A stretch of DNA of 64,000 nucleotides from Bremerella volcania (GTDB lineage Bacteria > Planctomycetota > Planctomycetia > Pirellulales > Pirellulaceae): assembly GCF_007748115.1 (NCBI RefSeq), contig NZ_CP036289.1, positions 6,138,001 through 6,202,000 on the forward strand, in the 5' to 3' direction. Made by a program: the position numbers and the translations under genes. The number at the start of each line of letters is the position of its first letter. Position 1 is the first letter of the stretch. Below, one piece after another: positions 1 through 64,000 of this stretch. The notes below the pieces were generated by a model. The model worked only from the letters and a program-made list of their open reading frames with translations, made no database searches and was not told where the DNA came from.

Positions 1-383
1 ATGCCAGGCACCATGTTGTGGGCCAACTGATTCCCCAGCGCGATAACCAAGTGATCGTACTTGAGTACTTCGGACCGTGGCACGCGGCCGGGAGAAAGCT
101 GCACGGTCATGTTGTCGACGTCGATCTTTTCGATCTGACGCGTGTACAGGACCACGCCTGGGGCGGTACGGCGAATGGGGCTGATGACGTGCAACTGCTC
201 GACCGCCCCTGAAACCACTTCGGGCAGAAGCGGCTGAAAGGTGATATAGTTCTCTTCGCTGACGAGAATCACTTCGACGTCCAGGTTCGCCTTGTGAAAG
301 CGTTTCGAGCGCCGAAGCAGTTCGCTCGCCGTATACACGCCGCCGAAGCCGCCACCGAGAATGATGATCCGTTTCTTTTCCAT
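1..383 (-). CDS. Type II NADH dehydrogenase-like FAD oxidoreductase (N-terminal part)
   Basis: Partial gene; the frame runs off the left edge, so only about 127 N-terminal residues are visible. The ATG is at 383 on the minus strand. Residues 5-16 form the FAD-binding beta-alpha-beta unit: hydrophobic strand then GGGFGGVY. It continues with a segment ending in FQPLLPEVVSG and then YDHLVIALG, both typical of single-subunit, membrane-associated NADH:quinone oxidoreductases (NDH-2), which pass electrons from NADH to quinone without pumping protons. Related pyridine nucleotide-disulfide oxidoreductases such as sulfide:quinone reductase share the first motif, so the substrate is inferred. The gene is divergent from the MBL-fold gene at 638, with about 250 bp between them that must hold both promoters. 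Confidence 0.8.
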   Translation of the reverse strand, partial: MEKKRIIILGGGFGGVYTASELLRRSKRFHKANLDVEVILVSEENYITFQPLLPEVVSGAVEQLHVISPIRRTAPGVVLYTRQIEKIDVDNMTVQLSPGRVPRSEVLKYDHLVIALGNQLAHNMVPG

Positions 384-637
384 CGAGTCTTCCGCTGCCT
401 GTGAAGAACTGCCGGGAGTGCAATCCGCCTTCGGTCGCCTATTGTAACCAGTTTATTCGTCACAATCGATTCGCGGCGCTTGCACCTGAAGAAAGCCCTT
501 TTTACAGTAAAAATGAGCGACTGGCGCGGCATCCTTTTGTTAATCCAACAACAAGATTCCGCTTCCGATCTTTCGCCACAACCACCACTTATCTGAGAAA
601 GAACCCGGCGCCGCCGCTGGCACTGGGAAATCGCCTA

Positions 638-1402
638 ATGAAGATTCGCCTGCTCATGCCGTCAGTCGATCATCAAAGTCGGCTGCAATTCGCGGTCTCG
701 GTCTTGATTGACGAGCACATCGCAATCGATACCGGCGGGCTCCCTTACCTGGGCTGCATTGACGCTCAGCGTGCCGTCGACCACGTGCTGCTCACCCATT
801 CGCACATCGATCATATTGGCGGGCTGCCCCTGTTTCTCGATAACATCTATGCGCCTTCGCTTGAGTGCCCGGCGGTGTATGCAGGCGAGGCGACGTGGAA
901 CTGTCTGGAAGACCATGTCTTCAACGACCAGGTCTGGCCAGACCTCCAGCGTATTGCCGGTACCGAATTCCCTTTCTACCGGAAGCAGATCCTCGACCCG
1001 CACCGCCCGGTCAAGATTGCCGATTACCAGGTCACGCCGATTCCACTGGAGCACATCGTTCCGACGCTTGGGTACGTGTTCGAATCGGAAAACGGCACCG
1101 CGCTGTTTGCCTGGGATACGGCTCCGTTTTTGGAGTTCGACAAGATCGTTCAGTCGATTCCGAACTTGAAGATCATTTTCCTCGACGCCAGCTTCCCCAA
1201 CCAAATGCAGTGGCTGGCCGAAAAGAGTTTGCATACGACGCCAGGGCAATTCAAACGACAGATCGAACACGTCGCCCCCGACGTACGCATCGTCGCCGTG
1301 CATCTGAAGCCAGGCTTCCACGATCAGGTTTCTGAAGAACTAAAGGCGTTGGGCATGCCCAATGTGGAAGTTGCCTGCCATGATGCGGTGTACGAGATTT
1401 AG
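638..1402 (+). CDS. MBL-fold metallo-hydrolase, class II phosphodiesterase-like
   Basis: 254 residues from the ATG at 638. The frame stays open back to 401, but the first 79 codons of that longer version are low-quality sequence and lie in the divergent promoter region. The metal-binding motif HSHIDH is at residues 54-59 (H54, H56, D58, H59), preceded by an AIDTGG turn, as in the metallo-beta-lactamase fold. The following GGLPLFLDNIY resembles class II cyclic-nucleotide phosphodiesterases and tRNase Z-type hydrolases, so a phosphodiester substrate is plausible but unproven. Residues near 167-172 (LEHIVPTLG) and the late AVHLKPG segment would supply further metal-ligand histidines. It stands alone, divergent from the NDH-2 gene and convergent with the DapA-like gene. 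Confidence 0.75.
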   Translation: MKIRLLMPSVDHQSRLQFAVSVLIDEHIAIDTGGLPYLGCIDAQRAVDHVLLTHSHIDHIGGLPLFLDNIYAPSLECPAVYAGEATWNCLEDHVFNDQVWPDLQRIAGTEFPFYRKQILDPHRPVKIADYQVTPIPLEHIVPTLGYVFESENGTALFAWDTAPFLEFDKIVQSIPNLKIIFLDASFPNQMQWLAEKSLHTTPGQFKRQIEHVAPDVRIVAVHLKPGFHDQVSEELKALGMPNVEVACHDAVYEI

Positions 1403-1422
1403 CCGTTCGCAACGAGTGGCAG

Positions 1423-2481
1423 CTACGCGTACAACTCCGCCAATCGATCGTGGTACGGCCCGTCTCCCATCAAGTCTAAGCTCTTCGCTAATCGCTTTTG
1501 ATCCGACTTGCGTGGCAGGTTTTCGAGTGCGGTGAGGACCTTCTCGACCTTCTCGGTATCTAGGCTCGAGGTCAGCGGCAGACCCAGGCCCATGATGAAC
1601 TTGGCGCGCTGCAAGTCGGCGAACTTCGTGGGATCGTCCTGCATGGCTTCGAAGAGCGCGGTGACCGCCTTCTGAGCCAGGGCCAGTTCGTCCCAGTCGT
1701 GCTCTTTGGCCGCTTCCAACATGTACAAGTATTGATAGACGGCGAACGACATCGGCCCCGACGTCACCCCGACGCGCTGCTTGTTCTCGATGTTCGAGCG
1801 CGGGCCTTCGCTGAGTGCCTGAGCCAAATGGGGGTCCCATCCCTGGACGATCTTCAGTTTCGACAGTCGTGGGCTGAGGAGGTACTCGCGCGTGCTCGCC
1901 AAGTAATCGGCCTCGGTGATCTTGGCCGCGACGATCTTATCGCCACCCGGCAGATCGAGTAGCTTTTCGGTCGCGGATGCCGGCAGGGGAACGCCACTCA
2001 CGTCGGGAATAGAGTAAACGCCTACGGCCATGCCGGCCTCGGCGATCATCTCGACCAGCGGACGCATGTTCTCGACAATCTGCGTGTCGGTGGCATGGGC
2101 AGGCAAGTTCGTGCCGGGACGAATGAAGACCACCGGATAGGCATGTTCCCGTAAAATTGCCACCAGCTTGTGGTTGGCCTCTTCGCCATCTTCGGGGCGG
2201 AGCAGGGCCATGCGCACCAGCGATCGAGCGTTGGCCTGGGCTGCGACCTCGAACCAACGCTCCAGTTCTTCGACCGTCCGCAAGTGACCGTGCCCAGTGG
2301 AAGCGGCGAGCAATACGGCTTCGGCGCCCGCGCCGGCAAGCTTCTCGAGATAGCTCACCAGTCGCTTCTCATCGAGCTTTCGCCGCGGCAAATCACCACA
2401 GGTCGGATCGAAGCAGGCCACCGTGGCAGCGGGATAGTTGTCGATGGGACTCGCAAAAATCTTCTGGGCAAGATCATTCAT
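1423..2481 (-). CDS. Dihydrodipicolinate synthase (DapA) family aldolase
   Basis: 352 residues from the ATG at 2481; the TTG at 2499 would add six residues and has no better ribosome site. It has the class I aldolase TIM barrel of the DapA/NanA family: YSIP at 156-159 supplies the active-site tyrosine, and VAAKITE near 184-190 holds the Schiff-base lysine, K187. The GTNLPAH and STGHGHL loops do not match the TGE/TTGE pyruvate-binding loop of true DapA well. At about 350 residues it is longer than DapA (about 290). I therefore call the family only; a sugar-acid or amino-acid-derived aldolase is as likely as lysine synthesis. It is separated from gltD by a terminator hairpin, so it is probably transcribed on its own. 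Confidence 0.75.
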   Translation of the reverse strand: MNDLAQKIFASPIDNYPAATVACFDPTCGDLPRRKLDEKRLVSYLEKLAGAGAEAVLLAASTGHGHLRTVEELERWFEVAAQANARSLVRMALLRPEDGEEANHKLVAILREHAYPVVFIRPGTNLPAHATDTQIVENMRPLVEMIAEAGMAVGVYSIPDVSGVPLPASATEKLLDLPGGDKIVAAKITEADYLASTREYLLSPRLSKLKIVQGWDPHLAQALSEGPRSNIENKQRVGVTSGPMSFAVYQYLYMLEAAKEHDWDELALAQKAVTALFEAMQDDPTKFADLQRAKFIMGLGLPLTSSLDTEKVEKVLTALENLPRKSDQKRLAKSLDLMGDGPYHDRLAELYA

Positions 2482-2500
2482 GGGGGCACACTCGGGCAAT

Positions 2501-2533
2501 AAAAAAGGGTGAGTCGATTTTGGCGACTCACCC
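2501..2533 (-). terminator. Intrinsic terminator downstream of gltBD
   Basis: A perfect 10-bp stem (2507-2516 pairing with 2524-2533) with a 7-nt loop is followed on the minus strand by six T residues (2506-2501). It lies between gltD and the DapA-like gene and should stop minus-strand transcripts coming from gltBD. The T tract ends only 19 nt before the next start codon, so the DapA-like gene must either use read-through or a promoter inside the hairpin region. Confidence 0.8.
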
Positions 2534-2592
2534 TAGCTTAGAGCATATGAGGTGAAATGAAACACCTTGCTTGTTTTGGTCAGGCGAAGGAG

Positions 2593-2630
2593 CCCCTCAC
2601 CCTAGCCCTCTCCCCTCAGGGGCGAGGGGA
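2593..2630. repeat. REP-like GC-rich palindromic element
   Basis: A C-rich run followed by an imperfect hairpin: 2606-2615 pairs with 2619-2628 (9 of 10 bp, 3-nt loop). The layout, CCCTCACCCTAGCCCTCTCC then the complementary arm, is that of short dispersed palindromes which often yield spurious PHPSPLP-type peptides. It sits between gltD and its terminator, the usual intergenic setting for such elements. Only one clear copy is in the window; 50881-50906 may be a degenerate relative. Confidence 0.55.
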
Positions 2631-2668
2631 CTAATTCTCGTTTCTCTGATGAGAAACTTGTTGCCTGC

Positions 2669-8735
<6,067 letters not shown>

Positions 8736-8868
8736 GGTTCTACCTTCTTCTAGCTAAAACTTCGGGCCGCACGCCCGGATGTCTTCAGTGGGGTGTTGGA
8801 TCTAGTCGGTAGACAAGATCTCCGCAGGCTTATTCCCCGGGAGACTTTGTCTTCGAGCGGGGAACGTT

Positions 8869-9867
8869 TTAAGTGCGTGCCGAAACTCCGTTTTCAAGAT
8901 CACTATTGGCGTCGGCAGCTTCCTCGTCGGTGAAGTTGGCCGCTACCGGTTTGACTTCCGCCTCGGAGCCATCGGCATCCGAGTTATCTGCTTTCTCATG
9001 CAGCAATTGAATGAAACGGCGAGCCGTCTTCCCTAACTCTTTCCCTTGCCGGGTCACGATCCCCAGCGGACGGAACAGGGGGGCTCCTTCGATAGGCACC
9101 GCCACGAGCGAACCGGTTTCCAATTCACGTGTTACCGTGTCGATTGGCAACAATCCAAAACCGGCATCGATCTCGATGGCCCGCTTAATCGTCTCGATGT
9201 TGTCAAATTCCATGACAACTTGAACGTCGGCCCCGGCAGAGGAGAGCACGAAGTCGATTTCGCGACGAATCTGCAAACGGGTATCGAAGCCCACCATGCG
9301 GCGGCCATCGAGTTCGTCAAGCCAGATCGTTTCCCGATTGGCTAGTTCGCAGCCAGGGGCGCAGACGAGGAACATCGGTTCCTCTCGCCACATATCGACT
9401 TTGATGCTCTTGGATGTCTTTGGGTAGCTAACCAATCCAAAGTCGACCTGATCGGTCTCGACCAACTGCACCACCGTGTCGGGATGATGATATTGGAGAC
9501 GTACATTCGCTTTGGGATGCTTGCCTAGGAATTCCTGCACGCAGGCATTCATATGGCTGAGACCTACGGAATAGATCGAAGCAATGGTTACCTGTCCGGC
9601 AAGCTCCTTATGGAACGTGCGGACGTCCTCTTCCAAGGCGTAATATCGCTGAACCAGTTGACGGCAGCCTTGGTAGTAGAGTTCGCCTTCGGCAGTCGGA
9701 ACCAAGGGACGCTTTGAGCGATCGATCAACTTCACCCCCAGACGTTCCTCCAATTGGTGCACGACCTGGCTTGCGCCAGATTGCGAAATGCCGTTCTCGT
9801 CCGCAGCTCTTGAAAAGCTGCGCTGACCGACAACGTCGCAGAACACCTTGAGGGACTTTACGTGCAT
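8869..9867 (-). CDS. LysR-family transcriptional regulator
   Basis: 332 residues. The N-terminal winged helix-turn-helix spans about residues 1-60 (SFSRAADENGISQSGASQVV, then LEERLGVKLIDRS), a standard LysR reader. The effector-binding domain from about 90 to 290 contains the periplasmic-binding-protein-like segments VRLQYHHPDTVVQLV and GFGLLPIDTV. It differs from many LysR proteins in a C-terminal tail of about 40 residues rich in Asp, Glu and Ala. It points the same way as gltB, 133 bp upstream, rather than divergently as LysR genes usually do. Control of gltBD is a reasonable guess from position only. Confidence 0.88.
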   Translation of the reverse strand: MHVKSLKVFCDVVGQRSFSRAADENGISQSGASQVVHQLEERLGVKLIDRSKRPLVPTAEGELYYQGCRQLVQRYYALEEDVRTFHKELAGQVTIASIYSVGLSHMNACVQEFLGKHPKANVRLQYHHPDTVVQLVETDQVDFGLVSYPKTSKSIKVDMWREEPMFLVCAPGCELANRETIWLDELDGRRMVGFDTRLQIRREIDFVLSSAGADVQVVMEFDNIETIKRAIEIDAGFGLLPIDTVTRELETGSLVAVPIEGAPLFRPLGIVTRQGKELGKTARRFIQLLHEKADNSDADGSEAEVKPVAANFTDEEAADANSDLENGVSART

Positions 9868-10328
9868 AAACGTCTTCAGGAAGTGAAGGGGGAACTATGC
9901 GGAATTTAGATACTGGTGAAATCCAAGATTAAAATCCAAAATGTAAGGTTATTGATCCCAGCCCCCAACGTCAAGCATGTCGAGGTTTAATTTCCCTAAG
10001 TTTGCAACCGATAAAAAGCAGCAATTCACGTAAGTTGTGATGTGGTCATAAATTAGCCACGCAAGATGCAGCCCATTATCCGCCCTCTTCGGGGAATAGC
10101 TGCGTGTTATTTTCCGTTAAGGTTTGGCGCCTTGAAAAGTGCTAGCAGTTATCGGCGCATGAAAAAGGCACGTACTGGGACGTGCCTTACATTACGGAGG
10201 CTGAACTTAGGGTACCCTGCATCTGATGCTGAGTGAAACGTACGGCAGGTTTTGTCAGGAAAACATGGCCGTAAAAATAGAAATTAGCGCAGCCTGCGCA
10301 CACATACGACTTCGCGCAGATTGTGTTT
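9868..10328. other. Gene-free region between LysR gene and cyclophilin gene
   Basis: 461 bp with no credible coding frame. It must contain the promoter of the LysR gene at its left end. The only structure I see is the terminator hairpin at 10162-10188 for the cyclophilin transcript. The left half is AT-rich compared with the flanking genes. Confidence 0.6.
10162..10188 (-). terminator. Intrinsic terminator of the exported cyclophilin gene
   Basis: A perfect 9-bp stem (10165-10173 with 10180-10188), 6-nt loop, then five T residues on the minus strand. It is about 140 nt downstream of the cyclophilin stop codon. The sequence past the T tract reads CATGCGCC, the same as past the tRNA-Arg terminator at 52906-52935. 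Confidence 0.75.
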
Positions 10329-11462
10329 CTACGGCGCTTTGTTGGGAACATACTGGTGATCGCGCTTGCGGATCACTTCGGCCTTCAGAATTCGATCGGC
10401 AGTCGGTACCGAAAGTCCGCCAGGTTCGCGACGGGTGAGCTTGGAAAGAACGTCCTTCCCTTCGATCACGCGGCCAAACACGGTGTGCTTACCATCGAGA
10501 TGCGGCGTTGCCTGGAAGGTCAGGAAGAACTGGGACCCGCCGGTATTCTTACCAGCGTGAGCCATGCTGAGGGTGCCTGAAAAGTGATCTCGGGCATCCT
10601 TGTTGTAGCATTCGCAGAAGATATGGTATCCAGGTCCGCCGCTTCCATCTCCCTGGGGATCGCCCCCTTGAGCCATGAAGTGAGGTAGAACCCGGTGGAA
10701 GGGAAGGCCATCGTAAAACTTCTTCTCGACCAGATTCACGAAGTTGCCGACCGTGTCGGGTGCCTCGTTCTCGTAAAGTTCTATTACCATGTCTCCCTGG
10801 CTGGTCGACATCTTCACGCGGGGAAGATCGTCCGCTTCGGCTTCCTTCTTCCGCAGTTCTTCCTCGCGGGCCCACTTTTCCTTAAGCTCGGTCGCCATGA
10901 CTCCATTCTGGCCGACGCGATCATCGATCGGCAGCATCTTTTCCTTCAGCTTCTTGAATGCCGTTTCAGCTTCTTCGAAGTGGTCGGTCCCGAAGGCGGC
11001 GACGACCTGATCGGCCAGCAGTTCGTTTTCGTCGAACCCATTGTCCAGCAGCAGGTGGACCAGGCGATAACCGCGTGGGTAGTCATCCTTTTCCAGGGCG
11101 TCGGCCAAGACCTTAGCCAGAAAGAGCTTCGCGTCTTGATCGTCCGGCGAGGCTTTCAAACGCTGAACCGCGGCATCCTCAATCTTCGGCAACAAAGCCA
11201 TCCCTTGATCCAGGACTTCGCTGTACTCCTTGCGGAGCTTGGGCAGGTCTTTCTCCGGTGCCAGTCGATAGGCTTGTTGAATCCGGCGAAGCTCGGTGAT
11301 GATCACCTTCCACTCCCCCATCATTTTGTCGAAATCGTCTTTTTCCCCAGCAGTGGCAGGCGCTTCGGCCTCGGCTGCCGCCCCGTCCGAAGCCTGGGCC
11401 AAGAGCGTGGCGGGAACGAAACCAATCAACAGTAAGGCGAAACATAACATTCGGGCAGGCAT
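10329..11462 (-). CDS. Exported cyclophilin-type peptidyl-prolyl isomerase
   Basis: 377 residues. Residues 1-22 are a signal peptide (hydrophobic LCFALLLIGFVPATLLAQA). Residues 40-210 are helical and TPR-like, with many charged residues, and match no named family I recognise. The cyclophilin domain covers about 215-370, with FHRV at 255-258, FMAQGGDPQGDGSGGPGY, the GGSQFF segment and the HTVFGRV strand, all typical of active isomerases. It should catalyse proline cis-trans isomerisation outside the cytoplasm. An AGGAG ribosome site lies about 9 nt upstream of the ATG at 11462. A second, cytosolic cyclophilin is at 59498. Confidence 0.9.
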   Translation of the reverse strand: MPARMLCFALLLIGFVPATLLAQASDGAAAEAEAPATAGEKDDFDKMMGEWKVIITELRRIQQAYRLAPEKDLPKLRKEYSEVLDQGMALLPKIEDAAVQRLKASPDDQDAKLFLAKVLADALEKDDYPRGYRLVHLLLDNGFDENELLADQVVAAFGTDHFEEAETAFKKLKEKMLPIDDRVGQNGVMATELKEKWAREEELRKKEAEADDLPRVKMSTSQGDMVIELYENEAPDTVGNFVNLVEKKFYDGLPFHRVLPHFMAQGGDPQGDGSGGPGYHIFCECYNKDARDHFSGTLSMAHAGKNTGGSQFFLTFQATPHLDGKHTVFGRVIEGKDVLSKLTRREPGGLSVPTADRILKAEVIRKRDHQYVPNKAP

Positions 11463-11597
11463 TCAACGAACTCCTATTTCACTGCAAGCCCTGTCAGGGC
11501 GCATCTGGGGGGGCGAACTCAATCTCCCGATTCTTTAGTACCGCTGGCCAGGGGTCAAGCAGCGGTAAGCCAGTTTAGGTAGGTAACGGCCAGGAAT

Positions 11598-12170
11598 TCA
11601 CTTCATCTTGAAGACCGCACGCCAACCGGTCACGTGCGGCAAGGCTTCGGCGAAACGCTCGCTATGCTCCTGGACCGGCTCGACCGTGTAAAAGACGTCT
11701 GGCTTGAGAAACTTCACGATCTTCAGCAGCTTGCCGACCTCTCGTCGCGAGCAACGCACATAGATCAGATCGACCGGACCTTCGACACCTTCCCCCTCGA
11801 AGGTCGTCGCCCGATAGCCGCTTTTCCGCAAGGCTCTCACGATTTCGGCATCTTCTTCCGGGGCAATAATTCGAACCACCACCGAACCCAAAGCCAATCG
11901 TCGCTCGAGACCAATCCCAACGGCGTTCCCCAACGCGAATCCACCGGCATAGGCGACCATCAAAATGGGACTGTCCGAGACTCCCATGATGACCTGCGAT
12001 AGGGCTGCGATCCAAATCAGAACTTCAAAGAACCCTAACATGACCGATAGGCCCATCCGCCCTTGAACGACACAGATCGTGCGCAAGGTCCCAATGGACA
12101 CGTCGACCATCCGAATCAGGAAGATCAACAGCGCCAAAACCCAGGGAGAAAGTTCCGAAAGCCATTCCAT
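11598..12170 (-). CDS. UPF0316 family membrane protein (DUF5698 + DUF2179)
   Basis: 190 residues from the ATG at 12170; the longer frame to 12260 adds 30 non-conserved residues. Three transmembrane helices occupy about 8-90 (WVLALLIFLIRMVDVSIGTL opens the first). The cytosolic C-terminal part, about 95-185, is a DUF2179-type alpha/beta domain (VVVRIIAPEEDAEIVRALRK, then YVRCSRREVGKLLKIVK). The order TM region then DUF2179 is that of the UPF0316/YebE group of unknown function. It is a single gene with about 130 bp before the cyclophilin gene. Confidence 0.8.
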   Translation of the reverse strand: MEWLSELSPWVLALLIFLIRMVDVSIGTLRTICVVQGRMGLSVMLGFFEVLIWIAALSQVIMGVSDSPILMVAYAGGFALGNAVGIGLERRLALGSVVVRIIAPEEDAEIVRALRKSGYRATTFEGEGVEGPVDLIYVRCSRREVGKLLKIVKFLKPDVFYTVEPVQEHSERFAEALPHVTGWRAVFKMK

Positions 12171-12498
12171 TTGACGACGACCGATGGGGTGTGAACCGAA
12201 ATTGAAGCGACATATTCTATCGCCGGCCTGGTCGTCCGGGGATAGCAGAAAACCGGGCATGTTTTCGGAAGACGGCCACCCGTATCCAACGGTTCACCGC
12301 GACCTGCCAGAGTAAGAAGTTTTTCGAAATTTGTGCGCATTGAGTAAGAACGCCATTCGATGTCCGCAAAATGGTCGACTGCTCATCGAAAGGGTCGAAA
12401 AGGGGACTAGAATCGCGCTTCAGACACCGTTGGCTGGCGCCGGCGCGAACGGTTCGATTCAGCCCGTCTCAATCCATTTAAAACGATCGGAGGTCCCG
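12171..12498. other. Divergent promoter region without genes
   Basis: 328 bp between the UPF0316 gene and the phosphoesterase gene, which point away from each other. A TAGAAT hexamer at 12408-12413 could be a -10 element for the plus-strand gene, but no convincing -35 box goes with it. I see no other structure. Confidence 0.45.
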
Positions 12499-13431
12499 AT
12501 GTCTCTCTTACGTCGCTCTTTCCTACAGACTTTGTTTGGTGGCAGCCTGGCCATGACCGGCGGCATTGCCTTGGCCGAGGAATCCAACTCGACTGCTTCG
12601 ACAACCGATCGCCCCTTCACGGCTGCCTTCCTGACCGATACCCATCAGCCAGCCGGCAACGGAGAAGTCATGAAGAAGGTCGAACGGCTCCTGACTGAGA
12701 TCCAATCCCGCGAAGAAGCCCCTGGGCTGTTCGTCTTTGGCGGAGACAACGTCATGGCCGTCGATGGGGGCCAATCGGACCAACAGACCGACGTCCAATT
12801 CCAGCAGTGGAAAGAGAACGTCATCGACCGGCTGATGGTGCCCAGCGTCAGTTGCATCGGCAATCACGACATCCGCTGGAAAGACCACGCCAAAGACCAA
12901 CCGGAAAGCTACCAGGAAAAGAAGCGCGCTGTCGAAACGTTCGGCATGCCGTCAAGATACTATGCGGCCGAGCATGGCGGTTGGCAGTTCTTTCTGCTCG
13001 ATACGTTCCAGTATCAGGGATGCGAGATCGACGAGGCTCAGTGGAAGTGGTTCGAGGAAGAACTTGCCAAGAGCGACAAGCCAGCCTGCGTCGTCACCCA
13101 TGCACCATTGATGTCGGTGACGCACTTCTACGAACCATCCACCGACAAGGGACTGGGCAAAGGATACGTCGTGCCGTCGGGATGGTCGCCTCAGAGACTG
13201 GCCGACCTGCGCACCCTGTTCCGCAAGCACCCTCGCGTGAAGCTGTGCCTGAGCGGACACATGCACACGGTCGATCGCGTCGACGTCGACGATACGACGT
13301 ATATCTGCGGTGGAGCGGTCAGCGGGAACTGGTGGGGCGGAAAAGAATACCTGGGCTGTCCAGCCTGCTGGATCGAATTGAAGCTTTACCCCGATGGCAG
13401 CTGGTCGCACGAGCGGCACGCTTGGAGCTAA
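12499..13431 (+). CDS. Tat-exported calcineurin-like metallophosphoesterase
   Basis: 310 residues from the ATG at 12499, which has a GGAGG site 6 nt upstream; the frame is open to 12331 but the extra part lacks a ribosome site. A twin-arginine signal opens the protein (LRRSFLQTLFGG, then a hydrophobic stretch to ALAEE), so it is probably exported folded. The metallophosphoesterase motifs are in order: DTH at 47-49, GGDN, GNHD, THAP and GHMH, giving a full two-metal site. The substrate is unknown; the family includes phosphatases and cyclic-nucleotide phosphodiesterases. Its stop codon overlaps that of the convergent EEP gene by 4 bp. Confidence 0.85.
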   Translation: MSLLRRSFLQTLFGGSLAMTGGIALAEESNSTASTTDRPFTAAFLTDTHQPAGNGEVMKKVERLLTEIQSREEAPGLFVFGGDNVMAVDGGQSDQQTDVQFQQWKENVIDRLMVPSVSCIGNHDIRWKDHAKDQPESYQEKKRAVETFGMPSRYYAAEHGGWQFFLLDTFQYQGCEIDEAQWKWFEEELAKSDKPACVVTHAPLMSVTHFYEPSTDKGLGKGYVVPSGWSPQRLADLRTLFRKHPRVKLCLSGHMHTVDRVDVDDTTYICGGAVSGNWWGGKEYLGCPACWIELKLYPDGSWSHERHAWS

Positions 13432-14462
13432 TCCGAGAAGTCTCCCTCGCCACGGGCAACTCGGCTGACCGTGACCGTCACGCTGCGGTGATCGGAGCCC
13501 ATCGGACCGCCGACGCTTCGCCCCCAGTAAGTTAAGTCATCGCTGATAAAAACGTGATCGAGCGAAAGGCCCAGCGGAAAGAGCGGCAGGACATACCAGG
13601 TGGGGGTCACGTTGAATGAAAGCTCGGTTCTTCGCAAACCGCTGGCTAGTTCAAAGTCATGAAAGAAGGGAGACCAGGGGGTCAAATTGAAATCGCCCAG
13701 GACGATCGTCGGCAGCCCCTCGAATTCCGGCTCTGGGTTTTGAACTCTCCTGGCCAACATTCGCAGGTGTTCATTGCGCGAGCGAAAGCCGCGGTCGCCC
13801 GTTGGGGGCAATGGATGCGTTCCGATGACTCGATATGACGCTCCTTTCACATCCACGACGGCTTCGATCGAAGCAATCCCTTCATTCAGGCGAAAGATTC
13901 GCGAATGCGTGATGGGGTAACGCGAGTACAGCCCCATGCCAAAGTTCCCCCGGTCGTCCGGATGAACGACCTGGTACGCGTAATCTGCTTTCGTGGCCGC
14001 TTCAATTTCCGCCGCCCACGCGGAATCGATTTCTAACACGACGAAGACGTCGGGATCGTCACGCAGGATTTCCGTTAGTGCCAGGTCGAAGTTTCGATTG
14101 CTCGAGAGCACGTTACCAACCGAAACTTTCATCACTTGCCGGAGGTCGGGCGATCCGCCAACACGTTCTAACCCAGGCAAAAACCATGGCGCATGCACGA
14201 GGAAACAAGCCACGGGAACGGAAAGCCAGACCCACCGTCGGTAGATCGCACAGATGGCCACCAAAACCAAGGCCACAAGAGCTTGCTGAACCCGTAGGTT
14301 CGCTAGAAGATCCCAGATCCAATAGATGCGAGCAAAGCCTGATAGAAGAGTTGCCGCTGCAAGCAGGACGACCAACAAGCAAGAGTAACGCCAAAGACGA
14401 GCAATAAGGAATTGCTTCCACGACCTCGCAGCTTGTGACTCGGTCGTTTCACCGGCGATCAC
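13428..14462 (-). CDS. Membrane-anchored endonuclease/exonuclease/phosphatase family protein
   Basis: 344 residues from a GTG at 14462 that overlaps the TGA of the sigma-54 activator gene as GTGA, the usual coupling arrangement; the longer frame to 14552 would overlap that gene by 94 bp. The N-terminal 100 residues carry about three transmembrane helices (for example CLLVVLLAAATLLSGFARIY). The EEP catalytic domain follows: VVLEID with the metal-binding Glu, YSRYPI, GTHPLPP, GDFNLTPWSP and a terminal GSDHRSV. This fold hydrolyses phosphodiester or phosphomonoester bonds and is probably placed outside the membrane. The substrate is unknown. Confidence 0.85.
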   Translation of the reverse strand: MIAGETTESQAARSWKQFLIARLWRYSCLLVVLLAAATLLSGFARIYWIWDLLANLRVQQALVALVLVAICAIYRRWVWLSVPVACFLVHAPWFLPGLERVGGSPDLRQVMKVSVGNVLSSNRNFDLALTEILRDDPDVFVVLEIDSAWAAEIEAATKADYAYQVVHPDDRGNFGMGLYSRYPITHSRIFRLNEGIASIEAVVDVKGASYRVIGTHPLPPTGDRGFRSRNEHLRMLARRVQNPEPEFEGLPTIVLGDFNLTPWSPFFHDFELASGLRRTELSFNVTPTWYVLPLFPLGLSLDHVFISDDLTYWGRSVGGPMGSDHRSVTVTVSRVARGEGDFSD

Positions 14463-15544
14463 GATTCGATCTCGTACTCTTTCAGCTTCTTGTGAAGCGT
14501 ATTGCGGTTGATGCCCAGGCGTGTGGCGGCCTTGGTTTGGACGTTGGCACACGAAGACATGACCTGCACGATCAGCTCTTTCTCAACGCGATTAACTACG
14601 CGTGAATGCAGGTCTTCCGCTTCCGGATCGGCATCTTGCAGGCCCTGCTGAACGACTTCAAAGGCCAGCGTATCGAAGTCGGCCACACCGCGGCCGAGAC
14701 TCATCGCCGAGCGGTTATCACCACTGCGAATCTCAGGCGGTAGCAGGTCAATGGCCAGTTCGTCCCCTTCGGCCAGAACGACGGCGCGTTCAACGTAGTT
14801 CTGCAGTTCGCGAACGTTGCCTGGCCAGTTGTGGTCCTGCAGTGCTTCCATCGCTTCGCGCTGGATGTGAACCACGTGGCGATCGTTGACTTCGCTATAG
14901 ACGTTCAGGAAGTGGGCGACCAGTTCCGGGATGTCTTCGCGGCGTTCGCGCAGGGGTGGAATTCGGATCGGAACGACATTGAGCCGCCAGTACAAGTCTT
15001 CGCGGAACTTCCCTTCGCCGACTTCTTCCAGCAGGTGTCGGTTACTCGCCGCAATGACGCGGGTATCGACCCGGATCGTGGCCGTGTCACCGACGCGCTC
15101 GAATTCGCGTTCTTGCAGCACACGCAGCAGTTTTACCTGCAGGTGCAGCGTCGTAGAGTTGATTTCGTCGAGAAAAATACTGCCGCCATGGGCTGCTTCA
15201 AAACGACCGGTACGATTACCGATTGCCCCGGTAAACGCCCCGCGAACGTGACCGAACAGTTCGCTTTCGAGCAGGCTTTCACTTAAAGCACCGCAGTTCA
15301 CCTTCACGAACGGGCCTGACGCACGTTGGCTCAGGCGGTGCACCGACGAGGCGATCATTTCCTTACCGGTACCTGTTTCCCCCAACAGAAGCACCGAAGC
15401 ATTCGTCTGGGCAACTTTACGCGTGAGACGATAGACGTCCCCCATGGCCTTACTCGATCCAATCAGGCCAGGGATGGGCGGTTCGTACCCTAGGGGTGCG
15501 TAGTCCTGCGTGTAGTTGGAAGTCGTTTCGGAATACAGTCCCAT
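14459..15544 (-). CDS. Sigma-54-dependent transcriptional activator lacking a receiver domain
   Basis: 361 residues from the ATG at 15544; the frame is open to 15727 but that part overlaps the HEAT-repeat gene. The AAA+ domain begins almost at the N terminus: Walker A GETGTGKE at 55-62, the GAFTGA loop that contacts sigma-54 at 102-107, Walker B IFLDEI near 123-128. The C-terminal Fis-type helix-turn-helix covers about 320-361 (AATRLGINRNTLHKKLKEY). The roughly 20 residues ahead of the AAA+ domain are too short for a receiver or GAF domain, so control must come from another protein or from the level of the activator. The gene follows the HEAT-repeat gene by 7 bp and is coupled to the EEP gene. 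Confidence 0.9.
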   Translation of the reverse strand: MGLYSETTSNYTQDYAPLGYEPPIPGLIGSSKAMGDVYRLTRKVAQTNASVLLLGETGTGKEMIASSVHRLSQRASGPFVKVNCGALSESLLESELFGHVRGAFTGAIGNRTGRFEAAHGGSIFLDEINSTTLHLQVKLLRVLQEREFERVGDTATIRVDTRVIAASNRHLLEEVGEGKFREDLYWRLNVVPIRIPPLRERREDIPELVAHFLNVYSEVNDRHVVHIQREAMEALQDHNWPGNVRELQNYVERAVVLAEGDELAIDLLPPEIRSGDNRSAMSLGRGVADFDTLAFEVVQQGLQDADPEAEDLHSRVVNRVEKELIVQVMSSCANVQTKAATRLGINRNTLHKKLKEYEIES

Positions 15545-15551
15545 TGCTAAC

Positions 15552-17756
15552 CTACGGGCCGATCTTGGCCGGTTGGTCGAAACGAACGTCTTGGGTCGGC
15601 GCCTCGATGATGTCCAGAATTTTGCCTCGCACGGCCTGCGTCTCGGAGTCCAATTCCTCCGAGGCGTTATAGCGGTCGTACTGGGCGACGATCTGATCTT
15701 TGGTGAGGAGTATACCGCGACGTTCAATCGCAGCCTTCAACGCATCGGCACATGCCTGACGCAGGGCAACAGGGTTAAAGGGGTCGCTGGCATAATCCAC
15801 CAAAGCGGTCTGTGCGGCCGGCGTACCAAGTTTGCCAAGCAGCTTGGCAACATTCGCAGCGACGTTCTGGTCCATCAGACGGCGAACGGCAATCTCTTCG
15901 ACTTTCAGAAAATTGTAGAAGTCATACTGGTCGGCAGCATCAAGCATGCGGCTGATTTCGGCGATCGCGAATTCGGCATCGGCTTCGCGTTCGTCGGCTG
16001 GAACCAGCAATCGTCCCTGGGAAAGATAAAGCTGCTTCAGTTGAAAGACGAAGCCTTCGATGTCGTTCGGACGAATCATGACGACGGTCAGGGGATCGTC
16101 CTTGGTTCGCAGTTGATAATGAACCACTTCACCAATCGGTGCGATGATGCCAATCGGCAAGTCGGCCGTTCGGCGATCTTTTCGAAGAATCTGAACCGTC
16201 TCCATCATCGCTGGCAGAGCCAATGGCTTGCTGATGAAGATGGCTTCGACGTCGGGCGAGGCATAAGCCTCTTTGAAGAATTCCCGGCCCCCGGGCGTGA
16301 CGACCGGTTCGAGTTGAAGTTCTGACAACAAGCCGGCCATGCGTTGGGCATTTTGTTGATGAAGCTCACCCAAGAGGATATTCCGCTTCCCCTGGGCCGA
16401 GGCCATGAAGCCCAGCGTATCCAACAGTTCCGCCGAACCGGCGTAGGGGGTCTTGGGATCGATCGTCAGGATCGCCTTCGCAGCAGCCCTGCGAACACGA
16501 TAAACCGGAGACTGCAGCGCCGAAGCCAACGGGCTGAGTTTTCCTTCTAATGCAATCAGCAGGTCCGCGTTCTTCGTCGCGCCGATCTGCTCGCAGGCAA
16601 CGACCGCGGCCTGGGAGAACTTACGATCTTCCAGGGCCTTGGTGAGGGCTGATTGCAGCAGTTCGACACCATGCTGGTCGACCAACTTCTGGAGTACGGC
16701 GTCGGTCTCACCGAGGACACCCATACGCTGCATGGCGGCCAGCGCCGCTTGAACCTGCACGTCCGCATTGGTCTCGTCCATGGCATACAGATCACGAAGC
16801 AATTGCCCCGCGGTAATCACTTCCGCATCGGCCAATGGGACAGGCGTCATGACGACTTGATTCTTCGCGGCATCCCACGTCCACAGGTCGACCAGGCCAT
16901 CTTCGTTGACCGCAAACATAGGACCTTCGCCAAGATACATCTTGACCCGCTTGGCCAGGTAGGCTTTGACGTCCTCTTCGGTCGGTCGCGATTGGACCGT
17001 GGCATCCAGGTATTCACCGATCGCCGATCGCAGTTGATCGTCGTCGGTCAGCACATAGGCCCCCACCAGGAATTGCGTGGCCTGGGTCAAGTCCAGTTCC
17101 TTGGCAACGTCAACCAACTGAGCCACCAGCAGTGGATTGGAACTGTCGAGAGCGGCGAGAAGCGGACCGTGAATCGACCGATCAAGACGAACCAGCATCC
17201 GCTTGGCGGCCGGGCGAACGGCGTCTCGGCTTGGGTCGGCCAGCACGGCGAAGAGAGGATTGGCGGCGGCCGCACCAGCGTTCATCAATTGCCGGGCGGC
17301 TTGCTTGCGAACGACCTCGTCCTTATCGATCAATTGATCGACAAGCTGATTCAGCCGCGCCGGATCTTTGAAGTACGTATCGAGCTTCGTCAGCAGCATC
17401 GTAGCTGCTTTGGCCCCTTCCGGCTGCAGGGAATCGATCGATTGCAGGCGGAAGATCCGCCCTGTGCCCAGCTTTTGCTGTGCAGCCAAAACTTCGTCTT
17501 CGGCGGGATCGTTTTGAATCAGCTTGTTCAGGTAGGCTTTGCCTAAGTCACCTCGACCAAGATCGGCCGAGAGAATGGCCGCATTGATCAGTTGCTCGGC
17601 CGTGGTCGGATTCGATTCCTTGATTGCTTGAATCGCAGCCGTATCGACGGGAACGGCAGGCGCAGGCTGTTCCGGTTGCTGAGCCAGGGCATCGCAGGCG
17701 ATGACCGAACCAACAAAAAGCACGATCGTAAAAGCAATCTTAGGAAAACGTTGCAT
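15552..17756 (-). CDS. Exported HEAT-repeat protein with an internal pseudo-receiver domain
   Basis: 734 residues. A signal sequence covers about 1-25; VIAC at 18-21 fits a lipobox, so it may be a lipoprotein, though cleavage after ALA at 25 is also possible. Residues 110-250 and 330-445 carry HEAT-like helical repeats (for example DEVVRKQAARQLMNAGAAAA and VYRVRRAAAKAIL). Residues 456-578 resemble a response-regulator receiver (ILRKDRRTADLPIGIIAPIG, then MIRPND), but the position of the phospho-acceptor Asp is Ser or Ile in IFISKP, so phosphorylation is unlikely. More helical repeats follow. The next gene, 7 bp away, is a sigma-54 activator without a receiver, and the two are probably co-transcribed. 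Function unknown. Confidence 0.75.
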   Translation of the reverse strand: MQRFPKIAFTIVLFVGSVIACDALAQQPEQPAPAVPVDTAAIQAIKESNPTTAEQLINAAILSADLGRGDLGKAYLNKLIQNDPAEDEVLAAQQKLGTGRIFRLQSIDSLQPEGAKAATMLLTKLDTYFKDPARLNQLVDQLIDKDEVVRKQAARQLMNAGAAAANPLFAVLADPSRDAVRPAAKRMLVRLDRSIHGPLLAALDSSNPLLVAQLVDVAKELDLTQATQFLVGAYVLTDDDQLRSAIGEYLDATVQSRPTEEDVKAYLAKRVKMYLGEGPMFAVNEDGLVDLWTWDAAKNQVVMTPVPLADAEVITAGQLLRDLYAMDETNADVQVQAALAAMQRMGVLGETDAVLQKLVDQHGVELLQSALTKALEDRKFSQAAVVACEQIGATKNADLLIALEGKLSPLASALQSPVYRVRRAAAKAILTIDPKTPYAGSAELLDTLGFMASAQGKRNILLGELHQQNAQRMAGLLSELQLEPVVTPGGREFFKEAYASPDVEAIFISKPLALPAMMETVQILRKDRRTADLPIGIIAPIGEVVHYQLRTKDDPLTVVMIRPNDIEGFVFQLKQLYLSQGRLLVPADEREADAEFAIAEISRMLDAADQYDFYNFLKVEEIAVRRLMDQNVAANVAKLLGKLGTPAAQTALVDYASDPFNPVALRQACADALKAAIERRGILLTKDQIVAQYDRYNASEELDSETQAVRGKILDIIEAPTQDVRFDQPAKIGP

Positions 17757-17832
17757 CTGATTTTCGCAAGGTTAGTGGGGTGGCATTTCGGACGAAAATG
17801 CCCGTTCCTTGGCAAGAAACAATCCTGAGCGG

Positions 17833-19242
17833 TCAGCTCAATTCTAATTGCTCCTTCCAGCGAACCACTTGCTTTTTCACCATGTCAGGCGAGGTTGAGC
17901 CATAACTTCGGAATGCAGCAACCGCTCGCTCCACTCCCAAGACGTCATAAACAGATTTATCCAACGAATCGTTAACGGCCGTAAAATCCTCGATCGGCAA
18001 TTCGGCCAGACGGCATCGCTTTTCCATGGCCTTGCCTACCAGGCTGCCGATTTGATGATGGGCCGTTCGCTGGGGAGTCCCTTTGCCGATCAAGTACTCC
18101 ATCAGCGTGGTCGCATCGAGGAAGCCGTCTTCCAGCCGCGAGTTGATCGACTCCGTATTCAATGTCGCGCCTTCGACAATCGAAGCGGTCAGGTCTAAGG
18201 ACCGGTGAACCGTATCGACCGAATCGAACAGACGCTCTTTGTCCTCTTGCAGATCCCGGTTGTAGGCCAGCGGCAGTCCCTTAATGAGGACCAGCAGCGA
18301 CTGCAAGTTCCCAATCACCCGAGCTGTTTTCCCGCGAATAAGTTCACAGACGTCCGGGTTAATCTTCTGCGGCATGATCGAACTGCCGGTGCAGAACTGC
18401 TGGGGAACCTGGATGAACTTGAATTCCACGCTCGACCACAACACCCATTCGTCGGCCCAGACGCTCAGATGCTCGGCGATCATTGTCAGGACGAACGCGT
18501 ACTCCACCAGGAAGTCCCGATCACTGGAAACATCGATGCTGTTGGCCGCAACTCCCTCGAATCCCAACCGCTTGGCTACGTTTTCGCGATCGATCGGAAT
18601 GGTGGTGCCCGCCAAAGCGGCGGTGCCCAAGCTGCATACGTTGACGCGACGACGGCAGTCGGCCAGACGCTCGCGATCGCGCTGGAACTTCTCGGTGTAA
18701 GCCAGCCAATAGTGCGGGGCCAGCACCGGCTGTGCCCGCTGCATGTGCGTGTAGGCTGGTAAAATAATGTCCATATCCGCGTCGCAGCGACCGACGAACG
18801 CGATTTGCAACTGTTTTAGCAATCGATCTGTTTCGTCGATGGAATCGCGAATCCAAAGCCGGGCGTCGGTCGAGACCTGATCATTTCGACTCCTGCCGGT
18901 GTGCAATTTGCGCCCAACATCTCCCAAGCGATCGACTAACGCGCTCTCGATGTTCATATGAACGTCTTCCAGCTTTTCATCGAACTGGAAGTCACCGTTT
19001 TCGATCTCGCCCTTAATCAGCGCAAGGGCCGTGGTGATCTGGGCTGCCTCTTCACTAGTCAACACACCCACATCGGCAAGCATCTCGGCGTGGGCGATCG
19101 AACCGCGGATGTCCTGGGCGTACAGTCGGTGGTCGAAGCTGATGCTTTCGGTAAACTTTTCGACCCGAGAGTCGACTGTGGAGTGAAACACTCCACTTTG
19201 AGAGGGACTGTTCCGGGACAAGGTTGCCTCAGAATTATGCAA
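17833..19242 (-). CDS. argH: Argininosuccinate lyase
   Basis: 469 residues. The enzyme splits argininosuccinate into arginine and fumarate, the last step of arginine synthesis. The fumarase/aspartase-superfamily signature [12 protein letters not shown] is present, along with [21 protein letters not shown] and [10 protein letters not shown]. The N-terminal region [15 protein letters not shown] aligns with the WGGRF opening of other lyases but lacks the Trp and Arg. The start is uncertain: 19242 is a TTG and another TTG lies seven codons in. A 7-bp perfect hairpin at 19270-19288 lies just upstream of the start. Confidence 0.93.
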
Positions 19243-19762
19243 GGGTTGGCGTGTACAGAGAATCGTAAACCACTTAAATGCTAAGTGGATCGGAAACTAC
19301 TGTCAACGCGTCACACTAGGGGCTGCGCAGTTATTAAGCATCGCAACAAACGAAATTGCATCCTTTGATCGATACAGCCGGAATGATGCGCGCAATCCTG
19401 GGAAATTTGGAAGCTTCTAGGACATCGTGTTATTTCCCGCAAACTGTCTCGCCAAGTCACTGCCCACGTTCGACGCAGCCCGTTTCCGAATTGCGTGAAG
19501 ACGAATCCATCGGATCCATCAATCGGCCTAAACCCCCAAGACGTAATCAGTTGTCTCGGCAGAATCGCCTCCCCTGGCGTCAACCTAGTGGAAATGGACG
19601 CGAATTGGTCGACGGCGCTTTTTTGAATGCCAAGGTCGCGCCCCTTGTTATCGCGTCGATCGTGCGGTTAAATTGGTGGGATTTTGCACTACAAGTTCAT
19701 GAAGACAGGGGTCAGTGCGCGCCTGTCACCGCCCTCACTTCAGCCAAGTACGAGAACCCCCA
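19243..19762. other. Divergent promoter region between argH and carB
   Basis: 520 bp with no credible gene; the short frames here show no family resemblance. It holds a small perfect dyad (7-bp arms, 19270-19276 and 19282-19288) 28 nt ahead of the argH start. Because argH and carB both serve arginine synthesis, this shared region could bind a common regulator, but I see no ARG-box-like repeat. Confidence 0.5.
19270..19288. promoter_or_regulatory. Perfect dyad upstream of argH
   Basis: CCACTTA, five bases, TAAGTGG. On the minus strand it is 28 nt before the argH TTG, so it could be a leader hairpin or an operator. There is no T tract strong enough for a terminator (only TTT follows). Confidence 0.35.
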
Positions 19763-22700
19763 GTGCCGCGACGCGACGATATCAAAAAGATCTTGATCAT
19801 TGGTTCCGGTCCTATTGTGATCGGTCAGGCCTGCGAGTTCGACTATTCCGGCACCCAGGCCTGCAAAGCGCTTCGAGAAGAAGGTTACGAGGTGGTGTTG
19901 GTCAACTCCAACCCAGCCACCATCATGACCGACCCGGACACGGCCGATTCGACCTACATCGAACCGCTGACCGTCGACATCCTGGAAAAGATCATCGCCA
20001 AAGAAAAGCCATGTGCCTTGCTGCCCACGCTAGGTGGCCAGACAGGGCTGAACCTGGCCATGGATCTCGACAAGCACGGAATTCTGGAAAAGTACGGCGT
20101 CGAAATGATCGGTGCCCGGGCCGACGTCATCGCCAAGGCGGAAGAACGCGAACAATTCAAGCAGGCCATGGGCAAGATTGGTCTGGAAGTCTGCAAGGGG
20201 GCCACGGTCCATACCGTTGCCGAAGCTCGGGCCGTGCTGGATGAAGTGGGCCTGCCGGCGGTCGTTCGCCCCAGCTTCACAATGGGTGGTTCCGGCTCCA
20301 GCATCGCGTACAACCGTGAAGAGTTCGACTCGCTGGTTCGCAACGGTCTCGATCAATCGCCGGTCACCGAAGTGCTGATCGAAGAATCGATCATCGGCTG
20401 GAAAGAGTACGAGATGGAAGTGATGCGTGACCGCGACGACAACGTCGTAATCATCTGCTCCATCGAAAACTTCGATCCGATGGGCGTGCACACCGGCGAC
20501 AGCATCACCGTCGCCCCGGCCCAAACGCTGACCGATAAAGAATACCAACGCATGCGTGACGCCTCGCTGGCGGTCATTCGCGAGATTGGCGTCGAGACTG
20601 GCGGCTCGAACATTCAGTTCGCTTGCGATCCGAAATCAGACCGCATGATCGTCATCGAGATGAACCCCCGCGTGAGCCGCAGCTCGGCGTTGGCTTCCAA
20701 GGCGACCGGCTTCCCCATAGCCAAGATCGCCGCCAAGCTGGCCGTGGGTTATCGTCTGCACGAACTGCCCAACGACATTACCCGCGAGACGCTGGCCTGC
20801 TTCGAGCCTTCGATCGACTACGTCGTCACCAAGATTCCTCGCTTCGCCTTCGAGAAGTTCCCCGAGGCCGACAGCACGCTGACCACTCAGATGAAAAGCG
20901 TCGGCGAAACGATGGCAATCGGCCGCACGTTTAAGGAGTCGTTCCAGAAAGCGCTGCGTGGCCTGGAAGTGGGCCGCTTCGGTTTCGGCTGCGACGGCAA
21001 AGACCTGTGGGGTACGGACGAACAGCCAGCCGACGACGAAATCCGCGCGAAGCTCTCGAAGCCCAATGCCGAGCGTCCCTGGTACATCCGCTACGCACTC
21101 AAGTCTGGCATGACGGTCGCCCAGTTGTACGATATCACCGGCATCGACCCGTGGTTCGGCGATCAGATGATGCAGCTTGTCGAATACGAAGACGAACTGG
21201 CCGCGATTGGTTCGATCAGCGAAATCACCGACGAGCAGCTCTTGAAAGCCAAACGCTGGGGTTTCTCCGACCGCCAACTGGCGACCCTGCTCCACAGTAG
21301 TGAGATGGAGGTCCGCGGCGAGCGAAAGAAACGCGGCATCACCGCGATTTACAAGTCGGTCGATACGTGCGCCGCTGAATTTGAAGCCTACACGCCGTAC
21401 TATTACTCGACCTACGAAATCGAAAACGAAGTCCCTGCCAAGAATCCGGAACAGAAACGGATCATGATTCTGGGTGGCGGTCCTAACCGAATCGGCCAGG
21501 GGATCGAGTTCGATTACTGCTGCTGCCATGCTTCATTTGCCCTGAAGGAACTAGGCATCGAATCGGTGATGGTCAACAGCAACCCGGAAACGGTCAGTAC
21601 CGACTACGACACTTCCGACTTGCTGTTCTTTGAACCGCTGACGACCGAAGACGTCTTGAACATTTGCGACGTCGTTCAGCCCGATGGCGTCATCGTTCAG
21701 TTCGGCGGTCAGACGCCGCTGAACCTGGCCCGCGGTCTGGCCAACGCTGGCGTGCCGATCATCGGGACCAGCGTCGATACGATCGATGCCGCCGAAGACC
21801 GCGAACAGTTCCAGCAGCTGCTCAATCGCTTGAACCTGAAGCAGCCAGCCAACGCGATTGCCCGCAACATGAGCCAGGCCCGTGCTGAAGCAAGCAAGGT
21901 TGGTTACCCGGCACTGGTTCGCCCCAGCTTTGTGCTCGGCGGCCGCGCGATGGAGATTTGCTACGACGACAAGCAGTTCGAGCGATTCGTGGCCGAAGCG
22001 TTTCTGGTCGCCCAGGGACAACCGGTGCTGATCGACCGCTTCCTGGAAGATGCTACCGAAGTTGACGTCGACTGCATCAGCGACGGCGAGAACGTCATCG
22101 TCTCGGGCGTGATGGAACACATCGAAGAAGCAGGCGTGCACAGTGGTGACTCGGCCTGCGTGATTCCACCGTACAGCTTGCCGGGACCGATCGTGCAGGA
22201 AATTCGCGAGGCGACCATCGCCATGGCGAAGTACTTGAAGGTCGTGGGCCTGATGAACGTTCAGTTCGCCGTGAAGCAGGAAGATGGCGTCACCAACGTT
22301 TATGTCCTGGAAGTGAATCCTCGTGCCAGCCGGACGGTGCCGTTTGTCGCCAAGGCAACCGGCATGCCGGTCGCTAAGATCGCCGCCAAGGTGATGACGG
22401 GCTGCACGCTGCCGGAACTAGGCATCACCGGCGAACCGATCCCGGCACACGTTTCGATCAAAGAGTCGGTCTTCCCGTTCCGCAAGTTCGCTGGCGTCGA
22501 CATTGTGCTCGGCCCCGAAATGCGATCGACCGGTGAAGTGATGGGGATCAGCGAACGGTTCAGCCTGGCGTTCGCCAAGTGCCAGCTGGCCGCCGGCGTG
22601 TTGCTTCCGCAACCGGAAGACGGCAAGATCTTTGTCAGTGTCTCCGGACGTCACAAGGATCAGATCGCCGACATCTCGGCCCGTCTGCGAGACATGGGTT

Positions 22701-23038
22701 ACGAGCTTCTCGCCACCGACGGTACGGCCCGCCGACTGGAAGAAGCTGGCGTGCCTGCCCAGCGGATCAAGAAACTGGCAGAAGGTCACCCGAACCTGCT
22801 GGACCTGATGATCGACGGTGCCGTTTCCCTGGTGATGAACACGCCCAACGGCAAAGGTGCCCGAACCGACGAAGGCCGCATCCGCGCCGCCGCCGTCCAA
22901 CATGGCATCCCCTGCATCACCACCATCCAAGCCGCCGAAGCCGCCACCAAGGCGATGGAAGCGCTGCGGCAGGAAGAGATGGAAGTCGAATCGCTGCAAG
23001 ACCGCTTCAAGCAGGTGAAGATTCATCAGACGACGTAA
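19763..23038 (+). CDS. carB: Carbamoyl-phosphate synthase large subunit
   Basis: 1091 residues from a GTG at 19763, which places the conserved opening ([20 protein letters not shown]) at the start as in other CarB proteins; the ATG at 19715 would add 16 unrelated residues. It makes carbamoyl phosphate from bicarbonate, ammonia (from glutamine via CarA) and two ATP, for arginine and pyrimidine synthesis. Two homologous ATP-grasp halves are seen: [15 protein letters not shown] in the first and [17 protein letters not shown] in the second, with [18 protein letters not shown] and [18 protein letters not shown]. The C-terminal part is the MGS-like allosteric domain ([19 protein letters not shown]). 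carA is not adjacent. A strong terminator follows. Confidence 0.97.
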
Positions 23039-23067
23039 CATGTCGTTTCCGCAGTGAACCATCACAG

Positions 23068-23104
23068 ACGCCAGGGCAGTCAACAAATGCCCTGGCGTTT
23101 TTTA
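23068..23104 (+). terminator. Intrinsic terminator of carB
   Basis: A perfect 11-bp stem (23068-23078 with 23088-23098), 9-nt loop, then six T residues. It starts 30 nt after the carB stop codon. Confidence 0.9.
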
Positions 23105-23323
23105 TTTCTTGGCCAGTCACATTCTTCAATAACCACAACATGCGGGTTCGATGCAACTCCAAGTGAAAGCTTACAATTATCGTGTGGATAACGAATGAAC
23201 GCGTAATAGAGAGAACCTTTAAAGCGTGTTTATGTCTCATCACATGAGAGTTGTTGCCAAAATTCTACGCTTCTGAACGCCGCCAAACGCATTCACTGAA
23301 TCCGCACTTCAAGGTATCTGACC

Positions 23324-24103
23324 ATGGACATCCTCAAGCACAATCGCGAAGCATGGAATCGCCTGGTGCAGGAAGAAGATCGCTGGACGATTCCCGTTCC
23401 CGCTGAAAAGATTGCCCAGGCCAGGGCAGGGGAGTGGTCGCTGGGGCTTACGCCGACCAAACGCGTTCCAAGAAACTGGTTCCCAGAGGAGCTTTCCGGC
23501 GTGAAGATTTTGTGCCTGGCCTCGGGCGGTGGGCAGCAAGGGCCGACCCTTTCGGCGGCCGGGGCGGATGTGACGGTGTATGACAACTCACCCCAGCAGC
23601 TCGGCCAAGACCAGCTTGTCGCCGAGCGAGAAGGGCTGTCACTCAAGACCGTGCAAGGAGACATGGCGGATCTCGGCGTCTTCGCCGATGCGTCGTTCGA
23701 CCTGATCTTTCATCCTTGTTCAAACTGCTTTGCCGAGAACATTTTGCCGGTGTGGCGCGAGGCATTTCGTGTGCTTCGCCCTGGCGGGACGCTTTTGGCC
23801 GGCATTTGCAATCCGGTGCGATTTATCTTCGATGAAGCTGCCCAGGACCAGCGCGCTGAGTTGGTCGTGCGTCACAAGATTCCCTACGCGGACATGACCC
23901 ACTTGAGTCCGGAGGAACTCGATAAGGTACTCAAGACGCAACCACTCGCTTTTGGACACACGCTAGAAGATCAGCTTGGCGGTCAGATGGCGGCCGGGTT
24001 TCACCTGGTCGAACTGCTGGAAGATCGCTGGGGCGAGGACGATTTGATTTCCCGCTACCTGGACACCTTCCTGATGACCCGAGCCCTCAAGCCGGAACAT
24101 TAG
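23324..24103 (+). CDS. Class I SAM-dependent methyltransferase
   Basis: 259 residues. Motif I, VKILCLASGGGQQGPTLSA near 61-80, is the glycine-rich SAM loop, and VYDNS at the end of the next strand holds the acidic residue that binds the ribose. DLIFHPCSNCF and FRVLRPGGTLLAG are the motif IV-VI region. No substrate-specific domain is visible. The C-terminal part is helical and ends in YLDTFLMTRA. Its stop overlaps by 4 bp the stop of the convergent small membrane-protein gene. Proteins of this type in other bacteria are mostly uncharacterised. Confidence 0.85.
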   Translation: MDILKHNREAWNRLVQEEDRWTIPVPAEKIAQARAGEWSLGLTPTKRVPRNWFPEELSGVKILCLASGGGQQGPTLSAAGADVTVYDNSPQQLGQDQLVAEREGLSLKTVQGDMADLGVFADASFDLIFHPCSNCFAENILPVWREAFRVLRPGGTLLAGICNPVRFIFDEAAQDQRAELVVRHKIPYADMTHLSPEELDKVLKTQPLAFGHTLEDQLGGQMAAGFHLVELLEDRWGEDDLISRYLDTFLMTRALKPEH

Positions 24104-24456
24104 TCGAGCTCAGGCAGTGGCGTCGCGGCTTGAGTTTGCTCTTGCATCAACTTCCTTACCGAGGCGTAGGCCGACTCCCATTGCCCGTCGCTGGCCTGCT
24201 GGGCGATCCCTTTTAGCCAGGCTGCTTCGTAGGATTGCAGTTCGCCATCCTGCGCAGACTGGTCGATCATCTGCGTGATCTTAGCAACCTTGGCCTCATC
24301 TTTTCCGTTGCACGCCGAGCCCAACGCCATCGCATAGTCGTATCCTTTCCGGCTGATTTCGCCGAAGGTCGGACGCGTCAGCCAGTAGATGACTACCGCG
24401 ACGATCAGCACGGCCGCGACCCCAATACCGGCCAAAGTTCCTTTGGAAAAATCCAT
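24100..24456 (-). CDS. Small membrane-anchored protein downstream of pseudopilin-like gene
   Basis: 118 residues. One transmembrane helix at about 7-27 (TLAGIGVAAVLIVAVVIYWL) is followed by a soluble, helical, extracytoplasmic part of about 90 residues with one cysteine. I do not recognise the family. It starts 2 nt after the stop of the DUF1559 gene and is almost certainly co-transcribed with it, so it may help in assembly or anchoring of that protein. Confidence 0.7.
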   Translation of the reverse strand: MDFSKGTLAGIGVAAVLIVAVVIYWLTRPTFGEISRKGYDYAMALGSACNGKDEAKVAKITQMIDQSAQDGELQSYEAAWLKGIAQQASDGQWESAYASVRKLMQEQTQAATPLPELD

Positions 24457-24458
24457 GC

Positions 24459-25532
24459 TTAGAATCCCCTCGACTTGATGACTTCCCCTTCGTTCATGCT
24501 CGCCATTTCAGCGGCCAGAATCAGGTCGATTGTTTCGGGCTGGAAACTGACCGAGCCGTCGCCGAATAGAACATTCCCGCCGCCTGGGTGCTCGGAGTAC
24601 ATCTGCCCCACGTGCAGCGTCGGGAAGTTAATGGGATGAATGATGGGATCGCCGGTAATGTCGAGTTCGCCGCCGGATGGTCCGACATGCATCATGACGA
24701 GCGTGGCCGCGGCATCGGGACCATTTTCAGGCGTGGAGTATCGTGGGTGCGTGAATGCCCCAGGAATGACGCCGACCCAAGTCTTGTCGCTGAGTTTCGA
24801 GGAGTGCTCGCTGATGAACAGGGTGTTGGTCGTTCCATCGGTAACATCACGAAAGCCGACCTTCGAGTTTCGGTAGAATGGCCCGTCGGCGACCTTCGAC
24901 GCATCACCATGAATCTGAACCGTGGTGGTGGCACCGGTATAGATATTGGTAAACACCGGGCCACTGGCCGACGAACCGCAGTCTCCCCAGCACGACTCTT
25001 GCCCATGACTGGCGATGTAATGCGACCGACCTACGACAATCGAACTGCCAAACCGCGATAAGGCATTCCCGGAACTATCACGAACCGTAAAGGGATCGTG
25101 CTCGCCGCTGGACGATGGGCACAGATAGGCTTCCAGCTTGGTGTTGATAAAAGGCCGATTCGCCGAATCCCAGATGGGCTGTCTCATATTCAGCGAATCA
25201 GTAATGGTGCGCTGCTCCATGAAGGGAAGGATCAATGCGGCCCAGCCCCAACCAGGGGCGGCATCCCATGTATCGGAATCGATCGAAGCCCAGGCCGGCC
25301 CGTTGCCATCACGCGTCTTGTAGCTGACGTATCCCGAGGGAAAGACTTGATGGGTGGAAGCATAATTATGGATGGCCAGCCCGATCTGTTTGAGGTTATT
25401 GGTGCACTGCATCCGCCGAGCCGCCTCCCGGGCCTGCTGCACCGCCGGCAATAGCAAGGAAATCAACACTCCGATGATGGCAATAACCACCAACAACTCG
25501 ACCAAGGTAAACCCACGACGCGAATTATTCAT
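24459..25532 (-). CDS. DUF1559 pseudopilin-like protein
   Basis: 357 residues from the ATG at 25532; the frame to 25568 adds 12 residues without similarity. The N terminus is a type IV prepilin signal: basic MNNSRRG followed by FTLVELLVVIAIIGVL, where the prepilin peptidase would cut after Gly7. The DUF1559 domain follows and ends with the HPGGGNVLFGDGSV motif (H-X9-DG) near the C terminus. Large families of these proteins occur in planctomycetes; their role is unknown, perhaps in surface fibres or a type II-like secretion machine. Two near-identical 18-bp palindromes lie 66 and 126 bp upstream. Confidence 0.92.
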   Translation of the reverse strand: MNNSRRGFTLVELLVVIAIIGVLISLLLPAVQQAREAARRMQCTNNLKQIGLAIHNYASTHQVFPSGYVSYKTRDGNGPAWASIDSDTWDAAPGWGWAALILPFMEQRTITDSLNMRQPIWDSANRPFINTKLEAYLCPSSSGEHDPFTVRDSSGNALSRFGSSIVVGRSHYIASHGQESCWGDCGSSASGPVFTNIYTGATTTVQIHGDASKVADGPFYRNSKVGFRDVTDGTTNTLFISEHSSKLSDKTWVGVIPGAFTHPRYSTPENGPDAAATLVMMHVGPSGGELDITGDPIIHPINFPTLHVGQMYSEHPGGGNVLFGDGSVSFQPETIDLILAAEMASMNEGEVIKSRGF

Positions 25533-25597
25533 TTGAGCAGACCTTCCCCAGCAATTGCCAAAAATCAAAGTTCATTTTTTTGAGAGCATCATTTTAG

Positions 25598-25675
25598 TTT
25601 TGGACTAATCAAAAATCTACTGCCGACAGCACCCGTTTGTCAATAGCCAAACAATGCTTTTTGGTTAATCAAAAA
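25598..25675. promoter_or_regulatory. Pair of 18-bp operator-like sites upstream of the DUF1559 gene
   Basis: Site 1 is at 25598-25615 (TTTTGGACTAATCAAAAA) and site 2 at 25658-25675 (TTTTTGGTTAATCAAAAA). They match at 15 of 18 positions and each is close to a palindrome of type TTTTTGnTTAAnCAAAAA. The offset between them is exactly 60 bp, so they lie on nearly the same face of the helix. This looks like a regulator binding at two sites upstream of the pseudopilin gene. Confidence 0.5.
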
Positions 25676-25736
25676 CTGCTCGTATGGCTATCGCCTTGGA
25701 ACGAAGGTTGCGGATACTCAAGCCGGGAAGGCGAGG

Positions 25737-26225
25737 TTAGATTTTGGCGACAAACTCGAGGCCGACTTTGACCCGAATCTCGCCTGTTTCGAGATCGAAA
25801 TAGATGACTCGGCCACTCGATCCACCGATGTGCTGAGCCAAGATGGGGATCTTCTGGAGTCTTAAAAGCTCGCAGGCCTTGTCGATGTTCTTACGACCCA
25901 CTTCATGGGAAGAGCTCGAAACTTTGAACATATTCGAGCCGCCAGTAATCTTGGCGACGATCGCTCGACGTCGAGCGCCGTTTTTGGCCAATTGGTCCAA
26001 CATCTCGGGAATAGCCGTATCGACAAAGCGGCCAGGCTGTTTGGTGCAACCTTGGCTGTCGCTGAGCATCGCATGCGCAAGGGCCCCGAGACGCGTCTCC
26101 TGACACCATAGCGAAATACCGACGCAGCTACCCAGCAACGTCTCCAGCACATTGGGTGCAGAGGAGGCAACAATCCCGGCCATAGGCACACGGATCGAGG
26201 TTTTGCTAAGGATTGCGGTAGCCAT
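25737..26225 (-). CDS. cheD: Chemoreceptor glutamine deamidase CheD
   Basis: 162 residues from the ATG at 26225. CheD deamidates specific glutamines in chemoreceptors and interacts with CheC phosphatase. The motif LGSCVG at 31-36 holds the catalytic Cys34, and HAML holds His51, 17 residues later, the same spacing as in characterised CheD. GGSSGRVIYFDLETG near the C terminus is also conserved. No other chemotaxis gene is in the window, so the gene is an orphan here. Confidence 0.92.
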   Translation of the reverse strand: MATAILSKTSIRVPMAGIVASSAPNVLETLLGSCVGISLWCQETRLGALAHAMLSDSQGCTKQPGRFVDTAIPEMLDQLAKNGARRRAIVAKITGGSNMFKVSSSSHEVGRKNIDKACELLRLQKIPILAQHIGGSSGRVIYFDLETGEIRVKVGLEFVAKI

Positions 26226-26592
26226 TTCGCGTTGTCCCTGTCCATTCGGCAATCGCGCCCCACACGGATACGGGGTGCGTCTAAATCTAGCTTACGATCA
26301 CCGGCAGGGGACAACTGATGAGAATTTCTCGCCGTTTCCCGTCCTGGGAGAACAGCCTAATCTGCCAAACACAGCGATTATTCTGATCGAATCACTTGTG
26401 CGGGTTAAATGCCCGCCAGCTGAATTGGCTTTCCGGGCCAAAATGTCTCCGTTGAAATTCCGCGATATCTTGCTATTCCTCTACCGAAAAGTTGACTTTG
26501 CTTTGATTAATTGGTACTAAATAATTCACAACTTGCTGAGCCTCTGATAACCTCCGCTTGTTCACCCTTTTACGCATTCATAAAGAAGAATC
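26226..26592. other. Divergent intergenic region with a possible promoter
   Basis: 367 bp between cheD and a small plus-strand gene. Frames crossing it are not gene-like. The right end is AT-rich and carries a possible promoter at 26492-26520. Confidence 0.5.
26492..26520 (+). promoter_or_regulatory. Possible sigma-70-type promoter
   Basis: TTGACT, a 17-bp AT-rich spacer, then TACTAA, 73 bp before the start of the 92-residue gene. The -35 box is good (5 of 6) but the -10 box is weak (3 of 6). Confidence 0.3.
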
Positions 26593-26871
26593 ATGGCCAA
26601 AAAGAAGGCGAAGGCGTCGGCTGCGGACGCTAATAAACGAGTTCCCCGCAAAGAGCCCTACGACAGTGATCGCATGAGCAATGTCGTGGAACGCCTGCGT
26701 GAGCAAGCGGGACGCATTTCGCAGTTGGCTCGCACGCTGGATGACGCCGACATTGATGAAGTCGTGATCGATGGCCATGCCATGCTCTTGCGCGGATTGA
26801 ACCAGATCGACAACTTCGCCGACAACGCAGCACGTGCCGTACGCGAAGCCCGTACGATGAAGTTCGGCTAA
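26593..26871 (+). CDS. Small conserved-looking protein of unknown function
   Basis: 92 residues, no signal or membrane segment. The first 20 residues are Lys/Ala-rich (MAKKKAKASAADANKR), the rest is predicted helical (NVVERLREQAGRISQLARTL, then DGHAMLLRGLNQIDNFA). An AAGAAG ribosome site lies 7 nt upstream. The basic tail hints at nucleic-acid contact, but this is a guess. I do not recognise the family. Confidence 0.65.
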   Translation: MAKKKAKASAADANKRVPRKEPYDSDRMSNVVERLREQAGRISQLARTLDDADIDEVVIDGHAMLLRGLNQIDNFADNAARAVREARTMKFG

Positions 26872-26961
26872 GCGAAAAGCCCGTACCGCCTCAGAATAGA
26901 TCTCTCTTCCTGAAGTTTCGCCGAGAGGTCTGACACTCTCTTTTTCCGCGCGGGGGAGCGA

Positions 26962-27342
26962 ATGGCCGATAAGAAGGTCTCCTGGGCCGCGTGGGGCTGG
27001 TTGACTCTTTTGGCGCTTATGCTGGTCATCCCAATTCTGGGCGTGGCCATCGATCAGGCGTCCGTGCTGGGCTCTCTTCTCATTCCCGTGATCGCGGGCA
27101 CCGTGCTCGGTGCATCGACATTACTGGCTGCGCTAACCATCAAGAACTTTCCCTGGTGGTGGTCGATCGCATTGGCCCTATGGGCATTGATGCTGGTGCT
27201 GTTTCACCGGCAGCTTGGGCTGCTGCTAACTGGAGGCGTGCTCGGGTGCATTCTGGTCGTATTTCGAGCGCCCTTATTGCAAGCCAGCCAGCGTATCGTT
27301 CGCTGGTATCTTAATCGTAGAAAATCAGAGACGCCTGATTGA
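26962..27342 (+). CDS. Small multi-pass membrane protein
   Basis: 126 residues with about four transmembrane helices (first WGWLTLLALMLVIPILGVAI, last in QLGLLLTGGVLGCILVVFRA) and a basic C terminus. A GGGGGAG ribosome site is 5 nt upstream of the ATG. No family recognised. The stop is 10 bp from the stop of the convergent HExxH gene. Confidence 0.65.
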   Translation: MADKKVSWAAWGWLTLLALMLVIPILGVAIDQASVLGSLLIPVIAGTVLGASTLLAALTIKNFPWWWSIALALWALMLVLFHRQLGLLLTGGVLGCILVVFRAPLLQASQRIVRWYLNRRKSETPD

Positions 27343-27352
27343 GCACAATGAG

Positions 27353-28102
27353 CTAGTTCGAGGCCATATCGGCATCCGACTCTTGATCTTCATCGGCCAT
27401 CGGTTTTTCATTCCACAGCATCTCGATCACTCGAAAACCTTCGGGATCGTGCTCTTTCAGTTCCGGCTTCACGAACGGATAAAAGTCGTTGGTCCCAAAA
27501 TAGGCTTCCGTCAACTCAGAGAAGTATTCCTTTTCATCATCCATGGCGTAATGCTTCTTCTGCGAGCCATCGATGTGGCGTACCTTGTCGTACTTGCCTG
27601 ACTTCTGGGCCGCTTGGAACGCTTCAACAATTCGCGAATCGTCATACCCAAACACCTGGTCATGGTAGCCGTGCGAGAGTTCGTGCAGCAGCATGAATGG
27701 TTGCTCTTTGGTCCACTGCAGGAACGTCTTCGCGCTGGCAACTTCGACCGCTTTGGCTTTCTCTGGCAGGAAACCATTATCAGTCAGCCAGTCGGCAGAC
27801 ACGTGGTAGCACGCACACGGATTCACTTTTGTGTTGTCGCTTTCGAGCCAGATCGGAATTTTTTGAAGCGCGGTGACGGCATGCTCTGGCAAGCGTCGCT
27901 GGATCTCGTAGAGCTGGTGGTCGATAAGCTCCAACAAGGCATCCCCGGTTTCCTTCTCTTCACGCAGCAAAGTCTTATGGACGAAGACGTCCCAGCCGCG
28001 GATGTTTTTCTGTTGGTAGGCACTGACAGGTTCTGGTTTAGCGGTCTCCTGGTTACTCGCTTCCGCTCCCAAGACTACCGCACAGATCACGAACCAATGC
28101 AT
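27353..28102 (-). CDS. Putative exported zinc metallopeptidase (HELSH)
   Basis: 249 residues with a short signal peptide (1-16, cleavage near GAEAS). The motif HELSH at 140-144 fits HExxH, where the histidines bind zinc and the glutamate is catalytic. A second conserved block, about 50 residues later, DDEKEYFSELTEAYFG (188-203), could give the third ligand (E196 or E199), as in gluzincins. Cysteines 96 and 98 lie close together. The protein resembles the metallopeptidase-like secreted proteins seen in planctomycetes and, loosely, the lethal-factor-type fold. Activity is inferred from motif only. Downstream lies the membrane-protein gene on the other strand. Confidence 0.7.
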   Translation of the reverse strand: MHWFVICAVVLGAEASNQETAKPEPVSAYQQKNIRGWDVFVHKTLLREEKETGDALLELIDHQLYEIQRRLPEHAVTALQKIPIWLESDNTKVNPCACYHVSADWLTDNGFLPEKAKAVEVASAKTFLQWTKEQPFMLLHELSHGYHDQVFGYDDSRIVEAFQAAQKSGKYDKVRHIDGSQKKHYAMDDEKEYFSELTEAYFGTNDFYPFVKPELKEHDPEGFRVIEMLWNEKPMADEDQESDADMASN

Positions 28103-28193
28103 TGACAGACTCCCTAAGAAACCAGGTAAACGGCTTGCTTCAGATTAGCCGAATGGTGACCAGCCTGCAAAATGAGCGTGACGAAGTCCCTGC

Positions 28194-28676
28194 TTACGAT
28201 GCTGAATACTGCTCGGCGTATTCGACGACCCACAAATCGATCAGGTCACGAAAGTCGGCTTCGTCAACCTCGCTCAGCTTCTCAAAGTGCGTTCGATGAA
28301 ACAGTTCTTTGTTGCGGATCATGGCTTTGCCAGAGAGTTCCAGCACACGCACTGACGAATAAGGCTTGACCGCTAACTCGATGCGGCTGTAGAGATTGCG
28401 ACGCCTTCCACCAGTCAGATCGAGATCATCGCGAACGCAGGCCCCGCCCCATCCTTGATCGCCGAACAGCGTTTCATACTGGAAACCAGGGAAGTGATTG
28501 GGGAGCTTTTGCAGACACTTCTCGATGTAATCCGAGACCTTGAGACGCAATCGACTGTGCAGTTCTCGGCATTCCTCATCGGACATCGCTGCTTCCTCGG
28601 CAGCACGTCGCTTCGATTCGCTCCGTTTCTCACCGCGCTCGATGGCACGTTTCAGTCGATCTTCAAAGTCGGACAT
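28194..28676 (-). CDS. Conserved hypothetical protein
   Basis: 160 residues, cytosolic by appearance. The first 45 residues are a charged helix (RLKRAIERGEKRSESKRRAA), possibly a coiled coil. The rest is mixed alpha/beta with GFQYETLFGDQGWGG and a Leu/Glu-rich end, WVVEYAEQY. No family recognised. It is transcribed in the same direction as tex, 134 bp downstream of it. Confidence 0.65.
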   Translation of the reverse strand: MSDFEDRLKRAIERGEKRSESKRRAAEEAAMSDEECRELHSRLRLKVSDYIEKCLQKLPNHFPGFQYETLFGDQGWGGACVRDDLDLTGGRRRNLYSRIELAVKPYSSVRVLELSGKAMIRNKELFHRTHFEKLSEVDEADFRDLIDLWVVEYAEQYSAS

Positions 28677-28810
28677 ACGTCAGTCTTTCCCCTAGGCGAA
28701 ACATGGCAATACGATCATTCCATTATTACGCCTGATCGCGGTAGGAAACACCACCGCTTTGAATGGAAGCGTTTTCGGCCTTCGGTGAGGGAATGCGTCG
28801 AGCGAGAAAC

Positions 28811-31800
28811 CTACTTCTTTGGCTTCTTTTTATCTTCCCGCTGCATGTCGAAGAACTGCTGAAGGTCGCCGAATGAACGCAGCGGCTCCTTCCCTTCCTT
28901 CATCGCGTCGGTGATCGGCTTGGAAGGTTTCGGCTTGGCACGACGCTCAGAGTGGCGAGGCTTGCCACCTTGTTTGCCCTTGCCGTGGCCACCACCCGCT
29001 TGCGGTTTGTGACCGGCTTTCGCCTTCGGGCGCTGAGGACGCTCTGAGCGGGGAGGGCGATTGGGACGTCCCTGGGGCTTTTCCTTCTTCTCGGTTTGAA
29101 TCGAAGGATCAATCGCAGTCAAGGAGACACGGCGTCGTTCGCGATCGATTTCAATCACCCAGACGCGAATGACGTCTCCAACGCTGACCACTTCGTGCGG
29201 GTCGGCGACGTAGCGATCTGCCAGACGGCTGATGTGAACCATGCCGCTGTCGTGGAGACCAATATCGACGAACGCCCCGAAGTCGACCACATTCAGCACC
29301 GTGCCCATCATCTCCATGCCAGGCTCCAAGTCTTCCAGCTTGAGCACGCCACGGCGGAAGAGCGGAGGTGGGAAGTCGGCACGGGGGTCGCGACCTGGAC
29401 GCGAAAGAGCACCGGTAATGTCGCGAGCCAGGTGGACACCGATGCTCAATTCTTCGGCCAGCTTATCGATATCGGCGGATGCAATCTTGGCCAGAAGCTG
29501 TTTGTGATTCTCGTCTGATGCCGCGATCTCGGCTGGGGCTGGCTGCGGAGCCGGCACATCGGGATCGTCGCTTACGGTATCGGTGACTTCGGTTGCCTCG
29601 CTGCTGGACTCAACCGCCGGAGCCGCTACTTCTTCAGAAACGACCGGGGCTTCCGATGCAACTGCCTCGGCGGTGGGCTCACTGCCAGCTTCTGCTGGAG
29701 TGGCTGCCGATGCAACTGCTTCGGCAACCTCGGCTTCTACCGGTTGCGGCTCGGTCGCTGGCTCGGCAACCGCCTGCTCTTCTACCAACTGGAACGACTT
29801 TGGCTTCTCGACAATCGGTGGTGGCGACGGAACGGTCGACAATACCTCAGTCAACGAGCAGCCGAGCTTATCCAGAAGCTTCGTGGCGACCTCGTAGCTT
29901 TCCGGGTGAATCCAGGTCGCATCCAGGGGATTCTCGGCGGGAACGACCTTCAAAAAACCGGCCGCTTGAACGAATGTGGCTTCCCCGATTCCAGCAACTT
30001 CACGAATTTCTTCACGCGAGCGGAAGGGGCCTTTTGCCTGACGGTGTTCATAGATTCGACGTGCCGTGAGTTGATTGAGGCCAGACACGTAACTCAGCAG
30101 GGCAGGGCTGGCCGTGTTGACGTCGACGCCCACGTAGTTCACGCACGATTCGACCACGTCGTCCAGCGAGTCTCGCAGATGCTTCGCTTTGACGTCGTGC
30201 TGGTAAAGTCCCACACCAATGTTGGATGGGTTGATCTTTACCAGTTCTGAGAGTGGATCCAGCAGTCGGCGACCGATGCTGATCGTGCCACGGATGGTCG
30301 CATCGAATTTGGGAAACTCTTCGCGTCCCAGTTCACTGGTCGAGTAGACACTGGCACCCGCTTCGTTGACGATCAGGTAACAAATGTCGCGGTCTTTCAG
30401 TTCGTCGGCGATGGCGCTGGCAACGATCTGTTCGGTTTCACGACAAGCAGTGCCGTTTCCGATCGCGACGATCTGCGCGTCGAACTGCTTGATCATTTCA
30501 ACAATTCGACTGCGGCTCTTCTCGACGCGATCCTGAGGACCAATCAGGTGAATCACTCCGGTGCCCAGCACATTGCCAAATGGATCGATCGCGACCAGCT
30601 TGCATCCACTGCGGAAGCCCGGGTCGACGGCGAGAACGCGTTTACCGCGAACAGGCGGCTGGAGCAGCAGTTTACGAAGATTACAGGCAAAGACCTCGAT
30701 GGCATGCGTTTCCGCTTTCTCGGTCAGCTCGCGGCGGATTTCCCGTTCGATGCCTGGAATGATCAGACGGTTGAGACTATCGCGCAGACACTGCTTCAAG
30801 TATTCGGCGTGCGAATGCCCTTCGGGAATCACCACCTCTTCGGCCGTCTTGATGATTTTATCGAAATCGACCTCGATCCGAACCTTCAGGAATCGGGTAC
30901 GGTCGCCCCGATTGATGGCCAGGACCCGGTGTGGTGGGATTTTCGAGACGGGCTCATGATAGTCGTAGTAGTCGCGGAAGGCCTTGTCCTTCTTGGCACG
31001 TTCCTTTTCTTTCTGTCGCTTGCGTTTCTCGCGGCGAATCTCTTGAATCGTGGGCTTCTTCCCGCTCTCTTTGTCCGTTTCAGGTTTCGCCGCGGGCTTT
31101 GTTTCGCCAGAGTCGCTCGTTTCGGCTTCGGAAGTTACTTCCGTGGTCTTCGAGGATTCTTCCTCGTGGGTAGCCGATACGTCGTCTTGGGAATCGCTAT
31201 CGTCTTCGTCGGAGTCGGACTTGTCTGGCTGGTCTGCGTTCTCGATGCGCGCGCTGGTCAACTGTCCCGTTTTCCAGAACAGCTTACGAAGCCGCCCCCG
31301 CAACAGGGCGTTTTCGGAGAAGACTTCCGCAATGATGCATCCCACCCCTTGGATGACGGCATCGGTATCGGCCAGTGACTTCTCGGCATCGACGAATGCT
31401 TCCGCCCGGGCCTTCAGGTCTTTGGCCTCTTCAGCATCATTGAGCACTTCCAGGGCCAGCGGCTCCAAACCACGTTCGCGGGCCTGGGTTGCCAGGGTTT
31501 GCTTCTTCGGTTTGAAGGGAAGATAGAGATCTTCCAGGAGCTTCTGGGTCTGGGCTTTCTTGATCTGCTCGGCGAGTTCGTCGGTCAGCTTCTCTTGCGA
31601 CTGGATCGACTTGAGAATGGTCCGCTTGCGCTCGTTCAATTGACGCAGCTTCGTGTTGCTGCTTTGAATGGCGCGGATCTGCTCCTCGTCCAAGCCACCT
31701 GTCTCGTCTTTACGATAGCGCGTAATAAACGGAACGGTGTTCCCATCATCAAGCAGTTCGACGGTTCGCTGAACTTTTTCGAGAGGAATACCAACTTCAC

Positions 31801-31840
31801 GGGCGACAACTTGAAGGTCCGTGACGATCGTCGTATCCAT
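28811..31840 (-). CDS. tex: Tex family RNA-binding transcription accessory protein with large insertions
   Basis: 1009 residues from the ATG at 31840; the frame is open to 31942 but that part is not Tex-like. Tex binds RNA and affects transcription and toxin or stress responses in several bacteria. Order: N-terminal Tex domain (GIPLEKVQRTVELLDDGNTV), YqgF-like RNase H fold (LAVDPGFRSGCKLVAIDPFG), helix-hairpin-helix region (NTASPALLSYVSGLNQLTAR), S1 RNA-binding domain (LEPGMEMMGTVLNVVDFGAF). Two insertions are unusual: an acidic-then-basic stretch of about 100 residues (S/D/E-rich, then KRKRQKEKERAKK) inside the N-terminal half, and an Ala/Glu/Pro-rich stretch of about 120 residues before the S1 domain. 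The C-terminal tail is strongly basic. Other Tex proteins are about 750-780 residues. Confidence 0.93.
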   Translation of the reverse strand: MDTTIVTDLQVVAREVGIPLEKVQRTVELLDDGNTVPFITRYRKDETGGLDEEQIRAIQSSNTKLRQLNERKRTILKSIQSQEKLTDELAEQIKKAQTQKLLEDLYLPFKPKKQTLATQARERGLEPLALEVLNDAEEAKDLKARAEAFVDAEKSLADTDAVIQGVGCIIAEVFSENALLRGRLRKLFWKTGQLTSARIENADQPDKSDSDEDDSDSQDDVSATHEEESSKTTEVTSEAETSDSGETKPAAKPETDKESGKKPTIQEIRREKRKRQKEKERAKKDKAFRDYYDYHEPVSKIPPHRVLAINRGDRTRFLKVRIEVDFDKIIKTAEEVVIPEGHSHAEYLKQCLRDSLNRLIIPGIEREIRRELTEKAETHAIEVFACNLRKLLLQPPVRGKRVLAVDPGFRSGCKLVAIDPFGNVLGTGVIHLIGPQDRVEKSRSRIVEMIKQFDAQIVAIGNGTACRETEQIVASAIADELKDRDICYLIVNEAGASVYSTSELGREEFPKFDATIRGTISIGRRLLDPLSELVKINPSNIGVGLYQHDVKAKHLRDSLDDVVESCVNYVGVDVNTASPALLSYVSGLNQLTARRIYEHRQAKGPFRSREEIREVAGIGEATFVQAAGFLKVVPAENPLDATWIHPESYEVATKLLDKLGCSLTEVLSTVPSPPPIVEKPKSFQLVEEQAVAEPATEPQPVEAEVAEAVASAATPAEAGSEPTAEAVASEAPVVSEEVAAPAVESSSEATEVTDTVSDDPDVPAPQPAPAEIAASDENHKQLLAKIASADIDKLAEELSIGVHLARDITGALSRPGRDPRADFPPPLFRRGVLKLEDLEPGMEMMGTVLNVVDFGAFVDIGLHDSGMVHISRLADRYVADPHEVVSVGDVIRVWVIEIDRERRRVSLTAIDPSIQTEKKEKPQGRPNRPPRSERPQRPKAKAGHKPQAGGGHGKGKQGGKPRHSERRAKPKPSKPITDAMKEGKEPLRSFGDLQQFFDMQREDKKKPKK

Positions 31841-31867
31841 GGGGATGCCTGAGGAGCTTTCGCAAAC

Positions 31868-31940
31868 TTGCGCGTCATAGATTTGACGTAAGCGCAAATG
31901 CTGGTTGACTAAAGCGATACCTAGTATCGATGATACCAGC
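31868..31940 (-). promoter_or_regulatory. Tandem dyads in the tex leader
   Basis: Dyad A: TTGCGC (31868-31873) + GTCA (31874-31877) pairs with TGAC (31884-31887) + GCGCAA (31892-31897), leaving a 4-nt bulge. Dyad B: GCTGGT (31900-31905) pairs with ACCAGC (31935-31940), with an inner GATAC/GTATC dyad (31916-31928). They lie 28-100 nt upstream of the tex ATG and may be leader-RNA hairpins or operators. No terminator T tract is seen. Confidence 0.4.
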
Positions 31941-32128
31941 ACGGCAACATAGGGGCAGCGATGGCGGTTGTCAAGGATTAGCGGGGAGATATGACCCCAT
32001 ATTTAACGCACGTTTTGCATGAATCTTGGACCGTCACCTCGTTGTGGTGCCTTGGGATCACAAATCAGGGGAACTTGAGGAACTACGCAGCCTGCTGCTT
32101 TTACCGCGCATTCAAACGATAAACGCGC

Positions 32129-32167
32129 AAAAAAGTGCCGCCCTCAGAGGACTCTGACGGGCGGCAC
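32129..32167 (-). terminator. Intrinsic terminator of the small lipoprotein gene
   Basis: A 9-bp GC-rich stem (32135-32143 with 32159-32167) continues as 6 bp (32144-32149 with 32152-32157) after a one-base bulge, followed on the minus strand by six T residues. It is 34 nt downstream of the stop codon. Confidence 0.88.
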
Positions 32168-32200
32168 TCGCGTCTTCGTGTTCCAAATTGCGACGAACGC

Positions 32201-32422
32201 TTAGTATCCAATATCGAACGGAGCCGGATCCAGGAAGTCTCGCGGCCCGCGCGTTGTGTAGTAGGGGTACGTGACTTGGGCCGAACCAGGGCCGCTTTGA
32301 ACGGCAGGCGGTGGTGCGCTGACGCTGGTCGGGTTGTTGCAGGGGCTCGCCCCGATATGATGGCAGCAGCCACTACCCGCCAGAAGGCATACGGCTGCCA
32401 GAATGAAGAACAAGCGATTCAT
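32201..32422 (-). CDS. Small lipoprotein of unknown function
   Basis: 73 residues from the ATG at 32422; the longer frame adds 18 very basic residues with no ribosome site. The signal MNRLFFILAAVCLLAGSGC ends with the lipobox AGSGC, so Cys19 or Cys20 is probably lipidated. The mature part is only about 54 residues, rich in Pro, Ser and Thr, with HHIGASPC near the start and YPYYTTRGPRDFLDPAP near the end. The last segment is typical of short planctomycete lipoproteins. It has its own strong terminator. Confidence 0.75.
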   Translation of the reverse strand: MNRLFFILAAVCLLAGSGCCHHIGASPCNNPTSVSAPPPAVQSGPGSAQVTYPYYTTRGPRDFLDPAPFDIGY

Positions 32423-32663
32423 GGTGAATTTCCTCGCGCGTTTGCGGGCACGGCGTTGGGTCGTTTTGGGGGTCATTCCATTCAGCGCGAAGGTGCAGGG
32501 GCCTTGTGCCGAAATGGGTCGCTCGCCAAGTGTCTCTACCGGGCAAGTCCAATAGGATTGATCGGCCTAAGATCCGGGAAAATTGAACAAATCAGGTCAA
32601 TCCCTACCAGCCGTTACAGATTTCAGGCTTAGCCCCGAAGAATTGCTCCAGTGCTAGCGGAGC

Positions 32664-33563
32664 TTACCCGAACTGGGCGTGCATCCACATTTTGGCCTGT
32701 TCGGAATTCAGATTAGCCAGGATGCGCGTTTCCAACTCGACCAGAAGAATCGAAAGCTGCTCGGCAAACACTTCCTGATCGTGTTTCAGTTGCAGCCATA
32801 GCTGCTCCATGGCGGCCTCGGCTTCCATGGCGATTTTGCGAACGGCTAACATTTGATCTGCCGTCAAATTGAGTTGCTGCAGAAACTTACTGTCCTGCTG
32901 GAAGAGCATCACCTTTTCCACCCGATGAAGGGTGGGTAGTGACTTGGAAAACTCAATGAGCTTAGTCATTTCCTCGCTGTTCGGCACGACGTACCCGTGG
33001 CTGGTGGCATGGGCGATTTCCTTCCGCCACGAACGTTCCCCTGAACCAAGGGTCTGCCACTGCTCCAGCATGTTGCCCCAAGCCAGCTCTGCCGACGGCA
33101 CCATGGAGGCCAATTGGCCCGAAAATGACTGCGCGGTGCAGTAAAGCGAGAAGAGCATGGCCAGTCCCATGGCCGCCGTCAAACGCAGATTGCGTCCAAC
33201 CGAATTGCGGTCTTCTCCGTAGATCTCGCGAACAACCCGGGTACCCAGGCGCAAGCAAACGCGAGACTTGGTTGCCGAAACCGATTCGTCCTCACGAGGG
33301 ACGATACTAATAATCTGAACTTCGTATTCGCTATGTCCAGTCACGCTCAATCGGGCGATTTCCCCAAATAAGGGACAATCCGACTCACAGACGAAACCTT
33401 GTTCTCCGAGCTTGCGCCGAGGGATTTCGACGGCTACGGCAAAGCCGGCCATCGATTCATCCAGCAGTTCCGCCTTGTAGGTATCTTTACCTACCCGCAA
33501 CTGGGCTTTGACCCGTGACGGAGCGACGGAAAATCGCATCGAATTTCGACGATCGGAGTTCAT
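32664..33563 (-). CDS. PilZ-domain protein with a transmembrane helix and Spy/CpxP-like tail
   Basis: 299 residues. The N-terminal PilZ domain has both c-di-GMP-binding motifs: RRNSMR at 5-10 (RxxxR type) and DESMAG at 35-40 (D-x-S-x-x-G). A single transmembrane helix covers about 127-146. The rest, about 147-299, should be outside the cytoplasm and is all helical, with LTADQ at 233-237 and LNSEQ at 285-289, the repeated LTxxQ pattern of Spy/CpxP periplasmic chaperones. So a cytosolic second-messenger receptor appears to be linked through the membrane to a stress-sensor-like helical domain. I know of no described protein with this order of parts. Confidence 0.75.
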   Translation of the reverse strand: MNSDRRNSMRFSVAPSRVKAQLRVGKDTYKAELLDESMAGFAVAVEIPRRKLGEQGFVCESDCPLFGEIARLSVTGHSEYEVQIISIVPREDESVSATKSRVCLRLGTRVVREIYGEDRNSVGRNLRLTAAMGLAMLFSLYCTAQSFSGQLASMVPSAELAWGNMLEQWQTLGSGERSWRKEIAHATSHGYVVPNSEEMTKLIEFSKSLPTLHRVEKVMLFQQDSKFLQQLNLTADQMLAVRKIAMEAEAAMEQLWLQLKHDQEVFAEQLSILLVELETRILANLNSEQAKMWMHAQFG

Positions 33564-33817
33564 CGGACTTCAGAACGCAATGAGAAAAGGTGAAAAGTTC
33601 ACTGGAAGTATAGGTCCCAATCTTGAGGGGACTCGGCAAAGAATTTAGGGAATTGTGGAAGAAACTTCCTGACCAAGCGTTCACCTGGCCTCTGCGGACG
33701 GAATAACCCATACGATCGGCCACTAAATGAATAAGGTTTGCCTCGAAGGGGCTCACTAGCAACAATAAAACATCGCCAGTGTTTTCTCGTCCCTTTCTAT
33801 AGCTCGCATCAAAGCTT

Positions 33818-34708
33818 ATGTGTGTTGCCGCCAGCGTGGCCCAAAAAACGATTGAGTCTTACCAGAATGCCGGGCAAATCTTGCGGGAGTCTTCGCTTAG
33901 GCGAGGCAATGTCATCCACTTGGATGCATCGAACACGGATGATGTGATGGTGACGGCAGACCTGCATGGCAACCGCACCAACTTCCGGCAAATCCTCAAT
34001 ATCGCCGATTTGGAGAGTAATCCACGTCGGCACTTGGTTTTTCAGGAAGTGTGCCATGGAGGCCCCACCTACCCCAAGGCTGGCGGATGCATGTCTCACC
34101 TGATGCTGGAAGACATCGCCCAACTGGTGATTCGCTTTCCCGATCAGGTTCACTTTCTGATTTCGAACCACGAACTGGCCGAGCTGACCGACTTTCCGAT
34201 CATGAAAGCGGGCAAAATGCTCAACCTGATGTTCCGCTGTGGTATGGGACAGATGTACGGCGATGCCGTGCCAGCGGTACGTGCCGCTCAGCTAGAATTC
34301 TTGGCGAGCCTCCCGATCGCGATTCGGATTGGGGACCATATCATGGTGACCCATAGCCTGCCGAAGCAGTGCGACGAGGAACCCTTCGATGCCAGCATCT
34401 TCGACCGGGAACTGACCTGTCACGATCGCGCTTGCGGCGGGTCGCTGCACCGTCTGGTCTGGGGACGTGATTTCCGCCAAGAAAACGTCGACCTCCTGGC
34501 CCGGCAGTTGGGAGTCGAGCTTTTCATCACCGGTCACGAGCCGTGTCAGTATGGATTTGCCTCTCCCAACTCACGTCAAATCGTGCTCGACTGTTGCAGC
34601 CGGCTGGGCAAGTACCTTATGATCCCCATGTCGAATGACCTGACTCAGGACGATCTTCTGAATCGAATCCACTCTCTCCACGATCCTATCTTGGCGGCCA
34701 TGTCCTAA
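33818..34708 (+). CDS. Divergent PPP-type metallophosphatase
   Basis: 296 residues. The metallophosphoesterase motifs are recognisable: ADLHGN (D48, H50), SNHE at 116-119, VTHSLP and GHEP. The second PPP signature, GDxVDRG, is replaced by QEVCHGG (E77), so the bridging aspartate is absent or replaced by glutamate. The same is true of the first G of the GNHE motif. The protein is related to bacterial serine/threonine phosphatases of the PPP group. It starts on an ATG with no clear ribosome site; an alternative start within the first 40 residues is possible. The 99-residue membrane-protein gene begins 2 nt after its stop. Confidence 0.7.
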   Translation: MCVAASVAQKTIESYQNAGQILRESSLRRGNVIHLDASNTDDVMVTADLHGNRTNFRQILNIADLESNPRRHLVFQEVCHGGPTYPKAGGCMSHLMLEDIAQLVIRFPDQVHFLISNHELAELTDFPIMKAGKMLNLMFRCGMGQMYGDAVPAVRAAQLEFLASLPIAIRIGDHIMVTHSLPKQCDEEPFDASIFDRELTCHDRACGGSLHRLVWGRDFRQENVDLLARQLGVELFITGHEPCQYGFASPNSRQIVLDCCSRLGKYLMIPMSNDLTQDDLLNRIHSLHDPILAAMS

Positions 34709-34710
34709 AA

Positions 34711-35010
34711 ATGGGCGACGATCCCCTTTTTGACGACGACAATACCCCCGAAGTCCACCAACCCGAGCCCAAGCGTCCGTGGCGTCCACGCTTCGGCATT
34801 GGATCGATCATGCTGGCTACCTTCCTGCTCAGCATGCTCTTTGTGATGGGGCACTATATGCTGAACGATTCCAAAGATGGCACCCTCTCCAACCGCTTCA
34901 GCTTCATGTTCGTTACCCTCGCCGCACCAATGCTGCTTTTGACCATCTTGAGCATTGGCAAAGAACTGCTGCGTTACTGGGAAAAGCAATCCCAGCGGAA
35001 GAATCGCTAA
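34711..35010 (+). CDS. Small membrane protein coupled to the PPP-type phosphatase gene
   Basis: 99 residues. Acidic N terminus with several prolines (PEPKRPWRPRFG), two transmembrane helices (GSIMLATFLLSMLFVMGHYM and FVTLAAPMLLLTILSIGKEL) joined by a short loop, and a basic C-terminal tail. It lies 2 nt after the phosphatase gene and so is presumably translated with it. It may anchor the phosphatase or be its substrate. No family recognised. Confidence 0.7.
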   Translation: MGDDPLFDDDNTPEVHQPEPKRPWRPRFGIGSIMLATFLLSMLFVMGHYMLNDSKDGTLSNRFSFMFVTLAAPMLLLTILSIGKELLRYWEKQSQRKNR

Positions 35011-35023
35011 TCGCGAGAATCGA

Positions 35024-35917
35024 TTACGCTCGATCGATACGCAGCCGTGCCGGCAAGCCTTCCGGCATCTTCGCTTCATCCTGGGCGATCAACCGAATCA
35101 CTGGACGTTTGGGGGGCAACAGTGCATCGTCGGCGTAAACCACGTCGAAGCTCCCCTCACCAGGCCCACTGGCAACGGAACCATCCTCAAGGGCGTTTTC
35201 GGCCTGCAAGTGCTGCCAACTCCAACGCCGAAGCCATGCGGCAATGTCGTTCAAGTCGTGCTGCTTACTGTCGGCATACACTTCGAAGTCACGCAAACCG
35301 AGCTGCGCGTTACCGATCGTTTCAAAAATGATCCAGCGATCGTCCAGCCATGACAGCCGTAGATTGGCAAACAGATCCAGCGGCGGAAACCCGGCGACTT
35401 TGCTGGCCTGGAGAATTTCGTCGAGCACTTCGACCGGGACGAAGATCTCGCCGCCGGGGCAGAAATAACCAGCCACATCGGGAAGTAAGCCGATCGACAA
35501 ACTGACCTTGGCCAAGGCCATCAACTGCGTAAGCACCTCGGTTGCCGTCGACGGCTCTGAGGTTTCGTTCCTCATACGCACCAGGACAACACCTTGATGC
35601 TGGGCAGCAACTTCCGCGGCCTTCGTCCAATTCACGTTGAACTTACAAGCTCGCTCGAGCGCTCCGCTGTAACTAAACGGCCCCAGGTCTTGTTCCGGTT
35701 CGATCTTGGCCGGCCAGGGAGCTTCGACAATCTCGATGGCGACAATGGGGCCGTCGCTTGGCAGTTTCCCTTGAAGCGTGCGGACGCTGTTTTCATCGTC
35801 CGCCTGCTCAATCGTGCAGGACAACTCGCCTGCTTCCAATTGCTCTTGAATCTCCTTTAGGGAGAAGACTCGCTTGGTGAGCAGTGCCAACGCTTGCGTG
35901 TGGACAGCTTTCGACAC
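35024..35917 (-). CDS. Hypothetical protein, DUF4261-like, in the polyketide operon
   Basis: 297 residues from a GTG at 35917 with a GAGGGGGG ribosome site. Mixed alpha/beta cytosolic protein. VAGYFCPGGEIFVPVEVLDE near 157-176 followed by a helical segment and then LSWLDDRWIIFETIGNAQLG resembles the DUF4261 group (function unknown), but the match is loose. It is 44 bp after the polyketide synthase stop on the same strand and is likely part of the same transcript. No catalytic motif is apparent. Confidence 0.6.
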   Translation of the reverse strand: MSKAVHTQALALLTKRVFSLKEIQEQLEAGELSCTIEQADDENSVRTLQGKLPSDGPIVAIEIVEAPWPAKIEPEQDLGPFSYSGALERACKFNVNWTKAAEVAAQHQGVVLVRMRNETSEPSTATEVLTQLMALAKVSLSIGLLPDVAGYFCPGGEIFVPVEVLDEILQASKVAGFPPLDLFANLRLSWLDDRWIIFETIGNAQLGLRDFEVYADSKQHDLNDIAAWLRRWSWQHLQAENALEDGSVASGPGEGSFDVVYADDALLPPKRPVIRLIAQDEAKMPEGLPARLRIDRA

Positions 35918-35961
35918 GTGAATGTTCCCCCCTCGTGTGACAAGCGAGTCGCGCGGGTCAC

Positions 35962-38900
35962 CTATTTCGCCGCGTCGTTGGATTCGGCTTTCAATTTTTC
36001 CAGCTCTTCGGCGGTCGCGTCAACCGTTTGCCGGATTTGTTCTTCGCTGTGGCAGCTGGTAATGAAAAACCGCAGACGGGCTGCCTTCTCTTCCACCGCG
36101 GGATACATAATCGGCTGAACGTTATAGCCGCGAGCGTACAGAGCTCGCGAGAGCCGCAAGGCCAGCAGTGAGTTGCCGGTGATAACCGGCACAACCGGCG
36201 TATTGTTGCTCAGCCCCGTATCGAGCCCCTTTTCCTTGGCCAGCTTGAGGAACAAGCGGGAGTTGCTCATGCACTTGGCAACCACTTCCGGGTGCTTCTC
36301 GATTCGCTCGAACGATGCCAGTGCAGCCGCCGCGTTCGAGGGTGGCATCCCCACGCTGAACACGAAGCCGGGTGCCGTGTACTTGAGGTACTCGATCATC
36401 GTCTTCTTGCCGGCAATGTAGCCGCCGCAGCTACCTAGCGACTTGCTGAGCGTTGCCATCAGGAAATCAATCCGCGAACCGGGAATGCCGAAGTGTTCGC
36501 AAATGCCTCGGCCTGTCTTGCCCATCGTGCCGATCGAGTGGGCCTCGTCGACGAAGAGCATCGCCTTGTACTTTTCCTTGATCTCGACCAGCTTGGGCAG
36601 GTCGCAGTAGTCGCCGTCCATGCTGTAGACCCCTTCGACGACAATCACGGCCCGGCGATACTTGTCGCGCATCTCGGCCAGCATCCGCTCGCAGGCAGCC
36701 GTATCGTTGTGCGGAAACGCACGTCGCTGAGCCCCCGAGAGGATGCACCCTTGCACCAGGCTGTTGTGGGCCAGTTCGTCGTGCAGAATCAAGTCGCCTG
36801 GGTTCATCAAATGGCCAATCGTGGTCTCGTTGGTCGAGTGACCACCGACGAAACAAACGGCGGACTCAGTCCCCACGAACTCGGCAATCTTGCGTTCCAG
36901 CTCTCCGTGGATCGTCTTTTCGCCGGAGACGACGCGGCTGGCGGAAACACTGGTGCCAAACTTCTCGATGGCGGCCTGGGCGGCGGCGGTCACTTCCGGA
37001 TCGCCACTGCTACCGACGTAGTTGTAACTGCTGAAGCAGATGAACTCGCGACCAGCAATGATGGCCGTGTCACGCGTCGTTCCTTCGTGGACGTCGAAGT
37101 AAGGGCTTTCCATCCCCATCCGGGCAAACCGCGCGATACGCTCTTGCAGTTCGACCACTTCGGGAAACTGATCGGTCTGGAAATCGGACGCCGGAATGTC
37201 TTCCAGAGCACGCGCCGGCTTTTCCTTTGCGGCCGGGGCCGAAGCTTCGCCGCCACCACCTGATGTGAAATCCCCTTCCACGCCTACTAGATTGGCAACG
37301 ACCGTGGCGAGGCTGGTGACCGTAGTATCCTGCGAGAACTCTTCGACCGGAATGTCGATCTCAAGCTCTGCCTCGATCGCGTTCTTCAGCTCGATCCCCA
37401 TCAGCGAGTCGAGCCCCATCTCGGCCAATGGTTTGGCTCGATCCAACTGCGAATTGCTGATGCCCAGCGTCTTGGCGGCTTGATCGGCAACGTAATCGCC
37501 AATCATCGCGGCTCGCTTGTCGTCATCGGCTGCCGCCAAACGATCGCGCAGCGCCCCGCCTGAGGCCGCGCCGACGACTCGTTCGTGACGATGAATCTTG
37601 GCAAGTTCGTCCAACAGTCGCGGATGCTTGTTGCGTCCGAACTGTTTGAGGAACTTCGCCCAGTCGACCGGAAAGACGCCGACGTCGGCGTAACGGGTCG
37701 GCAGAAGTTCTTCCAGGGCCAGCAGTCCCTGCTGCGGAGCAATCATGCCCAGGCCGATTCCGGCAAGCCGTCGGGCGTCGGCCGACTTGGCCATGCCACC
37801 GCCACTCCAGGGCCCCCAGTTGATGCTCAGGCCGGTCAGGCCTTCAGAACGGCGACCGGCACAAAGGGCATCCATGAACGCATTGGCCGCGGCGTAGTTG
37901 GCTTGTCCAGGCGAACCGATCATCGCGGCAATCGACGAGAAGCAGACGAAGTAGTCCAGCGGCAATTCGCGCGTTTGCTGATGCAAATACCACGAGCCGT
38001 CCACCTTGGCCGGCAACACCTGGGCGAAGCGATCCCACGACTGCTGCGCGATCGTGGCGTCGTCCAGCACGCCGGCGGCATGGAAAACGCCTGCCAGCGG
38101 TGGAAGTTCTGTTTTGATGAAATCGAGCACCGCGGCAACCTGGTCGGCACGCGCGGCATCCATGGTCGAAATGGTGACCTGGGCGCCTTCGCTTTCCCAG
38201 GCCGCGATCCGCTCGGCGGCCGCCTCATTCGCTTTACCGCTGCGGCTGGTAAGAACGACGCTTTGGGCTCCCTGCTCGATCAACCACTGGGCGACTTCCA
38301 GGCCAATGGCCCCGGTGCCGCCAGTAATCAGGTAGGTCGCGTTTTCTCGAATCAACGGACGTTCACCGGCAGGCGGCGTCATCTGCAGCACGACCTTGCC
38401 CAGGTGCTTGGCCTGCTGCATGAAACGAAACGCTTCGACGGCGTCTTCAATGCGATAGGCCTGCAAGGGGAGGGGAGTCAGCTTGTGCGATTCAAACTGT
38501 GGCAGTAGTTCTTCGAGCATCGCCGCGATAAGTCCCGGCGATTTGCGTTCCTCGTCCCCCAGATCAAACGGAAAATAGGTCGCGCCGGACTTGGCCTCGG
38601 CAAACTGCTGGGTCGTCCAGATACCGATCTTGCCGATCTCGACGAAACGCCCCTGCTTGGCAAGGCATTCGACGCTCTTGGGAATGAACTCTTGATTCAA
38701 GCTATTGAGGACGACGTCGACCCCTTCGCCGCCGGTATCTTTCAAAATCTGATCGCTGAAGAGCGTGGTTCGCGAATCGTATATGTGTTTGATCCCCAGC
38801 GAATGCAGGAAGTCCCACTTGCCTTTGCTGGCGGTTGCGTAGATCTCGGCACCGACGGCCTGAGCGATCGCCACGGCAGCTTGCCCCACGCCACCGGCCG

Positions 38901-41900
38901 CCGCGTGAATGAGGACCCGTTCCCCTTTGCGGAGCCTGGCCAGCCGCACCAGTCCATAGTGCGCGGTCAGAAACGCGAGCGGAATCGTCGCTGCTTCGTC
39001 GAACGTCTGCGTGCTTGGCTTCTTGGCGACGTAGTTTTGATCGACCAGCAGGTGACTGGTCATGCTGGCTGTCGAAAGCGCGATCACCTCGTCGCCGACC
39101 CTCAGATTCTTCACCTGGCTGCCAACCGCCGTGACGACGCCGCTGCACTCGAAACCAAAGGTCACGTCCGCTTCGGTGAGGATGCCGATCTCTTTTTCGT
39201 ACTCCTGAAGCATCCCCAGGGCCCGCAGCACATCGCGGAAGTTGAGTCCCGACGCTTTGACGGCGATCTCGACTTCCGTCTCCGCTGGTTCGATGCGTGG
39301 TTTGGGGACCAATTCCAGATTGGTCAGCATGCCGAACTTCTTCAGGCCCAGCTGATACGGCTGTTCGGGAATCGTCAACTCGCCATCGACCGCCAGTCGC
39401 ATCGGCATCAACCGTGACGAGAAACGCTTCTCGCCGCGCAAGGCGATTTCTGTTTCCGAGTCAGGCACCCAGATTTCACCAAGCAACCGGCCAGCCGTAT
39501 CGCGATCGGCCGCGTCGACGTCGATACGCGTGCAGTTGAGCTTGGGCAATTCGTTGGCAATGACGCCCGCCAAGCCCCACGTGGCCGCTTCTAGGGGGTG
39601 TCCAATCTTGTCGCCGGAGTAAATCCGCTGACCACCCAGCGTGACGACGTATAGCCGCGGCGATTGATCTTCCCGCTGCCCCAGGGCCTGGGCGACATGC
39701 AGAAGCCCTTGGCAACCCAAAGCATGGTCGACCATCGACTCGTTCGCTTTGCCGGACAGATCTTGCTGTGCCCACAGGTAGATCACGCCGCGCAACTTCC
39801 GCGAGTTCGAAAGCTCGAGCGAATCGAGCAGTTCGACGAACTCGCCAGGCTCGGCCGGATCGAGCGTGGCATCGACTTCGCCAAACTCAAGTTCGGTGCC
39901 TGGGAAGACCTGCATCACTTGCTGCTTACGCTGCTCGAGTTGCTCGACGAGATACTCCGTCATGGGTCGACCGTCACCGAAGATGAGCCAGACCGACTCT
40001 TCTTTTTCATCCACCGTCAGTGGGCTACCAATCCGCGGCGTTTCAAGCCACTTGACCTCGTGGTACCAGCGATCGACGTCGGCAACCAGACGCTTCTGCA
40101 GGTCGATCTTGGCGAGACGGGCCAGCTTCAACCCGCGCACCTCAGCCAGGACTTCCCCTTCTTCATTGGCCAGCAGAATGTCGGCTTCGACCTGCGGCAT
40201 CCGCCCCGGCTTGCGAGCGACGATCTTCGACCAGCAAGCGACTCGCTGCGGCGAGTGCCCCTCGAAGCAGGTCACGCTGCCAACACCAATCGGGATGAAC
40301 GTCGTGCCTGGCGTTAGTTCGTCGGCCAGCAAGCTCCCCACGGTCTGGAAACAGGCGTCGAGCAGCGCTGGGTGCAGGTGATAGTTACGCGCATCGCTTT
40401 GAAGATCAGTCGGCAGCGCCACTTCGGCCAAAGCTTCGTCTTCACCGTTTCCAAGCTGCTTGATCCCCTGGAAGGCATGACCATATTGCAAGCCGCTTTG
40501 TTTCGCTCCGGCGTAGAACTCTTCGACGTCGACCTGCTTTTCCATCCGGAAGAAAGCTTCCTGCAGGTCGGCTTTCTCAGGCGGAGCCACAGCCGGGACG
40601 ATCTTCCCAGCCGCGTGCAGCTTCCATGTCGTCTCCTCGCTATCGGTCGTTTCGGCACTGAGAATACGGAAGGAAGCATAGCCGAACTCTTCCGGCATCA
40701 GAACGACCTGAACCGTCTTGGAGTGCTGCTGTTCAAAGACGAGCGGCTGCTGAACTTGCAACTGTTCGACGGAGAAGTGTCCTTGCTCGAAGTGCGATTG
40801 GGCGGCTCCGAGCGCCAATTCGATGTACCCTGTCGCCGGAAAGACCGGGTTGCCGAACAACTGGTGATCGTTCAGATATGCCGGGAAACCCGGTGCCAGG
40901 TTCGTTTGAAAGAGCACCTCGTCGGTTGCCGTGGGGATCTTCACTCCCAACAGCGGATGCGAGGTGCGGGTAGGTATGAGCCCAGTGCCCGAGCCGAAGT
41001 CTTCGCCACTGGAAACCGGCATCGTATCCGGTGCCCAGAACCGGCTGCGCACAAACGGGTAGGTTGGCAGCTCAATTCGCTTTCGAGCATAAGGAGCATC
41101 AAACGCTTTCCAGTCGATCGCGATGCCGATCTCATGCAGTTCGCCCAGCGAGTTGAGCATCATCTGCCAATCGTCTCGACCACTGCGCAGGCTCGGCAGC
41201 CAGGCGTTTTCCTTGCCTGGCAGGCTTACGAGTCCCAGCCCTGAAAGTACCGGCTGCGGTCCGATTTCGACGAAGACGTTGCCCCCTTTGGCCGCGATCG
41301 CCTGGATTCCATCGGCAAAACGAACGGCTTCGCGCAGATGTTGACGCCAATACTGAGGCTTGGTGAACGCGTCTTTGGAAAGCTCGCCGGTTAAATTCGC
41401 AGCGATGGGAAACGCGGCCGGTTTCATCTCAATCAAGGAAACGGCCTGTTCGAATTCGTCGAGAATCGGCTCCATCAAATTCGAGTGAAACGCATGCGAA
41501 ACGGTCAGCCGCGTGGCACGAATACCTTCGGACTGGCATAGCTCGGCAACTTGATCGATCACTTCCGCCGCACCACTAAGGACCGTCTGCTGCGGGCTGT
41601 TCACCGCGGCAATGCCGACTTGACCGGCATGTCCGTTCAGGAGCGTTTCAATACGATCGGCACCGGCCGAAACCGCCAACATTGCGCCACCGGCCGGCAA
41701 GCTCTGCATCAGCTTGCCGCGCAGCGCGATCAGCTTCAGCGCGTCTTCGAGCGAAAACACACCCGCGACACACGCCGCGACGTATTCACCGACACTGTGG
41801 CCAATGGCCATGCTCGGCGTGATTCCCCAAAACTTCCACAATTGGTACAGGGCGTACTCGGTGGCAAACAGCGTTGGCTGCGACATGGCCGTCTGATGGA

Positions 41901-43665
41901 TAGTCTCGCTGTCGGTCTCGGCAAACAGCACGTCCAGCAGCGGCACGTCGTACTTCTTGAGTTGGGCGGCACACTGGTCGATTGCCTCACGGTAAACGGG
42001 GTGCAACTCGTAGAGGTCGCGTCCCATCCCGGGATATTGTGATCCCTGTCCTGTGAACAGGAACACCACCTTGTTGCGGCGACGCACCGGTTGGCCGTCG
42101 GTCGAATCCTTCGAGCCCTTTTCGACCAGCTTATGAAGCGCAGCGATCGCCTCTTTCTTATTCGCGGCATTGACGAACGTCCGGGCATCGAGCGTCGAAC
42201 GGCCCACGGCCACACTATGAGCAAAGTCGGCCAGCGAAATCGATTCGTCTTCCAAAGCTTCCAGGTAACGCTCGGCCAGCAGAGGTAAGCCATCTTGCGT
42301 CTGGGTCGAAAGCGGAATGATATGTCGCGGGCGATCCTTGAACGCCGGGGCCTTCGCTTCGGTGTCTTTCGAAACGTAGTCCCCCACGATGATGTGACAA
42401 TTCGTTCCGCCAAACCCGAACGCGCTGACGCCAGCCAAGCGATTGCCGGCATCACTGTTCCAGGTCTTAACCTCGGTAACGATCTCGACTTCCGCCCCAC
42501 TCAGGTCGATGTACGGATTGAGTGTTTCGAAATTCAAATGGGGTGGAATCTGGCCTTTGCTGAGCGAAAGGACCAGTTTCAACAGGCCGGCCATCCCAGC
42601 GGCCGATTCCAAGTGGCCGATGTTGGTTTTGACGCTTCCCAGGCGAAGCGGATGCTGGGCATCGCGCCCCATGCCCAGGACGTTCTTCAGGCTGCGGACT
42701 TCGATCGGATCTCCCAGCGAAGTCCCGGTGCCGTGGGCCTCGATCAGTTCGATCGCTTGCGGCTCAAGCTGGGCATCTTCCAAAGCGGCGTTCAGCACTT
42801 CCTGCTGCGAAGGACCATTAGGGGCAGTCAGACCATTGGTGAGGCCATCTTGATTGACTGCCGTTCCATGAATGACGGCCAAGATACGATCCCCATCGCG
42901 CTCGGCATCGCTCAGCCGCTTCAGGATGACGGCGCCGCACCCTTCGCCGCGAACGTAGCCATCGGCGCTGGCATCGAAGGTCTTACAACGCCCATCCGGG
43001 GCCATCATGCGTGCCTGACAGAAGGTGATTGTCCCTTCAGGTGTCAAAATCAAGTTCACCCCGGCCGCGACGGCCAGGTCGGTCTCGCCTGATTGAAGAC
43101 CTTGGCAAGCAAGGTGAGCCGACACAAGCGAAGACGAGCAAGCCGTATCGACCGCAATACTCGGCCCGCGAAAGTTAAAGAGGTAGCTCAATCGGTTGGC
43201 CGCGATCGACAAGCTGGTGCCGGTGGCACTATATGCGTTGAGCGAATCGAGCCCGCGGAACAAGAGCCTTGCGTAGTCACTGTTGCTGATGCCGACGTAA
43301 ATGCCGGTCGCGCTGTTGCCTAGCGTTTTGACCGGGATGCCGGCATTCTCGAAGGCTTCCCAGGTCACCTCGCACAGCAGCCGCTGCTGCGGATCCATCT
43401 TTTCCGCTTCGCGTCCGCTGATGCCGAAGAGGGTCGGATCGAAGTCGGCCACATTGCTGAGGAAGCCACCCCGCCGGGTGTACATCTTGCCGGGCGTTGC
43501 AGGCTCGGGGTCGTACAGGCGGTCGACGTCCCAGCGGTCCGGAGGAACTTCGCCAATGGCGTCCCGACCTTCGATCAACAAGTTCCAGAAAGCTTCCGGG
43601 CTATCGGCCCCGGGCAAACGACAACCGATTCCGATAACGGCAATCGGTTCATGTTTTGGCTGCAT
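35962..43665 (-). CDS. Highly reducing type I polyketide synthase with C-terminal alpha-oxoamine synthase
   Basis: 2567 residues from the ATG at 43665 (the frame to 43794 adds no similarity). Domains in order: KS 1-430 (Cys176, His311, His351); AT 533-870 (GHSVG, Ser624; HAFHS, the malonyl type); DH 902-1190 (His934 in HxxxGxxxxP, Asp1103); KR structural part 1200-1430; ER 1445-1765 (HAAAGGVGQAAV at 1587-1598); KR 1770-1960 (TGGTGAIG 1781-1788, LDD, Tyr1924); ACP 2045-2125 (Ser2087 in GLDSL); alpha-oxoamine synthase 2165-2560 (FSSYNYVGSS, His2300, DEAH at 2373-2376, PLP Lys2408 in LSKSLG). There is no thioesterase or methyltransferase. The terminal domain should release the chain by decarboxylative condensation with an amino acid, giving an alpha-aminoketone. 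Preceded by ACP and PPTase genes. Confidence 0.95.
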   Translation of the reverse strand: MQPKHEPIAVIGIGCRLPGADSPEAFWNLLIEGRDAIGEVPPDRWDVDRLYDPEPATPGKMYTRRGGFLSNVADFDPTLFGISGREAEKMDPQQRLLCEVTWEAFENAGIPVKTLGNSATGIYVGISNSDYARLLFRGLDSLNAYSATGTSLSIAANRLSYLFNFRGPSIAVDTACSSSLVSAHLACQGLQSGETDLAVAAGVNLILTPEGTITFCQARMMAPDGRCKTFDASADGYVRGEGCGAVILKRLSDAERDGDRILAVIHGTAVNQDGLTNGLTAPNGPSQQEVLNAALEDAQLEPQAIELIEAHGTGTSLGDPIEVRSLKNVLGMGRDAQHPLRLGSVKTNIGHLESAAGMAGLLKLVLSLSKGQIPPHLNFETLNPYIDLSGAEVEIVTEVKTWNSDAGNRLAGVSAFGFGGTNCHIIVGDYVSKDTEAKAPAFKDRPRHIIPLSTQTQDGLPLLAERYLEALEDESISLADFAHSVAVGRSTLDARTFVNAANKKEAIAALHKLVEKGSKDSTDGQPVRRRNKVVFLFTGQGSQYPGMGRDLYELHPVYREAIDQCAAQLKKYDVPLLDVLFAETDSETIHQTAMSQPTLFATEYALYQLWKFWGITPSMAIGHSVGEYVAACVAGVFSLEDALKLIALRGKLMQSLPAGGAMLAVSAGADRIETLLNGHAGQVGIAAVNSPQQTVLSGAAEVIDQVAELCQSEGIRATRLTVSHAFHSNLMEPILDEFEQAVSLIEMKPAAFPIAANLTGELSKDAFTKPQYWRQHLREAVRFADGIQAIAAKGGNVFVEIGPQPVLSGLGLVSLPGKENAWLPSLRSGRDDWQMMLNSLGELHEIGIAIDWKAFDAPYARKRIELPTYPFVRSRFWAPDTMPVSSGEDFGSGTGLIPTRTSHPLLGVKIPTATDEVLFQTNLAPGFPAYLNDHQLFGNPVFPATGYIELALGAAQSHFEQGHFSVEQLQVQQPLVFEQQHSKTVQVVLMPEEFGYASFRILSAETTDSEETTWKLHAAGKIVPAVAPPEKADLQEAFFRMEKQVDVEEFYAGAKQSGLQYGHAFQGIKQLGNGEDEALAEVALPTDLQSDARNYHLHPALLDACFQTVGSLLADELTPGTTFIPIGVGSVTCFEGHSPQRVACWSKIVARKPGRMPQVEADILLANEEGEVLAEVRGLKLARLAKIDLQKRLVADVDRWYHEVKWLETPRIGSPLTVDEKEESVWLIFGDGRPMTEYLVEQLEQRKQQVMQVFPGTELEFGEVDATLDPAEPGEFVELLDSLELSNSRKLRGVIYLWAQQDLSGKANESMVDHALGCQGLLHVAQALGQREDQSPRLYVVTLGGQRIYSGDKIGHPLEAATWGLAGVIANELPKLNCTRIDVDAADRDTAGRLLGEIWVPDSETEIALRGEKRFSSRLMPMRLAVDGELTIPEQPYQLGLKKFGMLTNLELVPKPRIEPAETEVEIAVKASGLNFRDVLRALGMLQEYEKEIGILTEADVTFGFECSGVVTAVGSQVKNLRVGDEVIALSTASMTSHLLVDQNYVAKKPSTQTFDEAATIPLAFLTAHYGLVRLARLRKGERVLIHAAAGGVGQAAVAIAQAVGAEIYATASKGKWDFLHSLGIKHIYDSRTTLFSDQILKDTGGEGVDVVLNSLNQEFIPKSVECLAKQGRFVEIGKIGIWTTQQFAEAKSGATYFPFDLGDEERKSPGLIAAMLEELLPQFESHKLTPLPLQAYRIEDAVEAFRFMQQAKHLGKVVLQMTPPAGERPLIRENATYLITGGTGAIGLEVAQWLIEQGAQSVVLTSRSGKANEAAAERIAAWESEGAQVTISTMDAARADQVAAVLDFIKTELPPLAGVFHAAGVLDDATIAQQSWDRFAQVLPAKVDGSWYLHQQTRELPLDYFVCFSSIAAMIGSPGQANYAAANAFMDALCAGRRSEGLTGLSINWGPWSGGGMAKSADARRLAGIGLGMIAPQQGLLALEELLPTRYADVGVFPVDWAKFLKQFGRNKHPRLLDELAKIHRHERVVGAASGGALRDRLAAADDDKRAAMIGDYVADQAAKTLGISNSQLDRAKPLAEMGLDSLMGIELKNAIEAELEIDIPVEEFSQDTTVTSLATVVANLVGVEGDFTSGGGGEASAPAAKEKPARALEDIPASDFQTDQFPEVVELQERIARFARMGMESPYFDVHEGTTRDTAIIAGREFICFSSYNYVGSSGDPEVTAAAQAAIEKFGTSVSASRVVSGEKTIHGELERKIAEFVGTESAVCFVGGHSTNETTIGHLMNPGDLILHDELAHNSLVQGCILSGAQRRAFPHNDTAACERMLAEMRDKYRRAVIVVEGVYSMDGDYCDLPKLVEIKEKYKAMLFVDEAHSIGTMGKTGRGICEHFGIPGSRIDFLMATLSKSLGSCGGYIAGKKTMIEYLKYTAPGFVFSVGMPPSNAAAALASFERIEKHPEVVAKCMSNSRLFLKLAKEKGLDTGLSNNTPVVPVITGNSLLALRLSRALYARGYNVQPIMYPAVEEKAARLRFFITSCHSEEQIRQTVDATAEELEKLKAESNDAAK

Positions 43666-43723
43666 CGAAAAGGCTTCCGTCGCAGGTGAATGAAAGCAGG
43701 GCAGACTCCGGGCAATTGTGGGC

Positions 43724-43999
43724 TTACTTCTCGCCCGCCAGATAGCTGGAGAACTCTTCGATCGTGGGGTAATCGTAAACGATCGTCGGATCAATCCGTT
43801 TCCCGAGCCAGTTTTCCATATCGCCGGTCATTCCAATGGCCGTGGCCGAATCGAGGGCGAAGGAATCGAAGGTAGCGCTTGGGTCAATCGAGTTGGGACT
43901 CGTATCCAACTCTTTGGCAAGATAATCGATAATCCAGTCTTGGATTTCTTCCGCGGACTTAGGCGCATCGCCGGAAGGTCCGGATGGCTCGGCTGTCAT
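43724..43999 (-). CDS. Free-standing acyl carrier protein
   Basis: 91 residues from the ATG at 43999, which has a GAGGTG site 6 nt upstream (the ATG at 44026 adds 9 residues and has none). PP-binding fold: IQDWIIDYLAKEL, then FALDSATAIGM with Ser51 as the phosphopantetheine site, then LGKRIDPTIVYDYPTIEEF. The pattern is that of carrier domains paired with AMP ligases or loading polyketide synthases, not the fatty-acid AcpP. It is 58 bp upstream of the synthase and 49 bp downstream of the PPTase. It may deliver a starter acyl group. Confidence 0.88.
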   Translation of the reverse strand: MTAEPSGPSGDAPKSAEEIQDWIIDYLAKELDTSPNSIDPSATFDSFALDSATAIGMTGDMENWLGKRIDPTIVYDYPTIEEFSSYLAGEK

Positions 44000-44048
44000 T
44001 GAGCACCTCGTGGCTAAGGGTAACATATCAGTTTACCCATTATCCGCT

Positions 44049-44813
44049 CTATCGACCACTCACCCAACCGAACGTTTTGATCTCTGGCGAGTCTCCATGA
44101 GTCGAACCGACGGCCCCGACAAACCCTTCACAGGGTGCCAGTTCCATCAAACGAACGACCGGAGATTGCGGGAAGATGTCGAAATGGTTCACAACCCGAC
44201 GCGACTCAGGAGCTTGAAGATCCAGAGTTATGCGATCCAGGGGTGCCCGCAGCCCGACTCCGATGGTCTTCAGGTAGGCCTCTTTGTGGGTCCAGAACCG
44301 GAGAAATTGGTGGAATCGATCCGCTTCCGGGTAAGCACAAAGGTCTTTCCGCTCAGCGTCCGAAAGGCAACGCTGGAGCATGCTAGCGAAGCTGCGAACT
44401 TTGCGGATGCGTTCGATATCGACGCCCACTTCCATTCCTATCGAAACCGCGACAACGGCCAGTTCGCCTGAGTGCGTCAGATTAAAACGCAACTCACCGG
44501 CCTGACCTCGAATGATGTTCGGTTTGCCGAATTCGCCAGCTTCGTAGGCAATTTCGGCCGGCTCGACATCTAAATACCGAGCCAGAATGTCCCGCAGGGC
44601 AGCGTGGAATACGACGTACTGCTGGGCCTGGTTTTCGCGGAAGAATTTGGAGGCCCGCACCTGCTCGGCTTCCGAAAGCTGCTTATGCAATTGATCGACG
44701 CCCGACAGGCCTTCCTCAAACGAAATCCGCCACAGGTGCAGTTCCGTTTGAGCGATTTCCAACTGTCGCATCGGACGCGGCAGAGGAAACGGCTTGGTGG
44801 AAAGTTGAATCAT
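44049..44813 (-). CDS. 4'-phosphopantetheinyl transferase, Sfp type
   Basis: 254 residues. The enzyme converts apo-ACP to holo-ACP by adding phosphopantetheine from CoA. The two conserved blocks are present: GVDIE (130-134), with the Mg-binding acidic residues, and WTHKEAYLK (174-182). Earlier FNLTHSGE at 110-117 is the usual substrate-facing loop. It is the first gene of the operon PPTase - ACP - polyketide synthase, whose carrier domains are the obvious targets. Confidence 0.93.
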   Translation of the reverse strand: MIQLSTKPFPLPRPMRQLEIAQTELHLWRISFEEGLSGVDQLHKQLSEAEQVRASKFFRENQAQQYVVFHAALRDILARYLDVEPAEIAYEAGEFGKPNIIRGQAGELRFNLTHSGELAVVAVSIGMEVGVDIERIRKVRSFASMLQRCLSDAERKDLCAYPEADRFHQFLRFWTHKEAYLKTIGVGLRAPLDRITLDLQAPESRRVVNHFDIFPQSPVVRLMELAPCEGFVGAVGSTHGDSPEIKTFGWVSGR

Positions 44814-45206
44814 TCGTGGTCGGCCCGTTAGGGGGTGGGTAATGATCGATCGGTAATTCGCTATAGGACGACTTCGACCAATTCGGGGTTACTCGGCCAT
44901 TGATTTCAGCCAAGTGTAACTAATCATCAGAACCCCAAAACCTTAGCATTGCTGGCGATATCAACCGATAACGATCATCGCATTGGTGGGAATTCGCCTG
45001 AAATGTACCGCGCGAATCTTCGCTGCCAGGGACAAATAGGCAAACTGGTATAAATATTGGCTAAAGGCAAGTCTTGCGCCAATCCCCAATCTGGAACATG
45101 CCACCCATACGAGGCATTCTCCCAGCTGGCGTTCAGAATGAATTATCGTCGCGAGTAAGGGGTGGTTGCCAGGATTTCCAAGAAACGCTCCTCTGGCGTT
45201 CTATCT
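44814..45206. other. Region between queC and the polyketide operon
   Basis: 393 bp without a credible gene. It must hold the promoter of the PPTase-ACP-PKS operon at its left end and the 3' end of the queC transcript at its right. AT-rich in the middle; no clear hairpin with a T tract was found. Confidence 0.5.
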
Positions 45207-45872
45207 CTAATCAGCGTAATCGGTTGGATCGATCAGACCATTCGCTGCGAAAGCCTCTTTTCGCTCGACGCACGCGCCGCACTTCCCACAGTGTTTTTCG
45301 AGACCCTTGTAGCAGGTCCACGTCTTTTCGTAGGGAACGCCCAACTGCACGCCCCGTTTGGCGATCTCCCCCTTATCCATGTGAACGAAAGGACGCCACA
45401 GCTCGATGGGATTCCAATCACATAGCCGAGCGGCCGCATCCATGGCATCGGCGAATGCCGGTCGGCAATCGGGGTAAATGGCATGATCGCCGCTGTGAGC
45501 CCCATAGGCCACAGCCGCGCACTGATTACTGGCCGCCCAGGCAATCGCGACTGAAAGCAGGATCATATTGCGATTCGGAACGACGGTCTGCTTCATGCTT
45601 TCTTCCGCGTAGTGCCCCTCAGGCACTTCCATCTCCCGGCCGGAAAGGCTGTTGTTGCCGAAGATCGGGTTGATGGCCGAAAGGTCCGCGATCAGGTGCG
45701 GAACATTCACCCCTTCACACAATTGGCGGGCAAAGTCGAGTTCCTTCACATGCCGCTGACCATAGTCGACCGAAATGGCCCAACACGCATGTCCTGCGTC
45801 CAACATGTGATAAAGGAGCGTTGCCGAATCCATCCCACCAGAAACGACTGCCACGACTTTCGCCATCTTCAA
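45207..45872 (-). CDS. queC: 7-cyano-7-deazaguanine synthase
   Basis: 221 residues. QueC converts 7-carboxy-7-deazaguanine to preQ0 with ATP and ammonia, on the way to queuosine in tRNA. It has the PP-loop SGGMDSATLL at 11-20 and the zinc site C187, C195, C198, C201 (CYKGLEKHCGKCGAC). YGAHSGDHAIYPDCRPAF is the deazaguanine-binding region. The start could be Met1 or Met3 (ATG at 45866). No queD, queE or queF is next to it. Some queC homologues serve DNA modification, but nothing here suggests that. Confidence 0.95.
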   Translation of the reverse strand: MKMAKVVAVVSGGMDSATLLYHMLDAGHACWAISVDYGQRHVKELDFARQLCEGVNVPHLIADLSAINPIFGNNSLSGREMEVPEGHYAEESMKQTVVPNRNMILLSVAIAWAASNQCAAVAYGAHSGDHAIYPDCRPAFADAMDAAARLCDWNPIELWRPFVHMDKGEIAKRGVQLGVPYEKTWTCYKGLEKHCGKCGACVERKEAFAANGLIDPTDYAD

Positions 45873-46122
45873 CTACCTCGAACCTATCATCGCTGCTCGG
45901 ACTTATTGTGTTCAGTCTAGCGCCACAAGCCGCAGGTGCAAAGTGACGCCAGTTGGTCGGCTTCCAGGCAAATAAAACTTGCAAATCGGGCAAACGTTCC
46001 ATTACACTTAATGAGAAGGATGCTAACCTAGCGTTATCGCCTTGCCCCTTCCCGACAAACCCTTGTCGCCGATCCTTCCTTTTCCTGACCCAATCCTCAC
46101 TTAAGAACCTTCCCGGTGTCTC

Positions 46123-47532
46123 ATGCCTGCATTGCGTATATGGCTGGCCATTTTGATCGCATCCCCAGCGATCGTCATGGCGGAAGAAGCAACTGCTGAC
46201 TCCACTGAGAACGTCAGCTACTACCGCGACGTGCGCCCCATCCTGCAAGCTAATTGCCAGGGATGTCACCAGCCGGCAAAACAGGGAGGCGATTACCTGA
46301 TGACCGATCACCAGTCGTTGCTGACCGGTGGGGAATCGGGCTCTGCGGCGATCGTCGCTGGTGATCCGGCGGCGAGCTACCTGGTGGAACTGATCACACC
46401 GGTCGATGGCAAAGCCGAGATGCCCAAAGGCAAGCCTCCCCTTTCCGAAGCCGACCAGAAGATCATTCTCAACTGGATCCTCCAGGGAGCCAAAGACGAC
46501 ACGCCTGATTCGGCGAAGGATAAGTACGACGCCGAACATCCCCCGAGCTACGTCCGTCCCCCGGTACTTACCAGCGTGGCCTTCTCGCCGGATGGTCAGT
46601 TGCTGGCCGTTTCCGGCTATCACGAAGTGCTGCTGCAGAAAGCCGATGGCAGTGGTATCGCTGGTCGATTGGTTGGCATGTCGGAACGGATCGAATCACT
46701 GGCGTTCTCCCCGGACGGAACCAAACTTGCCGTTGCCGGCGGCTCTCCTGGTCGACTGGGAGAACTGCAATTATGGAACGTGGCCGATCAGAAGTTGGCC
46801 TACTCGGTTCCCGTTTCCTACGACAACGTCTACGGCGTGAGTTGGTCCCCCGACGGGAAACTGATTGCCATTGGCTGTGGAGACAATTCGGTCCGCGGAT
46901 TCGACGCAAATAGCGGCAAACAAGTTTTCTTCAACGGTGCCCATGAAGACTGGGCTTTGGATACGGTCTTCTCGAAGGATGGAAGCCATCTCGTTTCGGT
47001 CAGTCGAGATATGGCCGTGAAGTTGTACGAAGTCAAAACGCAGCGTTTCGTCGACAACGTCACCAGCATCACGCCCGGTGCGCTCAAAGGGGGCATTAAC
47101 GCGGTTGCCCGTTATCCTGGCGAAGACCAGGTTCTGATCGGCGGGGCGGACGGGGTTCCCAAAATCTATCGGCTGTTCCGTGAGAAGGCCCGCAAGATTG
47201 GGGACGACTTCAACAAGATCAAAGACTTTCCTGAAATGCCTGGCCGGATTTACGACGTGGCTTTTACTTCCGATGCCGCCAAGGCCGTCGCATGTAGCAG
47301 CCTCGACGGCGCAGGGCATGTCCACGTGTTTACTGTTGCCGACGGCAAGAAGGTGCTGGAACTGGAAGGCCCGCTGCATGCGGTCTACTCGATCAGCATC
47401 GCCCCCGATAACAAGCGGATAGCGTCGGTTGGGTTCGATGGAGAAGTGCTCTTGCACGACCTGGAGACAGGCAAGCGTTTGCAGCAATTCCCGGCCGTTC
47501 CCATCACGCCCCAGACAGCCTCGAACCAATAA
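46123..47532 (+). CDS. Planctomycete cytochrome c domain fused to WD40-type repeats
   Basis: 469 residues with a signal peptide (1-20, LAILIASPAIVMA). The heme site CQGCH is at 45-49, within the domain YYRDVRPILQANCQGCHQPA typical of planctomycete c-type cytochromes (PSCyt1); the MPKG after it could supply the axial Met. From about residue 140 on, WD40-like blades follow (LAVSGYHEVLL, LAFSPDGTKLAV, VSWSPDGKLIAIGCGD, ISIAPDNKRIASVGFDGEVL). It is 36 bp upstream of the DUF1549/DUF1553 gene and is probably co-transcribed. Exported; role unknown. Confidence 0.88.
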   Translation: MPALRIWLAILIASPAIVMAEEATADSTENVSYYRDVRPILQANCQGCHQPAKQGGDYLMTDHQSLLTGGESGSAAIVAGDPAASYLVELITPVDGKAEMPKGKPPLSEADQKIILNWILQGAKDDTPDSAKDKYDAEHPPSYVRPPVLTSVAFSPDGQLLAVSGYHEVLLQKADGSGIAGRLVGMSERIESLAFSPDGTKLAVAGGSPGRLGELQLWNVADQKLAYSVPVSYDNVYGVSWSPDGKLIAIGCGDNSVRGFDANSGKQVFFNGAHEDWALDTVFSKDGSHLVSVSRDMAVKLYEVKTQRFVDNVTSITPGALKGGINAVARYPGEDQVLIGGADGVPKIYRLFREKARKIGDDFNKIKDFPEMPGRIYDVAFTSDAAKAVACSSLDGAGHVHVFTVADGKKVLELEGPLHAVYSISIAPDNKRIASVGFDGEVLLHDLETGKRLQQFPAVPITPQTASNQ

Positions 47533-47568
47533 TCGCACTGGCGATTCTTCCTGATAGGATTTCGTTCG

Positions 47569-50500
47569 ATGAATCTTAAGCCCATCCTTGTTTGTCTCGT
47601 CTTGCTTGGCGTCACCTCGGCTAGCATCGCGGCAGACTCGGACAATAAGATCCCGCCAGGGAAGACCATTCAGCGAATCGTCGTCTTCCCCGAGAAGGTC
47701 TCGCTCAAGGGACCTTTCGCCTACGCGCAGATCCTGATTACCGCCGAACTCGAAAACGGAGAGCAGGTCGACCTGACCCGTAGCGCGAAACGAACCGACA
47801 ACTGGGACGCGGTCAGCATCACGCCTCGTGGCCTGGTCACGCCCAACAAGGACGCCGTCGGCGAGTTGGTCTTTCATGTTGCAGGACAAGAGTTGAAAGT
47901 GCCGGTTGAGGTGAAGGATTCTCACGCGGACTACGAGGCCGATTTCATCCGAGACGTCACTCCAGCGATGAGCAAGATGGGTTGCAACCAAGGCACGTGT
48001 CACGGCGCGAAGGATGGCAAGAACGGCTTCAAACTGTCGCTACGTGGTTACGATCCGACCTACGATCATCGAGCGCTGGTCGACGACATCGCTGGCCGTC
48101 GTTTCAACCGAGCCGTGCCCGATCAAAGCCTGATGCTGCTGAAGACCTCCGGCGTCGTTCCTCATGTCGGTGGCCAATTGACCAAGCCTGGCGAGCGAAG
48201 ATATGAGATCTTGAAGAACTGGATCGCTGGTGGCGTGAAGTTGAATCTCGATTCTCCTAAGGTCGAGAAGATCGCCATCTATCCTGCCAACCCCACCGTG
48301 CCGCTGCCTGGCATGTCGCAGCAGTTCGCCGTATATGCCACGCTGACCGATGGTCAGGTCGTGGATGTGACGGCGGATGCGTTTATCGAAAGTGGCGATA
48401 TCGAAGTCGCCACCGCCGACCAGGATGGGGTGCTGAAACTTCTGCGTCGCGGCGAAGCCCCCGTGCTGGCCCGCTATGACGGTGCCTACGACGCCACCAC
48501 GGTTACCGTGATGGGGGATCGCACCGGCTTCGAGTGGGTCCAGCAGCCACAGCAAAACTACATCGACAAGTTGGTCGACGAAAAGCTGCAGCGTGTGAAC
48601 GTGCAATCTTCCGGCCTGTGCACCGACGACCAGTTCGTTCGCCGAATTTACCTCGACCTCACCGGCCTTCCCCCGACGGCCGATCAGGCCCGGGCATTCC
48701 TGGACGATAAACGTCCGTCGCAAGAGAAACGGGAGGCGCTCATCGATCATTTGATCGGCAGCGGGCCTTATGTCGAGTACTGGACCAATAAGTGGTGCGA
48801 CCTGCTGCAGGTCAACCAGAAGTACCTCGGCGATCCTGGGGTGCATGCGCTGCGAAACTGGATCAAAGACTCGATCGCGTCCAACAAACCGTACGACCAG
48901 ATGGTATACGAAATCTTGACCGCTTCCGGCTCGACCATCGATCACCCGGCCAGCGCCTACTACAAGATTCTTCGCACTCCAGAAGACACGATGGAGAACA
49001 CCACGCAGTTGTTCCTGGCGGTTCGCTTCAACTGCAACAAGTGCCACGATCACCCATTCGAGCGTTGGACCCAGAACCAGTATTACAACCTGTCGGCTTT
49101 CTTCGCGCAGATTGGGCGAAAGGAAGACAAGCGTTTCGCCGGCCAGCGGATTGGTGGTTCGGCGGTGGAAGGAGCGACGCCACTGGTCGAGGTGATTTAC
49201 GACACCGGCAGCGGCGAAGTGAAGCACCAACTGACCGGCAAGGTGACTCCTCCGGAGTTCCCTTACCAAGCCGATCTGGTGGAAGACGAAGGGACGCGGC
49301 GCGAGGAGTTGGCCGAGTGGCTGACCGATCCGTCGAACCAATACTTCGCGTCAAGTTACGTCAATCGCATGTGGGGCTACTTGCTGGGACGCGGCATCAT
49401 CGAGCCTATCGACGACATCCGAGCTGGTAACCCGCCCACCAACCCGATGCTGCTGGAAGCGTTGACCCACAGCTTCATCGACAGTGGTTTCAACACGCGG
49501 CATATCGTCCGCGAAATCTGTCGTTCGCGAACTTATCAGCAAGCGATTGCGACCAACAAGTGGAACGAGGACGACGCGATCAACTTCTCCCATGCCGTGC
49601 CGCGAAGATTGCCGGCGGAAGTGTTGTTCGATTCAATCCATCAAGTGACCGGCAGCAATTACAACTTGCCGCAACTTCCCAGTGGTTTCCGCGCCGCTCA
49701 ATTGCCAGGCACCGATGTGAACATTCCATTTCTGGATGACTTCGGCAAACCGGCTCGCGAGAGTTCGTGCGAATGCGAACGAGCCACCGGCGTAATGCTG
49801 GGCCCCGTGATGAAACTGGTCAACGGTCCCGTGATCAGCAATGCCATTGCCGACAAGAATAACGCCCTGACAAAGCTGGCGACCGAAGTGACCGACGATC
49901 GCGCCTTGATCGATGAGATCTTCCTACGCTTTCTTGGTCGGCATGCCAGCGACGATGAAGTGAAGCTGGGGATCGAACTGATGAACGAGCCGACGCCTGA
50001 CCTCGAAGTCGCCCAGAAAGCTCTGGACGAGCATCGTCAGCAACTGATGGCCAAGATGCCGCAGTGGGAAGCTTCGCTCGGACGCATTGCCAGTTGGACA
50101 CCTCTGACCATGCTCGAAGGTACTTCCAAGGCGGGCGTGAAATTCGAGAAGAAAGAAGACGAGTCGATCTTGGCGACCGGCCCCGTCACCAAGGACCAGT
50201 ACGAAGTGGTCTACCAGATCGCTGCCGGTCCACTCACCGGTTTGCGCTTGGAAGCGATGCCGGACGATTCCCTGCCGTCCAAGGGACCGGGGCGAGCCCA
50301 AAACGGGAACTTCGTTTTGAACGAACTCAAAGCCCAGGTGCAGCTTGCCGATGGAAGCGAAGGCCCGGAAGTTTCCTTCCATCGTGCTGAAGCGACCTTT
50401 TCTCAGGAAAACTGGGATGTTCGCGGCGCGGTCGACGGCACCCCCGGAAGTGGCTGGGCGGTGAGTCCGCGTTTCGGTGAACAACATACGGCCCTGTTTG

Positions 50501-50868
50501 AAGTCGACGGGGACGTGACGATCCCCGAAGGCGCTAAACTGGTGGTGCGGATGGACCAGCAGTACCAGGACAGCACCCATCTTTTGGGACGTTTCCGCCT
50601 GTCGGCGACTTCCAGCGAGCGACCCGTGCGGCTGGAAAACAACCTGCCGGCCGACATCCGCCAGATCATCGCCAAGCCGGCCGACCAGCGGAGCGAGGAA
50701 GAAACGCAGAAGCTGGTTTCGATGTATATCTCCGGCGACGCCCTACTGAAGGACCTGGAAGCGAAGCTGAATCAGGCCCGGGCGCTCGACGAGAATCGAC
50801 GATTAGCCGGTCTGCAAGACCTGGCTTGGGCACTGATCAACAGTCCTGCCTTTTTGTTCAATCGCTAA
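47569..50868 (+). CDS. DUF1549/DUF1553 protein with Ig-like domains (planctomycete PSCyt2/PSD1)
   Basis: 1099 residues. Signal peptide 1-22. Two Ig-like (Big2-type) segments at about 34-117 and 235-325. Between them, MGCNQGTCHGAKDGKNG at 138-152 has Cys139, Cys144 and His145, a CX4CH variant of a heme site. The DUF1549 part (SGLCTDDQFVRRIYLDLTGL and CNKCHDHPFERW, C489, C492, H493) and the DUF1553 part (LAEWLTDPSNQYFASSYVNR, RMWGYLLGRG, and AWALINSPAFLFNR at the end) follow. Such genes usually come with a DUF1501 gene, which is missing here. Function unknown; they are extremely abundant in planctomycetes and often proposed for polysaccharide handling. Confidence 0.9.
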   Translation: MNLKPILVCLVLLGVTSASIAADSDNKIPPGKTIQRIVVFPEKVSLKGPFAYAQILITAELENGEQVDLTRSAKRTDNWDAVSITPRGLVTPNKDAVGELVFHVAGQELKVPVEVKDSHADYEADFIRDVTPAMSKMGCNQGTCHGAKDGKNGFKLSLRGYDPTYDHRALVDDIAGRRFNRAVPDQSLMLLKTSGVVPHVGGQLTKPGERRYEILKNWIAGGVKLNLDSPKVEKIAIYPANPTVPLPGMSQQFAVYATLTDGQVVDVTADAFIESGDIEVATADQDGVLKLLRRGEAPVLARYDGAYDATTVTVMGDRTGFEWVQQPQQNYIDKLVDEKLQRVNVQSSGLCTDDQFVRRIYLDLTGLPPTADQARAFLDDKRPSQEKREALIDHLIGSGPYVEYWTNKWCDLLQVNQKYLGDPGVHALRNWIKDSIASNKPYDQMVYEILTASGSTIDHPASAYYKILRTPEDTMENTTQLFLAVRFNCNKCHDHPFERWTQNQYYNLSAFFAQIGRKEDKRFAGQRIGGSAVEGATPLVEVIYDTGSGEVKHQLTGKVTPPEFPYQADLVEDEGTRREELAEWLTDPSNQYFASSYVNRMWGYLLGRGIIEPIDDIRAGNPPTNPMLLEALTHSFIDSGFNTRHIVREICRSRTYQQAIATNKWNEDDAINFSHAVPRRLPAEVLFDSIHQVTGSNYNLPQLPSGFRAAQLPGTDVNIPFLDDFGKPARESSCECERATGVMLGPVMKLVNGPVISNAIADKNNALTKLATEVTDDRALIDEIFLRFLGRHASDDEVKLGIELMNEPTPDLEVAQKALDEHRQQLMAKMPQWEASLGRIASWTPLTMLEGTSKAGVKFEKKEDESILATGPVTKDQYEVVYQIAAGPLTGLRLEAMPDDSLPSKGPGRAQNGNFVLNELKAQVQLADGSEGPEVSFHRAEATFSQENWDVRGAVDGTPGSGWAVSPRFGEQHTALFEVDGDVTIPEGAKLVVRMDQQYQDSTHLLGRFRLSATSSERPVRLENNLPADIRQIIAKPADQRSEEETQKLVSMYISGDALLKDLEAKLNQARALDENRRLAGLQDLAWALINSPAFLFNR

Positions 50869-50880
50869 CAAAAGAGCCTG

Positions 50881-50906
50881 CCCTCTTCCCGCTCAGAGGA
50901 AGGGGG
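50881..50906 (+). terminator. GC-rich hairpin after the DUF1549/DUF1553 gene
   Basis: A 9-bp stem (50881-50889 with 50898-50906, one G-U pair) 12 nt after the stop codon. There is no T tract, so it may be a weak terminator, an mRNA 3' end stabiliser, or a degenerate relative of the REP-like element at 2593-2630. Confidence 0.4.
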
Positions 50907-51019
50907 TGGCGGTGCTCCTCTATCTTCGGTGCTGGCAGTCTGCCAAAATCGGCGCGGTTAATTCTGGAAAACCTTTTTCGGTTTCCTGCGGTACTAACGG
51001 TGTAGACCCGCTTGCGCCC

Positions 51020-51907
51020 ATGCTGAAGACACACGATTTAACAAAACGATACGGCAGCTTTCTGGCCCTCGATCACGCCAATATCGAGGTCGCCCGGGGA
51101 GAGTGCTGCGGTGTACTCGGCCCCAACGGAGCTGGCAAATCGACCCTTTTCCGCATCTTGATGGGTTTTCTGCGGCCAACGCACGGCCGCGCGGAAATTG
51201 GTGGAAAAGATTGCCAGAAAGCGAAAAAAGCGGTCCATAGCTTGGTTTCTTACTTACCAGGCGATGTCCGTTTATTCGGCGAAATGAAGGGGAAGCAGGT
51301 CCTCGATTTCTTCGCCGATATCCATCCCCGCGGCAGTCGCGAACGATCGTACGCCACGGCCAAGCGACTGGAACTCGATACATCGCGCCGCGTCGGCTAC
51401 ATGAGCACCGGGATGCGGCAGAAGTTGGGGCTCTCGATTGCCCTAGCAACCGACGCTCCGATGCTGATCATGGACGAGCCCACGACCAGTCTCGATCCGA
51501 ACGTCCGCGGCGAAGTCATCCGCATGATCGGCCAAGCCCACAAGTCGGGCAGGACAGTCGTTATTTGCTCGCACGTGTTGTCCGAGATTGAAGACATCTG
51601 CGATCGGGCCATCATCATGCGGCAGGGAAAGGTCGTCCACGATCAGTGCCTGCAAGATTTGGCCCGACAGCATTCGGTTGTGTTTCAGCTCATGCAGCCG
51701 CTGCCCCGCGTTCCCGAAGGAATTCGTAATCGAGTAATTTCTGCCCGGCAGCACGGCCACACCGTTCACCTGGAAACCGAAGGGGAACTTCGCGACGTGA
51801 TGGGCTGGATCACACAGTTGCCATCCACCGAACTGAAAGTCACGCGAATGGGGCTTCGCGAGGTTTACGACCGATTCCACGCCCCGGTAAGCGAGCACGC
51901 GGCATGA
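51020..51907 (+). CDS. ABC transporter ATP-binding protein
   Basis: 295 residues from the ATG at 51020, directly before the conserved opening LKTHDLTKRYGSFLALD; the frame to 50906 is not conserved. Walker A is GPNGAGKST, the signature is YMSTGMRQKL, typical of ABC-2 exporters rather than LSGGQ, and Walker B is MLIMDEPTTSLDP. The C-terminal 80 residues are the usual accessory domain. Its stop overlaps the start of the permease gene as ATGA. The substrate is unknown; the pair could export a lipid, drug or polysaccharide. Confidence 0.9.
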   Translation: MLKTHDLTKRYGSFLALDHANIEVARGECCGVLGPNGAGKSTLFRILMGFLRPTHGRAEIGGKDCQKAKKAVHSLVSYLPGDVRLFGEMKGKQVLDFFADIHPRGSRERSYATAKRLELDTSRRVGYMSTGMRQKLGLSIALATDAPMLIMDEPTTSLDPNVRGEVIRMIGQAHKSGRTVVICSHVLSEIEDICDRAIIMRQGKVVHDQCLQDLARQHSVVFQLMQPLPRVPEGIRNRVISARQHGHTVHLETEGELRDVMGWITQLPSTELKVTRMGLREVYDRFHAPVSEHAA

Positions 51908-52878
51908 ACCTGGCCATGTTACGGCAAACTTGGCGCGAGTCGCGTCTGCTGATGCTCGGCTGCTCGATCGCGCTTTTCGCGTTCTGCTGGGTGCGCGTAT
52001 GGATTGTCGGCCGGATCGACATGAGCCGCTTCCAAGGCATCCTGGAAATCTTGCGGCCCGAGTTCGAGAACTTCTCCGCCGTCGACTTCGAGCAAGCGTT
52101 GACCTACCCCGGCCGCGTGGCGTTCACGTTTACCGAGCCGATGGTCATTCTGTTGATCGTTGTGTGGGGCATTGCTCGGGGCAGCGATACGGTCAGTGGT
52201 CCGCTGGGCAAAGGGACCATGGAGATGATGCTGTCGCAGCCGGTCAGCCGTTTCCAGTATCTGATGAGCAAGAACCTGATGACGTTGTTTGGCGCCGTGG
52301 TGATCGCCGCGAGCGCCTACGCAGGGTTGGCCTGTGGCATCGAAAATACAACGGTCAAACGAGAAAACCAGCCGATCAAGATGCAGATCCCTCTGGTGAA
52401 GATCGAAGTCGAAGTACCGTTTACTCGAGACGCGAATGCTCCCACGCGCATGCCCCTCTCCGACTTTGTCGACAAGGAAGACATGTTCCCTTCGGCTCTG
52501 AATTTACTGGGTCTGGGGATCTTCTTCGGAGGCTTCACGACGCTGATGTCTTCATGGGATCAGTACCGCTGGCGAACGATCGCCATTGCAGCCGCGTTCC
52601 TGATCATCCAACTGATGCTGCGCGTGCTGTCCTTGTCACTCGAAGAAATGACCTGGCTGCGTTACACGACGATCTTTTCGCTATACGAACCAGAGGTCTT
52701 GGTGAGCTACGCCATCAATACGAAGGACGGGGCCTGGAGTTTCTGGTTTCAGAAGTCGCAGGAAGAGTGGCGACCAGGCGGACTGGCCTACCTGAGCTTT
52801 CTTACCGGCGGCGGACTGGCTGGCTTTGCCGGAGCGACCTGGATCTTTTGTCGGCGCGATCTACCCGCTCCGGTGTAA
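51904..52878 (+). CDS. ABC-2 type transporter permease
   Basis: 324 residues with about six transmembrane helices: one at about 18-34 (MLGCSIALFAFCWVRVWIVG), one near 78-97, then the segment MGTMEMMLSQPVSRFQYLMS, which is the ABC-2 cytoplasmic motif, then helices from about 115 on and at the C terminus (LTGGGLAGFAGATWIFC). The start overlaps the ATP-binding gene by 4 bp. A periplasmic loop of about 60 residues lies in the middle. Confidence 0.85.
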   Translation: MNLAMLRQTWRESRLLMLGCSIALFAFCWVRVWIVGRIDMSRFQGILEILRPEFENFSAVDFEQALTYPGRVAFTFTEPMVILLIVVWGIARGSDTVSGPLGKGTMEMMLSQPVSRFQYLMSKNLMTLFGAVVIAASAYAGLACGIENTTVKRENQPIKMQIPLVKIEVEVPFTRDANAPTRMPLSDFVDKEDMFPSALNLLGLGIFFGGFTTLMSSWDQYRWRTIAIAAAFLIIQLMLRVLSLSLEEMTWLRYTTIFSLYEPEVLVSYAINTKDGAWSFWFQKSQEEWRPGGLAYLSFLTGGGLAGFAGATWIFCRRDLPAPV

Positions 52879-52905
52879 TAATTACTAACGCTGGATAGGC
52901 GCATG

Positions 52906-52935
52906 AAAAAAGCCACGCGATGATTCGTGTGGCTT
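52906..52935 (-). terminator. Intrinsic terminator of tRNA-Arg
   Basis: A 10-bp stem with one mismatch (52910-52919 with 52926-52935), 6-nt loop, then six T residues on the minus strand (52911-52906). It is 8 nt past the 3' end of the tRNA. The sequence beyond the T tract (CATGCGCC) is the same as past the terminator at 10162-10188. Confidence 0.8.
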
Positions 52936-52943
52936 AAGCGAAG

Positions 52944-53016
52944 CACGGGAGGAGGGACTCGAACCCCCAACCCTCGGTTCCGAAGACCGATGCTCTATCC
53001 ATTGAGCTACTCCCGC
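52944..53016 (-). tRNA. tRNA-Arg (anticodon TCG)
   Basis: 73 nt. Acceptor stem GCGGGAG pairs with CTCCCGT (the first pair is G-U), D arm GCTC/GAGC, anticodon stem TCGGT/ACCGA around the loop CTTCGGA with anticodon TCG, T arm GGGGG TTCGAGT CCCTC (GTTC-type loop TTCGAGT). The discriminator base is G. CCA is not encoded. It reads CGA and, with wobble, other CGN codons. Confidence 0.95.
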
Positions 53017-53038
53017 TTGCATTTTCGGCAATTGAGTG

Positions 53039-53066
53039 ATGATACCATTTTGCCATTCGGCCGCAA
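53039..53066 (-). promoter_or_regulatory. Possible tRNA-Arg promoter
   Basis: On the minus strand TTGCGG (53066-53061), a 16-bp spacer and TATCAT (53044-53039), ending 22 nt before the tRNA. The -10 box is good, the -35 box partial. Confidence 0.4.
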
Positions 53067-53227
53067 CTACCGCATCGGACAGTTCTTAGGTGACTCAGGT
53101 TCGCCAAGCGGCCTAATCTCTGCCGTTTTGCGCAGTACTCGCGAAATTGCTTTCTGTGCTGCATAATGTTAGCGGCAGCCAGCTGCCCAGATACCTCATC
53201 GCTTACCGAGCAGAAATCCACAAGTTT

Positions 53228-53914
53228 ATGGCCTACATCACGTTGCGGATCATCGACGGCGCCGACCGGGGGGCGGTATACGAGGGGTTGGAGACTCCGG
53301 TGTCCATTGGTCGCGAAGAAGGGAACACGCTTCAGCTCAAGGATGACCGCGTTAGCCGCTTCCATCTGAAAATTCAGGAAGATCACAACAAAATCGTCCT
53401 GACCGACCTGGAAAGCACCAATGGAACACGCGTTAACGGCGAAGATATCCATCTCCGCATTCTCCGTCATGGCGATATGATCCAAGTCGGGCGATCGGTG
53501 ATTATCTACGGCTCGGAATCGCAAATCGCGGTTCGCCTGGCCGCGCTCCGCAAGCAGCAGGAAGAAAAGGAAGGCAATCTTCCCGACGACGATCGCACCC
53601 ACGGTCCCAACGATCATGAAGGAGAGTCGTCGCTCGAATTCGAGCTGAACTGGAACGCCCAGCAAGACGACCTGCAAGCCGCCATCTATTCCCTTCAACC
53701 GCCTGAGCTTCCGGAACGCCTCAGCCCCGCCCAGGCAGCACAGCTTGCCGAGTTGATGGACTACGTGCACATTCGCATCCGACATCTACTGGTGAGCGTG
53801 GAAGTGAACGAACGGACCGAAAACGTCGTGCTCGAAATGCGCGAGTGGCAAAACCTGTTGGATCTGCAATCGCGACTGGCCATGCTCCTGCGCAGCATTG
53901 GCGAACCCGAGTAG
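53228..53914 (+). CDS. FHA-domain protein
   Basis: 228 residues from the ATG at 53228; the frame to 53147 crosses the tRNA promoter region. The FHA domain covers about 5-100: GREEGNTLQL, SRFHLKI, LESTNGTRVNG and HGDMIQVG, all the residues that bind phosphothreonine. The rest contains a charged linker (about 105-150) and a helical C-terminal part with MDYVHIRIRHLLVSVEV. It should bind phosphorylated partners in kinase signalling, which is plentiful in planctomycetes, but no kinase gene is adjacent. Confidence 0.85.
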   Translation: MAYITLRIIDGADRGAVYEGLETPVSIGREEGNTLQLKDDRVSRFHLKIQEDHNKIVLTDLESTNGTRVNGEDIHLRILRHGDMIQVGRSVIIYGSESQIAVRLAALRKQQEEKEGNLPDDDRTHGPNDHEGESSLEFELNWNAQQDDLQAAIYSLQPPELPERLSPAQAAQLAELMDYVHIRIRHLLVSVEVNERTENVVLEMREWQNLLDLQSRLAMLLRSIGEPE

Positions 53915-53917
53915 GCG

Positions 53918-53955
53918 TGAACTTCGAAGTTCATCGATTTTGGCTGCCAAAATCG
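53918..53955. promoter_or_regulatory. Tandem perfect dyads downstream of the FHA gene
   Basis: A 16-bp perfect palindrome (53918-53933, TGAACTTCGAAGTTCA) is followed one base later by a 9-bp hairpin (53935-53943 with 53947-53955, loop CTG). Neither is followed by a T tract. They start 4 nt after the FHA stop codon and lie about 150 bp before dnaE, so they might be an operator for dnaE or an mRNA 3' end structure. Confidence 0.45.
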
Positions 53956-54105
53956 TAAGAAGGTTGAGCTCTTCTGCGAGTTACAGTAATCAGCATCTCT
54001 TTCGGTTTTCAATCGCCGTCAACCTGATAGAATCAACTGGTTGATGAGTCTTCTCGCTGCGTGCTTCTAACACGATCGCAGCCCAGTCCATGGAGCGGAG
54101 CCCGA

Positions 54106-57100
54106 ATGAGCCAGTCGTTCGTCCATTTGCATTGCCATTCGCACTACAGCCTTTTGGACGGAGCGGGTCCGATTCCCAAGCTCGTGACGCGTGCCAAAGA
54201 GCACGGCATGAATGCGTTGGCTTTGACCGACCATGGTAACCTGCACGGGGCACTGCAGTTCTACAACACGTGCCAAGCGAACGAGATCAACCCGATCATC
54301 GGGTACGAGGCCTACATCGCGCCGGGCAGCCGCCTGGAAAAATCAGGCGGTATGCGCGGCTCGAACTATCACCTCACTTTGCTGGCCCAAAACAAGACAG
54401 GCTTCAAGAACCTGGTGAAGCTGGCCTCGGCCGCCTACCTGGAAGGGTTCTACTTCAAGCCGCGTATCGATAAAGAACTATTGGAGAAATATCACGAGGG
54501 AATCATCTGCCTGAGTGGCTGCGTGAGCAGCGAGTTCTCGAAGATCGTGATGAACGGAACCAATACGGCGGAGGTCGTCAAAGAAGCCGAGGAAACGGCT
54601 GGCTGGTTCCACAAGTTGTTCGGCGATCGCTACTTCATCGAGATCATGAACAATGGTCTCGATATCCAGAAGATGCAACTGGAGGGCGCGGTCGACGTTG
54701 CCAAGAGGATCGGCCTGCCGCTGGTAGCCACCAGCGACACGCACTATGTCGATCAGAGTGATGCCGAGGCCCAGGATATCCTCTTATGCGTGAACACCGG
54801 CAAGTTCCGTACGGATGCCTCGCGAATGAAGATGGAGAACGACCAGTTCTATCTTCGTAGTCCGGATGACATGTACGCGAGTTTCCCAGGCTTGGAAGAT
54901 GCCTGCTCGCGTAGCCAGGAAATCGCCGACACCGTCGACATTGACCTGGAACTGGGCAAGCGCCACTTCCCCTCCTTCAAAATCCCCGAAAGCAAGACGG
55001 CCGACGAATATCTCCGCGAGCTTTGCATTCAAGGACTCAAAGAGCGTTACGAAGGCAACGAAGAGATGCTGCCTGGCGGCGAGTTGAGCGAAGTCGTCAT
55101 GGCCCGCTTGGACCGCGAACTGGGGGTGATCAGCCGACTTGGCTTCCCGAACTACTTCCTGATCGTGTGGGACTTCGTGGTCGAGGCCCGCAAGCAAAAC
55201 ATTCCGGCCACGGCTCGTGGTAGCGGTGTGGGTGCGCTGGTGTGCTACGCCCTCTATTTGAGCCACGTCTGTCCGATCAAGTACGACTTGCTGTTCGAGC
55301 GATTCCTGGATGAAAACCGCCTGGAAGCCCCTGATATCGATATCGACTTCGATAAAGAACGTCGGGGAATGGTCATCAAGTATGTGAAGGATAAGTACGG
55401 CGAAGCGAACGTCGCCCAGATCGGTACGTTCGGTACGCTAGCCGCCCGGGCCGCGATCAAAGACGTCGGCCGCGCGATGGGGCTGCCGCTGGACATGGTC
55501 AACGAAGTGACCGGCATGGTGCCCGATCAGCTGGGTATCAAGCTGAAAGATGCGCTTGCCCAAAGCGCGGACATGCAGTCCGCCTACAACGCGAACCCGG
55601 ACATCAAGGAACTACTCGATCTGGCGATGAAGATCGAGGGGCTGGCACGCAACGTCGGGACGCACGCGGCCGCCGTGGTGATCGCGGATGAACCACTGAC
55701 CGAGTACGTTCCGCTTTGCCGCGTTTCCGGCAAAGACGACATCATCACTCAGTGGTCGATGAATGACGTCGAAGCGGCCGGTCTGCTGAAAATGGACTTC
55801 CTCGGTCTGCGTAACTTGACGATCCTGCGAAACGCGGTCGATCTAATCAAGAAGGTTCGCGGCGAAGACCTCGACATCTTGCGGCTTCCCTTGGATGATA
55901 AAGACACATTCGACCTCCTGAGACGCGGTGAAACGAAGGGTGTGTTTCAGCTGGAAAGTGGCGGCATTCGCGACCTGTTGAAACGTATGAAGCCGGACAG
56001 CTTCCTCGACATTATCGCGACCAATGCGCTCTATCGGCCTGGTCCGCTCGAAGGCGGGATGGTCGACGACTACATCGAGGTGAAGCATGGTCGCAAGGAA
56101 GCGGCTTACAAGCATCAAGTGCTGAAAGACGTGCTGGAAGAGACCAACGGGGTCATGGTCTACCAGGAACAGGTGATGCGGATCTTGAATCGCCTGGGTG
56201 GCATTCCGCTGGCCAAAGCGTACACGTGCATTAAGGCGATCAGTAAGAAGAAAGAATCGATCATCCAGGCCAATCGCGAGCAGTTCCTGGAAGGTGCTCA
56301 AGAGAAAGGCCTCACCAAGCAGGAAGCCCAGGACTTCTGGGACATGATCGTCAAGTTCGCCGGGTATGGTTTCAATAAGAGCCACTCAACGGCTTACGCA
56401 CTGGTCGCCTATCAAACGGCCTACCTGAAAGCGCACTACCCGATCGAGTTCATGGCCGCGCTTCTTTCCGGTGACATCAGTGGCCGAAACTTCAAGACGA
56501 AGGACGCACTGGTCGAGCACATGGAAGACGCTGAGCGGATGAACATCGAAGTGGCTCCGCCTGACGTCAACCATTCCGATGAAGAGTTCACGGTGAAGGA
56601 CGGCAAGATCGTCTTCGCGCTAAGTGCCATCAAAGGTTGCGGTGGCGGTGCGGCGGAAGCGATCGTCGCGGCGCGCGAGAAAGACGGTCCGTTCACCGAC
56701 ATTTTCGACTTCTGCGAACGCGTCGATCCGTCGCAGTGCAGCAAGGCAGCCATCGAAACGTTGATCAAGGCCGGTGCATTCGACCGCCTTGGCGGGCATC
56801 GGGCTCAATACGTTACGGCGCTAGACAAAGCGATCCAGTCCGGCGCCTCCGCGATCGCGGACAAGAGGGCGGGGCAAAAGAACCTTTTCGCTGCCGTCGA
56901 AGATCCCGCGGAAGAAGCCAAAGCGGTCGTGCTTCCCGATGTGCAGCCTTGGCCAGACAAAGAAACGCTGGGCTACGAGAAAGAGTGTCTTGGGTTCTAC
57001 TGGTCGAGTCATCCTCTGGCCGAGTACAAACGTAAATTCGAGATGTGCTGTAGCCATAGCACCGCGAATCTTACCGGCCTCAAAGACAAAACCGAAGTCA

Positions 57101-57645
57101 CCATGGGCGGCATGGTCGCCTCGATCAAACTCGCACACACGCGTAAGGCGCGGCCCGGAAGCACCCATACCAAGTACGCTAACTTCGACCTGGAAGACGT
57201 CGATGGCGGTATCCGCTGCATCCTATGGCCGGAAGACTATGCCAAGTTGGGCGAGTCCCTCAGGCCGGACGGCGTTTACATCATTTCGGGTCGACTCGAT
57301 CGGCGAGGCGGTGATGACGAGGCGAACCTGATCGTCAATGAGTTGATTCCCATCGAGGAAGTGGAAACGCGATACGCGCGCGGCGTGATGGTTCGGGTCG
57401 ACCAGCAAGTCCATGGCGAAGATAAGCTGCAAACGCTTGTCGAGATCGTGCGTGGGTATCCTGGCAACTGCGAACTGAAGCTTCTGCTGGTGCTGGAAGA
57501 TGGTCGTCAGGTCGCCCTGAAAAGCCAGAAAGGAGTCGACCTTTCCCCGGAAATGCGGACCCGCGTTGATGAACTTCTTGGGGAAGGGAACTTCGAACTT
57601 CTGCTCAGACGCCCTGCTTCTGGAGGGGTCCGCAACTCGGCATAG
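54106..57645 (+). CDS. dnaE: DNA polymerase III alpha subunit
   Basis: 1179 residues from the ATG at 54106, with a GGAG site 10 nt upstream. The N-terminal PHP domain opens with HLHCHSHYSLLDG. The polymerase active site has D410, D412 and D414 in PDIDIDF; GTFGTLAARAAIKDVGRAMG and GTHAAAVVIADEPL are typical. Near residue 1000 there is an OB-fold (TEVTMGGMVASIKLAHTRKA). The length is normal for DnaE. This is the replicative polymerase subunit, so the gene should be essential. No replication neighbour is present. Confidence 0.97.
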   Translation: MSQSFVHLHCHSHYSLLDGAGPIPKLVTRAKEHGMNALALTDHGNLHGALQFYNTCQANEINPIIGYEAYIAPGSRLEKSGGMRGSNYHLTLLAQNKTGFKNLVKLASAAYLEGFYFKPRIDKELLEKYHEGIICLSGCVSSEFSKIVMNGTNTAEVVKEAEETAGWFHKLFGDRYFIEIMNNGLDIQKMQLEGAVDVAKRIGLPLVATSDTHYVDQSDAEAQDILLCVNTGKFRTDASRMKMENDQFYLRSPDDMYASFPGLEDACSRSQEIADTVDIDLELGKRHFPSFKIPESKTADEYLRELCIQGLKERYEGNEEMLPGGELSEVVMARLDRELGVISRLGFPNYFLIVWDFVVEARKQNIPATARGSGVGALVCYALYLSHVCPIKYDLLFERFLDENRLEAPDIDIDFDKERRGMVIKYVKDKYGEANVAQIGTFGTLAARAAIKDVGRAMGLPLDMVNEVTGMVPDQLGIKLKDALAQSADMQSAYNANPDIKELLDLAMKIEGLARNVGTHAAAVVIADEPLTEYVPLCRVSGKDDIITQWSMNDVEAAGLLKMDFLGLRNLTILRNAVDLIKKVRGEDLDILRLPLDDKDTFDLLRRGETKGVFQLESGGIRDLLKRMKPDSFLDIIATNALYRPGPLEGGMVDDYIEVKHGRKEAAYKHQVLKDVLEETNGVMVYQEQVMRILNRLGGIPLAKAYTCIKAISKKKESIIQANREQFLEGAQEKGLTKQEAQDFWDMIVKFAGYGFNKSHSTAYALVAYQTAYLKAHYPIEFMAALLSGDISGRNFKTKDALVEHMEDAERMNIEVAPPDVNHSDEEFTVKDGKIVFALSAIKGCGGGAAEAIVAAREKDGPFTDIFDFCERVDPSQCSKAAIETLIKAGAFDRLGGHRAQYVTALDKAIQSGASAIADKRAGQKNLFAAVEDPAEEAKAVVLPDVQPWPDKETLGYEKECLGFYWSSHPLAEYKRKFEMCCSHSTANLTGLKDKTEVTMGGMVASIKLAHTRKARPGSTHTKYANFDLEDVDGGIRCILWPEDYAKLGESLRPDGVYIISGRLDRRGGDDEANLIVNELIPIEEVETRYARGVMVRVDQQVHGEDKLQTLVEIVRGYPGNCELKLLLVLEDGRQVALKSQKGVDLSPEMRTRVDELLGEGNFELLLRRPASGGVRNSA

Positions 57646-57919
57646 CGTTTTGTAACTAATTGCAAAACAAGTACTTAGACCGATTTTTCCGGTTATTCAG
57701 GCGGCGATCGAGGCCAGGGCCAACGAATCGTCCCTCTTTTCGCGAATTGCTTGCCTTTCCTATCCCCTCAAATTAAGATCACTGGTAACCCTTGCCTGAT
57801 TGTTCAAGGGATTCAGGGACAGTACGCCTTGGGTATGCGATACTTACTTAAGGTCTCCCAGGACTCTGCGTCCACCAATCCTTCACCTTCTCGAGCTCAA
57901 CTGTATCCAGGGATCTGCT
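57646..57919. other. Upstream region of the DUF1598 gene
   Basis: 274 bp between dnaE and the DUF1598 gene. No terminator with a T tract is clear; a 6-bp GTTTTG/CAAAAC dyad is close to the dnaE stop. It should include the promoter of the DUF1598 gene. Confidence 0.4.
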
Positions 57920-59305
57920 ATGGACTTGCGACTAACGAAGCTTTTGTCGTTTCTCTCGGTCGCCCTTTTGTTGCTATGCACTGGCATTGCCGAAGCACAG
58001 AACCAAGATGATAACCCCATCGCGGCAGGTATCTATGTCGACGCCGAGGGTGTGCTGAAGATGCGACGTGCCAGCGATCCGACCGGGATGCTCATGAAAC
58101 AGCGGGTTCAACAAGCAGCTTCGGTGCTGCCTGCCGAACTGAATCGCCCCAGCAAGCTGCGTAAGGTTTCGCTCAATCGCCTTGAGAAGGCCGTTGCCGA
58201 AGCCGTTGCCAAGGGTGGCGGTATCCCAGAAGACATGAAAAACCTGGCTGGGCTGAATGAAATCAAGTACGTCTTCTACTACCCGGAAACGAAAGACATC
58301 GTTCTCGCCGGTACGGCCGAAGGCTATGTTCGGGATCTCAATGGGGTCAGTGTTGGTACCTACAGCGGCAAAGCGACTCTCCAGTTGGATGACCTGATCG
58401 TCGCATTGCGTGCGTTTGGTCCATTTACTGACGGTCCGAACAACGTGGGCGTCTCGATCGATCCCACCAAGGAAGGCCTCGCGAACCTGAGCCAGGTGAT
58501 TGCCTCGATCCCACAGACCAGCGTTCGCCCCGGCGATACCCGCAGCATCGTCACTGCGATGAAGAACGCTCTGGGTAACCAGATCGTTTCAGTTCGCGGC
58601 ATCTCGGCGAACACGCACTTCGCTCGCGTGATGGTTGAAGCCGACTACCGTATGAAGCTGATCGGGATCGGCCTGGAACAACCACCGGTCAACATTCCCA
58701 GCTACGTCGAAAAAGCTCGTCCAGGCTCGATCGCATCCAACGCCATGCAGCGTTGGTTCTTCGTCCCGAACTACGACTGCGTCAAGGTTTCGGACGATGG
58801 CCTGGCCATGGAACTTCAAGGGGACGGCGTGAAACTCATCGGTGCCAGCGAAATGGTCACCATGCAAGGTGGTCGCCAACAGACTAACGCCGTCGATCGT
58901 GCCAGCTTCATGTTCACCAGCACGTTCACCAAGAAGTATGGCGAACTGGCCGAACGAGAAGCCGTTTATGGCCAGCTTCGCGACCTGATCGACATGCTGA
59001 TCGCCGCGGCTTACATCCAAGAGCAAGACTACTACAACCAGAGCGGCTTCGATCTGGGCGTGTTCGCCGACGAAGATGCCTACCCGGTTGAAACATTGCC
59101 CGCCCCTGAGACGGTCGAAACAGCCGTGAATGCCATCTGGAAAGGCAATCGCCTGCTGACCCCAATCGGCGGTGGTGTTGAAATCAACGCCAAGCAGGCC
59201 CTGACCCCAGACAACGTCCAGAAGGATGAAGAAGGAGTCCTGGCAGAGACCCAAAAAGGAATCTCGCTCCAGAACCTGGCCGCCGGACAATGGTGGTGGG
59301 ACTAA
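57920..59305 (+). CDS. DUF1598 domain protein, exported
   Basis: 461 residues from the ATG at 57920; the frame to 57800 is not conserved. Signal peptide 1-26 (LTKLLSFLSVALLLLCTGIAEA). The mature part carries the planctomycete DUF1598 family pattern: GIYVDAEGVLKMRR, KYVFYYPETKDIVLAGTAEG, RVMVEADYRMKLIGIGLE and the AMQRWFFVPNYDCVKV segment. It ends with NLAAGQWWWD. Function unknown. A hairpin about 30 nt after the stop could end the transcript. Confidence 0.85.
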   Translation: MDLRLTKLLSFLSVALLLLCTGIAEAQNQDDNPIAAGIYVDAEGVLKMRRASDPTGMLMKQRVQQAASVLPAELNRPSKLRKVSLNRLEKAVAEAVAKGGGIPEDMKNLAGLNEIKYVFYYPETKDIVLAGTAEGYVRDLNGVSVGTYSGKATLQLDDLIVALRAFGPFTDGPNNVGVSIDPTKEGLANLSQVIASIPQTSVRPGDTRSIVTAMKNALGNQIVSVRGISANTHFARVMVEADYRMKLIGIGLEQPPVNIPSYVEKARPGSIASNAMQRWFFVPNYDCVKVSDDGLAMELQGDGVKLIGASEMVTMQGGRQQTNAVDRASFMFTSTFTKKYGELAEREAVYGQLRDLIDMLIAAAYIQEQDYYNQSGFDLGVFADEDAYPVETLPAPETVETAVNAIWKGNRLLTPIGGGVEINAKQALTPDNVQKDEEGVLAETQKGISLQNLAAGQWWWD

Positions 59306-59331
59306 CCTCCTGCAAGCGTCATCGAATTTCC

Positions 59332-59369
59332 AGGAACGCCGGATCGCACGATTCGGCGTTCTTCCGTTT
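59332..59369 (+). terminator. Possible terminator of the DUF1598 gene
   Basis: A 10-bp stem with one G-U pair (59332-59341 with 59354-59363), 12-nt loop, followed by CCGTTTC. The T tract is weak. It is 26 nt after the stop codon. Confidence 0.55.
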
Positions 59370-59497
59370 CTTGAACGATATCACTAGAAAGCAGCCCAGT
59401 TCGCCCAGCCCTCGCCCCGGTTATCGATCGGACGCGATGTTTCTATAATGGACGACGATCATCACAACTCACCCCGATACAAAACAAGGGAATACCG

Positions 59498-59929
59498 ATG
59501 AAAGTTGCCACCATCGAAACCAACAAGGGCACCATCAAGCTGGAACTGTTCGAAGACAAGGTCCCCAAGACGGTCGGTAACTTCGAGAAGCTGGCCGGCG
59601 AGGGCTTCTACGACGGCCTGAAGTTTCACCGCGTGATCGCGGACTTCATGGTCCAAACCGGTTGCCCTCAAGGCACCGGCACCGGCGGCCCAGGCTACAA
59701 GTTCGAGGATGAGTTCCACCCCGACCTGAAGCACGATGGTCCTGGTATCCTGTCGATGGCCAATGCCGGTCCCAACACGAACGGCTCGCAATTCTTCATC
59801 ACGCACGAGGCAACCCCGTGGCTCGACGGTAAGCACTCCGTCTTCGGCAAAGTGATCGAAGGCCAAGACGTCGTCAACGCGATCGCCCAAGGGGACAAGA
59901 TGGAAAAGGTAACGGTCAGCGAAGAATAG
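59498..59929 (+). CDS. ppiB: Cytosolic cyclophilin-type peptidyl-prolyl isomerase
   Basis: 143 residues with no signal peptide, the short bacterial PpiB form. It catalyses proline isomerisation during folding. Motifs: [40 protein letters not shown] and [12 protein letters not shown], all active-site positions of cyclophilins, with the catalytic Arg in FHRV. A strong terminator follows. Confidence 0.95.
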
Positions 59930-59956
59930 TCTGCTGCCACTCACCAACATTCGCTC

Positions 59957-59987
59957 AAGCGGTCTTCAAGTAAGAAGACCGCTTTTT
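59957..59987 (+). terminator. Intrinsic terminator of ppiB
   Basis: An 11-bp perfect stem (59957-59967 with 59974-59984), 6-nt loop, then five T residues. It sits in the short gap between ppiB and the convergent glycerate kinase gene. Confidence 0.9.
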
Positions 59988-59998
59988 GCTTGCGCCCC

Positions 59999-61390
59999 TC
60001 ACTTCTCTGGCTGAGGCTGAACTCGATCGACAACCACAACACGAACATCGCACACGTTAGTGTGCGTGGGGCCCGTCTTCACCAAACGGTTGAGTGGCGC
60101 GAAGAAATGATACGCGTCGTTCTTTTTGAGAAAGTCTTCTGGCTTCAAGCCGCTCGCGTTCATCGCGGAAATCGCTTCGGCATCCATCCATGCTCCCGCG
60201 GCATCCGTTGGGCCATCCTCACCATCGGTTCCGCCACTGAGGATCGCAATCCCATCGAGCGCATTATCTCCCCGCTGCTGCATGGCCTCCACCGTCGCGG
60301 CCAACACCAGCTGTTGATTCCTACCACCCAAGCCGCGCTTGGACGGGTCAACAAGCTTCACGACCGGCTCCCCTCCCGTGATCAGACAATCGGGGCCAGC
60401 TTCGTTTTGCATCTTGATCCCCATCCGCATCAGATGCTGCCCGATCTCTTCTGCTTCTCCTTCCATCCCCCTGGCGCAGTGCATCACGTGTGAGTATCCC
60501 CGCTTTTCGGCTTCGATACCCGCGGCATCCACGGCGACGGCGTTGTTGCCGATGATCCAGTTGGCAACGCTGCACGTGGTGCGGGAATCATTCCTCGGAT
60601 GACGCTTGGCTTTCTCTTCCAGCACGCGGACGATATTGGCGAATCTCTCGATGTGCGGCACGCCATACATCTTCAACACGTCGAGCGCATCGGCCGCGGT
60701 CGTCGTATTCGGGACGGTGGGGCCGGATGCAATGACGTCCAGCGAATCCCCTAGCACGTCCGAGATGATCAGACTGACGAGGTTGCCCGCCTTACAGCTC
60801 ATGGCCAGACCATGTCCTTTGATGCGGCTTAGCTGCTTGCGTACCGTGTTGAGCTGCTCGATGTTGGCACCATTGCCGCTGAGAAAGCTCGTGATCTCTT
60901 GCTTCTCACTCAGACCGATGCCGTCGATCGGCGAAGGCAGCAGCGCCGAACCGCCCCCTGAGATCAAGCCAATGCACAGATCATGAACGGTCATTCCTTC
61001 GCACATTCGCAAGATCTGCCGCGAGATCTCCACCCCTTCGACCGTTGGCGAGTTCTGCCCGGCGGGCCGGCCTGCTTTCAGTTGAATGTGCGAAAGCTCC
61101 TGTACGCAGTCGGCAGGCACGCTGACGATTCCCTGCACATGCTTTTCGTTGAGGACTTTGTCACCCAAGGCCTTCTGCAGACCGATTGCCATCCCGGCGC
61201 CCGCCTTACCACCGCCGATCACGAAGATTCGTTTGATGGCCGCGAGGTTGAACCGCGACTCCCCGACGAAAAGCGTGTCCTCAACCACTTCGACGGCATC
61301 GTAGACGAGTTCGTCGCTCTTGACCGCATCGACTCCAGCTTGCCAAATGGCTTGGACGTCTTCGGCAAGTTGCTTCGGGGAACGTTTCAT
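59999..61390 (-). CDS. Glycerate 2-kinase (MOFRL family)
   Basis: 463 residues. The enzyme phosphorylates D-glycerate to 2-phosphoglycerate. N-terminal DUF4147 part: FVIGGGKAGAGMAIG and LISGGGSALLPSP. C-terminal MOFRL part: GGRNQQLVLA and SGGTDGEDGPTDAAGA. These are the ATP- and substrate-binding loops of the GckA/TtuD family. It would link serine, glyoxylate or tartrate breakdown to central metabolism. Single gene with no pathway partner beside it. It is convergent with ppiB. Confidence 0.92.
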   Translation of the reverse strand: MKRSPKQLAEDVQAIWQAGVDAVKSDELVYDAVEVVEDTLFVGESRFNLAAIKRIFVIGGGKAGAGMAIGLQKALGDKVLNEKHVQGIVSVPADCVQELSHIQLKAGRPAGQNSPTVEGVEISRQILRMCEGMTVHDLCIGLISGGGSALLPSPIDGIGLSEKQEITSFLSGNGANIEQLNTVRKQLSRIKGHGLAMSCKAGNLVSLIISDVLGDSLDVIASGPTVPNTTTAADALDVLKMYGVPHIERFANIVRVLEEKAKRHPRNDSRTTCSVANWIIGNNAVAVDAAGIEAEKRGYSHVMHCARGMEGEAEEIGQHLMRMGIKMQNEAGPDCLITGGEPVVKLVDPSKRGLGGRNQQLVLAATVEAMQQRGDNALDGIAILSGGTDGEDGPTDAAGAWMDAEAISAMNASGLKPEDFLKKNDAYHFFAPLNRLVKTGPTHTNVCDVRVVVVDRVQPQPEK

Positions 61391-61522
61391 GGTGCACCTC
61401 TTGCGATCCGTGCTGCAAAGCGGAGGCTCATTGAGAGAAGAGCAACAGCACCTATGCGGCTGCCCTAAGTAATATGACAGATGCCAAGGCGCTGGCCAAG
61501 GAATCGGCCGATGCTTTCCCTC

Positions 61523-62185
61523 TCAGGAAATCCGTACGATGTCGGTCCACTGCTGCTTTTGTTCGACCAGAATCTGCCCCAAGGGATTATCTTCGTCGGC
61601 GCAACAAACCAAGCCGATGAGATACCCGCTCCCTTGGTGATCGTATCGTCCGGCGACCGCAGTCCAGGGGCTTCCTTCGCCATGCTCGCCCGGTAGGTTC
61701 GCTTGGGCGAAGAAGCGTTGACTGAATCCGCGCGTACTCATTTGCCCAGGCCAACGATAGACATCCGGTCGGTGGGCTCTGATAACGGCCATCATCTGGG
61801 GAAGAAAGTTCTCCATCAACGTCCGCAGGGTTTCCTCGCTCAGCTGATCGTGCCCCCGTCCGGCCGCCGCGACGACGATCGCCACGATCCGCACCGGCAC
61901 GTTGTAGACGCGTACCTCCGGCCCCATCAGCGACTTGGGCCCTGAGGCCACCATCGGATCGATGGCGATTTCCACTGGGTTAACCTCCGGTGGCTCGTTC
62001 TTCTTTGGCAGGATGTAGAGATAAAAAATGATTCCCACCATGATCAATCCAAGAATCAATCCGCCCAGAAGGGGCGATGGGAATGGCAATTCACCAAAGT
62101 AGGCCAGCACGGTCACAGATTTACTCAAGGCGGTGGGAAGAATAGCAACACCCTGATCGTAGCGAATCGAAAGCAGCAATCGCAA
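61523..62185 (-). CDS. Hypothetical single-pass membrane protein
   Basis: 220 residues. A transmembrane helix is at about 38-58 (LLGGLILGLIMVGIIFYLYI) and the rest, from KKNEPPEVNP on, is soluble and contains VRIVAIVVAAAGRG, ENFLPQMMAVIRAHRPDVYR and SGYLIGLVCCADEDN. No family recognised. The start is uncertain; the first 37 residues before the helix may be untranslated. It lies 31 bp downstream of the large exported gene at the right edge and is probably co-transcribed with it. Confidence 0.65.
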   Translation of the reverse strand: MRLLLSIRYDQGVAILPTALSKSVTVLAYFGELPFPSPLLGGLILGLIMVGIIFYLYILPKKNEPPEVNPVEIAIDPMVASGPKSLMGPEVRVYNVPVRIVAIVVAAAGRGHDQLSEETLRTLMENFLPQMMAVIRAHRPDVYRWPGQMSTRGFSQRFFAQANLPGEHGEGSPWTAVAGRYDHQGSGYLIGLVCCADEDNPLGQILVEQKQQWTDIVRIS

Positions 62186-62216
62186 CCAGAGAAGCCGTTT
62201 TCGCTAACGCGATGTC

Positions 62217-64000
62217 CTACGGTTGGTAGGTTTGAAAGCGATCACCCGCTTCGGCACCAAAGCCGGGTGCAATCTCCGGCCCGCGCGTCGCCTCGTAAGT
62301 CGAGACCGTAATGTCATCCAGAAAGACTTGGCCGACGTCGGCCAGTTCAACCGTCAGATTGAACGTGTCGGAATCGCCGGTGGCCCGCATCAAACTGAAT
62401 TCGGTCCACTCGGTCGCATCGGTCATATGGATCCCCAGTTCTCGACCGCCGAGCGTGTCGTGAATCAGCACACCGCCGGTCTCAGAAGACAACGGCTGTG
62501 GAATGCGAATCCATCCGCGGATGAGCACCAGCCGACCTGGCGGAACCTGGACCATTGCGCTGCGAACCGCGATCGGCGCTTGTTCCGGTCGCGCATACAG
62601 CCCTTGCTGATCTGGCGAGACTCGAAGCGAAAGGGAATAGTTCCCAGCGTGCGGCCGTTGCGGCGATAGCTCGACGGCCGACTCGAAACCTGGCTGAGGC
62701 GAACGAACCTGAATCCATCCGCTGGATAGCAGAAAGGTAAGGTCTTCCATATCGCCTGCCGGCAGCGTGTTCGGCCCAGGACGAAGATAATTCAAGTTGC
62801 CTTGCAGTCGCGAAGCAAATGGCACCAGGTCGTGCGAGATCAGCGTCGGGTTGGTCAGCGGAAACGTATACTGCGATGCCCATTGAGCCCACTGTTGCCG
62901 CTGCACAGAGGCTACTTTTCGCTCGGCCTGGGTCACGTAGCGATAGGCCGTTTGCAAGTTGTACTCTTCGTACAGCGTGCGGGCCTGGCGAATGTCAGCC
63001 CATGCAGAATCAATGTTGCGGCGGATCGCCGGCGACTCGGAAGGTGACTCGAGTGCCGCTTGGACGCTGCGAGCCAACTCGAACTCGTGATTCACGGCCT
63101 CCATTCGCAGGCGGACGATCTCGGTACGGTGCTCATCACTGCGGCGACGCATCTCACGAATGACACGTGGGTCTTGCGTCAAGAAGACAAGTGAGACATG
63201 TTCGCTGGCATCCAGCTGAATCTGCATGTCCCCCAGCCCACGACTATGATTGACCGGGTGAATGCCGCTGTCGCCGATGCGATACGCTTCCGATGCCATC
63301 GGCACACCTCGTACTCGGACGTTCACCGGGCGATCGGGCAGGGGATCGACAACGAACTGATCTTCCGGCCCAGTTCTCACGGCGATCAACAGAATGGCCG
63401 TATCGGTGGCCAACATCGAGACATGCACGTTGGGGTCACTGGAAATCGCTCCATTACGCGGACTTCCTTGGGCAATCCAAGGATAGATGAGTTCAATACG
63501 GCGGTTGATGACGTCGAGTGCCGTCCTTCTGGCGAAGTCTACCGGGTGATCTTCATTGAGCGGCGTGTTGCTTTCGAACACGATACCTCGCACACCGTTG
63601 GCGATCGCCAGAAACGCGGCCTTTTCCAGCTGATACGGCTGGAACCCCATGGGCACGCGCGACTCCTGGGCGAGATACGAAACTTGCCGCTGGGTGGCAG
63701 GACTGAACTGCGTCGGTATCACGGCCCAACGAGTCGCACTGGGCGAGGCAAACAGGCCCCACGACTGCGTCCATTTGGCATAATCGTCGAGCGACTGAGA
63801 TGTGCCCAGCGGCGAGCGACGGGTCGCGATGATCTCGCTGTGCTGACTGTAGTCATGAACTCGATTCGGCGCGATGGCCAAGACGGGACGGGGCTTCTGT
63901 CCGTCGAGAAGCCGTAAATCGGCGGCTCGAATGGCAAAGTCGGAGAAGGCATCTTGGCCTGAGGTGATCGGCAGTTCCCAAGCAAGAACCGCCGATTGTT
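62217..64000 (-). CDS. Exported protein with a coiled region and C-terminal jelly-roll-like domain (partial)
   Basis: Partial: the frame is open through the right edge of the window (594 residues visible, the N terminus is missing). The TTG that could serve as a start at 63881 is inside the frame, which continues upstream with VLAWELPITSGQDAF, so it is not the real start. Parts: an alpha/beta region with GVRGIVFESNTPLNED; a helical, coiled region (about 290-370, EMRRRSDEHRTEIVRLRMEA); and a C-terminal carbohydrate-binding-like beta-sandwich with LVLIRGWIRIPQPL, GIHMTDATEWTEFSLMRA and GQVFLDDITVS. It is probably secreted; function unknown. Confidence 0.7.
   Translation of the reverse strand, partial: QSAVLAWELPITSGQDAFSDFAIRAADLRLLDGQKPRPVLAIAPNRVHDYSQHSEIIATRRSPLGTSQSLDDYAKWTQSWGLFASPSATRWAVIPTQFSPATQRQVSYLAQESRVPMGFQPYQLEKAAFLAIANGVRGIVFESNTPLNEDHPVDFARRTALDVINRRIELIYPWIAQGSPRNGAISSDPNVHVSMLATDTAILLIAVRTGPEDQFVVDPLPDRPVNVRVRGVPMASEAYRIGDSGIHPVNHSRGLGDMQIQLDASEHVSLVFLTQDPRVIREMRRRSDEHRTEIVRLRMEAVNHEFELARSVQAALESPSESPAIRRNIDSAWADIRQARTLYEEYNLQTAYRYVTQAERKVASVQRQQWAQWASQYTFPLTNPTLISHDLVPFASRLQGNLNYLRPGPNTLPAGDMEDLTFLLSSGWIQVRSPQPGFESAVELSPQRPHAGNYSLSLRVSPDQQGLYARPEQAPIAVRSAMVQVPPGRLVLIRGWIRIPQPLSSETGGVLIHDTLGGRELGIHMTDATEWTEFSLMRATGDSDTFNLTVELADVGQVFLDDITVSTYEATRGPEIAPGFGAEAGDRFQTYQP

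What the first reader, a model, noticed from the sequence alone, without database searches (positions are those of the whole stretch)
35962..43665. Polyketide synthase that ends in an alpha-oxoamine synthase domain
Seen: KS, AT, DH, ER, KR and ACP domains with intact catalytic residues (C176, S624 with the HAFHS malonyl motif, H934/D1103, ER nucleotide motif, KR Y1924, ACP S2087), then a PLP-dependent domain with K2408, H2300 and DEAH at 2373-2376. There is no thioesterase. Known: this fold (BioF, KBL, serine palmitoyltransferase) joins an acyl thioester to an amino acid and loses CO2. Similar end domains are known in fungal sphinganine-analogue pathways and a few bacterial systems. Inference: one protein makes a saturated malonyl-derived chain and releases it as an alpha-aminoketone, a sphingoid-base-like lipid. 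That would be a route separate from acyl-CoA plus serine palmitoyltransferase.
Basis: partly seen in the sequence, partly recalled or inferred. Interest (0 to 1): 0.82.

Follow-up and report, generated by a model that had tools for sequence, protein, structure and literature searches.

The report
PKS fused to sphingoid-forming release domain
A planctomycete bacterium carries one giant enzyme that appears to build a saturated lipid chain and release it by joining it to an amino acid, probably making a sphingolipid-type backbone; the chemistry resembles a recently described two-gene bacterial system, but this single-protein version seems to have been assembled independently.

Summary
Confirmed: one intact 2567-aa protein (35962-43665, minus strand), KS-AT-DH-ER-KR-ACP followed by a PLP-dependent alpha-oxoamine synthase (AOS) domain, catalytic residues present, under strong purifying selection. 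The closest tested system, Pseudomonas SgaAB (Nat Commun 2025), does this with two proteins and uses serine. Carrier-linked AOS domains form one clade apart from the BioF, KBL and free bacterial SPT rows sampled. New here: the protein is not simply SgaA joined to SgaB. Its KS falls among cyanobacterial type I PKS KSs; its AOS is sister to the AOS of Pirellulales AMP-ligase-ACP-AOS proteins; AU tests (run after seeing the trees) reject one common PKS-AOS origin. In the window's family 90 of 100 genomes have a close AOS match; 9 of 100 have the PKS form, and 74 of the other 81 have it in frames of AMP-ligase-ACP-AOS size. In the window's genus the AMP-ligase paralogue has Asn for the PLP-contacting Asp (5 of 5), which suggests a hand-over of function. 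Product, chain length and amino acid are untested. AOS-ended PKS proteins as such are already in print; this is a new variant of a known kind.

The parts
35962..43665 (-). PKS-AOS megasynthase, 2567 aa (an upstream TTG at 43794 would give 2610 aa)
42175..43650 (-). ketosynthase with C-terminal extension (residues 6-497), C176
   Evidence: Pfam PF00109, PF02801, PF16197; residues
41119..42066 (-). acyltransferase (534-849), GHSVG S624, HAFHS (reading as malonyl type is recalled)
40108..40959 (-). dehydratase (903-1186), H934 and D1103
39499..39987 (-). region before ER (1227-1389; PF21394), probably structural
38386..39282 (-). enoyl reductase (1462-1760), AAGGVG nucleotide motif
37804..38340 (-). 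ketoreductase (1776-1954), GGTGAIG and Y1924
37300..37494 (-). acyl carrier protein (2058-2122), S2087
   Evidence: comparison of ACPs is weak and left out ACPs of two-gene PKSs
35965..37191 (-). alpha-oxoamine synthase domain (2159-2567), H2300, D2373, H2376, K2408
   Evidence: predicted fold pLDDT 91.4, top PDB matches SPT 3a2b and ThAOS 7pob with near-equal E-values
44049..44813 (-). 4'-phosphopantetheinyl transferase, 383 bp upstream, likely activates the ACP
   Evidence: Pfam ACPS 63.1 bits; in 10 of 10 loci of own genus plus Blastopirellula group (window, L034-L039, L060-L062); not found in fused loci L040, L055, L065 or L210, L211, L212, L214, within the flanks held
35024..35917 (-). 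DUF4261-like protein 44 bp downstream, possibly same transcript; function unknown
   Evidence: PF14080 26.0 bits, under its cut-off of 27; homologue downstream in L034-L037 and L061

Best explanation
The protein is an iterative, fully reducing type I PKS that builds a saturated chain from malonyl units on its own ACP (activated by the neighbouring PPTase) and hands the acyl-ACP to its C-terminal AOS domain. That domain forms an external aldimine with an amino acid, most likely L-serine, condenses it with the acyl thioester, loses CO2 and so frees the chain as a 3-keto-sphinganine-like alpha-aminoketone. Reduction and head-group steps are carried out by genes elsewhere in the genome. Shown: domain order, catalytic residues, clade, selection. 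Inferred: iteration, saturation, serine, product. The fusion probably arose in Pirellulales by putting a PKS of cyanobacterial modular-like stock in front of an AOS that elsewhere in the order sits behind an AMP-ligase and ACP.
For: Intact domains and residues. Carrier-linked AOS clade (100/99) including SgaB/RkpG-type proteins, separate from the sampled BioF, KBL and free SPT rows. Relative PfSgaB has measured serine-specific SPT activity, and sgaAB is needed for C24-C28 sphinganines (PMC12134224: section 8 read, section 7 seen in passages). Key positions agree with two-gene AOS proteins at 41-43 of 45 (the positions were picked from conserved columns). Predicted AOS fold matches SPT 3a2b first by Foldseek E-value, with ThAOS next and almost equal. 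PPTase next door in 10 of 10 loci of the closer group. A distant fused PKS-AOS (G107, L040) is followed by a CTP-transferase, an SDR and a DAGK_cat lipid-kinase-like protein, which fits a sphingoid lipid. No free SPT among four AOS-family matches in the genome. dN/dS 0.010-0.097.
Against: No SDR, lipid kinase or head-group gene among the 26 other window proteins scanned with Pfam; the best SDR in the genome (34% identity) is unlinked. The 45 positions compared do not point to serine: LCB2a, SPT 3a2b and the BioF/KBL-like ThAOS 8s1y agree with the window at 30, 29 and 30, and the AMP-ligase type at 44. No NCBIfam SPT model reaches its cut-off (312 of 640, 274 of 500, 217 of 670 bits). The KS is of a type found in modular PKSs, so iteration is an inference. 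SDR similarity in L040 (29-32% to two of the SDRs of two-gene loci) is of a level that unrelated SDRs also reach.
Confidence: 0.7

Rival explanations
1. Same release chemistry, but with glycine, alanine or another amino acid, giving a deoxy-sphingoid or other aminoketone natural product rather than a serine-derived sphingoid base.
For: AOS families use different amino acids with similar sites (recalled); ThAOS (8s1y, 7poa-7poc), titled promiscuous, is the best PDB hit by sequence and near-best by structure. Two-gene AOS domains are 49-58% identical to the window's, not close. Compared positions do not discriminate.
Against: The one assayed relative uses serine almost exclusively (PMC12134224).
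Confidence: 0.22
2. A direct SgaA-SgaB (RkpA-RkpG/WcbR-WcbT) fusion that serves the same capsule-linked pathway.
For: Same domain order and chemistry. Two-gene loci in S. meliloti, Pseudomonas, Bordetella and Roseibium lie beside capsule genes. The G107 fusion (L040) does group with a two-gene PKS and AOS.
Against: For the Pirellulales fusion, KS groups with cyanobacterial type I PKS KSs (97/98) and AOS with AMP-ligase-ACP-AOS (99/98); one-clade AU tests rejected for KS (p 7e-5) and AOS (p 9e-4). No capsule gene family among the window proteins scanned.
Confidence: 0.1
3. The AOS domain does not do the condensation (structural or transaminating), or the PKS is one module of a longer line.
For: KS is of a type seen in modular PKSs. 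No biochemical test exists for this protein.
Against: AOS catalytic residues are kept, and the AOS has the lowest dN/dS of the four segments in 3 of 4 comparisons (0.010-0.033). In the own genome the other KS matches lie in frames of 393-493 aa or in one 3621-aa frame, and I see no other PKS ORF among the window ORFs.
Confidence: 0.08

Closest known systems
Pseudomonas fluorescens MYb115 SgaAB (iterative PKS plus AOS)
   Same: Type I PKS working with an SPT-like AOS; aminoketone/sphinganine chemistry
   Different: Two separate proteins there, one here; KS and AOS lineages differ; an SDR (SgaC) lies in its cluster, none was found beside this gene. I compared stand-ins (P. putida L126, Pseudomonas plasmid L054), not MYb115 itself.
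RkpA/RkpG (rhizobia) and WcbR/WcbT (Burkholderia) capsule systems
   Same: Mono-modular PKS with AOS partner (S. meliloti pSymB locus L059)
   Different: Two genes within capsule clusters; no capsule context in the window. Naming L059 as rkp is recalled, with PMC7902896 and PMC3908369 passages; WcbT as the AOS is recalled.
Fused PKS-AOS of Planktothrix agardhii plasmid p3 (WP_042158693.1) and of planctomycete G107
   Same: Same full domain order in one ORF
   Different: Separate branches in the KS and AOS trees; 50-53% AOS identity
KS-AT-(KR)-AOS proteins of Actinomycetota, Myxococcota and Ectobacillus (11 of the 80 loci); compare A-CP-KS-AT-PLP2 in the 2013 survey PMC3870968
   Same: PKS domains and a C-terminal AOS in one chain
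   Different: No DH and ER found by my domain search; other branches of the AOS tree
AMP-ligase-ACP-AOS of Pirellulales (e.g. A-CP-PLP2 entry A3ZWL3 of Blastopirellula marina in PMC3870968)
   Same: Sister AOS domain behind an ACP
   Different: Chain supplied by an AMP ligase (FAAL-like is my inference from the DIP2-like domain) instead of a PKS
Saxitoxin SxtA and prodigiosin PigH (recalled)
   Same: AOS as release domain after a carrier protein
   Different: No complete reducing PKS module in the same chain (recalled)

Membership tests
Alpha-oxoamine synthase family (PLP fold type I) | PLP Lys, PLP-contacting Asp, stacking His and fold | tested here: met
   K2408, D2373, H2300, H2376; model TM 0.89-0.91 to SPT 3a2b, 8guh and KBL 1fc4
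Alpha-oxoamine synthase family (PLP fold type I) | Decarboxylative condensation of acyl thioester and amino acid | not testable with these tools
   Needs enzyme assay
Fully reducing type I PKS module | KS, AT, DH, ER, KR, ACP with catalytic residues | tested here: met
Fully reducing type I PKS module | Iterative use | not testable with these tools
   Inferred from the single module; KS resembles those of modular PKSs
SgaAB / RkpAG sphinganine PKS system | AOS in the carrier-linked AOS clade | tested here: met
   100/99 support
SgaAB / RkpAG sphinganine PKS system | PKS and AOS descended together with SgaA- and SgaB-like proteins | tested here: not met
   AU p 7e-5 for KS, 9e-4 for AOS; tests run after the trees were seen; stand-ins for SgaAB
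SgaAB / RkpAG sphinganine PKS system | KDS-reductase-like SDR in the locus | tested here: not met
   best own SDR 34% and unlinked
SgaAB / RkpAG sphinganine PKS system | Makes long-chain sphinganine from serine | not testable with these tools
   Needs lipid mass spectrometry
Free-standing bacterial serine palmitoyltransferase (NCBIfam) | Score over a curated SPT cut-off | tested here: not met
   312 of 640, 274 of 500, 217 of 670 bits

The most novel reading that the evidence does not exclude
In Pirellulaceae a carrier-bound AOS makes a near-universal aminoketone or sphingoid membrane lipid. In most genera a FAAL-like ligase feeds it ordinary fatty acids. In the window's genus and a few others a dedicated PKS of cyanobacterial modular stock has taken over chain supply, so that the backbone of a core lipid is made by a polyketide synthase while the ligase-AOS paralogue changes role (PLP Asp to Asn).
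Probability: 0.28. Interest if true: 0.8.

Novelty: new variant of a known kind. Interest (0 to 1): 0.55.

Why it matters
If true, single-protein PKS-AOS enzymes offer a compact route from malonyl-CoA and an amino acid to sphingoid-like lipids, and planctomycetes become candidates for sphingolipid-type lipids that free-SPT markers could miss. The distribution suggests a core but little-studied lipid enzyme across Pirellulaceae and a testable case in which PKS-AOS coupling evolved more than once. It also offers a clear experiment in a cultured strain (Blastopirellula marina DSM 3645).

Tried and rejected
Rejected: that the gene is a plain fusion of SgaA and SgaB (groups were named by architecture, but the AU tests were run after the trees had been seen). 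Rejected: that it is BioF, KBL or a free SPT. Rejected: that the AMP-ligase-ACP-AOS paralogue of the genus is simply decaying. Its AOS domain has Asn for Asp in 5 of 5 own-genus copies (Asp in the other 45 of 50 aligned) and is less conserved than its AMP domain against canonical proteins (median difference -3.3 points, against +11.4 among canonical pairs), but it is still under purifying selection (AOS dN/dS 0.028-0.077), so a changed role is likelier than loss.

Against my reading, or weak: the two AOS trees place that paralogue (L042, L047) differently, outside the Pirellulales clade beside L041 (85) in the quick tree and inside the AMP-ligase clade in the careful tree, so calling it the old copy is an inference. 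In one search the next-best ACPs after the Pirellulales PKS-AOS ones include AMP-ligase types (L120, L138) as well as fused PKSs (L040, L121, L055), and two-gene ACPs were not in the set. The KS comparators were chosen from the top hits of the window KS.

Led nowhere: a conserved lipid partner beside AMP-ligase-ACP-AOS (50 loci; the commonest neighbour family is in 11 and was not identified); a KDS reductase candidate (its neighbour I took for an HflX-like protein by eye, not searched); promoter/terminator scan upstream (nothing above shuffles).

In one search the ORF picker gave empty rows for L074, L081 and L110 and missed the AOS ORF of L128; these were recovered from six-frame ORFs. AOS trees used 84 and 65 rows chosen from 153 domains plus, three PDB fragments. 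The KS tree (43 rows) leaves out L053, L053_1, L135_1, L050_1 and L132 of the 38 rows, and adds ten comparators. In one search, six of the 50 proteins (L112, L113, L116, L120, L127, L138) were left out of the canonical set by my choice as distant. LCB2a sits on a long branch. Of the SPT references only L179 and L189 passed their NCBIfam cut-offs. G396, G488 and G538 look like the same genomes as L062, L061 and L065 (equal contig lengths), so they are not independent. Confidence and odds were lowered slightly after the recount.

Full report
What is there. The minus-strand ORF 35962..43794 encodes 2610 aa from TTG; the ATG at 43665 gives 2567 aa and matches the start of the frames in four genomes of the same genus. 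Pfam finds KS, AT, DH, ER, KR, ACP and Aminotran_1_2 in that order. None of the 25 NCBIfam models shown (of 165 matched) reaches its cut-off; the best AOS-type scores are bioF 351 (cut-off 426), BioF/Kbl 315 (535) and SPT 312 (640) bits. The window lies in a single-contig 6.5-Mb genome. I take it for a Pirellulaceae-like planctomycete because the nearest named relative of the gene is in Blastopirellula marina DSM 3645 (76% AOS identity).

Surroundings. Upstream on the same strand, 383 bp away, is a 4'-phosphopantetheinyl transferase at 44049-44813. It accompanies the PKS-AOS in 10 of 10 loci of the own genus and Blastopirellula group (window, L034-L039, L060-L062). It was not found in the more distant fused loci L040, L055, L065 and L210, L211, L212, L214, within the flanks held. 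Downstream, 44 bp away, is a DUF4261-like gene. I scanned 26 other proteins of the window with Pfam (6, 20), the PPTase and DUF4261 ones included: none is an SDR, lipid kinase, CTP-transferase or capsule protein; four have no match at the thresholds used. The rest of the window I judged only by eye.

Relatives. In 392 genomes of the phylum the AOS domain at E <= 1e-60 matched 202, which includes BioF/KBL kin; frames over 2500 aa are seen in 8 genomes among the listed matches: five of the own genus, two of genus g2, and G107 (the list is cut). G107 also has a 2044-aa AMP-binding-ACP-KS-AT-AOS protein. Of these 80, 43 have AMP-binding and AOS in one ORF without KS, 4 have the complete PKS-AOS (L060, L061, L062, L065), 3 are cut-off C-terminal pieces with KR and AOS (L090, L091, L121), and 11 have KS-AT with or without KR and AOS but no DH or ER by my search (ten, L110, where only KS and AOS were looked for). 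A Planktothrix agardhii plasmid has a full fused PKS-AOS of 2532 aa. Two-gene forms occur in Pseudomonas, Bordetella, Roseibium, Methylobacterium, Caballeronia (with a deacetylase gene between), S. meliloti, Thiomargarita (PKS in two frames) and two planctomycetes (L049, L050).

Phylogeny. In the careful AOS tree (65 rows) carrier-linked AOS domains form one clade (100/99). Pirellulales PKS-AOS domains (99/94) are sister to Pirellulales AMP-ligase-ACP-AOS domains (97/96), joint support 99/98; the quick tree of 84 rows agrees on this core (96). In the careful KS tree (43 rows) the Pirellulales PKS-AOS KS domains (99/98) group with KSs from Planktothrix, Nostoc and Gloeothece (97/98), which I call modular-type from the annotation of L194 and L197-L199 (L196 is unannotated), and lie apart from the SgaA/RkpA type. 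Holding all fused and two-gene PKSs together is rejected for KS (p-AU 7.3e-5) and AOS (p-AU 9.3e-4). So PKS-AOS coupling seems to have arisen more than once, the junction probably lying between ACP and AOS (weak evidence). Plant LCB2a fell as sister of the carrier-linked clade (99/97) on a long branch that calls for caution.

Mechanism. Domain order, conserved sites and the assayed relative argue for chain building on the ACP followed by PLP-dependent decarboxylative condensation and release. PfSgaB forms the serine aldimine and prefers serine almost exclusively over alanine and glycine, and the two-gene cluster makes C24-C28 sphinganines (PMC12134224; abstract and sections 8, 9 and 15 read, other parts in passages). 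At 45 positions that I picked from conserved columns the window agrees with two-gene AOS proteins at 41-43 and with an AMP-ligase type at 44, but with LCB2a, SPT 3a2b and ThAOS at 30, 29 and 30: this places the domain in its clade and does not choose the amino acid. The predicted fold (pLDDT 91.4) matches SPT 3a2b, ThAOS, KBL and ALAS structures with similar scores. In the distant G107 locus the fused gene is followed by a CTP-transferase, an SDR and a DAGK_cat protein, a set that would fit reduction and head-group attachment; none lies beside the window gene.

Distribution in the family. In 100 genomes of the window's family an AOS match at E <= 1e-100 is present in 90 (70 of 73 good-quality ones). 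Nine of 100 have the PKS form (G000, G205, G327, G121, G339, G488, G527, G538, G478), all nine checked by domain search (window and L035, L036, L038, L039; the others). Of the other 81 genomes with a match, 74 have it in a frame of 1080-1339 aa by my count; there the AMP domain was not checked genome by genome, only in the 50 loci. Of the nine, six also have an AMP-ligase paralogue whose AOS is 47-55% identical to the window AOS, and three show none at this threshold. Identity is no sharp line: some genomes without the PKS form have AOS domains at 50-55% too. In the own genus 5 of 5 such paralogues have Asn in place of the PLP-contacting Asp, against Asp in the other 45 of 50 aligned, while still under purifying selection. 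I read this as a shift of role after the PKS form took over; that is an inference.

Known work. PMC3870968 (2013; outline, abstract and passages with part of Table 2) lists AOS-ended carrier proteins: A-CP-AOS of Blastopirellula marina, A-CP-KS-AT-AOS and CP-CP-AOS of Streptomyces griseoviridis, KR-CP-AOS of S. albus, CP-AOS of Anabaena circinalis. So the kind is in print. PMC3908369 (abstract and passages), PMC4245539 and PMC7902896 (passages) describe RkpA/WcbR-type mono-modular PKSs in capsule clusters. PMC11334938 (passages) reports Spt-like proteins in 138 Planctomycetota MAGs; the word polyketide does not occur in it. Searches (three of them listing only part of what they found) showed no title or abstract start that describes a complete reducing PKS-AOS protein in planctomycetes; I read only the papers named here.

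Verdict. Interest 0.55.

Noticed in passing
L042:7923-11309 (own genome, contig C1, AOS at 2313934-2315130): Second AOS-ended protein (AMP-binding, DIP2-like, ACP, AOS) with Asn for the PLP-contacting Asp in all five genomes of the genus examined; next to an aldo-keto reductase gene.
   Followed up: partly
L040:5213-15457 (G107): Distant planctomycete with fused PKS-AOS followed on the same strand by CTP-transferase, SDR and DAGK_cat proteins: looks like a compact sphingoid phospholipid operon.
   Followed up: partly
L041:5150-11284 (G107): 2044-aa protein with AMP-binding, ACP, KS, AT and AOS domains, another chain-supply arrangement in front of an AOS.
   Followed up: no
L054, L126, L058, L139: Two-gene PKS+AOS loci with an SDR; LTA-synthase-like proteins in L054, L126 and L058, and capsule-type genes in L054, L126 and L139. 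A sphinganine-based lipid anchor for capsule is a possible reading.
   Followed up: partly
AOS tree: Plant LCB2a is placed as sister of carrier-linked bacterial AOS domains rather than of bacterial free SPT; long branch, one eukaryotic row only.
   Followed up: no
L156 (G396) and similar 1103-1112-aa frames in G339 and G121: A further AOS-like domain (36-37% identity) inside a frame of about 1100 aa in Blastopirellula-group genomes; architecture unknown.
   Followed up: no
L053 (own genome C1:4156818-4159109): 3621-aa frame with two ketosynthase domains, possibly a PUFA-synthase-like megasynthase.
   Followed up: no
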